Source of the DNA: Pegea sp. RAD2-039
Taxonomy: Eukaryota > Chordata > Thaliacea > Salpida > Salpidae
Assembly (NCBI GenBank): GCA_034620365.1
Contig: JAQGEQ010000329.1
Span: 287,745-351,744, forward strand
Length of the DNA stretch: 64,000 nt
Direction of reading: 5' to 3'
The notes under the pieces are model-generated. The model was given only the letters and a program-made list of their open reading frames with translations. It did no database searches and was not told where the DNA came from. Shown here piece by piece: positions 1-64,000 of this stretch. The position numbers and the translations under genes are program-made. Positions within the stretch are counted from its first letter, which is position 1, and every line of letters starts with the position of its first letter.

Positions 1-109
1 CACTACGCACCATTATCATTACACTTTTTTATATTGATGTAAACTGTAAAATTAGTCTTGAAATATTTTTATCCTTTCATATATACAAGATTTTTAAATA
101 AGAAACAAA

Positions 110-1077
110 ATGAAAAAAGTCAGGTTTGGATCAGTTTTTTTTGAAGATGAGGCATCAAGACGTATTAGCTCTAGTGAGACTGAATCTTCCTCTGTTATTT
201 CAAGTGAAAGACAAGATTCAATACTACCTTGTGATCAAGCGTATAGATTCAATGGATATTTGATAATACCAATATCAAGATTACTTTTTTGTAATAACCC
301 AACATACCACGCAACAAAAATTGTTAATTTCAATCATGAAAAAAACCAGTTTTGTGCAAGAAATAGAAACATTCTTATGATAAGTGGAGACAACATTGGT
401 TTATTAGTATTAAATACTTCCAAAAAACAACATTTTGAGGAAAGCAAAGCTGAAAAACTCCATTATGAAGATGAATATAATCAAAACTGTGCTAGAAGTG
501 CTTTCAGTGGAGTTTTGAAGCGCTTACGGATCTTTCTCCGAAGTCTGAAGTCTTGTGCTTCTTTTAAATGTTATAATATTGAAAATGAAGAACACTTTGA
601 CTCATGCGGTAAGTTGATCAAATTTAGTTCTTGGTAAATCGTGAAGTTAAATTAAATTTTCAAAAATCTACCTGCAACTTCAAATTAGAAATTATTGATT
701 TTATTACTAACATTGTGTTGTAAGAAGTTGTTTATTATTATCTTTGATTTAAACTGATCTAAATTAAATAAAGTTCTTTTTAAGTACATATAAAGTTCAC
801 AACACATTAATAAATATTTTGAAAAAATAAAATTATTGATTACAAAATATTTTGTTGAAAAATTTAATCACAAAGGTGAGTTTATGTGAACTGTAAGATA
901 CTTTACATTACATGTATATAAGAAAAACGCTTTTTAGAGAGTTTATCTCTGAATGTCTCGATGGATGGGAATAGTGACGACGAAGAAATCGTCTTTGAAA
1001 CTTCTAATAAAGATTTTGATATTCATCTTGAAGATCAGGAAGATTCATCAGATGGTTCAGAAGAAGATTCAAATTAG
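110..1077 (+). CDS. Unrecognised two-exon gene, 212 aa, acidic C-terminus
   Basis: I do not recognise this protein. Exon 1 (110-608) starts at the first ATG after an A-rich leader and ends at a strong donor (CG|GTAAGT). Exon 2 (938-1077) follows a TTTTTAG acceptor and stays in frame to TAG; both together give 639 nt, exactly 213 codons. Without splicing the frame would stop at 637. The N-terminal ~35 residues are Ser/Glu-rich, the middle contains scattered Cys residues and a hydrophobic stretch (GYLIIPISRLLF), residues ~130-150 are basic (LKRLRIFLRSLKS), and the second exon encodes a strongly acidic Asp/Glu/Ser tail. No membrane span or catalytic motif is clear. The splice model is well supported by phase; function is unknown. 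Confidence 0.6.
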
Positions 1078-2292
1078 AAGACTCAAAATGAAACGAAATT
1101 AACTGGTTATTTGTAAACAAGGGATTATTATAAAAACTATTAGCTTGAAGGTTTCAAAGATAATGTTTTGGTAATATATGAAATTGAAAAAGTAAAATGA
1201 GATCCTTGAATTTATCTCTTTTTGAAAATATTTGCAAGTACAATAAATATTCGTTGTTAAATAGGAATAATTCTGAAGCTCATAACACTTCATTGTAACT
1301 TATCTTAACTTATTTTTAACATTTAGGAAAATGTTCAGTTCTTTTTAGTTAAACTATTAAAAAGTAAAGTCGTTATTAACTTATAAGATTATCTATATCT
1401 AATAAATTCACAGATGATAAAAAAAATCTAATTTAAATTCAATTGACTTTTTAATGTCTAGATGAAATATAATAGACATTGAATAAAGATTCTCAAGTGA
1501 CATTGATCAGTTAAATATTGAATTTTAACATTAATATTTAAAAGCTTTTTAAGAAAAAAAGTTAATGATTTAAAATCAAACTCTTGAAATATTTTATGGA
1601 TTTATTTTATTGCAGAAAAATGTTTGTTTGAAAAGCAGTTATAAAAAACTTTTTATATAAAGAAAAAAAAAAACAAATAAAATAAATCAGATAACAGATA
1701 ATTTGTAACATTGAGTAAATACTTAAAAATTTTCTAAATAGTTGAAAACAGGCTTCAGTAAAGCTAGTTTTTGTAATTGTTGTTAGAAAATGTTTGTACC
1801 TCCATCTAAAACACTTTATAATAAAGCCTACATCGTGTTAAGTACACATTTATTAATTACTATAATTTTGGTAAAGTTTTGTCAGTCGAAGCAGTTAACA
1901 AATTCCTTCCTGAGTATCCGTTTTGATTTTAGTAGAGAGCAACTCTTTTAATCTGTTATTCGGTGAACCTACTAATAGTAACATCGATGTAAACACATCG
2001 TAGGATTTATCTAGGTTTGCCTCCATAACCTTTATTTTTCTGAAAAAGCTAAGGTAATGGCACCCATAGTTGAGAAAGATACTTTCAGGAATGAAAAAGT
2101 GGCGTTCTATAACCGTATCCTTGACAACGAAGTGAGATTCAAACCCTCACAATCAATTTAATTATCAAATATTAAAAAATTAATAAATTCGAGAACACAA
2201 TTTAGTTTTTAGTGATTTTATTCAACAAATCATGATGACATTGAAAGTTTGAATAAATAAACAAACAACTTCACAAAAAAAAATAACTAAAA
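1078..2292. other. AT-rich intergenic DNA with a possible SINE relic
   Basis: No gene seen. About 1890-2160 is less AT-rich. On the minus strand at about 2131-2149 it carries a tRNA T-arm-like hairpin (GTGAGG / TCTCAC around GTTTGAA), resembling a Pol III B box. No A box is evident, so a decayed tRNA-derived SINE is only a possibility. Confidence 0.3.
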
Positions 2293-2619
2293 TTAAACAT
2301 TCCATCTGTGGTTACAAGAAGAATTTTCACATTTAAAGAAAAGAGTCATAGGCTCATCAGCTGATCTAATTTGTAGCTCCTTGAAATAAGCTTTGGGATG
2401 ATTACATTTAGGGCACTTTTCATCAGTAGTTTGAACATTCTTCCAAGCCTCATCCCCACCAAGAATATCATCAAGAGACTTTAGCTTAGGGTAGAAAGTT
2501 TTGGTGATAGGTTCAGTGATATTCCACAGGTAGGGGCAGGTAGGACAAGTCAGTTTATTGTAGTTGTTCAAATATTTGATGGTCAACAAGTTTGTACAAT
2601 ATGGGCAAAATTTAAACAT
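2293..2619 (-). CDS. POLR3K: RNA polymerase III subunit RPC10 (RPC11/POLR3K)
   Basis: Small subunit of nuclear RNA polymerase III; family members mediate RNA cleavage by the arrested enzyme and help termination and re-initiation. The 108-aa single-exon frame equals the usual family length. It has an N-terminal Zn ribbon (FCPYC near residue 5 and CPTC near residue 26) and a C-terminal TFIIS-type Zn ribbon (CPKC, then FKCENSSCNHRW) containing the diagnostic RSADEPMT hairpin, which holds the acidic D-E pair needed for cleavage in TFIIS-like domains. The start is the only ATG before the first Zn ribbon. It lies 152 bp downstream of the HSD10-like gene on the same strand, a tight spacing, but I see no direct evidence of polycistronic transcription. 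Confidence 0.95.
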   Translation of the reverse strand: MFKFCPYCTNLLTIKYLNNYNKLTCPTCPYLWNITEPITKTFYPKLKSLDDILGGDEAWKNVQTTDEKCPKCNHPKAYFKELQIRSADEPMTLFFKCENSSCNHRWNV

Positions 2620-2771
2620 CTTTCTAAATCTAAATTAAAACCTGCGGGAGTAGAAAACAAACTAAAATTTACATTAAATATTTAAGAAGAAATCATAATA
2701 CATGAAAAAAAAACTTTTATCTAAACTCATAATTCATTTGAATTAAAATATTTTATTAAATAATTCTATAA

Positions 2772-3674
2772 TTAGTTAGGTGGTCTAGCAGCAGCAGTGA
2801 TTTCAATAACTTCACCATTGATCATCTTATTTTCATATACTGCTAACACACAATCAGCAAACTCTATAGGCTTTCCTAATCTATTTGGAAAAACATTAAA
2901 AAGCTCAACATATTGAGAAATTTTTTTTGAAACATTAATTTCAGGAGTATAAGTTAGCTGTGATTCAAAAAAGGTTGGAGAGATTGTCACAGATCTGATG
3001 TTACAATGAGCAAGGTCTCTAGCAACTGGAAGAGTCATCGAATTGATAGCACCATAAGATGCAGAGAGTGAAGAGTGAGCAAAGTTTCCATGTTTACCAT
3101 AAATTCCTGAAGTGTTTATCAAAACTCCTTGTTCATCCAGCGGTTTTATATCCTCTACTTTGATATGCTCAATCATTTTTTGTGCACAACACCGAAGAAA
3201 ATTAAATGAAGTAACAACATTATTATTCAATATATACTCTATATGCTGCATATTAATCATATTGTCTGAAGACTGTCTATAAAATATATGATTTTGTCCA
3301 GTTCCAACACAATTAACTGCTAAACCAAATTTACTTGAATCATCGATATGAGATAAAGCAGCTTTTAACTGATCTTCACAAAGCATATCTCCTTGTTCAA
3401 AAATAAATTGTTTTTTTTCTTCAGATTTCAGTATTATATCATCAACAGAAAAAGGTTTAAAAGCACGGTTTATATATGGATAAGTAAAATCATTTGGTGG
3501 TTCTTTTTGATTTTCTTTTATCAATTTGTCTTTTTTCTTCTTTTCATGAAATGTTATACTATCAAATCCAACCACCTTTGCTCCTAACTTAAGTAATTTA
3601 GCAGCAGTAGTACTACCCAATTCACCACTAGACCCAGCTACAAATGCTACCAAATTATGATAAGGTCCTTTCAT
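2772..3674 (-). CDS. HSD17B10 (HSD10/MRPP2)-like SDR, probable pseudoenzyme
   Basis: A 300-aa intronless protein of the short-chain dehydrogenase/reductase superfamily, closest in my judgement to 3-hydroxyacyl-CoA dehydrogenase type 2 (HSD17B10), seen from SMTLPVARDLAHCNIRSVTI (about 212-231), RLGKPIEFAD, NGEVIEI and the GVLINTS strand. It is longer than the usual ~261 aa because of a charged Lys-rich insertion at about 41-90. Key sites are changed: the Rossmann glycine motif reads AGSSGELG with Glu at the second Gly, the catalytic Ser position is Gly190, and YSASKGG has become LSASYGA, so the catalytic Tyr is Leu203 and the Lys is Tyr207. In animals HSD10 also serves as the MRPP2 subunit of mitochondrial RNase P, a role not needing catalysis; retention for that role is inference. 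The frame is intact over 300 codons, so this is not an obvious pseudogene. Confidence 0.85.
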   Translation of the reverse strand: MKGPYHNLVAFVAGSSGELGSTTAAKLLKLGAKVVGFDSITFHEKKKKDKLIKENQKEPPNDFTYPYINRAFKPFSVDDIILKSEEKKQFIFEQGDMLCEDQLKAALSHIDDSSKFGLAVNCVGTGQNHIFYRQSSDNMINMQHIEYILNNNVVTSFNFLRCCAQKMIEHIKVEDIKPLDEQGVLINTSGIYGKHGNFAHSSLSASYGAINSMTLPVARDLAHCNIRSVTISPTFFESQLTYTPEINVSKKISQYVELFNVFPNRLGKPIEFADCVLAVYENKMINGEVIEITAAARPPN

Positions 3675-5819
3675 TTTGTAGTTTACTTATACTATAGAAG
3701 ATGAAAATAAACATGAGAATAACAATAGATGAGTTTTTTGTTTATATAAGTTGAATATAATATTAAGAGCATTCGCAAAGTTCTAAAACTATAAACTTAA
3801 TTAGAATTATAAAACATAAATCATTTTATTAATAATCATTATCATAAAATACTTTTTATTACTTCAATTTTAACAAATATATAAAAAACTACAAAATACA
3901 TTATGCAAAAATTCAAAATATGTAACATACAAACTAACAAATAGTTATATTTAAGGTTTTTTAATAACTGTTTATATCATAAATACTTTAATATACAAAG
4001 GTCATAGGGAATACTAAAATGAAAAAGGTAACAATATCTAAATATTTACCTAGAAAATAAAATACATAAACTATCAAGCAAAGATCATACAATACACTAA
4101 ACTATACAAATATCAAAAATATGGTACAAAAATATAACTAGATTATCATTCTACTAGCATTTTACTGATTAATCTACAATCTAATTATCTGTTTAAGTTT
4201 ATATTATACTACAATTATTTTATATTATACTAAAACTAATTTAATATTCAAAATGTAAATAATAATTATTACACAAATATATGAAATGAGTATATTTATA
4301 CATACTTGATTTAATGTTAAAATTGAAAATGATATATATATGTAAGATAAAAAGTTGATTAAAAAACACTAAATAATCTTGTGCAATATATTGATATAAA
4401 TAATACCACATGGCTTTACCTTAAATGCACAAAACCTTCAACAGATTAAGTAACTACAATAACTTAATTAAAAATTTATAACATACAAAACATATAAAGC
4501 GTTAACATTAAAAACTATTTCATAAAACAAAAATTAATATTAAAATTAAAGTTGGTCTTTTAGTAAATAGTTGAATTTATCAAAGAACAAAAAATTAAAT
4601 AAGGCATTCTTATAACTTAAAAAAAGTGAACGAAATTATGTATAATAATGATTAAAACACTTTTGTAGGTCTTAAAACATTAGCATTCATTAAAAGAAGA
4701 TAAAAGCTCTTTTTAAAGATTTTAGATTACTAAATTTACAAAGCATGTGATTCAATCTTCAACATTCAGATATTTAAACTTTAATTCAAGACTAATGTGA
4801 CTTAAGATAAGAAATACGTTAGCTAAATTAAAAAAAGGGCATTAATTTAGGCTTAGTACCTTAACTGAAAAAGTTTAACGCTTTTTAATAAACTTATGAC
4901 CTGCAAAATCATTTTAAATGGCCTAACTTCTATCAACTTTGCTTTCAACTTAGTTTTATACGAGCACCGGGCTACAAACTTGCAATTAATATTACTAATT
5001 TAATAATTGTATTATTAATGATAAACAGAAAATAGAAATATATAAAATGAAAGGTTTCAAGTATCACAGGTTAACAACAGTAGTGAAAACTGCTCAGGTA
5101 AAGTTATGCGAGGTATGATAAAGTTAGGAGTAATAAGATACAAAACGATTAGAAAAATCACGGCACCATACACTCGTTGTCAATAAATAACTCAAGTCAT
5201 ACTTTTTTAGCATTTTTACAAAAATGACAAAGTTTAATGTAGTTCGGAAAAAGATTATAAACAGTTTTTACTATTTGTTTTTTTATTACTTTAATGAAAA
5301 GGTATAAGTCAAATGGATTCAATAAAAGTGATCAATTGAGTAAATTTTGAAAAGCAGTTAATTATGACTTGTTGCTGTCTATCCTTAAGAAATTACTCAA
5401 TCTGAAAATGACAGTTGGGTTAATACTAAACTGTCTAAGGTCTTTCACTAAAATAGATTGTAAAAAGGAGTCGAAAGCTTTACAAATGTCTGAATTGATG
5501 ATATTAGTAATTATGTAATTTGCTGAAGAACATTTCCATTCATGGAGTTAAGACTGATCACTGGAGAATCTTTGAGGAAAGAAAATTAAAGTTCAAAAGG
5601 TAAGTTGCTGTGAAGAAAATGATGTAATGCTGCCTAGAAAAATAATCTGAAAATAACAGTTTAATACAAGTTAATACTTAAATGTCTAAAGTTTTATACT
5701 GAAAATGAGGTGATATCACTGATGAAGACCTTTTGAAAGCTAAAGTTGAAAATTTCAGCTTCACTATATTTTTTTATTCCACCAACAAGGTGTGGTATGA
5801 ATGAACTATTTTAGATTTT
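3675..5819. other. Intergenic AT-rich DNA, no gene seen
   Basis: Homopolymer-rich AT sequence with stops in all frames. I see no coding exon with paired splice sites and no structured RNA. Confidence 0.6.
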
Positions 5820-6240
5820 ACAAATTTATTTAAATCGCGTGATGAACCGCTGACACTCGTACCAGCTACAGCCGGCGGTGGTTGTTCAATGAGTACATCT
5901 TTTCCACTGACGGAAACTACATCTGGCGCCCGTTTCTTTGCCAAACCGGATTAGGCTTATAACCGGTAACTGTAGCGTTCCGTATTAATTTGACGCTAAA
6001 CAGCAAAGCTGGAGTTTCTTCTCCAGATCACAATCTCAGGGCAGAATTTATGGAGATTCCGTTGTTGCTCATGCAGCAGGATTCCACTCGCCACGCCAAC
6101 CAAGTTATGCAGCAGAACAGACAGACTGATGCAGGAACTGTACTGATTGCAGTAACAAACTGTCTGCGGGGCTTCGACTTCGGCCTTGGTTTCGAAGTTT
6201 TGCGTCTCCTAGAGCTTGGTATGAAAAGGAGTTTTCAGTC
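5820..6240 (-). mobile_element. SINE copy A (family with 'GGGCAACAAC' central domain)
   Basis: A GC-richer island in AT-rich DNA. Read on the minus strand it contains CTGCATGAGCAACAAC, then TCCATAAATTCTGCCCTG, which match the same blocks at 8.1 kb and 17.7 kb on the plus strand. Upstream in the same orientation CAGTTTGT, ATCAGT, CTGCTGCA and TTGGTTGG line up with the 17.65-17.72 kb copy. The 116-residue frame on the opposite strand (5990-6340) is a by-product of this repeat. Edges are approximate. Confidence 0.6.
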
Positions 6241-7839
6241 GAGTCAGAATTTGGATGCAATTCATTACATTTACAGAGTAAATAATTCTTTTAAGAGAAT
6301 CATTATATATAAAATTTATACATGTAGTTACATGGCTTAAAACGAAGAAGAAACTATCCCTACACTAGATAACTGTTTCCTTTTTACAGGCTATTTCTAT
6401 AATTAGTTATTTCATTAGTTAAATATTTCTATAAATATTTTTTATTTCAATCATCAACAACTATTCTGGATTTTATTAACACCAATTTTACTCAACTTTT
6501 GAATTTGTAAGAAATCTGTTTAAATTCTAATTTGATTTTAAGCCATATTTTCTAGCTATTATCTCATCCTTTATGACCAATTTTACAGCATGTCTTTAAT
6601 TTAAACTATATGTTCGAAAAAATATCTTTAACTATTTTTGGATAGTAGTATATAGTTTTGATATCGTATTTATATCGTATTTATCATACTTATCTTAAAT
6701 TTTCATTCAGTATTGCTTTTTATTTTAATAGAGAAAATATTCTAGCACCTGTAGTTTATCTGTTAAAATCTTTCTTTAGTTAAAATTTTTTTAAACATAA
6801 TTACTATTTCTTATATACATGTCTGCTTAAATTACTTTTATTTGAATGTTTTATTAATTTAGCTTTTAAGATTTTCATTCAATCAGTTGATATGAAGATA
6901 TACTTTTTATTAAATATGCAATAAACTTTTTTTTTTACAAATTGAAACCATAAAATTTGTCTTATTAATTTCAATTAGAAAAACTTTATTAGCTTCTTAT
7001 TATTTCAAATAATTGATATTTGATCAGGGTAGTTTTATTGTCTAGTTTTTTTGCTATTATGTTTTTTTGCCATGATTAATATTCATGAAAGTTTTTTTTA
7101 ATAATTGTATGATTTCTAATAATTAATTTTTTGTCATCTTTAATATTGTAATATAGTTATCAAAAATATTGTTTCTTTTGTTTTTGACATGATATAATTT
7201 CTACAAAATAAATAAAAAATATTTATTCTTATAACTTCTTATCTAAAGCATTTGTTGTATATTTTAAATTATAAAATTTTTCTAATTATTTTCTAAATAC
7301 ATTATACTTGCATCGTTCATATCACTGTATTTATAGGTGTACATGTATTTACTTATTATTTTTATTTAAGTAAATTAAAGTAAGTAGAATTTTTATGACA
7401 TTAATACTGTTTTATGATAATATTTTTAAATCTCAATAAGCAGATTTTAAGTTTGAAAATGCTTGAATAAATGATAATAATGAGCCTTTGAATTTGTCTA
7501 TTTGATGATTGAATCATTATCCTGATGTTCATCATTTGTGGCAGTTTTCATTGATGTGGTACAAATCCTTTAAATTTTGCATAAATTTTTTTAAAACAAT
7601 GGTGATGAAGTCATTAATAAGACGCAACAGCAATGACGTCATCATAGCCTTTCATGAATAGTTTAAGGTTTATGATGATGTCATCATTTACTACAAAATA
7701 AAGTTTGCTAAGTATCAATAGATAGAACATGATTTATTCAATTGTGGGATAATCATTTGGTCTAATAGACAACATCGAATATAGAAGATTTTCAAGTTTT
7801 ATGGAAGAAGATAAAAATGTAAAAATTGGCCACTAGGTG
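6241..7839. other. Intergenic AT-rich DNA, no gene seen
   Basis: Very AT-rich with no supported exon. It contains one perfect TGACGTCA octamer at 7634-7641. Confidence 0.55.
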
Positions 7840-8800
7840 GCGGTAGGTGGTGATATGATAGACAACATCTGGAGCATTTCAAATGACTTTACCTCCAATA
7901 AAAACTCTTCCAAGTTTCTCAGGGAACATCTCATTAACTTCTGATTAGAATTTGGATCATTGAATTAATTCTTTGAATCTTAACTGAGTAACTGATAAAA
8001 ATCAGTCCCTTAAATCCAGTCTCTTTCAGCTCATAACTTTCAGTGTCAAGAAGAGCTGATTTTGCCCATGAATCTTTGATCTTTAAACACTGTTGTTGTA
8101 GAAAGTGGAATCTTGCTGCATGGGCAACAACTAGATATCCATGGTTTCTGCCCTGGCTTACAGCATGGCCGTTTTCGGCGGAGGCAGGTCATGAGGAAAT
8201 ATGAGAACCACTTTAGTCATCCACTCTAGTAGTTCCACCCTCTCCCACCATATAAGTGAGGAATTGATTATCATCATAGTTAACTGCAACTCAACCATCA
8301 AGTTTGATAATCACATCACTTAACTTCTTTCCTCCTGATCATTTGATGAGCAAGAGAGTTGAAAAAGTAGTTGGAAGTTGCAGTTGAAATCTTTAATGGT
8401 TCAGAGCCACAAGGAACAATTTGATTATCAAAACCCTGATATAACTTACTTTCAATATCATGGTTACTATTTTAAAGACTAATGAACTTTGGAAGTTTTC
8501 CACTCTAGTTGTACCAGCTTCATCAGTTTCTAAAATATATTTTTTGATGTTGAAGTCTATAAAGTTGAAATTTGTAGTGTTCATCTCTAGAAGTTTCTTG
8601 AGATGTAGAAGTTAATTAACCAATCAGATTAAGTTTTGAAAAGCATCAACATGAATCAGAGTCAGATGAAGTCATCAGAGATTGATTTTAAAAGAAGAGT
8701 TTTTTTGAATTCTTCGCGCTCTTTCTCAATCGATTCTTTTGTTATATGAAAAGTATTTAATTTCATCTTCCTTCTGATCTCTGAATGATCAATCTTGTCT
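7840..8800 (-). pseudogene. Possible decayed coding sequence (unidentified), interrupted by a SINE
   Basis: On the minus strand short open stretches have protein-like composition, for example NEMFPEKLGRVFI (about 7900-7950), ETDEAGTTRVENF (about 8485-8530) and GEGGTTRVDD (about 8215-8250), separated by stops and frame changes. The first is faintly like the YPEKLGRVFI strand of CRAL-TRIO (SEC14) domains, but I cannot trace a domain. The GTTRV block occurs twice, suggesting an internal duplication. SINE copy B sits inside. I infer a gene relic; it could also be chance. Confidence 0.25.
8060..8260 (+). mobile_element. SINE copy B
   Basis: Carries AGTGGAATCTTGCTGCATGG, GGGCAACAACT, CCATGGTTTCTGCCCTGGC and a GGCAGGTCATGAGG end, matching the blocks of copies at 5.8-6.2 kb (minus) and 17.5-17.85 kb (plus). 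The tRNA head is not visible here, so the copy is probably 5'-truncated. Confidence 0.6.
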
Positions 8801-8957
8801 CTTCTTCATCCAAACTCTGGTTTATGTAAAAGATTTTTATGTCTTCTTCAGTTTCTTTTCTAATTAAATGTTATATATTCAAATAGATTAAGTGTGAAGC
8901 ACTATCTAATTTGTAACAAAATTTGTATTTAAGGTTGAAATCCTTCAGTTGATAATT

Positions 8958-9854
8958 ATGAGTTGTGAAAGTTATCCTAGAGAAATAAAAGATTCTTTGG
9001 TAAATTTCAGTCGTAAAATTGACAATTTAAATTCTGCAATCTTACCTCTAATAGAAAGTAATGGATCACAACTGACAAAAGATGTAAGTTGTCTTCCTCT
9101 TCTCTAATCTGTTCTAATAATAATCTTTTATAGCTGACAGCATTGGAAACCGTTAAATTGAATTTAACAACTTCTTTGACCATCAATTCTTTATATTGGG
9201 GTAATTATATTTCATCTTTTATTAATAACTTTAGTAATTTGCGTTTTCATTTATTCAATTTATTTAGAATTTTTTTATGTCTTCAACTTTGGCATTAAAT
9301 CTAATTTAGAAATATAAAAGTCATTTAAAGTTGTTTGTTTGTCATGAAAATATATCTTTGAAAATTTCAAATCAGTTTCTTTTTCAGCTTTTCTATCTAC
9401 TCAAGGAATTGATCCAAAAAAGAATGCTTTGAATGAAGAAATAAAAAGAATACATTCCTGTATCAAGCAAATACAAGAAATTGAAAATAAGAAGAAGGGT
9501 TAGTAACTTCAATTCACTTTTAGCTTATTTTCAATTCTTATTTCTTTCATTAAAGCCCCGAAACTTGCCAAGGAAGCTGTCAAAAGGTTTATTTCTCATT
9601 CTTTGTATGATCATGCTGAAAGAAAAAAGGCAAGAAAAGAAGAAGAGAAAATGAAAAAGACATCAGATGATACAATCGATCTGAAGAAGACAACTGCTGA
9701 TGCTAAAGAAGAGGCGACTCCTGATGTAGAGGAGGAAGCAGCTCCTGATATGAAAAAGGAAGCGACTCCTAGCATAAAGAAGAAGAAGACTAAAAAGAAG
9801 TCTTCATCTGTATTAAAATTGACAAAGAAGAAAAAGAAGAAGCAGAAGTCATAG
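8958..9854 (+). CDS. C1D: C1D nuclear nucleic-acid-binding protein (Rrp47/Lrp1 family)
   Basis: Exosome cofactor: C1D/Rrp47 binds the Rrp6/EXOSC10 nuclease and RNA in the nucleus and acts in 3' processing of rRNA and snoRNA. Four exons (8958-9083, 9134-9200, 9388-9498, 9556-9854) join in phase to 603 nt (200 aa); introns are 50, 187 and 57 bp with GTAAGT, GTAATT and GTTAGT donors. Family signatures are LETVKLNLTTSLTINSLYW, AFLSTQGIDPKKN (compare WVYLATQGVNPKEH in human) and RFISHSLYDH (Sas10/Utp3/C1D helix bundle, about residues 1-120). The C-terminal ~80 residues are Lys-rich with imperfect KEEATPDVEEEAAPD-type repeats, longer than the ~141-aa human protein. EXOSC4, another exosome subunit, lies elsewhere in the window at 51-52.6 kb. 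Confidence 0.93.
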
Positions 9855-10679
9855 AATTGTCTCTATTTGCTGTCTGTCATCAAATCTAATAATTTTTTGA
9901 GAAATTTTCTGATGAAGAAATAAACCAAAAATGTTTTTAATCTTTCAAAAGATTTATCCCAAAATTATTCAAGAGATGTAGATTTTTTATATTCGAAAAT
10001 CCCGTAGAAATGCTCTACTAGTAGTTGATGTTCAAACAAATTCTTTTTATCTCAATTTGATGTTAATTGAAACTCTTAAGAATGAGCTGGATGCAAAAGA
10101 TCTTCATCAGTTGTGATCTTTCACGTTTCACTGAAGTCTTCCACTCTCATTTACATCACAAATGTATCTACTTGAATAATTTCTCAATCACTTTGTCAGA
10201 TGTTTTTGCTCAAGATTAATTTTAAACCTAAATATATAAAATTGCTTTCATATAAATTAGAAATTTAATTCTTTATCAATTTTCAACAACTCACCAAAAA
10301 TAAGCATACTTCTATCATGAGATTAGAGTTACCACGATTAAACGCAAATTACAGTTTCTGATTTACAATCAGGAGTTATTTTAAAAGGGTTTTTATATCT
10401 ACTTTAGATTTTTTGATGAAAAAATGTTACCAAATAATTATATAACAACTAAACATCATATTTAAATATATTTTGATCATATATTCTAAGTTTTGTTGTT
10501 GACATCATTGTAATAATTTGATGTTTTTATTTTACAAATAGTTTATCTTAAAAAGCTGTTAGAAATAAACACGACATTTTTTACATTAGAAATTCCACTT
10601 GAAATTATAATTATCGATTTAATAAGATTTGCTTTCTTTTAAAAACTGAATACTTGGTAAGAAGTGGCATCAAGATGAA
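9855..10679. other. Intergenic, no gene seen
   Basis: 3' flank of C1D and AT-rich sequence without supported exons. Confidence 0.5.
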
Positions 10680-11340
10680 ATCATTTTGTGTTCTTTTGGC
10701 GTAGGGACCATCGTGTCTGAACACGTCAATGTGCTGAAGGCATCACAAGGGTGTGATAATATAATTGCTCGGTGGTCGAGGAAGCCCCATCTTCATCGGG
10801 CTTTCTTCTTTTGTTTGCAGCGCCGGATGTAGCATGACTCAGAAAGGATATTGATGCACATGACTTCTCGATGTTGCATCATCTGCTACAAGTTGAGACT
10901 CGATTGTTTCAATACAATTTTTGATGACCGTTTATTCTCGATTCTACAAGTTCTGTAACTTGTGAGTGTTTCGATGATGGAAACTTAGATCCTAAAAGTA
11001 AAGTGAAACTAGATATCCCATAATTTGATGCGTATTATGTTTCGGAGGCAGTGTTGACGGACACAATCCAAAAAGTTACAACTGAAACCGGATCCGCGCA
11101 TATAAGTGGTCGGTGCAACAGCTCTATATAGATTTGTTACAACTTTAATTTCTCTGAGTTCTTTACTGGAGTCGACCAAAAGCTTTTACTGCTAATCTCT
11201 TGTCTACTTCCCTATCAATGTTAGCATCAGGTGATATCATCAAAGGATTCCCTGAATTGATGCTGATATGCGGATGATCACATAAAAACGGGCGGATGAA
11301 TAGCTTCCGTCTTTTCAAGACTCACTTCAGTCTCGTTAGG
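10680..11340. other. GC-richer island, possible decayed coding or repeat DNA
   Basis: Base composition departs clearly from the flanks. On the plus strand protein-like runs appear in different frames, such as GTIVSEHVNVLKASQGCDN near 10.71 kb and VLTDTIQKVTTETGSAHISG near 11.06 kb, but stops interrupt them and I recognise no family. A gene or transposon relic is likely; a host exon cluster is not excluded. Confidence 0.3.
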
Positions 11341-12587
11341 AATCTTATTAAAGTTGCTTTTTATGAAATTCAGTAAAGTAACTACTAAACAAGTTAAATA
11401 ATCTTTTGGTTTTTACCTGATAACTAATTTTTTGTTAAATTTAATTTTTAAAAACCAAATTAATTTGAATCTTTAGAATTTTACGAAATGTCAACTTTTC
11501 TGACTAAAGTACGATGTAACACATTGATTAATTTAACAATTATTTCAAAAATTACTTCCAAATGTATATTTCTAGCTAATATGAGGTTTCAACAAGTTAA
11601 CGTCACTGAAATACTAATCAATATTCGAAATTTTATGCTTTTGTAGTTACAATAATGATTTTTTAAACTTACATCATTCGTAAACCAAATTTCTAAAAGA
11701 TTACTTTCATTTAACCAACTTGTTCAAAAAACTGAACAATATTTAGTCAAATAAATTATTTTTTTAAGAATTCGAGCTATTCCAGGAATTTCAAATTCAG
11801 GTTTTTATGATGATGAGTTGTTAGAAGATTAAATGGAGTTTTTTTCGAAGTAAACCAGAATTTTAGAATTTACCAGAATAACATCCTGAACCTTGAAAGA
11901 AAAACTTCTCGACAAATAGAGGATCAGTTTTGAATCTCAGATTCTAGAACTTGTTCTCTGATTAATCTACAGCAACTTCAAAGTGACTGAAATTAGATAA
12001 ACTTTCTTTTCATCAAATATCTATTTGTGAAAACATTTGTAGAAAAATAAATTCATAATTTTTTAAAGATTATTTGTTATTTATAAATTTACAAAACTTT
12101 GAATATCAACAACATTTCAAGAAGAATCATTCTTCTGAATGGTCGGTTAGTCTTTTTTAATTTCAAGCGTTTCTTATGAGCATTTGTAGTCACAAAAGAT
12201 AGAAACATTTTGATAATAAAAGAGAAAAAGTAAGATCAAATAAAAAAGAAGTAATTTGAAAACTGTTGTAGCGAATTTGTTATTATGTATCGAAGAAATA
12301 TGAAAAAAATAAGATTATATCACAATGAAAAGTTAATTAAAAGTAAAATTATGAAGAAAAGCTGTTAAAAGAGTAGCAAAAAATGGGAATAATTAAAAAG
12401 TTTAATTTTCAAATATGGCTTTTTCAGGCCATTTTGGTCAAAACTCATAATGTAGTTGCATCATTTTACAACTCAAAACTATTCAAGTTTGAATTGCACC
12501 AGATGTTGTTTAAAATAATAAAATGTTAAATTACAAGTGTCTTAATGATAAAAACAAGTTAGTTATCAGTTGAAAGTTTAATTGATG
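11341..12587. other. Intergenic AT-rich DNA, no gene seen
   Basis: AT-rich 3' flank of the convergent NSP-family gene; no supported exon or RNA. Confidence 0.5.
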
Positions 12588-15500
12588 TCAACCACCATCA
12601 TTTTCAGACTTTACACGTTGAACTAAAAGATCAAGAATCCGATCCAATTTTTGGTATCTTTCTATCGGCTCCATGATTACAGATTTTGATCCGTAAAGAA
12701 CTCTCATATGAAATTCAGTACTGAAAATTTCTCGTAAATGTTCTTGCTGCTCAAAATCTATGAAAAAAGAGCAAAATAGGATTTTCAAAGACTGTTTCAT
12801 AAACTTCTAACCTTTGAACTTGTAATTTACATTCTTTTGAATAATTTCATTGGATCGTACAATTGAAGATGCAAGATTGAGATTAGAGATCAAAGAATCA
12901 AAGCTGTCATTAGGAAGATTTTTGTACCACTCTGACTATTTTGTTACGATAAGTTAACCAACACTTCAAGTTTAGATAATCTTTACTTGACTCTCATCTG
13001 AGGTTAAAGACACGTCATCAGATGTTGATTTAGTGAGGTAGTTGTACTGGTTCTCTTTGTTGGGAAGATGAGGAATATAATCCAAAGAATTCTCATAATA
13101 TCGAAGCACAGGTAATATGTGAGGGATGCAAGTCGAACGGTAAGCTGAAAAAATAAAAAAAATGATAAAAAAAAAACGATTCGATCAGAAAAATGTTGAA
13201 GATAATTGTAATTTATATCAAAAATGTATTCTCACCAATTTGGCCCTGTCCTTCGTCTAATAAAAGTAGTAATGGTCGTAGTTTCTTATCCATAGTAACC
13301 GAGTTGTTGGTATAATTCTTCCGTAGTGACGTCCACAGAAATGTCATTCCACTTAACTGTGGGAAAAATACTATTTGTTTAAAACTACAACATTTACATA
13401 AAGTCAACGAAGACTTCTAACAAATAGAAATCATCAATTTTTCAACATTACTACTTGCTTTCTACAAAATATCAGTTTCTTGATTTTAACAATTATTTGA
13501 GTAATTTTTCCTTCAAATTGATATTTTAATGACGAATATTGAACTTACATGACTGCAACAAAGACCGTGCATAATAGCTGAAAAGCCAAATAAGTTACCA
13601 AGACTATGAACCAGCTCATTAGCAACCTAAAAATATAATTTATTTGAATATATAATGAATAAATAAGTTTTTTGAAAAATAAGTTTTTCAAGATTTTTTT
13701 GTTTTTAAAAACTTTTTATAAAGTTCAAACTTTATTTTGCATAAAAAAATGGTGTGAAAGTAAATCAGTTGGAAAATATATTCGAGATGAAGTTTATATT
13801 ATAAATATTTATTAATTTATTAAACAATAACTCAATATAAATTATCAATTAGATTTCAATCACATCAGCTAGCTACATTTTCAATTACTACATTACATAA
13901 TTTTCTCAATATTCAAAAGAAATGTGAAAATTATTGTTTAATGAGCTTACTTTTATGAAAATATTCAGAATTTGAACTCTTTGTTGTAAGCTACAACCTT
14001 CACGAACTATACAAACAACAACCCAAAAAGCTATTGACTGATACCTACAAAAAAAAATAAATTATTGAAAGTTCATCAAAATATAATTTTTCTCGCCTTT
14101 CAAGTAAATCTTGTCTTAGTGTTCTTCCTTTTTGAAGAAAAATATCTTCAAGACCTCCTTTGCTTATTTTACAAATCTGAAATTAGATCAAAGGTTATTA
14201 AAGATCAAAGTCTTTTCATCAACTTTCAACATCTGTATTTTGAATTTTTCATTTTTTAAACTTTAGTCAATTGACTGATAATTTCTTTGAATTTAAATTT
14301 ACATTTTTCTGACCTCACAATCAATTCTTGTTTGATGTCTTGCTAGTTTGAAAGGATCAGTTTCAAGAAGAATTTTAATAGTTGTTGCCAAAGCAGTCTC
14401 TTCCATCGGTTTGTTTTCTTCGTGTAGAAAATGGCTTTTATAACATAAAGGCTGAAATTAAAAAGAATTTACAGCTGTGTTTTCAAAATTGACGTTTCAA
14501 GGAAAATATTTTGAAAAATAAACATTTTCTGAAATGGAAAAATAATTTGTGTTTTTAGCAGTTGGTAGCTTGATGACGTCATCAGCAAGTGACGTCATCA
14601 GCAAGTGGTTGAATAAGCTAAGTTCTAAAGTTTGTTTTAGACATTTTGTTGGTTTAGTTCAATTTGGTTTTGATGAAGATCTAATTTTAAAAATTTAAAA
14701 GAAACTTTTTTGGGACTTACTTCGAACTGAGATCGTCTTTTCGCGTTTGTCAAACGATCAGATCCTCCAGATGACCTCATAGGCAGCGATGACGTCATCG
14801 TATTTAAATTTGATCGAGCTGATGAACTAAAAATGAAAAGTTACAATTTCTGGTAGTAACAGAAGTTTGAAAACCAACTTATGATAATTCAGTTGCTTAG
14901 CAACTATGACGTCATTGGTTGTCATAGGTCGGTCAGTGGAACGAAAAGTGGGAACCCGGCTTGGCTTTGGTGGAATATTTTTCTTCTTTTGGATACTTGT
15001 TGATGACGTCACGATTGCATCAATGATGTCAGCATTGTTTGAAGTGTAGGGGTCAGTGGACATGAATGGTGACATCAACACGCTACCAGCTGCGCGCTTC
15101 GCGTGCACGTGTTCTGGTGACGTGGATGAACTGTATGAGGATAGTGAAGCAGACGACATCGAATTGGAATGCGCCAAAACTTTCGAGTCGTTTCTGCTGA
15201 CAAATTGTCGCGGTTTTCGCTTCAATGACGCGTACTTGTGTTCTGAGAAGGAAAGTGGCAACTTCCGGTTGACAGGGTAACGGATGATGGCACCGGAAGC
15301 CTCTGAAATAGGTGCACTATTTCCCACGTGGTGCATGACAAGTGCTGCGATTGAATCAAAACTGTCATCTTCAATTCGATATTTCACGCTTGAGTAAGCA
15401 CGACTTTTTTCTTCTTTAAAACGCGAAATCCTAAAATGAAGTGGTGCACCATTGTGTCTGTAACCAATCAGAAGTTAGATTGATTTATCGTCCAATCAAC

Positions 15501-15838
15501 ACTCACCTCAATGACATCGCATACTCGCCAGGGTTGGTCAATGATGAACGAATCAGGAAGCTTCCGTTACGCTTCAGTAACTCTTCCGCGTTTTCTCGCG
15601 GCAGATGACCATGGAACCAAGCATAACCCTCAATATCGTTTCCACTTTGACACAATTCCTTCTCGAGCTGTTTACGAAGATGATCTGACTCTTCGCGCTC
15701 ATACTTCGCGATTTGCTGAGGGTCTTCTGGAAGATCTAATTTTTTTCGAGTGAAGTTTACCTGAGTAGCAATTTCGTCAATTCATGTTTACGTCACAAAC
15801 CATTTACATACCTCTTCATAAGTGTTTGATGACGTCAT
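12588..15838 (-). CDS. NSP-family adaptor (BCAR3/SH2D3-like): SH2 plus Cdc25-homology domain
   Basis: Cytoplasmic signalling adaptor; NSP proteins bind p130Cas-family scaffolds through a C-terminal Cdc25-like fold that has lost typical exchange activity. Twelve exons join in phase to 1929 nt (642 aa): 15812-15838, 15507-15760, 15457-14879, 14826-14721, 14451-14314, 14176-14097, 14044-13951, 13626-13549, 13356-13236, 13144-12987, 12935-12812, 12757-12588. The start gives MTSSNTYEE, then a 51-bp intron. The SH2 domain (about 50-150) shows YAWFHGHLPRENAEELL, GSFLIRSSL (FLVR Arg present) and HNGAPLHFRI. A Ser/Pro linker follows (IPPKPSRVP). C-terminal signatures match BCAR3: RHQTRIDCE, RQDLLERYQSIAF, LLLLLDEGQG, PHILPVLRYYE, EIFSTEFHMRVLYGSK, ERYQKLDRIL. 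The intron between exons 6 and 7 begins GC. A further 5' noncoding exon is possible (TTTTTACAG at about 15878-15886). The plus-strand frame at 15056-15280 is antisense noise. Confidence 0.92.
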
Positions 15839-16076
15839 CACCTCAAAGTTACTACTTGAATTTAGAATTAAGATTAAAATCTGTAAAAACAATAACAATT
15901 AGTAACAACAACAATTTATAACAACAACAATTTATAACAACAATCAGTAACAATAACAATTTCGATTTGTGGTAGTTCTTTTGTACCAATATCAACCAGA
16001 AAGACTTTTTTATGTCTCTATCAACCATATGTCTGAAAAGTCTGGTCATTTCTCATTTTCGCGTAATATGACGTCA
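14574..16076. promoter_or_regulatory. Cluster of seven perfect TGACGTCA octamers
   Basis: Octamers at 14574-14581, 14590-14597, 14790-14797, 14907-14914, 15004-15011, 15830-15837 and 16069-16076. The sequence is the palindromic cAMP-response element recognised by CREB/ATF bZIP proteins. Some lie in an intron or 5' flank, others inside NSP exons, where they encode T-S-S or D-V-I; the one at 15830-15837 overlaps the start codon. Binding is inference; the octamer may instead be a genome-wide abundant word. Confidence 0.4.
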
Positions 16077-17479
16077 TCAATAAACAAATCAACGACTGAC
16101 AAACAAATTAGTCCAAAAATTACAATTAAACCAAAACCAACACGCACTCTCATATAACTTTGAGAAGACTAACGCGTTGCCATGACAACTGGCGAGGCAT
16201 TTTCGTTTCAATTATTTAAACTAAATCTAACAACGAGTTATTTCGAAAAGATCTTTTGTCAGCAGTTACTGAGTTGTTCCTGCTCAGTCATACATGACTG
16301 CTTCAGCGGCTAACAACGAACTTTACAACACTTCAAGCACATACACGTCTGCGTGTGTGCAGTCATGCGTATCTCAATAGAAAGGTCAATGGCAATACGT
16401 CAGCCAATCAGTAAAAGACGATGACCTACAATCATGTTTGAAATTAGTGAAAATGCTGGTAAATCATGGATCAGAAAAAGTTATAGAAGAATAGCGTATT
16501 TTCAAAATTAAAATTCCAAAAGTTAGATTTAGAAGCACGTGAGTATTGCTCAGATGAAAATTGAAAATTATAGATTTAAAACGAAAGTTTCTAATTAAAT
16601 CTTTATTAATAACTAATCTCTTGATGTAAAGTTTTGTTTCTATTTTTCTATAACATAACTTTCAATTCTAAACTAAGTGATAGTGATAACTTTATCTAAT
16701 AAAGAAACCTTTATCAATCTTTTCAACTAAAAATATGCAGCAACAACTTACTAATGTAAAAATACTCGTTTGATAATTTCTTTATTATTCAATAAATTTT
16801 TGACATCAGTTTTCAAGCAGAATATCAAATAGAGTTATGTATTTGTCGAGCTCTCATGAAACCACTCATCCATGACGGCTAGCTTTAGGCTTTTATTTTT
16901 TTTGTTTAATTTTTAACTTTTTTATATTTTGTAATTTCACAAAATAAAACCTCTTCTTTAGCTCGGAGGAAAATAATAATATTAGTAGATTCAACTAAAA
17001 ATATTATTCATAATGTTATAAAATTATACATAAATAAATCTTCATTAAAGAAAAACAAGTTTTTTTAAATGGGTAGAATATGAATCAACAGAAAAAGTTT
17101 AAAATTTCAATTGTTTTTACTTTATGATTAATTTATATTTTTTAGTAAATGTTACTCACATTCTTACATCTATTTACAGCGCTATCTACTGTTGTAAATT
17201 GTGTAAAGATAAAATTAAAATTTACATTTATCTGACATTAGTCATAAATGTCTAGGAATAAAATTGTCACCATCAAATTAAAAGTCTAAAAAATATAATT
17301 TAAACATTTCCTTCAAATGTTTTTTTCAAAATTTATTTGTTTACAATAAATAAATTCAAAAGTAACTAAAAAGCCTTTTCTTCAACAATTCCAAAAACAT
17401 GAATTAATAAAAGTAAAAATGAACTGAAAAATACTTTTTCTATTTTTTCTCAAACCATTCAATAATTTAATTTCTCAAA
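15839..17479. other. 5' flank of NSP gene and intergenic DNA
   Basis: Contains a TGACGTCA octamer at 16069-16076 and the CAA-rich tract described separately; about 16250-16450 is GC-richer and may be promoter sequence. A 34-codon hydrophobic minus-strand frame (16154-16050) has no supporting splice context. The rest is AT-rich without genes. Confidence 0.45.
15886..15963. repeat. Imperfect AAC/AACAATT-type simple repeat
   Basis: Repeated AACAATAACAATT, AACAACAACAATTTAT units just upstream of the NSP gene start. On the minus strand it translates as a spurious Leu/Ile-rich peptide. Confidence 0.8.
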
Positions 17480-17850
17480 TTGTCTATCTGTGAAGTTAGG
17501 CTACCAGGCGGAAGATACGGGTTCGAGCCCAGGTGGACACAAGGAAAAGTCCATAAGAACCCAGGTAGAACGGTCCTGTGATTTGGTTAGACTTCTAAAA
17601 GGCGCAAAATTCTTAAAAGATGAATTTAAAGTCGGAGCTTCTGTGGCAGTTTGTCTCTACTCAGTGTCCTGCCACACCAGCCGGGAGCAGCTCCTGTTCG
17701 GCTGCAGGACCTCGTTGGAGTAAAGACTGAAATCTCACTGCATGGGCAACAACTGAATCTATAATTTCTGCCCTGGCATATTTAAGTATCGGGTCGTTCT
17801 CGACCGAAGCAGGTCATAAAAAGTCCTCGAAATTCCAATATCATGAGTTA
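17480..17850 (+). mobile_element. SINE copy C: tRNA-derived head plus central domain
   Basis: The most complete copy. The head has a Pol III B box (CGGGTTCGAGCCCAGGTGGA) after a decayed A-box region. The body contains CAGTTTGTCTCTACTCAG, CTGCAGGACCTCGTTGGAG, CACTGCATGGGCAACAACT, TTTCTGCCCTGGC and CGGGTCGTTCTCGACCGAAG (an inverted repeat CGGTCG/CGACCG), ending with GCAGGTCAT. The body aligns with copies A and B. Its head shares the block CGGGTTCGANCCCAGGTGGA with the shorter SINE at 18.08 kb. The ORF at 17490-17723 is a by-product. Confidence 0.7.
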
Positions 17851-18074
17851 CATTGATGTTGCTATATCAACTTTTTCAAGGATTAATAAAATTACTTTTT
17901 ACAAATAGAAATATTTCAACCTATAACCTAATTTGTAGATATAAATGTTTCTATGATTGAAATTATAAGGATTGAAATTAGAAAAGGTAATGACAGCAAA
18001 TGACAAAACTCATCTCTAATTATAAGGATTACTCAAAAGCGAGAAGATTATTTACAATTGTAGAAGATAAATCG

Positions 18075-18250
18075 TCCTGCTTGGTGGCGAAGCGGTTACT
18101 ACACCTACCTTCTAGCTAGGAAGTACCGGGTTCGACCCCAGGTGGAGACATATTTATAAACTCCTGTGAAAAACCATAAAAAACTCGTGAGAATGTGTGT
18201 TAGCGAGATGTGCTCTCTTTAGGCACCCTCCTTCGCATTTAGATCTATAT
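18075..18250 (+). mobile_element. SINE copy D: intact tRNA-like head with LINE-matching 3' tail
   Basis: A tRNA-like segment with A box TGGCGAAGCGG, an anticodon-arm-like CCTAC-CTTCTAG-CTAGG, and B box GGGTTCGACCCC, followed by a short linker and then AATGTGTGTTAG(C)GAGATG, GTGCTCTCTTTAGGCACCCT and CCTTCGCAT. That last segment (18186-18240) matches the 3' terminus of the minus-strand LINE at 54986-55056 and the insertion at 39439-39501. This is the expected structure of a SINE mobilised by a partner LINE. It is not called as a working tRNA gene because the acceptor stem does not pair well. Confidence 0.7.
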
Positions 18251-18514
18251 AAGAAGAAAAGAAAATATAAAACATTCAACAAAAGCTCAAATTGAAAAGT
18301 TATATTAAACAGAAGTTAGTTTTTATTTACTAAAATATAAAAATAAAAGAATTTTAAATTCTTACAAAATTTCTCAAAAAACCTTCTTTGCATTTAAAAT
18401 AAACTTTTCTTAATTTGTTTTTTTCGTGTTTTAATAAAGAAATTGAAATTTTTAAACATTTAAATTAAAAAGAATTTAAATCGATGGTGAAAGTAGAAAA
18501 CAAATTTGTAAATA

Positions 18515-21500
18515 TCCTGTTTTCAACAATTTCAACAAATCGACTATTGAGACTGATTTTTATAAAAATGTCAAAATTGTTGCTTTATTCATAAAACTTC
18601 TAAATAACGATCAAACAGCACCTTGATTCACGAATCATTCTAAAATCAAAAGTATAATGATTCTCACAGTAGTTTAAATTTGAAGATAATTTTTGAACAT
18701 TTTGATGATTCAGAATTTCGATGAATATATTGGAGTCCAGGAAAAGTTTTTACAAGCAAAGCATTTTACAATTTACAAAAAGGTTTACTCAATTTCAATT
18801 TTAATCTTTTTTTTATTATTTTAAAAATTTTTTAATATAATTTTGTTATTTTTCTAATAAAACTTCTAATTCGTGATGCTCATAACATTCAAGTATTTCT
18901 TATTTTACAAACAATTTCTTTATGTTGTATTAAAGTGAAATAAATTTCAGTTTTATTGAGACTTTTAATTAAATTATTTTTTATTTTGAAAAATATCTCT
19001 GTTTAATTTAGGATAATTTATTATTATTTGCTTTTCAAATATTGCCTTTCAAAGGAAAGATACAAATACGAAATAAATATATTCATTCTAGAATTTTCTA
19101 TTCATCGATCCTGTTTTATAACTCAACTTTTATAGATTTGCTGAAATTAAGTAATTGCAAACGGAACAAGTTATTCAATGTAAATTGTATCCATCATAAA
19201 ATGGAGTTGAAATAGATGAAACCACAGGAGTTTTGTTTGTGAATTAAGTTACTTACTGAAAATTGTTTATCTGCACAAATCTGCAGAAGTTTTACATTTA
19301 GTTTGAGGTTTATGTAAGGAAGCAATAATCTTTTTTGCAAATTTGTTTTAAGTCTGCGCTGAAGCTAAAATAAAACTTTATTACTTAGTTGTTTGATTAT
19401 TTACAATAAATATTTACTTGAAATAATATAAACTTTTTCAGATGAAACTTGTTCTTTTTATTGAGGCTTTAGAATAAATTTCAAAACTTGTTTCTTTTAA
19501 TGTTTTAGTACCACTTTTATATTTTAATCTTTATAAGTGGTTTTTAGTACACTTGGTGAAAACTGAAGCTAACTTATATAAAAACTTTAATTTTAAAACT
19601 AAATAAGATTTATTTATAAAATGCTAGAAATGATTTTCATGATAACAAGTTTTATTTTGATGCTTAAAAATAGTTTTTCTAAGAATGTTTTTCAATCAGT
19701 TTCTTTGAATTTTTATTGTTTTTATGAAATAAATTTGCGATTTCAGCAAACATACGACAGATTCTGTTTTTTACATCATTTACGCATTAGTAATATCAAT
19801 ATTTTGAAAATTTTTTCTTTAATTTTATTATTTTAGAGTTTTTACAACAATTTTTGAAGATATAAGAAACAGATAACTTGATTGTTTCAAGCTTATTAAG
19901 GTGTTAAGAGTTTTAGGAAACATTAAGTTTTCAAATACTTAAAGTATTTTGTTTATGTTTACTATCATACTCTAAATTATTTAAAATTACATTTCAACAA
20001 TTGCTAAAAATATAATTTGTGATATTTCAAGCTTTTAGTTTATTTAATTATTTAAAAAAAGAGAAAGTGATTCATGTAAAATTCTAGAAATGTTGTTGCT
20101 GATAACATTTGCTTTATGGAGTATACTGTTATGTTTTGAAGTTAGAAAGATGTAATTTATCTTTTATATATCTTTAGCTTAAAAACTTAATTTATTTTTC
20201 GAATTGTTTTTCTTCTAAATGATTATTTTTTAGATTGTAAGTTTTTAATGATTCTTTGAGTTCTTCTAGAAAAATTTATCTTGTTTATAGAGCCTTTTAT
20301 TAACTTACTTTATATATTTTGTGATAAAATCATTACTGATAATAAATTAAAAAAAAAACTAAACAGTAAAAATCAGCTGAACAAAAACTATTCAAAATTT
20401 TTATAAGAATATGATCAAGAACTAAACTGGTTTTAACTGGCTCATGATAAACTAAAAGTTTAAATCAGCTGGTAAAAGTTTGCTTACTAGGTGGCGCTAT
20501 TTCACAGAATATTTCGGAAGTGACGTTATAGAAAGGAAGTAGTTAGTTTAGTGCTGCTGCTAGTAATGCATAAAATAGTTTTAATTTTAATTTTTAATCC
20601 TATAACTTTTGTTTATAATTATTTTGTAGCAATTTGGTAATCTTATTTTTTTCTTTTTCTAAATACTATGAAAAACATTTTTAAATGTATCAAGAATGTA
20701 TTTTACTGATTTTATATGAGATCTTAAGATTTTTACCTTTGTAAATATTGTTTGTAAATATTGAGCTTTCATTTCAACTATAAAGTTGTTTTGTTCTATT
20801 TGATAAAAACTAAACAAATGTTGTAACCTAAACTTGTAAATATAGGATAGCGGGATTTAAAGTAATAAAAAGTTCAACAAAAATGAAATTGAAATCTTCA
20901 AAAGCTTTCTGATTAAAATTATTACTAGAAATATTAAATTAAGAAATGCGACTCCAGATTATATGATAATTTAAGTATAAGAATTATTTTCTATAAACTA
21001 TAATCGGATTAACTTTAAATATTCTATGACGTAAACTGGGTTTTATTCACAGTCTACCACCGGATATGTTACGCATGTTTCTAGAGAAACTGAAATTGCC
21101 ACCAGTTTTGACGGGTACCAAAGCTTATAAGATCAAAACTTGAAGTTTGAATTAGTTAATCTAAAAAAGCATTTAAAACTTGATGATTTTGTAAGACTAG
21201 TCAAGTTATATTTTATACTAATCAGTTTGTTTATTTATATTTAGTATTTATCTTGATGATAAATGTTATCTGCTAGTATATTTATTTATTTATTTAGTAA
21301 ACTTTTTACAATCATTAAATACAATTTTATTAATTTCGAATAAAATGATTAAGTTGAAATAAGAAATCAATTATAGTAATTTTCATCAATTTTGTATATT
21401 TTTGTTTAATTTATAATTATAATAAATAACTTGTTGCAAAATAAACTAATTTTTCTTGTTTATTTACAAAATATTATGTTATCATCATCTACCACTAAAA

Positions 21501-24097
21501 CATTTTCACCAAATTCATCTTTAGAGAACTTTTTAGCAGTTTAAAAAACATTTTTTTGAAATGAAAGAATATAAGATTGCATTAATGGGAGCTGGAGGTG
21601 TCGGGAAGACATCAATGATCAAACAATTTGTTGAAAATAGTTTTGATGAAATGTCAGTTTGTATTTTTGAAGTTTAAAGAAACTTTTTTCGATTATTATT
21701 TCAAAATTAAAACTTATTTGAACTCCGAATAGTTTTTAAGAGTTTATAAAAACTTTAAAGCTGTTTGTAAGACTTGTAACAAACTATTTTACACTAAATT
21801 AAAAGTTTATAGTAATCACAATTCAGTTGGTAAATTGGCAGCTTATTGGCATAATAACTTTATTTCTTTTTTCATTAAAGCTTGGACAAAATTGAATAAG
21901 TTTTAAAAGCACTCAAGAATATTAAGAATAAAAATCTATATTCTCTGAGATTAGTAATAATGAATTATTAACTATAAGAGTTCTAATCAATTATATTTTA
22001 TCGCTAGATTTAAAACTTTTTAATCTTCTTACGGAGAGATATTTTTGAATTTAGGTATGAACCAACTATAGAAGAAATTCATCGAAAGTCGATTATGTTT
22101 AACGGAGAGCAATGCCTAATAGAGATTGCTGATACAGCTGGCATGGAACAGTTTGCACAAATGAGGGATGTCTACATCCGTAATGGAGATGGGTTTATCT
22201 TAGTTTACTCCATAATCGATCCAACAACGTTTGAAGATATCAAATCAATTCGTGAACAAATTGTAATTAGTAAAATGAGGTGAAATAATGACGTCTTTAA
22301 TGCTTAAGATGGGTGTTGTGGTGATGACGTAGATTGACGCCAGTTTTAAACTCAACTTTTATTTATGGTTTTGTTAAAGTGAATTTTGTGCAATTATGAT
22401 TTGACGCCAAAACAGTAATTGACCATTTTGTTTTTTTAAAGTGAACAAGTTCCGATTGTTTTGGTCGGAAACAAAAGAGATTTATCAGAAGAGGAAAGAC
22501 AAGTAAATACCGAAGAAGGTCTGGAGCTTGCTGCTAAATGGCCCAACTGTCGTTTCATTGAGACCTTCGCCAGAAACCACACAGAAATAGAAGAAGTTTT
22601 TGTTCAATGTCTTAACACAATTGTTGATTTTGAACGAAATAAAAAAAGTCGAGTGAAAGCTCTTCACAAAGAAGCAACTGAAAAAAAGAAATCCAGCGGT
22701 AAGTGTCAGGTGATGTGACATGATTGTTGCTGTTGAAGATTCTGTGATTCAGGCTGAAACTAAAAAAAAATTCTTTTTTAATCTCAATTTTTATTGTCTT
22801 TATTTTAATGAAACTTTTTTATTATGAAATCTTTTGAAAGTATTTATTCGCTTTTGTAAAATCAGATACTGTTTGTCAAAATTGTTTGTTTTCTACCAGC
22901 TGTTGTGAGTAACAAAATAAGAATTTAACAGTTGCTTTTGCAACCTTCAGATTAAACGTTTCGTTTATAGTTCTGACTTATTTAAAGTAGATACAAATTT
23001 GATCTAAGTGTAGATCACAATTTTATTTTATGATAATTTTGTGAAAGTTAGCCTCATATAAATAAGAAAGAAAAAAAAATTAAACTTTTTGAATAAAATT
23101 AATAGAAACTTAAAGTTTTATGTAAATACAAATTCGTAGAAAAAACTTCTCAATTCAATCAGTTAGCTTCATAAAAAGCTTCATATTGTTGTAGTATATC
23201 ATCAAAAGAGTTATTCAAACTTTCTGTAACAATACAGATGACATTATTGATTAATTAGGATTATCTACAATCGATTCATATTCAAATAAAATCTTATTAC
23301 AACATTTAGCAGTTTGAAATGTTGACTTTGTGACTAAAAACAATGAATAGAAAACATGAAGCTGTTTACAGATAAAAACAAACAGTTGAGTAATGACATG
23401 ATGTTTTTGAATTACAACTCAGTAACTGAGCAATTTGAATAGTTTATTGCTAATATACTGGTTAAAAAGCAAACGTGATAAAATTTTGAGTGGTAGTTCA
23501 AATCGAATCCAGTTTTAATTAGATACAAATGAGATATTTATCATATTTTGCTACAGCTTCCTACAAAGAAGTACTTTTTATTTTTGGTGTTAGATTTGTT
23601 ACATGAATTTATTTATGTAGAAAATTAAAAAAAAACAGTTCCAATTGTTTATTAATTTCATATTATGGTTTCACGTAAAATCTTAATTATTTGAACAATT
23701 TGTTAAATTGTTTTAAATTCAATATTTTATTATTTAATTTTGTATTTCGTTTTCAAAAGCACATTTCCACAGCACTGCTTTTATACTTGTAGTTTAAGCA
23801 ATAAATCAATAAACGGTTTTTAACGATGTTCACTAACATTGTAACAACTCTAGAATCAAAATTTGTTGTAATATTTGTATCTGAATTGTTTACAGATCTT
23901 TATCTTTTGTTTTAATTGTTAAAAGTTTGATAAGTTTGTATTTACATCATGATAAGAGGCATATATCAAAAATAGCTGACACAACTATATTGATTGCACT
24001 TAATTTGATTTTAATGTCACATCTTATTGATAATTATTGCTCTAGGAGTTGCTGAAAAGAATTCTTCAAATATTTACAAATTGTTCTACACTTAAGG
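18515..24097 (+). repeat. Tandem segmental duplication, unit 1 (5583 bp)
   Basis: Begins TCCTGTTTTCAAC and is followed directly by a near-identical second unit beginning with the same words at 24098. Differences are scattered substitutions and small indels (for example a TTTCTTG insertion near 25075 and loss of ATTTATATTTAG near 26822 in unit 2). Coding and noncoding parts are about equally alike, so the event is recent. Outside the Ras exons the unit is AT-rich and I see no other gene. Confidence 0.95.
21561..22718 (+). CDS. Ras/Rap-like small GTPase, copy 1
   Basis: GTP-binding switch protein, 197 aa, in three exons (21561-21652, 22055-22279, 22442-22718) joining to 594 nt in phase. G1 is GAGGVGKT, the effector loop YEPTIEEIHRKS matches Ras/Rap, G3 is DTAGMEQF, G4 is NKRD, and the C-terminus is a CAAX box CQVM after a Lys-rich stretch, predicting farnesylation and membrane binding. 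Rap-like words are EQFAQMRDVYIRNGDGF and LVYSIID. Two sites are odd: residue 61 (Ras numbering) is Met rather than Gln (Ras) or Thr (Rap), and G5 reads ETFAR instead of ETSAK. Compared with copy 2 it has Ala for Val in KIALMG, Glu for Asp in the effector loop and Ile for Val in YSIID. Subfamily assignment (Ras versus Rap) is uncertain. Confidence 0.93.
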
Positions 24098-27000
24098 TCC
24101 TGTTTTCAACAATTTCAACAAATCGACTATTGAGACTGATTTTTATAAAAATGTCAAAATTGTTGCTTTATTCATAAAACTTCTAAATAACGATCAAATA
24201 GCACCTTGATTCACGAATCATTCTAAAATCAAAAGTATAATGATTCTCACAATAGTTTAAATTTGAAGATAATTTTTGAAAATTTTGATGATTCAGAATT
24301 TCAATGAATATATTGGAGTCCAAGAAAAGTTTTTACAAGCAAAGCATTTTACAATTTACAAAAAGGTTTACTCAATTTCAATTTTAATCTTTTTTTTTTA
24401 TTATTTTAAAACTTTTCTAATATAATTTTGTTATTTTTCTAATAAAACTTCTAATTTGAGATGCTCATAACATTCAAGTATTTCTTATTTTACAAACAAT
24501 TTCTTTATGTTGTATTAAAGTGAAATAAATTTCAGTTTTATTGAGACTTTTAATTAAATTATTTTTTATTTTGAAAAATATCTCTGTTTAATTTAGGATA
24601 ATTTATTATTATTTGCTTTTCAAATATTGCTTTTCAAAGGAAAGATACAAATACGAAATAAATATATTCATTCTAGAATTTTCTATTCATCGATCCTGTT
24701 TTATAACTCAACTTTTATAGATTTGCTGAAATTAAGTAATTGCAAACGGAACAAGTTATTCAATGTAGATTGTATCCATCATAAAATGGAGTTGAAATAG
24801 ATGAAACCACAGGAGTTTTGTTTGTGAATTAAGTTACTTACTGAAAATTGTTTATCTGCACAAATCTGCAGAAATTTTACATTTAGTTTGAGGTTTATGT
24901 AAGGAAGCAATAATCTTTTTTGCAAATTTGTTTTAAGTCTGCGCTGAAGCTAAAATAAAACTTTATTACTTAGTTGTTTGATTATTTACAATAAATATTT
25001 ACTTGAAATAATATAAACTTTTTCAGATGAAACTTGTTCTTTTTATTGAGGCTTTAGAATAAATTTCAAAATTTGTTTCTTGTTTCTTTTAATGTTTTAG
25101 TACCACTTTTATATTTCATATTTTAATCTTTATAAGTTTTTAGTACACTTGGTGAAAACTGAAGCTAACTTATATAAAAACTTTAATTTTAAAACTAAAT
25201 AAGATTTATTTATAAAATGCTAGAAATGATTTTCATGATAACAAGTTTTATTTTGATGCTTAAAAATAGTTTTTCTAAGAATGTTTTTCAATCAGTTTCT
25301 TAGAATTTTTATTGTTTTTATGAAATAAATTTGCGATTTCAGCAAACATACGACAGATTCTGATTTTTACATCATTTATGCATTAGTAATATCAATATTT
25401 TGAAAATTTTTCTTTAATTTTATTATTTTAGAGTTTTTACAACAATTTTTGAAGATATAAGAAACAGATAACTTGATTGTTTCAAGCTTATTAAGGTGTT
25501 AAGAGTTTTAGGAAACATTAAGTTTTCAAATACTTAAAGTATTTTGTTTATGTTTACTATCATACTCTAAATTATTTAAAATTACATTTCAACAATTGCT
25601 AAAAATATAATTTGTGATATTTCAAGCTTTTAGTTTATTTAATTATTTAAAAAAAGAGAAAGTGATTCATGTAAAATTCTAGAAATGTTGTTGCTGATAA
25701 CATTTGCTTTATTGAATATACTGTTATGTTTTGAAGTTAGAAAGATGTAATTTATCTTTTATATATCTTTAGCTTAAAAACTTAATTAATTTTTCTTCTA
25801 AATGATTATTTTTTAGATTGTAAGCTTTTAATGATTCTTTGAGTTCTTCTAGAAAATAATTTATCTTGTTTATAGAGCCTTTTATTAACTTACTTTATAT
25901 ATTTTGTGATAGAATCATTACTGATAATAAATTTAAAAAAAAACTAAACAGTAAAAATCAGCTGAACAAAAACTATTCAAAATTTTTATAAGAATATGAT
26001 CAAGAACTAAACTGGTTTTAACTGGCTCATGATAAACTAAAAGTTTAAATCAGCTGGTAAAAGTTTGCTTACTAGGTGGCGCTATTTCACAGAATATTTC
26101 GGAAGTGACGTTATAGAAAGGAAGTAGTTAGTTTAGTGCTGCTGCTAGTAATGCATAAAATAGTTTTAATTTTAATTTTTAATCCTATAACTTTTGTTTA
26201 TAATTATTTTGTAGCAATTTGGTAATCTTATTTTTTTCTTTTTCTAAATACTATGAAAAACATTTTTAAATGTATCAAAAATGTATTTTACTGATTTTAT
26301 ATGAGATCTTAAGATTTTTACCTTTGTAAATATTGTTTGTAAATATTGAGCTTTCATTTCAACTATAAAGTTGTTTTGTTCTATTTGATAAAAACTAAAC
26401 AAATGTTGTAACCTAAACTTGTAAATATAGGATAGCGGGATTTAAAGTAATAAAAAGTTCAACAAAAATGAAATTGAAATCTTCAAAAGCTTTCTGATTA
26501 AAATTATTACTAGAAATATTAAATTAAGAAATGCGACTCCAGATTATATGATAATTTAAGTATAAGAATTATTTTCTATAAACTATAATCGGATTAACTT
26601 TAAATATTCTATGACGTAAACTGGGTTTTATTCACAGTCTACCACCGGATATGTTACGCATGTTTCTAGAGAAACTGAAATTGCCACCAGTTTTGACGGG
26701 TACCAAAGCTTATAAGATCAAAACTTGAAGTTTGAATTAGTTAATCTAAAAAAGCATTTCAAACTTGATGATTTTGTAAGACTAGTCAAGTTATATTTTA
26801 TACTAATCAGTTTGTTTATTTATCTTGATGATAAATGTTATCTGCTAGTATATTTATTTATTTATTTAGTAAACTTTTTACAATCATTAAATACAATTTT
26901 ATTAATTTCGAATAAAATGATTAAGTTGAAATAAGAAATCAATTATAGTAATTTTCATCAATTTTGTATATTTTTGTTTAATTTATAATTATAATAAATA

Positions 27001-29635
27001 ACTTGTTGCAAAATAAACTAATTTTTCTTGTTTATTTACAAAATATTATGATATCATCATCTACCACTAAAACATTTTCACCAAATTCAACTTTAGAGAA
27101 CTTTTTAGCAGTTTAAAAAACAGTTTTTTGAAATGAAAGAATATAAGATTGTATTAATGGGAGCTGGAGGTGTCGGGAAGACATCAATGATCAAACAATT
27201 TGTTGAAAATAGTTTTGATGAAATGTCAGTTCGTATTTTTGAAGTTTAAAGAAACTTTTTTCGATTATTATTTCAAAATTAAAACTTATTTGAACTCCGA
27301 ATAGTTTTTAAGAGTTTATAAAAACTTTAAAGCTGTTTGTAAGACTTGTAACAAACTATTTTACACTAAATTAAAAGTTTATAGTAATCACAATTCAGTT
27401 GGTAAATTGGCAGCTTATTGGCATAATAACTTTATTTCTTTTTTCATTAAAGTTTGGACAAAATTGAATAAGTTTTAAAAGCACTCAAGAATATTAAGAA
27501 TAAAAATCTATATTCTCTGAGATTAGTAATAATGAATTATTAACTATAAGAGTTCTAATCAATTATATTTTATCGCTAGATTTAAAACTTTTTAATCTTC
27601 TTACGAAGAGATATTTTTGAATTTAGGTATGAACCAACTATAGAAGATATTCATCGAAAGTCGATTATGTTTAACGGAGAGCAATGCCTAATAGAGATTG
27701 CTGATACAGCTGGCATGGAACAGTTTGCACAAATGAGGGATGTCTACATCCGTAATGGAGATGGGTTTATCTTAGTTTACTCCGTAATCGATCCAACAAC
27801 GTTTGAAGATATCAAATCAATTCGTGAACAAATTGTAATTAGTAAAATGAGGTGAAATAATGACGCTTTTAATGCTTAAGATGGGTGTTGTGGTGATGAC
27901 GTAGATTGACGCCAGTTTTAAACTCAACTTTTATTTATGGTTTTGTTAAAGTGAATTTTGTGCAATTATGATTTGACGCCAAAACAGTAATTGACCATTT
28001 TGTTTTTTTAAAGTGAACAAGTTCCGATTGTTTTGGTTGGAAACAAAAGAGATTTATCAGAAGAGGAAAGACAAGTAAATACCGAAGAAGGTCTGGAGCT
28101 TGCTGCTAAATGGCCCAACTGTCGTTTCATTGAGACCTTCGCCAGAAACCACACAGAAATAGAAGAAGTTTTTGTTCAATGTCTTAACACAATTGTTGAT
28201 TTTGAACGAAATAAAAAAAGTCGAGTGAAAGCTCTTCACAAAGAAGCAACTGAAAAAAAGAAATCCAGCGGTAAGTGTCAGGTGATGTGACATGATTGTT
28301 GCTGTTGAAAATTCTGTGATTCAGGCTGAAACTAAAAAAAAATTCTTTTTTAATCTCAATTTTTATTGTCTTTATTTTAATGAAACTTTTTTATTATGAA
28401 ATCTTTTGAAAGTATTTATTCGCTTTTGTAAAATCAGATACTGTTTGTCAAAATTGTTTGTTTTCTACCAGTTGTTGTGAGTAACAAAATAAGAATTTAA
28501 CAGTTGCTTTTGCAACCTTCAGATTAAAAGTTTCGTTTATAGTTCTGACTTATTTTAAGTAGATACAAATTTGATCTAAGTGTAGATCACAATCTTATTT
28601 TATGATAATTTTGTGAAAGTTAGCCTCATATAAATAAGAAAGAAAAAAAATTAAACTTTTTTGAATAGAATTAATAGAAACTTAAAGTTTTATGTAAATG
28701 CAAATTTGTAGAAAAAATCAGTTAGCTTCATAAAAAGCTTCATATTGTTGTAGTATATCATCAAAAGAGTTATTCAAACTTTCTGTAACAATACAGATGA
28801 CATGATTGATTAATTAGGATTATCTACAATCGATTCATATTCAAATAAAATCTTATTACAACATTTAGCAGTTTGAAATGTTGACTTTGTGACTAAAAAC
28901 AATGAATAGAAAACATGAAGCTGTTTACAGATAAAAACAAACAGTTGAGTAATGACATGATGTTTTTGAATTACAACTCAGTAACTGAGCAATTTGAATA
29001 GTTTATTGCTAATATACTGGTTAAAAAGCAAACGTGATAAAATCTTGAATGGTTGTTCAAATCGAATCCAGTTTTAATTAGATACAAATGAGATATTTAT
29101 CATATTTTGCTACAGCTTCCTACAAAGAAGTACTTTTTATTTTTGGTGTTAGATTTGTTACATGAATTTATTTATGTAGAAAATTAAAAAAAAAACAGTT
29201 CCAATTGTTTATTAATTTCATATTATGGTTTCACGTAAAATCTTAATTATTTGAACAATTTGTTAAATTGTTTTAAATTCAATATTTTATTATTTAATTT
29301 TGTATTTCGTTTTCAAAAGCACATTTCCACAGCACTGCTTTTATACTTGTAGTTTAAGCAATAAATCAATAAACGGTTTTTAACGATGTTCACTAACATT
29401 GTAACAACTCTAGAATCAAAATTTGTTGTAATATTTGTATCTGAATTGTTTACAGATCTTTATCTTTTGTTTTAATTGTTAAAAGCTTGATAAGTTTGTA
29501 TTTACATCATGATAAGAGGCATATATCAAAAATAGCTGACACAACTATATTGATTGCACTTAATTTGATTTTAATGTCACATCTTATTGATAATTGTTGC
29601 TCTAGGAGTTGCTGAAAAGAATTTTACACTTAAGG
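24098..29635 (+). repeat. Tandem segmental duplication, unit 2 (about 5538 bp)
   Basis: Head-to-tail copy of the preceding unit, ending with ACACTTAAGG at 29635, the same words that end unit 1 at 24097. Unit 1 has a ~20-bp stretch (TTCAAATATTTACAAATTGT) before that end which unit 2 lacks. Holds the second complete Ras-like gene. Confidence 0.95.
27133..28290 (+). CDS. Ras/Rap-like small GTPase, copy 2
   Basis: Second copy in the tandem duplication, same three-exon structure (27133-27224, 27627-27851, 28014-28290; 197 aa). It begins MKEYKIVLMGAGGVGKT, closer to the Ras consensus than copy 1 (which has Ala). The effector loop reads YEPTIEDIHRKS. It keeps Met at position 61, the ETFAR G5 variant and the CQVM CAAX box. 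The two proteins differ at three residues by my reading, and introns are also nearly identical, so both copies may be expressed from duplicated upstream DNA of about 3 kb per unit. Confidence 0.93.
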
Positions 29636-30184
29636 CTCACAAGAATTTTGTTTTACATTCAGTTACTTAATTTCTTAAAATGCAATTAACATCACTAAAG
29701 AAAAAACAGATGTGTATATTTTTCATCAAATATTCTACATTACTATTTATCTTTTAACAGCCACTTTTAAAGCTACAAATATATATTTGTAAATCAATAT
29801 TTTTCTACTTTAAAGTTTATTTGTATCAAATAAGCATAGTTTAGATAATTGTTGATGGTGTGTGTAAGTATTTGATCAAAGAACTAGACATATATTCATC
29901 TTACTAAACTAATTTATCAACTTGTCATCTTATGTAAATAGTAGAATTTTATACCCATAAAAGAAACGGAAATACTTTAATAAAATATTGGTTTTGAATG
30001 AGAAACGTTTATCTCTACTAATTGAAATGAATATTAAGATTGATGGAGTTTGTATATACAATCAATTTATATTTCAATTGCTAACATATTGAAAATATTT
30101 ATTTTTCAATCATAAATCATTCCAGATTACATCAAAACACTACAAAATCTGATTACACTTTTGCTTTTGATTATTAAGTGAAGC
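29636..30184. other. Intergenic AT-rich DNA, no gene seen
   Basis: Separates the duplication from the convergent annexin gene; no supported features. Confidence 0.5.
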
Positions 30185-31572
30185 TTAAATGAGAGCAAGA
30201 CAAATTTTTTTATAATCTCCACTTGTATCATCAGATATATAAGCGCTCAATTCTTTCTTGTAAATTACAGAAAATGCCTTTTTAATTTTTTCGATGTCTT
30301 TCTGTAATTGCATCAAATTGAACAATTTGAAAGTTATTCATTAGATGTACAAACCTCTGATTGTGAAACTAAAATATAGTTTAGAGTTGTTTCATCAGTC
30401 CCAATGCCTTTCATACTAGCATGAAGACGAATAGCAAAGTAACCAATCAGGCTTGCGCTGACGTTGACAATTGCGAGTAAGGCTCGTTTAATATCACCAC
30501 AAAACTCACTCTCAACAACTTGTATAATATCTCTTCCTGATGCCTAACAAATTGACAGTAAAATATTTTGTTATGTCGTATCGTTATCTTACTTCAAAAT
30601 AGCTTTTAAAAGTCGCTTTGAGTTGTAAATAGCTTCTAGTAGCAAAGATCCTGATAAAAACATCTTCTTTTGTTCCAAGAATTCCTTCGCCAGCATCATA
30701 TAAAGCTTTAGCATCAGTATAAGCAAGATCTAGGTCTACATCAATCCCTTCAGCTCGATTTGCCTACGAAAGTCAGTTTAAACTTAGAAGCAGTTTATCA
30801 CAATGTACATACCTGTAGTAAAGACACAAGTAGGCGCTCAAAGTTTCCACTGGTATCATCTTTGATGTCTTCCTCTAAGCTATGATCATACTTTTTCTTG
30901 TATGCACATTGGATTTCCTTCAAATCTGCATTACTTTGAGTACAGATAACATCTATCAAAATCTACCATAAAAAACTTTAGTTAAGTTTTATAACAATTA
31001 TAAACAGATATGATTACAGATTCTCTTGTTCCTAAACCCTTTGTAGCGTTACGTAGCGAAGTAACTTGAAAATCGATTGGATCAAGATATAAGCCACATA
31101 TCACTTTGCAAAAATTCCCACTTAAGTCTGAACTGAGATCATCGATTAGATCCTTGATAAATGATGAATAACATTTAAAATCTATTCATTTTTTTCATTA
31201 GAACTTTGCAACTTACTACTCCAAAACAACTCTTATAAGTCTCCTTGATTCGCAAGCGCTGATAGTTGCTTCTATTAGCAGTGATTTCAATGATTGTCTT
31301 TTCATCAGTACCTGTAAAAAATAAGATGATATTTCAATTGTGCTTACCTAACTAACAAACTGAAAAACACGTAGGTCGAAATTAATCAAACACTAAAAGT
31401 GATAAGAACAATAAATAATTTTGAAATAAAACATCTTACCTAGTCCTTTAACAGCTTTTTTCAAAGCCTTGGCGTCAGACTCTGGGTCAAAGTTAGGAAC
31501 TTCGCAGCAAACTATTCTTGTTATTTGCTGTAATTCTTGAACAGCTTCTAGATCTTGTAAAAATCTAAACAT
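30185..31572 (-). CDS. Annexin, four repeats
   Basis: Ca2+-dependent phospholipid-binding protein of the cytoplasmic membrane face. Seven exons (31572-31440, 31311-31217, 31152-31018, 30962-30813, 30763-30593, 30543-30355, 30301-30185) join in phase to 990 nt (329 aa). Four annexin repeats are visible: repeat 1 with KGLGTDEKTIIEI and DLSSDLSGNF; repeat 2 with KGLGTRESILIDVICTQSN and EEDIKDDTSGNFERLLVSLL; repeat 3 with GEGILGTKEDVFIRIFATRS and VESEFCGDIKRALL; repeat 4 with SMKGIGTDETTLNYILVSQS and YISDDTSGDYKKICLALI. GxGT type II Ca2+ sites are present in all four repeats, with the distal acidic residue in repeats 2 and 4 at least. The N-terminal arm is short (about 30 residues) and Gln-rich. 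Introns are mostly 48-60 bp. Subfamily not assignable by eye. Confidence 0.95.
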
Positions 31573-32639
31573 GGTTTTGATAAATTTTTAGTATCTGTAC
31601 TAATAAACTGTAATAGATATTTGATACAATCTCAAAACACACATCTCTTATATCACTTGTTATTCGTATATCAGTAATTTCAACATGTTATTTGTAATTT
31701 CAAAATCATTGCTTCTGTCACGTTTAAAAAAGTTATTTGTTTGCGTTTACTGACGTAATTTATTTATGAATTGTACTTTTTCTTTTCCTCTTTCTTCTAT
31801 TATGAGCTAAACTTTTCAAGTAACACGTATTTTGTAATTATTGTGATTCTTTTTTATAAAATTTTTGATAATTATATTCACATGAATTTAACAAAGCCTA
31901 GTTAATGGCACATTGATGTCATCAAAGTTTCAAAAACATTTTTCTTCTCATAAGATTGATGTAATTTTGATTGTGTGGTCATTTATTGAGTTTTTATCGT
32001 AAAACTAAAGTTAAACTATTCACATTTATTCGAAATCTTGATTAAGTACTAGTTTATTAAATCTTTTAGAAATCGAACTTCAACTTATACATTCATTTTC
32101 TAAAAACAAAGACTAGCTTAGATTATTTTATTAATTCCTAAATAAAATGATAAGGAGTAAGTCAGGACCGATATATTGGTCTTCATTTATAAGTTTTACT
32201 GTATACTCATACGGTAAGGTAAACGGTAAGACTATTTTTATTATACATTCAGCGCAATTGAAGAGCTAATCAGTAATTACTGATCAAGAACACCCAAGTC
32301 TATGTAAGCCCAAACAATTGTTATCATTAACATGTCGTGTAGACAAATTATGTACCAAATTGAACCTTAGAAGAAATTCTCGAGGAAGTATTTCTTTTAA
32401 TGTTTAGTAAAACTTCTATTTCCGTTTATACTTCAGCAGTTAGGTATAACAAAAGAACAACAAAAAGTTTCACATCAGGAAGTCTTAGTTGCCTGAACCT
32501 TATGAGCCAAACAGTTGATAAAAGGAAGTCGACAGTCATAATTCCTTCCTACTTGCGTATGAGATTGTGTTATAATGAAGTTGAATTACGCATACTTTAT
32601 AGGTTTGATGTTTGGTGGCATGTCTCAGTGACCTAGAAA
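31573..32639. other. 5' flank of annexin gene and intergenic DNA
   Basis: AT-rich to about 32.1 kb, then mixed composition. The 78-codon plus-strand frame at 32400-32636 has no recognisable homology and runs into a repeat; I do not call it. Confidence 0.4.
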
Positions 32640-32870
32640 AGGTCGACGGGTTGCAGTTCTTGTGTCTGGGCCTACTCCTTTATCTTTCCTGAAGCAACCT
32701 GGGGCACTTTACACCCATAATCAGAAAACCTACTTTCTGCGATTAAAAAGTGACGTTGTATAGACGGTATGCTTGAAGACGAGGCGGTATTCGAGCCCCT
32801 GCGTGGGAAGCACATTGAATCAGCAGCCAATCTCGTCCATCTTGTCATCAGAGAAATTATAATCTTATAT
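32640..32870 (-). mobile_element. Possible SINE with RTE/L2-like tail
   Basis: On the minus strand a B-box-like GGGGCTCGAATACCGCC (about 32783-32799) is followed by AAAGTGCCCCAGGTTGCTTC and AGGAAAGAT (about 32690-32716). The latter resembles the 3' end of many RTE/L2-type LINEs and their SINEs (GGTTGCNTCAGGAAGGGCAT). The A box is unclear and only one copy is in the window. Confidence 0.35.
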
Positions 32871-34399
32871 TAAATCTAATTTATAAGCTTATATTACAAA
32901 CTTTTGTATTTATTAAAAAGAAAATTGTACACCCATTCGAAAAAAAAAATTATGATTTTTTACCAATTACTTTATCAAAACAAAGTTTCGTGAAATTCTA
33001 AAATACAATGTAAATAAACTTTATAAATATTCAAAAATGTTCTTAAAAACCTCAGTTAAATTGTTCACAAGTGCGTAATAAGTAGTTGTTTATACTAAGT
33101 AGTAGAAATAACTTAAATTAAGATAAGAAAATAAGCTGTAAGTTGATAAATATGTTTGTGTATAACTTTAATATGCAAGTTCTTACTCTCATACTAATTC
33201 TGAAAACAAAATTGTTTCCAAAACTAAATAAGTATCTTTAAAGATTATTGTTCGAATAAAAGAATTTTGTCTGAAAATGTTACAATTTTATGTAAAGGAC
33301 TTTACATTTTCAGAAAAAGTATTAATTTGCAGTCTTATATATTTTTTTCAATAAAACTTAAAATAGTTTTGAAATTTCAAGCTTTTCGGAAAATATTTTC
33401 TTCAATTTGCAAATAATCAGTCAAATTGATTGATAAAAAAGGTTTAACATTGTTGTAGTTCAGTATGAAAATAGTTGTTCAAATTTTCTCGGACAATAGA
33501 GATGACATTATTAATTATTTAGAATTGATTACAACTGATTCATGTCTATTATCTAGATAACATTTTGTTGTAACAATTAGCAATTTCGTTTTGTGATTGA
33601 AAAATTATGAAATAATGAAACAATAGAAAACTGTTTATAACTAAAGAAAACAAATAGTTGAGTAATGGCATGATTTTTTACAACTTAGTAACTAAACGAT
33701 CGTTTTCATTTTACAAAAAGGTAAACGGTCATTTGAACAAAAGTTGTTTATATTAATAAGAACCTAGAGTCACAGTTATCGTTTCTATTTGTTTTAAGAA
33801 ATTTAAGTTGTTGATGTTTAAAAATTTTGAAATAAATGATCTATATAATAGAATATTTTGTATAATAAAAATTGAATTAAATATTAACATTTGATGCCTT
33901 GTTGTTTTAATGAAATAACTGTTTAATAAAGCTTTAATTCATTATCAAGTGCACACAAAACAGAAGATAACGATCAATGTAAAGCAAATCTTTATACCAA
34001 CTCTGCTAACAACATTTTTTTTTCATTTACAACATTCCAAATCAGAGGTAATTTCATTTTTTTCTGTTTCTACCATGTCAGAAAACTGACCGGGAATTTT
34101 AATGAAAATAACTTTTTAAAAGAGCTTTATTCAGTTGTGAATGGCGGTTAGTACAGCAGTAAGCAACGATTGAATGAACAACGACAGACTGGACTATTTT
34201 TTGGAAGGCACCATAACCATTTGACAACACATTCAAAGAGCGGTAAATTACTTTTCTGATATACAATCCAGATATATCACATTCTCCCCAACCAAATAAT
34301 AACAAAGATCGCTTTTTATACGAAGATTAATATAAACGTCCATTAGTCCCATCTGTAGCGCTTTGGATGTATAACTTTAAATGATTTGGTGGACCGCCG
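32871..34399. other. Intergenic AT-rich DNA, no gene seen
   Basis: No supported exon. A 68-codon minus frame at 34099-34305 has no recognisable features. Confidence 0.45.
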
Positions 34400-34890
34400 A
34401 TCCTCCACGATGCCGTTTCTCCTGCTTTTTGGGTTGATGATACAACTTCTGATGCCCAGCGCGTCGTTATTTCCTTATTGGGAATACGAACCATCAAAGC
34501 TTGTCGTCATTTCGTCATTGGAAACACGCACACCAGATTCGTTCAACTCTTTACCCTCTTCCTTTTCCATCATCATGTTGTTGTCAGGATGCTGATTTAC
34601 TTCACTTAAGAAAGCCGTCGGAGTTAGGAACCTAGGATTTAGGGACTTAGGAGCGCCGTCTTCTTTATTACTTTGTACGGAATGAACGTTAAAATCTTGT
34701 TTATTAGCATTTTGTTATTTGGCTAGATCTCTTAATGAAACGTTGGATCTATTGCCATCTAGATAGCAGACTCGCGCGTACATCGGGTTAACCTTCAGCA
34801 GTTCAACTTCTTTTATTTCACCTTATTTTATCATCATCCAGATCTATTTGACCGTTGAATTTTGGGTGGTACAGATTCGTCTTACTAAAA
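34400..34890 (-). pseudogene. Decayed LTR-retrotransposon pol (integrase C-terminus) relic
   Basis: Minus-strand reading around 34700-34890 gives LYHPKFNGQIDLDDDKI, then after a frame break KVNPMYARVCYLDGNRSN and VSLRDLA, which resembles the block at the end of Ty3/Gypsy-type integrase/pol proteins (typically YA.VRYPDGRE.TVSLRDLAP). After one in-frame stop the frame stays open for about 75 more codons (to ~34480). No LTR, protease or RT was found nearby. Frameshift and stop show it is non-functional. The superfamily call rests on one motif. Confidence 0.45.
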
Positions 34891-36037
34891 AGTTGAATAC
34901 CAAATGAAAGAAAAACGCGAAATACCACAATATAAATAAGAGAAATAAAGTTCAGGCGTTAAAAAACTCTTTCTATTTTTTACTGGACATACCCAGCAGC
35001 GAATTCTCAAATATAATTTGTACTTCCTTTAGAAATTCAAATCTCTCTTCATTTTACATAAGGCTTGATAAAACACAGCAGCTCTTATTTAAAAATATAC
35101 ATTTTAATTAAGAGGCTCTAATGTTTTTGATTTCAAATAAGAAAAATTATTCTTTTAAAGAGTGATTTACTATGTTAAGAAAGTAGAAAATATTTTTTTA
35201 ATTTGATCTTTTACCTTTGTACACTTTTATTTGTAATTTTTATAAAACAAATTCTTTAATCTGGTAGTTTACCACAAATTTTTAAATTAATTTTTGTGCT
35301 GTAGTAGTAAAACTATTTCATAAACGTGTTTTCTTTGTCCTCGGCTGCTTAATTTGTTTTACTTTTTTAAATCTTTTAAAGTTTGTTGTGATAATGTGTA
35401 CTATATAATTTTGACTGTGAAATTGTTAATATTTTTTAGTAAATTTTATCTTATAAGTTTTAAATATCAATCATAAAGTTTTTTATTAGTTGTTGTAAAC
35501 ATGTGTTATCATGATTTCAAATAACATTTTAAATGTTTTATGTAAACTATAAGTTTGTAATGCAACTTTTATATCATTTATTTATATACTGTTTATAAAA
35601 CAACAATAGACCAATTATTAAATATATATTTTTATATTGAATTTATGGTATAATTATTTTGTGTTTCAAATCAAATAAATAATTTTTGAAAAGTTTTTGG
35701 AAGTGAATTTTAATTGTTTTAAATGATTTTATTTTTTATTTTAGCTTAAATCTTAACTGAAATCATTTTTTATTATGATTCAATTATAATTTTTATTGCA
35801 TAAAACCTTGGTACAATCTTTTGAACATTTTTGTATAAAGTACTTTCAATAATTAGTCAAAAAATGAATTTATAAGTTTTTATCATTTTGGTTATAATCC
35901 TAATTTATACTTTATACTATTGATATATGGTTTCATTTTTTTAAAAGTTAATTCTAACATAATATATAAAAAGTTGTTGAACTAGTTGACATTTTTTTAT
36001 ATAGCTTTCATATAACTTTAAAGTCATAATAGCAAAA
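34891..36037. other. 5' flank of OSGEP, AT-rich, no gene seen
   Basis: Long AT-rich stretch with many T-runs; no supported exon, RNA or repeat. Confidence 0.5.
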
Positions 36038-37063
36038 ATGTCAGTGACTGTGTTAGGCATGGAAGGAAGTGCCAATAAAATTGGAATTGGAATAATTAGA
36101 GATGGTATAGTCTTATCAAACCCACGTCAAACTTATATAAGTCCAATTGGTGAAGGTTTTAAACCTAAAGAGACTGCTATACATCATAAAAAATGGATTC
36201 TTAAGCTACTGCACCAGGCACTAAATGATGCTGGAATCCAACCTGAAGATCTAACTTGTATCGCGTATACTAAAGGTCCTGGCATGGCAGCTCCGTTACT
36301 TACTGTTGCAATTGTAGCTAGAACAGTTGCTCAGTTGTGGGAAAAACCACTTTTGGGTGTCAATCATTGTATTGGTCATATTGAAATGGGTCGCTTGATA
36401 ACAGGAGCAAAGAATCCAACTTTGTTGTATGTTTCAGGTGGAAATACTCAAGTTGTTGCATACTCTCAAAAAAGATATCGTATATTTGGCGAGACTATTG
36501 ATATAGCAGTTGGGAATTGTCTGGATAGATTTGCACGAGTAGTTAATATTTCAAATGACCCATGCCCTGGTTATAACATTGAAAAACTTGCTAAGGAAGG
36601 CAAAAAATATATTGAGCTTCCATATAAGGTAAAAGGAATGGATGTCTCCTTTAGTGGAATAGAAGCATTTTTAGAAAGACATTCAAGAAATCTTCTTAAA
36701 AGTGGCGAATATACTGTTGAAGATCTTTGTTATTCTTTACAAGAGACTGTTTTCGCTATGCTAGTTGAAATAACTGAAAGGGCAATGGCACATTGTGGTT
36801 CAGAAGAAGTTTTGTTAGTTGGTGGTGTAGCATGTAATCGTCGCTTACAAGAAATGATGGGAAAAATGGCTGAAGAAAGAGGTGCCAAACTATATGCTAC
36901 TGATCAACGATTTTGTATTGACAATGGAGCCATGATTGCTCAAGCTGGTGTAGAAATGTGGAAATCTGGTTATTGTGACATAGATAGAGATGAATTGATC
37001 AAAGATTCCTGGATTACACAACGTTTTAGGACTGATGCTGTAGAAGCTAAATGGAGAGATTGA
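36038..37063 (+). CDS. OSGEP: OSGEP/Kae1, KEOPS tRNA threonylcarbamoyltransferase
   Basis: Catalytic subunit of the KEOPS/EKC complex, which transfers threonylcarbamoyl from threonylcarbamoyl-AMP to A37 of ANN-decoding tRNAs (t6A). The 341-aa protein is intronless here and matches the usual length (335 in human). ASKHA-fold motifs are visible: [12 protein letters not shown] at the N-terminus, [11 protein letters not shown], the metal ligands in [11 protein letters not shown] (two His), [43 protein letters not shown] and the third metal ligand Asp in [12 protein letters not shown]. Start is the ATG before [10 protein letters not shown]. It stands alone, with more than 1 kb of AT-rich DNA on both sides. 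The lack of introns contrasts with most neighbours but many small genes here (POLR3K, SELENOT) are also intronless. Confidence 0.97.
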
Positions 37064-38849
37064 TGCTTTTTTATTGTTATTACTTTTATATTAGTTGACA
37101 ATTATGATGTCTATCACGTTTAGTGATGTGCTTGGTTGCAGTGTTTATTGTGATGACCTATCTTAGATGAAAAGTTACAAATTTTACTGATTTCATCATC
37201 TACTTGAATTGGGAGAAAATTTCTAAAGATGAAGAATAATTTATTTATATTGTTGCTTTAAAAAAGATAATTTTCTTGTTTCATATAATTTTATAATTCT
37301 AATTCTGTCAAATAAAATATTTTCATAAAAATACAATTTGTATTGAAGCTAGTATTATCAAAAACAACTTTAATATTAATTTTGATTGAAAGAAAAAATG
37401 ATAAGACATCAGAATAGTTTTATATTTACAGATTCAATTGAAAAGACATGATCATTCAAATTTATGAAATTTAATATTAACTGAAACTTTATTTTAATAT
37501 TTATTAACTTTATTCCAAGTTAAATGGAAAGTTAATAAAATCTCATAGCCTATGAGTTGATGAGAAATTTTAAAAGATATTTGTAAAAGATCTTTTTATA
37601 AATCATCTTAGATGCCCTGATATAATATTTTCTAATTTTGTTGAAGTGGATACATCGACAAGTTTATTACTTTGTATACTTCCATCATTTATCACATCGA
37701 CAAAAAATTAAATAATTTTTTGAGTAGTTTATTCTAATTTTGAAAACTTTTGGTTAACTTTGCAAAAAGTGTTTCCATTTTTACCTCAAAGGGAATTTAA
37801 AATATTATATGTCCTTTTGTTCATTTGTTTCTCAGAAATTAATAAACCCGTTTCCCAGTCACTAACCAAGTAACTAAGGCTCGCAAACTTACAGTGATGA
37901 AAGTAAAAAGCACATCACAATCAGCCAATATAAATAAAGTTTGGAAAAAATTTGGCAATAAGGGTTTGGTTATAATGAGATCCATAGGTTGTGGATAAAA
38001 TTAGACAGTGAAAGTTATCAACATTACTGAAAAAAAGATTAGAATTAAGTTTCAACTTCATTTAAGCATCAAAACTTTGCATAGTATGTGAACTATAGAT
38101 ATTATCATATTAATTTAGATTTAATATTTACAAATTATTTAAAAGAGAGCTAAAAAAGCAGTTACAGCAAAAGTTCTTTTATATGTTTTTGTCCGGAAGA
38201 CTTTTTCTAATTTTCAGTAAATTTATATGATCTTTAAGTTTAAGACACCGAATTAAAACTCAAACTTATTTGATTAATTAACTTATAAATAGCAGTAATT
38301 TAAATTACACTAATTTCTTTCAACATTAACAATCAAATCAAAAAATTGTCTAATTCTCTTCTATGTGTTTTATTTTAAAAGAAGACTTATAATGATAATA
38401 ATTTATATTTTCAGCTTAAATCCTGTAAACAACAAATTGTAAAAAAGTTTAGACTAACTTAAAATAGTTTTCTTACATGTATATTTTTAATTGAAATTTT
38501 AATTTTATTAACTTTTATTATTTTCCTATTAGCAATCAACAGAGATTTTATATTGAGCAAGTTAATTGGTTCTAAAAGCTTTAATGGTAAATATTTAGCT
38601 AAAAGCAACCAGACAAGGTTTTTAAACCTCTTTTAATCTCAAAAGTAGTCAAGGGCAGCAAATTATTTATAGTAAAAATAAACCCTAAAATGTGCAAGTA
38701 CCCTGCTGATAAACAAGCATTCTGATGAATAATATCTAAGCTCATTCAAAGTCGTTTTAATGCAAACTAGTATTTCCTTTTATTACTGAAAATTATGTGA
38801 AAGTCGGCCACAATTTTTGCAAAAGATGCTTAAGATGTTTGTTAGTTGA
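37064..38849. other. Intergenic AT-rich DNA, no gene seen
   Basis: 3' flank of OSGEP (AATAAA-type signal near 37312). No supported exon or repeat. Confidence 0.5.
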
Positions 38850-39630
38850 TCAGATACAATAATAACTTTTCACTTTAAAGTTAATCTGAAGATTTCTTCT
38901 TTTGTTTTTTAAAGGGCAGTACAGTAAATATGGTACCGTAGCATTTCTCTGTTTTCGTCGGCAAATGTACCTCGTCGGTTGACTTTGACTATATGCTTTA
39001 AACCCTAGATTATCTTGTCGTGTATCAGCATCACTGATAATATCTATCATGCCTAGTATAAGATTCTTGATGAATTTCTCAATAAATTCCACTCTGTGTC
39101 TTGTTTGGATCTTTTATTAAAAAAACTTTGTCAGCATTCATATTTATATTTTTCCTCTGAAATTGCTGAAATGTTTTATCACTATTTTCAGTCATGTTTA
39201 TGAGTTCATATAATAATAATGTCAAATCGTTTGTAACGACAACTGATATCATATGACTTAGATCTATATCTTCTGTCTTCAACATCATCAGTCTATTTTG
39301 AGCAACGAATCTCCTAATTGTTTCGTTTTGCACAAGAAAAGTTATACTTATACTATATCTGGAATGCTCCATAAACGTAAAGTTAAGTTTACAATCTTTT
39401 CTAAAATGTCTAAAACGGATCAGTACTGACATTAATGGATGTTAGCGGGAGGTGCTCTCTTTAGACACCCTCCTTTGCATTTATTGTAATAAATAAATAA
39501 ATAATGGGTAGTTGATACTTTTGAGTGTTTCATTTAATTGACTTTGACCAATTCTACTGTAATCACCAGCTTCATAGCTACAGCCATCTATTGGGTCTTT
39601 GAATAGCTATGTTGGATTTGATTACTGATG
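38850..39630 (-). pseudogene. Broken unrecognised gene, split by a LINE-tail insertion
   Basis: Three minus-strand segments read as one protein with lesions. The upstream part (about 39630-39508; LFKDPIDGCSYEAGDYSR...) is followed by an inserted 63-bp LINE tail. Removing the insert and one copy of the 6-bp target duplication keeps the frame open into 39432-39079 (FRKDCKLNFTF, ISVVVTNDLTLLLYELINM). That segment ends in a stop overlapping a second frame (39092-38850; EFIEKFIKNLILGMIDIISD) by 14 nt, so a frameshift separates them. The last ~25 residues become Lys/Arg-rich. I do not recognise the family. It could be an old retrogene or a host gene fragment; acceptor-like CATAG before the first segment leaves the intron question open. 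Confidence 0.5.
39433..39507 (+). mobile_element. Short LINE/SINE 3'-tail insertion with target-site duplication
   Basis: Insert 39439-39501 reads ATGTTAGCGGGAGGTGCTCT, CTTTAGACACCCTCCTTTGC, then ATTTATTGTAATAAATAAATA. It matches the LINE 3' end at 54986-55056 and the SINE tail at 18186-18240. TAATGG repeats flank it at 39433-39438 and 39502-39507, as expected for target-primed reverse transcription. Only the last ~45 bp plus the AAATA tail were copied, so it is severely 5'-truncated. Confidence 0.75.
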
Positions 39631-40399
39631 AAGTATGATTTTAGATAAAGAAAAATTCACAATTTAATTGTTATTTATTAAATTTAAATTGACAATGTAA
39701 CTTTACTTCATAACATAAAAAGAAATGTCAATAAATCAGGATTTAATCTTTGAAAATATTGAGTACTATATCCGAGTAATCATATTCATATATAATTTAT
39801 TTATTATATATTTTTACTCAAGTTTATTTTTATATATTTCTAGGATAAATTTGTCAACTTCAAACACAAACTGTTCAGCCTATTCAGTAAAATATGTTTT
39901 TGGATTGATTATTAAAAAGCCAGTTTAACATAAATTTGTAAACAACAATACAAATAGTTATTAAATTAATAAATTTAGTATTTTTAGAAAAGAACGTTAC
40001 ATTGTATGACTAAAACAATGAAGTGATTTGCTAATGACTTAATTTAACAGTAAATTAAAAATAAGCCAATTATTAAGAACTGTTTATTTTCTCTAAACCA
40101 TTGAAAATGTTTTTTTACCATTTTGCAAAACAGGAAGTACTTCAACATTAAAGAAATGTGATTATATAAAAAATGTATTTGGTTTATGACCACTTATATG
40201 AAGTAAAAGTACTTTTTAGTTTATAATTTAATCATTCAGTTGGTGAGTAATTGTTTTAATTTTTTAGTTATTAATTTTTAAGAATTGAGCACTTAATAAG
40301 ATTGTTGTTTTTATTGATATATTTTAAACTTACTGTAGTAGTTTATTTAGATATATTTATACTTATAATAATAATAGTATTTTACTAATTTATAGATAA
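39631..40399. other. Intergenic AT-rich DNA, no gene seen
   Basis: No supported exon; the 67-codon frame at 39725-39928 is Ile/Tyr/Phe-rich translation of AT-rich DNA. Confidence 0.45.
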
Positions 40400-41060
40400 T
40401 ATCAAAATAAATGACAAAAGTGAAGATAAATGAAAAAAAATGTTGAAACTTTTGAAGTGCCACAGTTAAACATAAGTAATGTAGAAAATGTAGGAAAAAC
40501 TGACAATCACTTGTAAGGGAATTACTTAAATAATATTTTTAAACAAAATTTAAAAAGAAGGAATAGATTTTATGGAAGTGATGGAGTCAGAAGAAAGAGT
40601 TTAAAGTTTGGTTAAAAAGTTGTTATTAAGTGGATGTTAAGTGAGTTACTTTTCAATAATAAACCTCTAAAGGTAATCTATCCTAGAAGGTTATGATCTT
40701 TAAAAAGTAATTGAACTTTAGACAACAGAAACCATTAATAATCTTAAATGAAAGTATAAGGTCTGTAAGGATTTTATATCAAGCATTTAGAGATGGTATT
40801 TGTATAAAGAGAAGGATATTTCACATCTATGAAAAGTTTTCTTAGTAAATGATCTTTGAACAATCAAGCTTTCTGAAATTTTTTTTAAGATGAAAACTTT
40901 ATATGAAGGAATTGAATTTTAATTTGGGACAGATTTATATGGTGAAAAGTTTAACAATTTTCAAATATTTTTGGTCTTGAAATATTTGAGAACTTGGTAT
41001 GAAGTTGATGATGAAATTTTAAACAAACTATTTATATTGTGAGCCCATTTTAATTCATCA
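40400..41060 (-). mobile_element. Decayed LINE 3' region (reverse transcriptase C-terminus)
   Basis: Aligns along its length with 59640-60270 in the same orientation (shared words: AATCACTTGT, TTGGGAC(A/G)GAT, GGTATGAAGT, GTGAGCCC). Minus-strand translation includes IINGFCCL, equivalent to IINDFCYFNLNHFF in the other copy, the KIINGL...FF block found after the RT domain of CR1/Jockey-type elements. Many stops and indels; long dead. Confidence 0.55.
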
Positions 41061-41314
41061 TATATAAAGATGTACAAATCTTTAATGACCTTCAATGATT
41101 TTGGGAAATTTTATTATTTAGATAAAAGTCAGGTTTTTGAGAGCTTAAAATTTTTGATGTTTTATAACTGAGTTGTGATTGGCTATTTATTTGAACTTGG
41201 TTCCTGTTTATCTTATGTGTTACAATTTTGTTAGGAGCCAAAAAGATTTGTTTCCTAATTTGTATGTTTTTATAGATAAGCAATTTTGCTAGTAAAAAGG
41301 CGTTTGTTTTAAAG

Positions 41315-43467
41315 ATGACTCATAATGTTTCAATAGAATTTAATAATAATCAAATACAATATTATCCTGGAAATATTGTAAGTGGCATTGTAACTTTTAA
41401 TCTGTTTGAAGATGTCTCATCTGTATCTGGTTTGTTGAAAATCTTTTAGTTTTGATAACAAATTTTGACAAATTTTTTTTATTAGAGGTTCGTATAAGTC
41501 TTGGTGGGAAAGCGAAGTTAAGATGGACTGAACAAGTAAATAAGCAGACTGTTGTTTATTCTAACAAAGAAAGATATTTTAAATCAAAGACACAAGTTTT
41601 AAACGGGAGTAAGTCCAGTTATTTTTTGGGACTTTATCTTCTGAGTTAACTGAAAACAGTTTAAATATTTTAATATTTTTGCTTAATTTTGTTTAAGCGT
41701 GAAAAAAGAAATCATTTTCATAATTTATTTTCAGATCAATGTAACAACCAATTAAAAAAAGGCCAACATAAATATGCTTTTTCTTTTCAACTACCTACTA
41801 ATATTCCATCATCTTTTTATTGTAAGTTTAATATTTAAGTTTTCAACATATGAAGTTTACAAACAATTATTTTACTATTGAATGTGATTTATATAAAAAA
41901 GATTTTTATTATATTCTACTTAAAAACTATTTCTATTGTTTTGTTATTTAAGATAACTTTGTTGAACCAATTAATTGTTGATAATCAATTTAACAACAAG
42001 TATTTTTTGTATAATAAATTAATTATTAAATATGTTTACTATAAAATTTGATCTTAAGTAATTGAATCTTGTTGCAGTTAATTCCAATGCTAAAGCAAGT
42101 GTAGAGTATGCAGCTAAAGGATTTATTATACGAAGTGGTTTCAATTCTAATATCAAAGGGAAAACTCTTATTACAGTCCTTGGAACAACTCCGCCAGAGT
42201 GTGTTAACCCTCTGGTATATGTTTATGATAAAAAATATAAATTGAAGTAAAAGTTGTTAAATTTCAGGAACCATCATCTGGAAGAGATGACAAATACATT
42301 TGTTGCTGGTGTTGTAAACAAGGTCCAATTAAAGGTGAAATTAGTTTGGATAAAACTCTGTTCTTACCAGGAGAAGTGGTTATCATCAATGCAAATGTTG
42401 AAAATTTAAGGTAGTCATCTGTTTAATATCAATCGGCTTTAATTTCTGTTTAGTTATTTTAATAAATATTATTTGTTTTTAACTCCATAGCAACACTCCA
42501 ATACAAGTCACTAACTTGAACATTAGACGAAAAATTAAACTGAAGGCAGTACTTAAAACTAAACAATTTTCTGATGTGTTGTTAACTTTTCCGTTCGAGT
42601 CTTGTGTTCCAAGATCTTCTCTTAACCTCAATAACAAGCAAATTCAGGTATTTTTACTATTTAAACATATTTCAGTAAAAATTACTTTTTTTTCAATACT
42701 TGTTTTAAGAAAGCAAATATTTACTTTATAATAAGCTTTTAAGCCTTTAAAGTTTTAAAAACTTGAAAAATATTTTGTTTCTACCATCAGAGTTTTCTTC
42801 TAAAGTTACAGAAATATTCACATTCGTGTTTCTACTTTGAAGTATTCAACATTTTAACAAAATATTTTCTTGTTTCATTTAGTTGCCTCTTGAGACTGCA
42901 CCAACACATCTACCAAACTGTTCAATTATTATTCCCGAATATTATGCTGAAGTAAGTTTCAACATTTACTTGAAATTATTTTATTTATATCAATAATTAA
43001 TTAATGAACGATTAGCTTTAGTCTGTTGTTAAAAACAATTACTTTAAATTGGTCTAATTTTTTTTCATAGTTGTAGATACTCTGTCAACAATTTCAATTT
43101 TGTTTTTTAGCTTGAAGGAGTTATAAACGGGTGTCATATCAATTTAAGGGTCTATGCAAAGATGATCATTGGTGCTACGATTCCTGCATCATTTCCACCA
43201 CCACCTAATCCCGTTGCAACAGTTTGTAAGAATTTTATTTATTTAATCAAATATAACTTTATAAAAAGAATCTTTGATCTGAAACCAAAACTAGATTATT
43301 GATTATGACATTCAACAGATTCAGAACCTCCGGCGTATAATATAGCCACCTCTGGAAATATGTTTGAGAATCAGCCGCCTACTGCACCCACTGCACCAGC
43401 AGCCGACGATAAACCATCAAATGGTTCTTATTATGATTGGAACCAACCCGCCTTCACTTACTCTTAA
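41315..43467 (+). CDS. Arrestin domain-containing protein (ARRDC-like)
   Basis: Alpha-arrestin, an endosomal/plasma-membrane adaptor that links cargo to NEDD4-type ubiquitin ligases. Nine exons (41315-41429, 41486-41608, 41735-41821, 42078-42214, 42268-42410, 42491-42647, 42883-42951, 43111-43225, 43319-43467) join in phase to 1095 nt (364 aa). N-domain: IEFNNNQIQYYPGNIVSGIV, EVRISLGGKAKLRWTE, LKKGQHKYAFSFQLP, PSSF. C-domain: CCWCCKQGPIKGEISLDKTL, FLPGEVVIINANVEN, and LPNCSIIIPEYYAE. The Pro-rich tail has one PPxY motif (EPPAYN, residues ~320), the binding site for WW domains; family members often have two. Start is the ATG giving MTHNVSIEFN, as in relatives. Confidence 0.94.
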
Positions 43468-46400
43468 TCTTTTATTTTAATTACGATTTCAGCACAATTT
43501 ATTTCAATGCTTTTTACTAATATTTTATTTGAGAAATCTCGTTACCTCCTAAATTTGCTTCAATAACCATGTATCAAATTTGTTAATCAACGCCTGGTAG
43601 AAATTTATACTAATCAGAAAGTTACACATTGAATTGATTTTTATTTAAATTTGTTGAAACTTTTATTTAGATTTTTAGTTTAGAAGTAGCAATTTGTAAA
43701 GTTAATTGTACAGTTCACTTTTATTTCATCATCTGATGTTTATATATTGCTTAAATTTCTTACAATTTCATTAAAATAAAGAAAAAGAACGATAGAACCC
43801 AATTATTTGTAGCTATAAATCTTTGATTTACTTACCAGAGTAACATTTACTTACATAAGTGAAAGTAGAAACCCATATTAGATAATTTTATGGCCTGTAT
43901 TATGATTATATGACAAAAATAAGAAAAGTCGACAATAAGCCATAGCAATTTTGAAGTTAAGAATAATTTTAGACTATTCTGATAATGGTAGAGAGCTACA
44001 GAACATTTTAGAGATAAGAATTTTAAACAGACACAAACCATTGCTTGTTTCAAATCATTTTGAAGGCTGCAAATATCTAAAAAATGTTAAATCGATAAGC
44101 ATGTCAACCTAAGCTTTGATATTTTGATCTTCTTAAAGAAAGCTTTCAAGCTAAATTTTTTAAATTCATTTCTCGCAGAAAACTTTTTTTAATTATTTAT
44201 TGATTGTTTCAAAACTACGTTATCAGATGTATTAGTAACTAATGGGTGTTTTACAAGCAGTAAACTTTTTGATGGATTTCATATATACAAATTTATTTTT
44301 TATTTAGTTTTTGACATTTTATCAAATTATAATGCTGTAATTTTATGAATGCTTAATTTCAATATTCAAAGATCCGTGCTGAACTAAAATATTTTTTAAC
44401 TTTTGATAATCAAGTATGATTGAGTAAATCAACTTCATTTGTAATCATTGGTTTATTAAAATATTTCAAAAGTTGATCATTTAAGCAATTTAAATAGTTT
44501 TAAATCTAAAAAGCTTTCGTTCTAAAGATTGATGCAAGCTATTTATCTAAACAAATTATCTGTTGTAAGTAGATTCAAAGTTTTTTGCGAGTTGCTTAAC
44601 GATTTAAAAAGTATTTTTGTAAAAATGTTCAAAAAACTGTAATTTGTTTTACAAGTTTCTATTATTAAACATTTTGTTGTTGTTATTTATCAATAAATTT
44701 CTTTAAAACTTTGGGAAAAAAAAATAGTTTTTTTTATTTAAAAGTTGAAAGCACTTCATTATGTAAAGAAGCTCCTTATACCATTAAGATGTTAGTAGAT
44801 GTACTACTTTTAAACAAAGTCAAATCTATAACAAAATTCTCTTTAAAAGTTACTAGTTATTCACCCAAAGGCATCATAAAGTGTAATAGTTGGTCAATTA
44901 AATACCAACCAGATCGAATTCTCACGGCAATTTTATGATAGAAACTTTCAACTTGACAATAAGCGCTATCTGTTTTTTTTTTAGTGGTAAAATGAGAAAA
45001 GACAAGTTGTTTAGCAAGCTAGTTTTGATAGCGTGCGAATACGTTTTTAGTATTCGCACGAAATACCAGTGGATAATTATTAAGCATTAATAAGTTATTA
45101 TTAAAAGTTATTTGGTTTACTTAACTATAAAAAGAGATTTATAAAAATGTTAATGATCTTGTGAATACTTAGAATTTAGTAATTCTGCAGAAGAAAATTA
45201 GATTTATTATTTAAAAAATATTTTTTTTCATGATTTGAATAATTCAAAAGCTTTTTATAACGAAAAGTGCTTGAGGCTACTTTACGAATTTGTTGTTTTA
45301 GGTTAATTTACTGAAAGTTGAAAAAATGTTGGAAGTTGGTTTTTTGGTTGCTTTGTATGCTTTTGCAAAACCATTTGTAGCAGACTTTGTCGGAAACTAG
45401 AAAGGTAATTGCTTGAATTAGACCAATTATATGGCAAAAAAGACCAATTTATTCGATTTTACTACGAGTTGATTTCTTATTTAAACTTGGCATTGCTTCA
45501 AACATAACCGTGATATAAGTTTTAGTATTTATCGATTTTATATCTTCGTCTTTTAGGCTTGAGTAAAAATTAGCAAACATTTTTTTTTAGGAAAATTACT
45601 ATTTCATTTGAAATATGTAAAAATCTGTGTAAAAAATAGAACTCCTGTATATTCTGAAACTAGACAAAAAAACGATAAAATTTTAATGATAATTTTAAAG
45701 AAAAGAAAACTCGAAGTAAAATGAAAAAAGAGAAAGTAACAACAGTTTATCTTATTCTACTTTCTAGATCAGAACTAGTTATAACTTTTTGGATGTTTAT
45801 AACTAGAAGGTTAGTTTGCAGTCAAAATGTCTTTATAAATTTTTACCGAGTAGTTTAAAATGGAATTTCTGCAATCTAAATTATATGAAACACTTAAGAA
45901 GAAAATAGTTTTACATTTTACTAAAGAAATATGAAGTTTGTTATCAAATTTTTTAGCTTTGTCATTTAAAGTGAATAGTTACAAGGCCGGTCACGATATT
46001 AAACGCTGCAATGTTAAATTATCAACAAGACAAATAAATCATACGTAAATAGAAGAGCTTCAATTTTGTTGTGTGTGTTTTTTAAGGTTCAATTTTCAAT
46101 TAGTTTCTTATTAAGTGGTATTATCTGAGTTTTTTGAAAAGTCAAACGGAATTTACGAAATCATTTTTGGTATTATGTTTGTTTTCTTTAGTATTATACT
46201 GAAAGTTTAAATTGAATAGAAATAAACTGTTAATGAAAACATAAGGAGAAAATATGTTTTTAATAAAGAGATATCTTTCACAAAACACTATAGTTAGTTT
46301 TGAATAAATCATTTTATTTGCCTTGCATGAAGAGGTAATAAAGTTTAAAAATAAACTTTACTTGAATATTTTTAGTTGATATACGTTTATTAGTAAACTC

Positions 46401-47548
46401 AATATTTTCATTATAAAATAATACATTCATATTGTTAATGAATTATGAAAATCATAAAGTTGCATAATATATAATTGCTTTAAAATTATAAAATTCAAAT
46501 TTAGATCAAAGCAAAATTATACAAATTTATACAAAAACGTTAAATATACAAAAGGCTAACTTTTAAATGGAAAGATTAAAAACATATTATTCTTGTTTGC
46601 AATATGAGTTGTAATACTTTATTGTTACTGGTTTACTTCTGTTTTAACAAATACATTGTTTGATTTATAGTAACAAAAACTGTTTTATGTTAAATAGAGT
46701 AAACATAGAGTAAACAGAGCAGACAAGCACAGTAAAAACCATAATTTTCAATGTTCAATGAAGCAAAAACTGGTATTTGATGTCTATACGACAAAGTATC
46801 TTCAATCGATATATTGAGGTTGAAAAGAACATCAATTTCATGATTTCTTAAATTTGAACTATTAGCATTTGAAATGGCCTTTTTTAAATAACTCAATCGG
46901 AAACAGTAAATGTCAGCTAAGATTTGAGAATTATTTTTAAACATTAATTGAGTGATAAGTTTTTAATTTAAAAGAAGTTCTTCATTTTATTATTTACAGC
47001 CGAGTACGCTGTGCTTGAATGAACAATCGTTATATCTGTTTTGTTTGAGACTGAGAAAGTTTTTTTTACTATTTTTTCGGCCAGTTTTGTTCACTTTTCA
47101 ACTATATAGTAGTTGATATTAAAATTGAATTATTAATATAATATATAATAACAATTTTATATAAAAATAAAAATAACAATATAATATAATATAATTGTTA
47201 TAATATTTTATAACAATTAATATATATTTTTTTTAATTCTGTGATTATATATTCTATTGTATATTATTTTCAAGCAGTTTGTATAATTAAAAGTGAAACC
47301 ATTAATTTGAAAATCCTATTAAGTTAAATGAATTATCAAAAGTTAATTCACGTAAGCCAACCACGGCTAGAAACTGTTCTCAAATAACTTATAATTCTTC
47401 TTACAACTTAAAAGATCAAATTAAAAGTAGATAAAATTGGTTGTCACTGAATTATCAAATTTTATAAGCAGCTTATGTCACTAATAGCAACATACTACTC
47501 ACAAAACGTCATTAATTTTCTTGTAGCTTTATAGAAACTTTATTTTTA
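43468..47548. other. Long intergenic AT-rich DNA, no gene seen
   Basis: No supported exon in 4 kb. It holds a perfect 11-bp GC-containing hairpin at 45032-45060 and an AT dinucleotide-rich stretch near 47110-47240. The 84-codon minus frame at 46690-46944 is the best single frame but has no recognisable feature or splice partner. Confidence 0.45.
45032..45060. repeat. Perfect inverted repeat, 11-bp stem with 7-nt loop
   Basis: CGTGCGAATAC, loop GTTTTTA, GTATTCGCACG. The stem has three CpG-containing steps per arm in a strongly AT-rich surrounding. Role unknown. Confidence 0.9.
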
Positions 47549-48644
47549 ATGATGAATGAAAGTCAGCGAGTAGGGCGCCATGCTGTTGTTCTAGGAGGAT
47601 GCGGTAACGTTGGTTCAGGGGTCGTTGGAGGATTCCTAAGACGCGATTACGCGAAAGTTGTAGTAATCTCTCGCAGTCCTTTACGCCTCGACCAGCTCCG
47701 AAAGACTTTCCTTCAAGAAGAACCACGTCTAATCTTTATTGTTGGTGATGTTAGTTCAGAAGATGGAGCCGCGTGCGCTTTGAATGAGGTTAGTGACGTC
47801 ATCATAAACGCTAAACAGCGATGATGGTGAAGTGAAACAGGTGATGAAGCAATGCCAAGGAAGAATTGATGATGTAGTCTCATGTATTGGGTTTTCATGG
47901 TGGCAAAGAGGACTATTGAAAGATCAATCAAGGCTGGAAGTCGAGTCTGCTTTCAATTCACTTGTCATCGCCCCATTTGTTGCTTATAAAACTTTCATCG
48001 CAAGCATCGAAGCCAACTCCGAAGCCACCTACACCTTCGTTACAGGTTTTTACTCTCTAAGGTTTTTTTAATCTCAAACTTTATGAGATATTCTGAGAGC
48101 TCGCCTGGGTCTTACTGAAGCAGAACAACCTCTTCTATAGCTCCCAAACGATTGTTGTCAAGAGTCCTACTTCTAATACTACTTAAAGATTTTTTAAACT
48201 CGATTTTATACTTTGACTTCTAAAAATTTCCGACCAAAAAAACTGAGCTCCGAAAATCTTTATGTTTCATAAAATAATTTTTAGGTGGAGGAGCAGATAT
48301 GTTCTTAGCCCCAGGCACGGGAATGATGAGTATTGGAGGGGGAGCTGCTCAGGGACTTGCTCGTGTAGCTCTTAAAGAACATGCAAAAAGTCCGGTTACA
48401 GTTACAGAAGTAAGTTAAAGATGCTATTTTATATTTTCTCATCAAATTCATGTTGTAGGTCTCATTTCTTGCTGGAGTTTCACCATGCCCAGAAAAAATG
48501 CCTCAGACATTTGTGTGGATTCACAATCAAAATGCTGGTGACGCAATCACTTCTGTAGTTGCTAAGCAATCCGGACGAGCAAGGACTTCTACAGTGATGA
48601 CTTTGGAGGATTTAGAGAAGCTGACCGTTGAGGGGGTCTTGTAG
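47549..48644 (+). CDS. NAD(P)-binding Rossmann/SDR-like protein
   Basis: Four exons (47549-47788, 47841-48045, 48285-48409, 48459-48644) join in phase to 756 nt (251 aa); the first intron is 52 bp. The N-terminus has a Rossmann dinucleotide motif, VVLGGCGNVGSGVVGGFLRR, followed by a basic SRSPLRLDQLR (often NADP preference) and VGDVSSEDG, as in SDRs. Later parts are DDVVSCIGF, YTFVTGGGADMFLAPGTGMM and GGGAAQGLARVALKEH, occupying the place of the active-site helix. No YxxxK pair is present there; the equivalent reads MMSIGGGA. The C-terminal exon lacks family words known to me. Likely an oxidoreductase-fold protein with unusual or no SDR chemistry; substrate unknown. Base composition is GC-richer than the flanks. 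Confidence 0.75.
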
Positions 48645-50875
48645 CTTCTCTCAGAGCACTACTTCCAACTAACATCTTTTAATCACGCAGAAAATTTCAG
48701 ATGAAGTTTTATTGAAAACTTATTAAAGTAGTTTTTTGATTAAAAAGCTTTTTTAAGAAATTGTTTTTCATTTTTAAAACGGTTACAAATGTTTGCTGAG
48801 AGTTTTCTTTCTGATCAAAGTTCGATTTGTTATTTTTTCAAAGCACTTTTCTGATTTTAAGATTGTAAAAAGTAGACAGACGAAGGAGAAAGCTTTTCTT
48901 TCGGAGAATGTTTAGCATTTTTTCAATATTTTTGCTTTAAACTTTTTTATTTTAGTTTCTCACTAAGCATTTCGTTTACTTACATTCTAACTTGTTAGTT
49001 TAATAATTATAAATTATAGTTTTTTGTTTTCAAATAATAAACAAAATTCTAGAAAGCTAACACCAAAATTATATTTTAGTAATTTCACTAAGATTAGTGT
49101 CTTTTCACACCTTAATTACAGGTTGATAAAAATGTTTTTAAAATATATTTTGTTATTTTGATCAAAATGTTCTCTGAATCATTTATATTCTACTGCAGTT
49201 GCAAAACCGACAAAATGTTTTATTTACGAAAATAGCGTAGCAGGTATAATTTAAAAACAATGTAATCAATATAATAAATTTAAAATTACTGAATTTTTCA
49301 ATTCAATTTACAGATTTATTTATCGTTAGTTTAAGTATATTCTAAAATCGTTTAAATTTCTTTAAAATTAAACCAAATTTTTCTAATCAACCTAAAAATA
49401 AACTTGGACGTTCTATCAATTCGTAAAATAACTTTTTTTAGAAATCTTTTGATATATTGATGATATACTTTTTAATTTCTTATTCTTTGTAAAAAGCAGA
49501 AAATAGTAATTACTTAATCAATAGAAATGTCAAAGAAGTTTAACTTGGAGAAATCATTTTCACCACTTCAAATGAACAAGATTAATTATGAAAAACAAAC
49601 ATAAGTTTTTAATTTTTAGATTTCATATTAACCAATTAATTGCCGAACACTTAAAAAAAACTTAAAAAAAAACAAAGCGATACAGAAGTCAACAAATATA
49701 GCAGCTAGAGTTCTCATAATATCCTGAACGGAATCCCATCGCGCAGTTAGGATTTTTGCTCATGGAGCACCCATGTATCTTGAAATGTTGACGTTCTAGT
49801 TAATAATGACTTAGTACCAAGGAGAAGAATAAAATGGTTTCGCTTTTTGGACTTAAGTCCGCATCATCTCTTTCCTCGTTGATATTTCCTGTAAGTTGAC
49901 TCACCTTCATGGAAAAGCTTTTCTTTAGAACATCTACAGATGAAGCTGTGAATCCATTTTCATACATTTGAATCTAAGGTATTCCAGAAATCCAGCTTGT
50001 TGACCCTAAGCATCTCTTTATTATAAGTCTCAACGTTAGTTGAAACTTTAGTCGCCTACTTACTTCCTACAAGTCTGTTGAAGGATACAAAATCATCAAA
50101 TATTCTCTCATAATAACGTAGTCAAAAATAATGCCTAGCGATCTTCAAAAACTTATTTACAAAGTCACTATATAATCTTTTATTCAAGCAAGCATAAGCT
50201 TTGTGAAACCGAATGTTGAGGCTAAGAAAGATAAAATAAAAGTAATATAAGTGAGGGGATTGCTATTAACGTCTTAAGACAAAGTCAACTTATTTTAACA
50301 TTAAGTCAATGCCCATTAAGCCAAAGGACATATTTAAGTCCATAGAAGTTCTGGGTTATCCACCTATATTCTTTAAGTACTAATTACTTTAAGACTAACA
50401 TGATTATCAAAAATGCTTATCTACAAACTCTCCTGCAAGCTCAGAAGTCTTCTGCTAAAATAGTTAGGAACAACTTTATGAAGTTAAGATAAATCAACAT
50501 GTAAATCATCAACCGTATAGTAAACATTATCAATGAACAATCATACCAAATGAAGCTTTCTAACCAGCTCCAGGATTGTAACTACAATAACTTTTTAACT
50601 AAAACAATTTTAGCACAAAACCTAACGTCTTCCAAATATGTTGAAACTTGTTTTATATAAGCAAGACTGAAACTTGATTAATTCTCTAGGATACCATCAA
50701 TTGCTAAGTTAAAAGAATAAACTAAATTTTCAAATTTATGATTTAAAAAGTGGATAGTTAGTTGTAATTATACTTTTTGATTTTTTAAACGAAATTAATT
50801 CAACGAACTGAAAAATATTTTCATTTTTAATAAAAATGTTTTTATTGGGTGTCTATAACAAGTTTTGAAATATAT
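48645..50875. other. Intergenic; AT-rich then a mixed-composition stretch
   Basis: 49,680-50,640 is less AT-rich and might be a decayed repeat or gene, but no frame or motif convinced me. No supported features. Confidence 0.4.
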
Positions 50876-52606
50876 CTAAGAATTAGCAAAGTTTTCTGAT
50901 GTATCTTTGATATGATCTCTCACATGTTGATCAAGTACTGCAAATACATCTTGGCAACCAGATTCAACAGCATCCAACAAACTTCCCATTTCATCTTTAT
51001 GTACCCTAAACAAAATATGTTCAAGCACACTTCTAACACGATAGCACAAACATCAAGTGTTTTTCAGCTTTTCAAAAACTACTTTACATTTGTTTGTTAA
51101 AACAAAAATACAGAAAGTTTAGAAAACTGAGCAAAAAACTAACAGCAAATGTTGAAATAATTTTGCAAATTACTTTCCGTTTAGGTCTGTGTATACAATT
51201 CTTTTTAATTTTGGTAGAATAGCAGCACTGAGCAAAGCAGTTCCAACAGATTCTTCGATATTATTAACATCTATTATTGAAGTATTTTTTGCAATACTGG
51301 CAGAGCATGCAATTACATAATCCTATAAAGAAATTGAAAAAGTTAACAAGTAATCAACAACTATAAATATTATCAAATGATCAATTGTAAACAATACCTT
51401 CATAGGAATACCGGCATCAATAAGAGCTAAGGTTGCAACATTTACACTAGCCGCATAATCGCTACCGTCTGATTGTAATACTTGCAAATAAATATCAATT
51501 TGTGATCTGTAAAAATCACAAATTATTTAACGTATGGCTGCAAATGATATCAGCTGTTATAGTAGAAACAGGTTAATATAACTACAAAGAAAAAATGAAA
51601 GGATACAAGAACCACAGTTCAATCAACATCAGTAGATGAAAAATAAAATAACTTCAGAAGCAAATTTAGGTAAAATATAAAGTAGAAAAATGGCGTCATT
51701 ATCATTTACTAGCAAATTACTCAAGTTCTACTTCTTCAGCATAATTTCAAGAGCTAACATAAATTGCTGTAGTTATCAAGTCAAGAAGAATGACCCTCTT
51801 ATATCTCCAGTACAAACTGTTCTAATTGATAAGTAATCTAAAAATGTTATTACCTAGGATAAATTGAAGTATGGATAGCTCCTTCAAAAGTTTGTTTGAT
51901 ATGAAGGGACATCTCACGAGATCCTCGATCTCCCCTTGGTCTCATCTTTCTCTCAACTCTGCTAAAAGCTGCTTGACTATATTCGCAATTAATTAAACAA
52001 CTATCATTTGGAGTCTAGAAAATAAATATTTCAAATTAATTGCTTGAAAAATTGTTAAATATACAAAACACATCTAACCACGACTTACTTTGCTTTTTAG
52101 GTTTAAAGACGGCTCATGAGGTCCATATATAGCTGCCAAAATCTGTGGAATACAATATTGGTTTAGAAAAACAATTGCACCTTTAAATTAAAGATTAGAA
52201 AATAAAATTTAAACAATTCATTAGAAATATTTATCAGACAATCATTTTTTCAATTATATTTATTTCTATAAATCTGAACTGTGTTTTTGCTGTTTACAAT
52301 TTTCTATTTAAATCATTTTTAATTAAAGAAATTTTTTACTCTGATTTTTCTGCAATTATTTTCTGTAGTGTATGCTTTAAGAGCTGGATGATTTGGTATC
52401 TGTAGCCATCCAGTATATAAATAAAATAAAAGATGTTTCTTAAAACTGGTTATAAAGTAAAAATTTACCTTGGTGTTGCCTTGTTCGATGTAAGCAGAAC
52501 CATCGGCCTGTTGGAATACTCCTAAATTACATCGAATTCTGCGTAGTTCATTAAACTTTCTACCATCAACTCTAAAACCTTCATCATTTAATAATTCTAA
52601 AGACAT
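50876..52606 (-). CDS. EXOSC4: Exosome complex subunit EXOSC4 (Rrp41)
   Basis: RNase PH-fold subunit of the nine-protein ring of the RNA exosome, where it pairs with EXOSC9 and lines the RNA channel (catalytically inert in animals). Six exons (52606-52469, 52142-52089, 52014-51854, 51506-51398, 51322-51174, 51005-50876) join in phase to 741 nt (246 aa; human 245). Signatures: MSLELLNDEGFRVDGRKFNE, GVFQQADGSAYIEQGNTK, IYGPHEP, RPRGDRGSREMSLHIKQTFE, YPRSQIDIYLQVLQSDG, NVATLALIDAGIPMKDYVIA. I chose the ATG at 52606 because it aligns with the family N-terminus; an upstream in-frame ATG at 52639 would add 11 residues. SELENOT lies upstream on the same strand, and its candidate SECIS is about 90 bp before this start. 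Confidence 0.96.
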
Positions 52607-52697
52607 GATTATATCTGTTGAAGATATACAAGTTCTCAAAAGTTAAATTTAAACAAACTTACAATTTTAGTGTTTTAAAACTACCAAAAAACACCAT

Positions 52698-52741
52698 CAT
52701 CAAATATATTTTAGCTAAGCTTTTCAAAATATATCATCATT
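52698..52741 (-). promoter_or_regulatory. Candidate SECIS element of selenoprotein T
   Basis: In the 3' region of SELENOT, about 195 nt after its stop. Minus-strand core: ATGAT at 52740-52736, a G-U step plus helix ATATATTTT (52734-52726) paired with AAAATATAT (52712-52704), then TTGAT with TGAT at 52702-52699. This allows the U-U, G-A, A-G, U-U non-Watson-Crick quartet. The apical part is GAAAAGC TTA GCT: unpaired A residues followed by a 3-bp mini-stem, as in form 2 SECIS. The helix is short (10 bp) and AU-rich, and helix I below the quartet is weak, so this needs a folding check. Confidence 0.6.
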
Positions 52742-52935
52742 AGCAATAATAAGTTTGTAATCACAGCTTAAGACTTATAAACAGTAGTGAAGTAAAAAGA
52801 ATGATACAAGTTTAGAGAAATGTTTTATACAAAGTCATCAATATATTCCATAGTCATACTAACATTAAATGATAAAATAGATAAATATTATTGTTTACTA
52901 ATTAGAATTGATTCTCAAAGTGTTCTGATGATGAC

Positions 52936-53532
52936 TTAGAAGTTATTTGTCCCCGAAACCTTCCCATAATTGATATTAGATTCTATAATTTGTAAAAGTT
53001 CTTCAACTCTTGGCACACGTCCTGATTGTAACTTGGACCAAATCTTGTTATCATTTAACATTATTTCAAAAGCTCCAGTAGAAGTAAGTTGATTTTCAAT
53101 AGCATTACCAAGGAAAAATAACATGAAACAAGCATACATCTTATTCTCTTTTGCCCATAAGAAAGCACTTGGAGTTGGCTGACCAATCATATTGAAGGGA
53201 TCAACTCCACTTACAAGGCATAAAATAACAACAAATTTTGTTATACTAATCACAGAAGCTATAGCAGAATTGATAGAAGGAGGGGGGTAGTTACCACCTT
53301 CAACTTTGACCTCTGAAAAATGTTGCTGTATAACAGCAGCATATTGTTCAAAGGCTTTCTGATATCCTCATGAATGACACATTAATATCTTGATTACTGG
53401 AACTCCTAAATCAGTTTTTAATTTTCGAACACCATCATCATTAGAAGCATTAACCTTCCTTGTCATATCATTCCATGTAAACAGGAGTATTAGTGCCACC
53501 ACTATACCAAGCAATGTTGGTGTGTTAGACAT
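52936..53532 (-). CDS. SELENOT: Selenoprotein T with in-frame TGA as selenocysteine
   Basis: Thioredoxin-like ER-membrane selenoprotein (Rdx family) with a CxxU redox motif. One intronless frame of 597 nt (199 codons including stop) opens with MSNTPTLLGIVV, a hydrophobic signal/anchor (about residues 7-20). It reaches VPVIKILMCHSUGYQ, where U is TGA at 53370-53368 (codon 55) and Cys is residue 52. It continues uninterrupted for 143 codons with family words SGVDPFNMIGQPTPSAF, WAKENKMYACFMLFFLGN, IENQLTSTGAFEI, LNDNKIWSKLQSG and VEELLQIIESN. A hydrophobic segment (TKFVVILCLVSG) lies about residues 94-107. Conventional translation would start at the Met at 53253 and lose the active site. The C-terminal part aligns closely with human SELENOT. 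A candidate SECIS lies downstream. Confidence 0.95.
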
Positions 53533-54985
53533 GTTTTTTTTTTAATTCTAAAAATTTAAATATGAGAAAAGTTAAATTAATGTTTTCATTAAATACATAA
53601 ATTGCATTCTATAGTAAAACTTTGATGGAAAAGGTAATTAAATATCAAGCAATAAAAAAAGATATAATTAATGAAAGAGTTTTTAATTATTCTAGTGCTT
53701 GAACAAAAATGGAAATTATTGTTAAAAATACATAAATAATAAAGCTGAGAGTCTTAAGTGTTGAGATATTTTTTAAAATGATGGATAAAAATAAACACAA
53801 TACTAAATATAAAGAGCAATAATAAAATAATTTAAGATATCAGGCTAATTTTAAAAGCATTAAAAATACTGTTATTTTATATATCATTATAAGTTTGTCA
53901 TTAAGCAAATAAAAATCAATAAAGAAATTAGTTCAAATAAAAACTTTTATATCCTGCTAGATTTCTACTAGTAGCATAAGTTCCCAGAAAATAGAGCTAT
54001 AAAAGTAAATAAGTACAAAAGCCATTTTAGCAGCAGAATCATAAAGTGATATAAATCCGAAAAATAATAAGCAAGATTTAACAGAATTTTTAGGTAAAAC
54101 GATTGAAAAATATTAGTATATCAAACTAATTTAAATAATTTTGTACCTAATCATCGATGTTTACAATTAGTATTTTCTTTTATTTTACTAACCTACTATA
54201 CAACATATAAATTTATCTTCTTTTTAATTTAAACTTTATTAATAACTCTCTTAATACTTACTATTAGGATGTATTCTAGATATTTCATTCAAATATATTA
54301 TACTTTACATTGTATATTTTTGAGCAACAAATTATATCTTTATACTGCTAAGAAAGCTTAATAAGCAAAATTATCTTGACAGCAGTTTTAAAACTTTTAT
54401 GTTTTTAAAGAGACAAATGATTCTAAATTTAGACCAGCTAATTTAGATTCTGAAGTATTTAGAACAAAAATTATTTCAAAAAACATTAGAACCTATGTAG
54501 TGTAATACTAAACAATCAAACAGCTTTATAAAGTGTTTGAAGTCAAGCAGGGGGAATTTCAATTTTAATGTTTCTGATGCAATTATAGAAAGGAAACAAA
54601 AATTAATTATTTCTTAAAATCATCTATTCATAAGACTCTTAAAACCAAGACTGTAGAAAAACTGGGCGTGTATAGCCAAATGTAGTCACAACTTTACCTA
54701 AAAAAATCTCAAGATCTCAGTAACAGGGAGAGCTAATTTAAGGCAACACAATTTTGATAAGTTTAAGCTGAGAGAGTAGCAAAATAACCATTTCAAACTG
54801 ATTAATAATTTTTGACAAGAAAGAAAACATCTTTATGATGACTTTACCATTATTGCCAAAAATATCTTATATCAAATCTATGTTTTATCTTATAACAATA
54901 TGAGCTGACTGCTTATAAAAGCAAACATAATCATGATCTTATAGTTAAGCACTAAATATTGGTGTGATGTTTCCACTATAATTTT
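53533..54985. other. Intergenic AT-rich DNA, no gene seen
   Basis: 5' flank of SELENOT and upstream AT-rich DNA up to the LINE 3' end. No supported features. Confidence 0.5.
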
Positions 54986-57900
54986 AATTTATTTATTACA
55001 AAATATGCGAAGGAGGGTACCTGAAGAGAGCACCTCTCACTAACACACATTGTTACAAATAACATATATTTAGTGAAAAATATAGAAAGTAAAAGATGTA
55101 ACACATGGTATTTCGATAGTCCTCAAAGCATATAACATTGAACAATTACAAGGAATGTTAATAATATCAAAAAGAAAACTCAAAATCCTAAAAACTAAAA
55201 AAAAAGAAAAAAAGGAAAATTTACAGTTTAGAAATGACAATGCTGGCAATGTTATAACGGTTCGACTTCTTTTTGAAAAACGCGAGTGATTCTGACATGA
55301 CAATTTCTGATGGCAGCTGGTTCCATGTATTAATTGTACGGTATGAGAAATAATTTGCTCTGACCAAGGTAATATAAGCTTATTAAGGTGTAATGTGTGT
55401 CTTCTGAGCTGATATAACTTGAGGGAAGGACTAATGGAAAAGAAATCATCAAACTGAAGGTCAATTAAATTGTGGATAATTTAAAGAATAAGAATTAAGT
55501 CGCATTTAATCCGTCGAATTTCCAAAGTATCTAGATTGAAGAAGCTGAGACGATGTTTATAACTATCATATTTAATATTAAGTTTCCTGCATACTAATCT
55601 GGTAAATGTGGCCTGAACAGATTCGATATTTTTGATATCACTAAATTGATATGGCATGTATGCACTGACATTGTATTCAAGAATTGGACGTACGTACAAT
55701 TTGAAAAGATTGATAAAAAAGCAGGGGTCCTTAGAATTAAAGGTCTTTATAATAAGGAAGACAAGGTTGATTGATTTTCCAAAGATTTTGGAAACATAAT
55801 TGTGCCATTTAAAGTCAGATGATAGAGTAATGCCAAGGTCTAGGACCGAAGATACTTAATAATAAATCTATTGATGGAGTATTGGTTCAAGCAATTTACA
55901 GCTGGTTTACGAGAAAAAGTTATAAGTTCAGACTTTGTGGGCTGGATTCTTAGATGTCAGTTCATGTACCAGTTTTCTACAGTGTGTAGTGCAGTTTGAA
56001 GTTTTGAAGGATTACAAGATAATAGCTTGATATCATCTGCATACACAGACACTCTGACATCATCTACTGCTACTAATCTTCTGATGAGGTCTTCGATGAA
56101 AATTAAATAGAAGGGGACCCAGAACAGAACCCTGAGAAACACCACTAATGATTTGACTAGAAGTAGATAAAGATCTTTCAACACGAGTTTGTTGGATTTT
56201 ACCTGATAAGTAATCTTCAATCCACTGTAAGATAAAACTGTTGATTTCTAAGTTTTTCAATACAGTAACGAGCTTAGTGTGTGGGACAGAATCAAACGCT
56301 TTAGCAAAATCGAGGTATATGATGTCACAGGGAGTATTACTTTCGTAATGGGCTGTAAGCTCATTAAGAAAAGTGAGATGTTGAGTCAGGGAAGATCTCC
56401 GTTTCACAAAGCCATGCTGGACATCAGATATTAGATGGTGCTCCATTAAATGACTGGTCATATGATTGTGAATGATATGCTCTTGAGTTCTGCAGATAAC
56501 TGAAGTCAGCGAAACTGGTCTGTAGTTAAGTGCGGTGTTTCTGGGACCTTTTTTATGAATTGGAGTAATAATAGCTTTTTTCCAAATTTGTGGAACTTTT
56601 TCTCGCCTCAGAGTCATGTTAAAGAAAATCGATAAAGGTAATGATAAAGAGAAAGTAGTTTTTCTTAAAAACAAAGCTGGGATCTGATCTGTTGGAAACT
56701 GATGATTTTAAAGAAGAAATAGACTTAGATACCATATCGAGCGTTATGTCAAGATTTACCATCTCAGAGACATTTGTAAGAATGTCGGAGCAGGAGAGAG
56801 AAGGAGTATTGCCATCATCGATTATAAAAACGCTATTAAATTGATTGTTTAGCAACTCAGCTTTATTTTCTCGTTCCATCACAAGCTGGTCGCTGTTATC
56901 AATTAGAGGAGGTATTTGAGATCTCGCCTTAAGCTTGCGATTTATGAAACTAAAAAACGTTTTCTTGCTAGGTGAAGGTAAAACTGCACTTTCTCTTCCT
57001 AAACATAAATTAGAAATAGATTTCTTGTAAACTATACAAAGATCTTTGTACAGAGATTTGATGAAAGGGTCTGTTTTAGTTTGTTTGTATAGGAGGTTTT
57101 TTAAATGTTGTAAATTCTTTAAATTTTTGGGCAAATGTGGCTTTTTGTTAACTTGATAAAAAGGTATTAATTTTTGGATTGACCCTTTAACGATGTTAGT
57201 AAATCTTGAGTAAACAGTATTGATGTCTTCGGAAGAGTTGAAAACAGAAATCCAGTCAACATCTGATAGGAACTTGTTAATGCCATTATAATTTTCCAGT
57301 AAAAATTCCTTTTAATTTAAGTTTTAACGTTCATAAAAAAAGTTTGATAAAGCTTGAATTCAATCATATTGTGATCGCATGTCAAAGCAAAAGGTTCTTT
57401 TTGATCAACGTAGATAATGATCTCGGGTTTTGATGTGATAAGAAGATCCAAAGTATTACCACTAACTTGGGTCGGAAAAATAACCATCTGAGATAGATTA
57501 TTGGTATTGAGGAAGCTTACAAAGGCATGACTTAGAAAGGGTGAATTAGTATTATCGCTATCCAAGTTAAAGGATTTTCCACTAAATGCTGAATTCGGGT
57601 AATTCCAATCAATTTTAATAAAATTAAAACCCCCAAAATATATAACTCAGGACACACAACACTCTTCAGAACTTTTAATAAGGCCTTAACAGAACCTCAT
57701 CATTAGTTTTAGAGGGTGGTAAGTAGGTACATATTAAACGAGACAATTTGGACTTTGAGTAATAAAAATCAAAAGCGATAATCTCAAACCCTAGACAATT
57801 AATGGGATCGATCTGAATTTTAGAGATCTTGGGTGCAAGCGATATTTTATAAATTACACAAACACCGCCGCCTCTATCATACAGTCTATCACAACGCAAA

Positions 57901-59190
57901 ACACAAAAAATATTACCGTCAACCAGAAAAGAATCAGGATAAAACGGTTTCAACCAAGTTTCAGTAATAAAATCAAATGTGAAATCTTGGGAATGCAAAA
58001 GAGCTTTCAATTAAAAAATTTTGTTAGTAATCGACCTTGCGTTGAAGAACATACCTAATGTGATAGAAGAATTGTCTTTTTGACGCTTGTGAGATTTGAT
58101 GATGGGCTTCTGTAAATTGATATCTTGGATATTAACAATTGTGTCCGGACAGAGTTTGAAAAAAGAAGATGTGGGTCCAGTGATTATTTGCCACTTCCGT
58201 TTTTTTTTAAATCTTGACAACTCTCAAGGCCCATGGTGGACCTCGAACTTTGTATTTGAAATCAGTTGGTTGTTCCTTCTGATTTCGGTTATACGCCTCT
58301 TTTAGAAGACGCTTATTTTCTAAGCGATCATCTTCACACATCATGCGCTACTTTAATGCGCTCGAATTTTTTGTCAATCCTTAGCTTATGCAGCTTGGCA
58401 AGATACCTGCGTTTGTCCCAACTTTCCTGAAAGGACACTTTCAACGGTCTTGGATGATCTGAGCTTTTTGCTCCAAGTCTAGTTATTGATACCTTTGGAA
58501 CGTCAACGAAATCAAGGCTTTGAGAGCACATTTGATTAAAAAACTTAGTGTCATCATCTTTATCAATCTCAGAGACATTAAAGATGATGCCATTGTTTTC
58601 TCTGTCCTCACGGTCTACAATGAGTTTTTGTGCGTGTCGGTGACCTTCTTGGCAAGAAACTGCACCATGTTAGCATTTTTGTCAGAACAGGGATCACCGA
58701 CAACCGAGACCCATGTGACTTGTTTCTTTGTAGAGGCATTCAGTTGGTCCATTGATTTGGACAAACTAGATACTTTCTCATCAATTTTGTCAACATGTTT
58801 GGCAATTTCCGATTTAAGGTTTACTAATTCAGCAGATACAGATTTACTGATGTCTGATAATAGGTTTTGATCAGAATTGGTTGAGGGAGCTGTTGTGTCC
58901 ATGGTTCTACATTTAATGCAAAACCATTTAAATCCCATTTGCTTCATCTCGTTTTTATCAAACATATCATAAATTTTCTTGCTCACTCACTACAGGTGAG
59001 ATGAAAGCAGGAGAGACATTTAAAACATTCAATTACTGGATCTTCACCAGATCAAATTTTATTACAGGATTGGCAATTGCAATCTTGCTTTGATGAAGTC
59101 GGTTTTTCAGGATTTTTCTTTACAGTAGACCGTAAGGTCTTGCCACTTTTATGTGAATCCACCATAGTTTGCAAAAAAGATTTTTACTGT
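54986..59190 (-). mobile_element. Non-LTR retrotransposon (CR1/Jockey-like), nearly full length, broken
   Basis: Order on the minus strand: a PHD-type Cys/His finger (59163-58985; CNCQSC, CFKCLSCFHLTCSE, FCIKC), ORF1 with coiled-coil and basic KYKVRGPPWALR-type end (to about 58240), ORF2 apurinic-type endonuclease (LGMFFNARSITNKI, FITETWLKPF, DRGGGVCVIYK, CTYLPP, CDHNMIEFKL; 58070-57317), linker, reverse transcriptase (ITPIHKKGPRNTALNYRPVS, LDFAKAFDSVPH, GVSQGSVLGPLLF, YADDIKLL; 56600-55990) and a C-terminal region with ESVQATFTRLVCRKL. The 3' end has ATAAATAAAT and the GTGCTCTCTTCAGGTACCCT tail. Stops and frameshifts occur in ORF1, endonuclease and RT, so it is inactive. The superfamily is judged from motif order only. 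Confidence 0.88.
58240..58986 (-). pseudogene. LINE ORF1, frameshifted
   Basis: Reads SKKIYDMFDKNEMKQMGFKW through a Lys/Ser-rich coiled segment (KIDEKVSSLSKSMDQLN) and ends with RGPPWALRVVK-type residues. Compared with the second copy at 63060-63842 it lacks 2 nt near 58337 (CACATCATG against CACATATCATG), which breaks the frame. The Cys pair FCIKC probably completes the upstream PHD finger. Confidence 0.8.
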
Positions 59191-59489
59191 CACCAATCAC
59201 AATATATATATAATATACAAATCACTTCCTAATAATAACTATATCACAACTTATAAGCACTTATTCAATAAGAATATAACCTATAACCTGAAACTTATTC
59301 AAATAGAATGATCATTTTATAGATTAATATTAATATTTTGTGTTAGTAAAATTTTTAGGTTTCAGTATGACATAGAAAAACGTCTGCTTTTAAAGATACC
59401 AAAATGTTTGAGATTACAATTCAAAAAAATATACTCAAAAGCATCCAAGTTGTTCTGATGTTCTTCGACTAGTTTTATAAGAGCATTTT
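59191..59489. other. AT-rich spacer, no gene seen
   Basis: Flank between two LINE-derived segments; the LINE 5' end is placed near 59190 but is not sharply defined. Confidence 0.4.
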
Positions 59490-60270
59490 GATTTATTTAT
59501 TTATTTATTCAACAAATGACAGTAGATTACAAATTATACAGCTCTTATAGCGAACAAAAACAATGTGAGCAAAGAGATACTGAAAAGATTTTAATTATCA
59601 CGGTTTATAATAATTTATACAGAAAGAATAAAAACACTGCAAAGACATTTGTAATATAAGTTATGAACAAAAAAGTAACAAAATAAGTGAAGAAAATGAA
59701 GAAACAGTCAGCATTGTAAATCACTTGTTAAGGAAATTACGTAAATCATATTTTTAAAAAAACTTTTTAAAGATGTGATGTATTTTGATACAGTGATAGA
59801 GTCGGGATGAATATACCAAAACGCAGTTACTCTTTAAAAAAAGCTATTACTCCACTAAGTGTTATAAAAGTGGCTAGGTAGATTAATTTTGAATTACAAA
59901 CCTCTGACAAGTTATAAAGAATCGTATTCCTTAAAAAAGTGATTTAAGTTAAAATAACAGAAATCATTAATAATTTTAAATATGGAGAAAAGGCATCAAT
60001 ATTGCAAGTATTTTAATCTAAGCTTACAGAAACAGACTTTGTATGAGGAAAGGGTATGCAACATTTAAGAAAATGATTCTTGAACTGATTCAAGCGGATT
60101 CTTATGAGATGAGGACTCTATACAGAAGAGTTTGTTTCCACTTGGGACGGATATATGCAGTGAAGAGTTTTAGTGATGTCTAAATATTTCTAATCTGGAA
60201 ATAATTTGGTATGAAGTAACTAAATTAATTCTAAACAAATATTTTATGTGGTGAGCCCCTTTTAAATAGT
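59490..60270 (-). mobile_element. Decayed LINE 3' region with ATAAAT tail
   Basis: On the minus strand the 3' end reads GTCATTTGTTGAATAAATAA and further AAAT repeats (59512-59490), a typical LINE tail. Internally LESVQESFS and IFKIINDFCYFNLNHFFKEY are interrupted by stops, but match the post-RT block of CR1/Jockey-type elements (compare ESVQATFTRLV in the local LINE). It aligns with the relic at 40.4-41.06 kb. It is a different family from the element at 55-59 kb because the 3' tails differ. Confidence 0.6.
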
Positions 60271-61162
60271 AAGAAATTAAAATGCTAACTTTTTAAAGAC
60301 AAAAATTTTTACAACTATCCTCCTATCAATCACTTCACTGTCGTCTCTACTAAGTAAGTAAAATAATTGAGTTTAACAAGGAAACAAATGAATATTTTAA
60401 GTCTACAAAAGCAACAGTTGTATATTTCTAAAATATTAATTTAAAGTTAATTATCTTATATCTCATTCATTCTTGAGCTTAAAGGCAATTCTATCTTTGG
60501 GATGAGTTAGGGGAAGGAAGCATTCATAGTTGACACATTTACTTTTAGTTGGAAACAAAATTTTAAGATTTTTAGTTGAACTTTTTTGACCAACCTCAAA
60601 TAGATAAATAATATAAAAGTCAACCATTCTTGCTTATATTAGTAACAATTATTTGGAGTTAAACCTTAAATTCTACTTTATTAACTATTACATTTGAGTA
60701 CTTTTTATAACCTTGTTTAAAATTAATGTGATGAAATTACTAAAAATCTTTTACTCTAAGTGATCAACTATCATCATCACCCTTTTCATAGATCTCATAC
60801 CTCAAGTGTTTGAGGTTTGAATCTAATTGCAATTTACAGTCTATCTGTTACAGAAGCTGTCAGTTCTTTCAAAGTATTTTATAGATATTATTATTATGAG
60901 CAACATTTTATGACAAGAAGTTCATTGAAATGTTGGCTGGCTGGCTGGCTGATTGCCTGGATGAAGTATTTTTATTGAAATTGTTTCGGAACTAAACAGC
61001 TACAACAGAAATCAACATACAGTAGTAGTGAGTGAGTGGGTTTCATGTTTGAACCTAATAGATTATACAATTGGAAAAAGAAGTATTGAGAATAACAACT
61101 AATAGAGATCAACAACCGCATCATCAATATATTTGCTAATCCCTCACACTTGTCATATCTTT
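60271..61162. other. Intergenic, no gene seen
   Basis: 3' flank of TCERG1. Contains a GGCTG microsatellite-like run near 60935-60950 (GGCTGGCTGGCTGGCTG). No supported exon. Confidence 0.5.
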
Positions 61163-62115
61163 CTACTTCAGTCCTCGACGAGATGGTTCGGAAGCAGTAG
61201 GAGGAGGTGGAGGACCTCTTCGACTCAAATCTTGAATGAAATTTTTAATCACTTCATCTCGTTGAGTCTTGATACACGAGAGGATCAGATATCGTTTATC
61301 ATTTTCCAACAAAGATTTGATCTTTCGGAGGTGATGAGAATTAGCATCAAGCTCCGCTTGCGTCCTAAGGATCAACAACAGTTAGATGTAGCTCTCTAAG
61401 ATCAAAGACATACTTATGAGTGATGAACTTGGATTCTTTCAGCAACTCTCTCAAGTCTCCTTTTGCGGTCACAAACCGACTCTTCTGATATTCCTCATAC
61501 TCGTGTTCACGTTTCTACAATCAGTAATTAGTCGCAGGTTACAGGTGAGGATGTTGTGCGACTTACGCGGTCGCTAGATGAGAATTTAGCAAATCTGGGG
61601 TCATGTTTGATCAACTTCTTTGCTTCCTTCCACTTGGTGGTCAGCTTGATGCCAGCGGTTTCTTCGAGAAGCTTCTTGAAGGTCACTTTTCGTTTTTTAT
61701 TCAAAGCATCGATATGAGCGGAGAAATGTCTGAAAATAATCGGATTGAAACAAATGGGACAGTTTGGGTGGTACTAGGACAACCTTTCCTTCTCATCTCG
61801 GGACAATAGTTTGGCCAAGTCCCACCGATTGTCCTTCTTCAGCTGTCGTTTTGTATTTGACCATGTCTGATCTGGATTCCTGACCTGAAAGGATACAGAT
61901 GAGGACCAAGTTGTGGCTGGTATCTTTTTGGTTACCATGTCAACCAGTAGCGCTTTGAAATGTTGTTCAGCTTCATCAAGTCGATGTTTGTAACGTTCAA
62001 AATCAATCTTGCGACTTCGTTCAGCTTTCTGAAGTTCCACTTCACGTTGTCGAGCTCTCAAACTCTCTTCCGTTCTTCGCTGCTTCTCCAACTCTTCACT
62101 ACCGACAGCTGCCTG
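61163..62115 (-). CDS. TCERG1: TCERG1 (CA150) transcription elongation/splicing factor, C-terminal exons
   Basis: Nuclear protein linking RNA polymerase II CTD and spliceosome through WW and FF domains. Five 3'-terminal exons (62115-61936, 61884-61784, 61729-61567, 61514-61414, 61364-61163) join in phase to 747 nt (248 aa). They cover the last FF domains: FKALLVDM, TWSNTKRQLKKDNRWDL, FKKLLEETAGIKLTTKWKEA, LIKHDPRFAKFSSSDRKREH, GDLRELLKESKFITHK, LENDKRYLILSC, and the conserved end DLSRRGPPPPPTASEPSRR. A charged coiled segment (EKQRRTEESLRARQREVELQ) precedes. The first exon here begins after CTTGTAG, so upstream exons (WW domains, earlier FFs) must lie beyond the LINE and outside the window. 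Intron 61885-61935 is 51 nt and has no stop in frame, so its retention would add 17 residues. Confidence 0.93.
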
Positions 62116-62118
62116 CTA

Positions 62119-62673
62119 CAAGATAAAGATCAAACAAAGACACAGATGAAGATCAAACAAAGACACAGATGAAGATTAAACAAAGACACAGATGAAGATT
62201 AAACAAGGACACAGATGAAGATCAAACAAAGACACAGATGAAGATTAAACAAGGACACAGATGAAGATTAAACAAAGACACAGATGAAGATTAAACAAAG
62301 ACACAGATGAAGATTAAACAAAGACACAGATGAAGATTAAACAAAAACACAGATGAAGATCAAACAAAGACACAGATGAAGATTAAACAAGGACACAGAT
62401 GAAGATCAAACAAAGACACAGATGAAGATTAAACAAGGACACAGATGAAGATCAAACAAAGACACAGATGAAGATCAAACAAAGACACAGTTGAAGATTA
62501 AACAAAGACACAGATGAAGATCAAACAAGGACACAGATGAAGATTAAACAAAGACACAGATGAAGATTAAAAAAGACACAGATGAAGATTAAACAAAGAC
62601 ACAGATGAAGATTAAACAAAGACACAGATGAAGATTAATTAAAGACACAGATGAAGATCAAACAAAGACACAG
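62119..62673. repeat. 23-bp minisatellite, about 24 units
   Basis: Unit AGATGAAGATTAAACAAAGA plus CAC, with variants (ATCAAAC, AAGGACAC). It lies in the TCERG1 intron directly upstream of the exon at 62115. A 23-bp unit is not a multiple of three and there are no unique spacers, so it is neither coding nor CRISPR. On the minus strand each unit is pyrimidine-rich and resembles the adjacent polypyrimidine tract. Confidence 0.95.
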
Positions 62674-64000
62674 TCCATTCATTTAGACAAACTAGACATT
62701 TTGTAAATTACACAAACACCGCCGCCTCTATCATACAGTCTATCACAACGCAAAACACAAAAAATATTACCGTCAACCAGAAAAGAATCAGGATAAAACG
62801 GTTTCAACCAAGTTTCAGTAATAAAATCAAATGTGAAATCTTGGGAATGCAAAAGAGCTTTCAATTAAAAAATTTTGTTAGTAATCGACCTTGCGTTGAA
62901 GAACATACCTAATGTGATAGAAGAATTGTCTTTTTGATGCTTGTGAGATTTGATGATGGGCTTCTGTAAATTGATATCTTGGATATTAACAATTGTGTCC
63001 GGACAGAGTTTGAAAAAAGAAGATGTGGGTCCAGTGATTATTTGCCACTTCCATTTTTTTTAAACCTTGACAACTCTCAAGGCCCATGGTGGACCTCGAA
63101 CTTTGTATTTGAAATCAGTTGGTTGTTCCTTCTGATTTTGGTTATACGCCTCTTTTAGAAGACGCTTATTTTCTAAGCGATCATCTTCACACATATCATG
63201 CGCTACTTTAATGCGCTCGAACTTTTTGTCAAGCCTTAGGTTATACAGCTTGGCAAGAAACTTGCGTTTGGTCCAATTTTCCTGAAAGGACACTTTCAAC
63301 GGTATTGGATGATCTGAGCTTTTTGCTCCAAGTCTAGTCATTAATACCTTTGGAACTTCAACGAAATCAAGGCTTTGAGAGCACAATTGATTAAAAAACT
63401 TAGTGTCACCATCTTTATCAGTCTCAGAGACATTAAAGTTGATGACATTGTTTTCTCTGTCCTCACGGTCTGCAATGAGTTTTTTGTGCGTGTCGGTGAC
63501 CTTCTTGGCAAGAAACTGCACTATGTTAGCATTTTTGTCGGGACTGGGATCACCGACCACCGAGGCCCATGTGACTTGTTTCTTTGTAGAGGCATTCAGT
63601 TCGTCCATTGATTTGGACAAACTAGATACTTTCTCATCAATTTTGTCGACATCTTTGGCAATTTCCGATTTAAGTTTGACTAATTCAGCAGATACAGATT
63701 TACTGATGTCTGATAATAGGTTTTGATCAGAATTGGTTGAGGGAGCTGTTGTGTCCATGGTTCTACATTTAATGCAAAACCATTTAAATCCCATTTGCTT
63801 CATCTCGTTTTTATCAAACATATCATAAATTTTCTTGCTCACTCACTACAGGTGAGATGAAAGCAGGAGAGACATTTAAAGCATTCAATTACCGGATCTT
63901 CACCAGATCAAATTTTATTACAGGATTGGCAATTGTAATCTTGCTTTGATGAAGTCGGTTTTTCAGGATTTTTCTTTACAATAGACCGTAAGCTTTTGCC
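62674..64000 (-). mobile_element. Second LINE copy, rearranged and 3'-truncated, runs off the window
   Basis: Near-identical to 57850-59150. On the minus strand: PHD segment (from beyond ~63990), ORF1, ORF2 start and endonuclease up to GGGVCVIYK at about 62700. There the sequence jumps into a ~25-bp piece of ORF1 (the SSLSK region, CTAGTTTGTCTAAATGAATG) and then the minisatellite. RT and 3' tail are absent. It probably sits in a TCERG1 intron. Confidence 0.85.
63060..63842 (-). CDS. LINE ORF1 protein, intact frame of 260 codons
   Basis: Open from a GTG at 63842 to the stop at 63060. It has FCIKC near the N-terminus (end of the PHD-like finger), a heptad-like stretch (KIDEKVSSLSKSMDELN, about residues 68-84), an acidic/Asp-rich middle and a basic end (FKYKVRGPPWALRVVK). 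ORF1 proteins of such elements bind RNA and form RNPs. The true N-terminus would be in the upstream PHD frame, which is separated by a frameshift and carries a TGA, so whether this frame is translated is doubtful. It is a transposon protein, not a host gene. Confidence 0.7.
   Translation of the reverse strand: MSKKIYDMFDKNEMKQMGFKWFCIKCRTMDTTAPSTNSDQNLLSDISKSVSAELVKLKSEIAKDVDKIDEKVSSLSKSMDELNASTKKQVTWASVVGDPSPDKNANIVQFLAKKVTDTHKKLIADREDRENNVINFNVSETDKDGDTKFFNQLCSQSLDFVEVPKVLMTRLGAKSSDHPIPLKVSFQENWTKRKFLAKLYNLRLDKKFERIKVAHDMCEDDRLENKRLLKEAYNQNQKEQPTDFKYKVRGPPWALRVVKV

Follow-up and report, generated by a model that had tools for sequence, protein, structure and literature searches.

The stretch analysed, hereafter the window, comprises 64,000 nucleotides of a Pegea sp. 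contig and contains, on its minus strand, a single-exon SELENOT coding frame followed closely by the gene for the exosome subunit EXOSC4 (RRP41). The SELENOT frame runs from an ATG at 53532 to 52936, with 198 codons and a terminal TAA (52938-52936). Its sole internal stop is a TGA at codon 55 (53370-53368), which occupies the selenocysteine (Sec) position of a CHSU motif in the residue context MCHSUGYQKAFEQY. The first-pass annotation had described a frame open except for this codon, with the TGA at the U of CxxU and GYQKAFEQY after it. Its coordinates proved exact, and the strand that it left unstated is minus.

An open frame of this length is uncommon but does not in itself identify a gene. 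Based on the frequency of stop triplets on the minus strand, the probability of meeting no more than one stop in 198 codons is about 3e-6 per start point. A formal test for an ATG, roughly 190 or more codons and one internal TGA was nevertheless passed by three frames in the 64-kb window. Of the other two, one overlaps a TsaD/OSGEP frame when that is extended beyond its final TGA, and one a frame for reverse transcriptase. Homology, rather than openness, therefore decides the identity of SELENOT. The truncated 105-residue product that had been predicted from 53253 would begin at codon 94, which is GTG, a start of the bacterial style only. Past the TGA, no ATG occurs before codon 115 (53190), from which a eukaryotic gene caller would be expected to report 84 residues. 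Reading the frame by eye brought out a selenoprotein that conventional gene calling would probably have reported without its active site.

The family assignment was examined with profile searches of the translated frame. Pfam Rdx (PF10262) matched with 63.1 bits against a cut-off of 22.6, and NCBIfam CXXU_selWTH (TIGR02174) with 84.2 bits against a cut-off of 34.2. Both matches span residues 47-184, and the domain opens with CxxU and the following GY. As the models have 74 positions spread over this interval, an insert of about 65 residues must lie inside the Rdx domain. Hydropathy in 19-residue windows was highest at residues 89-108, inside the insert, with another hydrophobic segment at residues 1-19. 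A long hydrophobic insert in the Rdx domain is a trait of SELENOT that is absent from SELENOW and SELENOH. We take CxxU at the start of the domain, together with the hydrophobic insert, to be the layout of SELENOT and not of SELENOW. Structural comparison was less informative: a PDB search with the protein returned one match only, the distant C17orf37, and AlphaFold2 run on the single sequence gave a mean pLDDT of 38. Scans with the single protein, which reach close relatives only, found no relative in viral contigs (1 stretch with a pattern match) or in prokaryote genomes (31 stretches), as expected of an animal gene.

A candidate SECIS element of form II is located at 52747-52690 on the minus strand, 189-246 nt after the stop codon and within the presumed SELENOT 3' UTR (52616-52935). 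It contains AUGA, an AAA motif, a mini-helix of AGC and GCU, and UGAU. The Rfam model RF00031 (SECIS_1) aligned there over its whole length (1-64) with 24.3 bits, where the gathering score is 35; the E-value of 0.029 over 4227 families corresponds by division to about 7e-6 for RF00031 alone in 701 bases. RNA folding gave a 10-bp helix composed almost entirely of A-U pairs, in addition to the mini-helix, with a stability that is ordinary and no better than that of shuffled sequences (z of -0.92 and -1.05). Neither the Rfam scan of the 64-kb window at the gathering threshold, which returned no match at all, nor the whole-genome SECIS search, which found four places, reported this element. A score of 24.3 bits is not significant at the scale of a genome; it is the position of the element that counts. 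Our own motif scan matched once on both strands of the window, at this element. When 52935-52606 was shuffled 5000 times, 14 of the shuffles gave a match, a rate that is only indicative because the scan was written after the element had been seen and because it missed the SECIS of TXNRD. The first-pass annotation had made its claim depend on a SECIS able to fold in the 3' UTR, and this form-II element, though below the gathering score, is what was found.

It had likewise depended on the genome encoding tRNA-Sec or eEFSec. Both are present in the 105.7 Mb (387 contigs) that we searched. A tRNA-Sec with anticodon TCA was found on contig C28 with 79.1 bits, while the remaining 38 of the 39 places listed fell below the cut-off; ARAGORN found no tRNA in the window itself. 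The eEFSec_4th profile identified eEFSec with 75.7 bits, and SEPSECS was represented by six SepSecS stretches on one contig. A selD-type gene was found as three stretches on one contig, each below the whole-protein cut-off. The first exon of this gene contains an in-frame TGA, in GLKGUGCKVP, and matched selenide, water dikinase 1 in the PDB (E 2.4e-11). This search covered tRNA-Sec, eEFSec, SEPSECS and selD.

Other selenoprotein genes of the same genome also carry in-frame TGA codons. TXNRD ends in GCUG followed by the stop, and a SECIS match of 28.3 bits has its AUGA beginning 98 nt after that stop; it is the only one of the four genomic SECIS places that could be tied to a gene. SELENOW (contig C44) has CGGU with an in-frame TGA in one exon, and neither Rfam nor our own motif scan found a SECIS within about 1.5 kb downstream of it. 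A second Rdx gene has CASU with an in-frame TGA, read across an intron by eye. Separately, another of the four places (contig C11, 750135-750197) is SECIS-like with 28.6 bits and is matched by our own scan as well, with no recognised selenoprotein frame upstream.

We considered whether the TGA could instead be a disabling mutation in an intronless pseudogene or retrocopy, a possibility that we regard as very slight. In favour of a retrocopy, human SelT is a multi-exon gene whereas the SELENOT frame here has no introns, and SelT pseudogenes are listed for mammals (PMC3316567). However, the lone stop coincides precisely with the U of CxxU, nothing else interrupts the 198 codons, the stop codon is followed by a SECIS match at the proper place, and no long A-tract was seen by eye 3' of the gene. 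Single-exon genes are, moreover, common in the operons of Ciona (PMC2760879). SELENOT was found only once in the whole-genome search, and because this is the sole SELENOT-like place there is no parent copy from which a retrocopy could derive. We therefore set a processed copy aside on the grounds of the single genomic copy and the intact frame. The other alternative, that the TGA is intronic and the mature protein lacks it, we judge to be every bit as remote and likewise set aside: the codon is indeed spanned by 17 loosely matching in-frame GT-AG pairs, but all 17 would also delete residues just after Sec (GY and more), GTAAG and GTGAG are absent from their donors, and the Rdx match, which starts at residue 47, crosses the CxxU motif.

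The frame, the family match, the SECIS match and the genes for decoding are all present in the DNA. The claim of a selenoprotein T with UGA recoding is thus supported by Rdx homology, the SECIS, tRNA-Sec, eEFSec, SEPSECS, the selD-type exon and the other selenoprotein genes. We conclude with high confidence, from the DNA, that the locus is a functional single-exon animal SELENOT whose UGA at codon 55 would be decoded as Sec by way of the form-II SECIS. In the proposed mechanism, the UGA would be read by tRNA-Sec(UCA) and eEFSec, directed by the element 189-246 nt past the stop codon. The product is predicted to be a thioredoxin-like oxidoreductase of the ER membrane, on account of its N-terminal hydrophobic segment, an Rdx domain that opens with CxxU, and the long insert of hydrophobic residues typical of SELENOT; Sec in the product, its localisation and its redox activity are predictions.

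Mammalian SELENOT is alike in having an Rdx domain with a long hydrophobic insert, CxxU followed by GY, a UGA for Sec and a SECIS in the 3' UTR. The remainder of the vertebrate protein was compared by eye only. The mammalian peptide carries CVSU, according to PMC10093731, whereas the motif here is CHSU, and the coding exon here is single. None of the titles listed in literature searches concerned a CHSU motif. Among tunicates, PMC2874816 includes SelT in its table for Ciona intestinalis and gives form-II SECIS elements for SelW1 and DsbA. PMC3473315 lists one SelT each for Amphimedon, Trichoplax, Nematostella, Lottia, Capitella and Branchiostoma. SELENOT of Pegea sp. is accordingly an ordinary, well-supported addition to a family already known in Ciona and other invertebrates, and it adds a compact example.

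The most interesting point of the locus is the tight packing of SELENOT against its neighbour. EXOSC4 extends from 52606 to 50879 on the same strand and has several exons, the first recognised by homology (best E 4.6e-16 against RRP41 chains in the PDB) and the later ones and the gene end placed by eye. Only 329 nt separate the SELENOT stop from the EXOSC4 ATG at 52606. Two possible 3' splice sites, to which a splicing function may be assigned, were noted: TTTAAATTTTTAG, with its last base at 53548, in which TAG follows a T run 15 nt before the SELENOT ATG and which might accept a trans-spliced leader, and TATATCTTCAACAG, with its last base at 52615, in which CAG stands 8 nt before the EXOSC4 ATG. 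The 329 nt that separate the two genes contain neither AATAAA nor ATTAAA. An AGTAAA at 52899 and a TATAAA at 52829 are present in the SELENOT 3' UTR, both preceding the SECIS. Repeats around SELENOT, inverted and direct, included nothing that bears on the gene.

We searched the genome for the spliced leader of C. intestinalis, with the sequence taken from PMC7986045. The 16-nt leader followed by GT gave 259 matches with at most one mismatch, compared to 1 for the reversed control. A tandem array of units of about 199 bp bearing the Ciona leader was located on a single contig (C4, 1135044-1142219; 13 loci, L067-L079). In 13 of the 20 leader loci that were read, all of them from this array, the leader is followed by GTAAGTGTC and, by eye, a small hairpin, as expected of a gene for spliced-leader RNA. 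At none of the 20 loci did the Ciona Sm motif AGCTTTGG occur up to 60 nt from the leader, a point against the operon reading considered below. The genome is taken, on the strength of the leader copies, as that of a tunicate with trans-splicing of the Ciona type. A COX1 search gave no match, and an origin in a sponge, placozoan or rotifer was dropped in view of the Ciona leader and of the Cdx-like and posterior-Hox-like homeodomains. At the other 7 loci, which are scattered copies, different sequence follows the leader (for example GTTATAGG), and these copies are perhaps retroposed.

About a fifth of Ciona genes lie in operons, and the 5'-most gene is single-exon in 790 (60%) of these (PMC2760879). 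A single-exon SELENOT fits the place of a first cistron for this reason. We lean towards an operon of two genes, SELENOT first and EXOSC4 second, the transcript of which would be resolved by spliced-leader trans-splicing. As in Ciona operons (PMC2760879, PMC7986045), the neighbours share a strand, the first of them has one exon, a possible acceptor stands shortly before the ATG of the second, and the genome carries the identical 16-nt leader. The locus differs in that it is known here from DNA alone and in that the gap lacks AATAAA and ATTAAA. On the other side we also count that Ciona operons are defined by less than 100 bp between mRNAs (PMC2760879), a distance to be distinguished from the 329 nt between stop and ATG measured here.

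The acceptor ending at 52615 may serve trans-splicing, or it may close a 48-nt cis intron that begins with GTAAGT at 52662. Such an intron is plausible. A serious possibility, if one short of probable, is accordingly that the two genes are independent, with the EXOSC4 promoter within the SELENOT 3' UTR and the 48-nt intron in the EXOSC4 5' UTR. The pairing of GTAAGT with the CAG ending at 52615 speaks for independence, and short introns do occur in this genome, those of the second Rdx gene being 62 and 68 nt by eye. Against it, we estimate that a GTAAGT would arise by chance in 329 bases about one time in ten, copies of the spliced leader are present in the genome, and the shared orientation of the two genes, the short distance between them and the single exon of the first all fit operons of the Ciona type.

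Under the operon reading, the end of the SECIS would lie about 75 nt before the trans-splice site. A fuller proposal combines an operon with EXOSC4, this spacing, a loss of SELENOT introns and a shortening of the 3' UTR to fit the arrangement, and CHSU as a lineage-specific tuning of the motif; taken jointly, we consider these points evenly balanced between true and false. If the operon is real, the locus would be a natural case for the upkeep of a SECIS-bearing 3' UTR together with 3'-end formation and trans-splicing, all within 329 nt. A literature search combining selenoprotein, operon and Ciona returned no title on a SECIS-bearing 3' UTR in such an operon.

Several other features were observed in the window and the genome. 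Two single-frame genes, for a TFIIS-type zinc ribbon protein (2293-2634) and a short-chain dehydrogenase (2772-3686, 304 codons), lie 137 nt apart on the minus strand, and this pair is perhaps another operon. The TsaD gene, of the OSGEP/Kae1 type, occupies 36005-37063 on the plus strand as one uninterrupted frame, 352 codons long. Pieces resembling a non-LTR retrotransposon are found on the minus strand at 55070-58986 and 63060-63842; among them are the reverse-transcriptase frame (56060-56707, Pfam RVT_1) and a second frame in two copies that appear nearly alike by eye (58615-58986 and 63060-63842). Elsewhere in the genome, two findings mark it as that of an animal: Wnt genes are present, and homeodomains were read as Cdx-like and posterior-Hox-like, with 15 of the 30 fetched loci readable.
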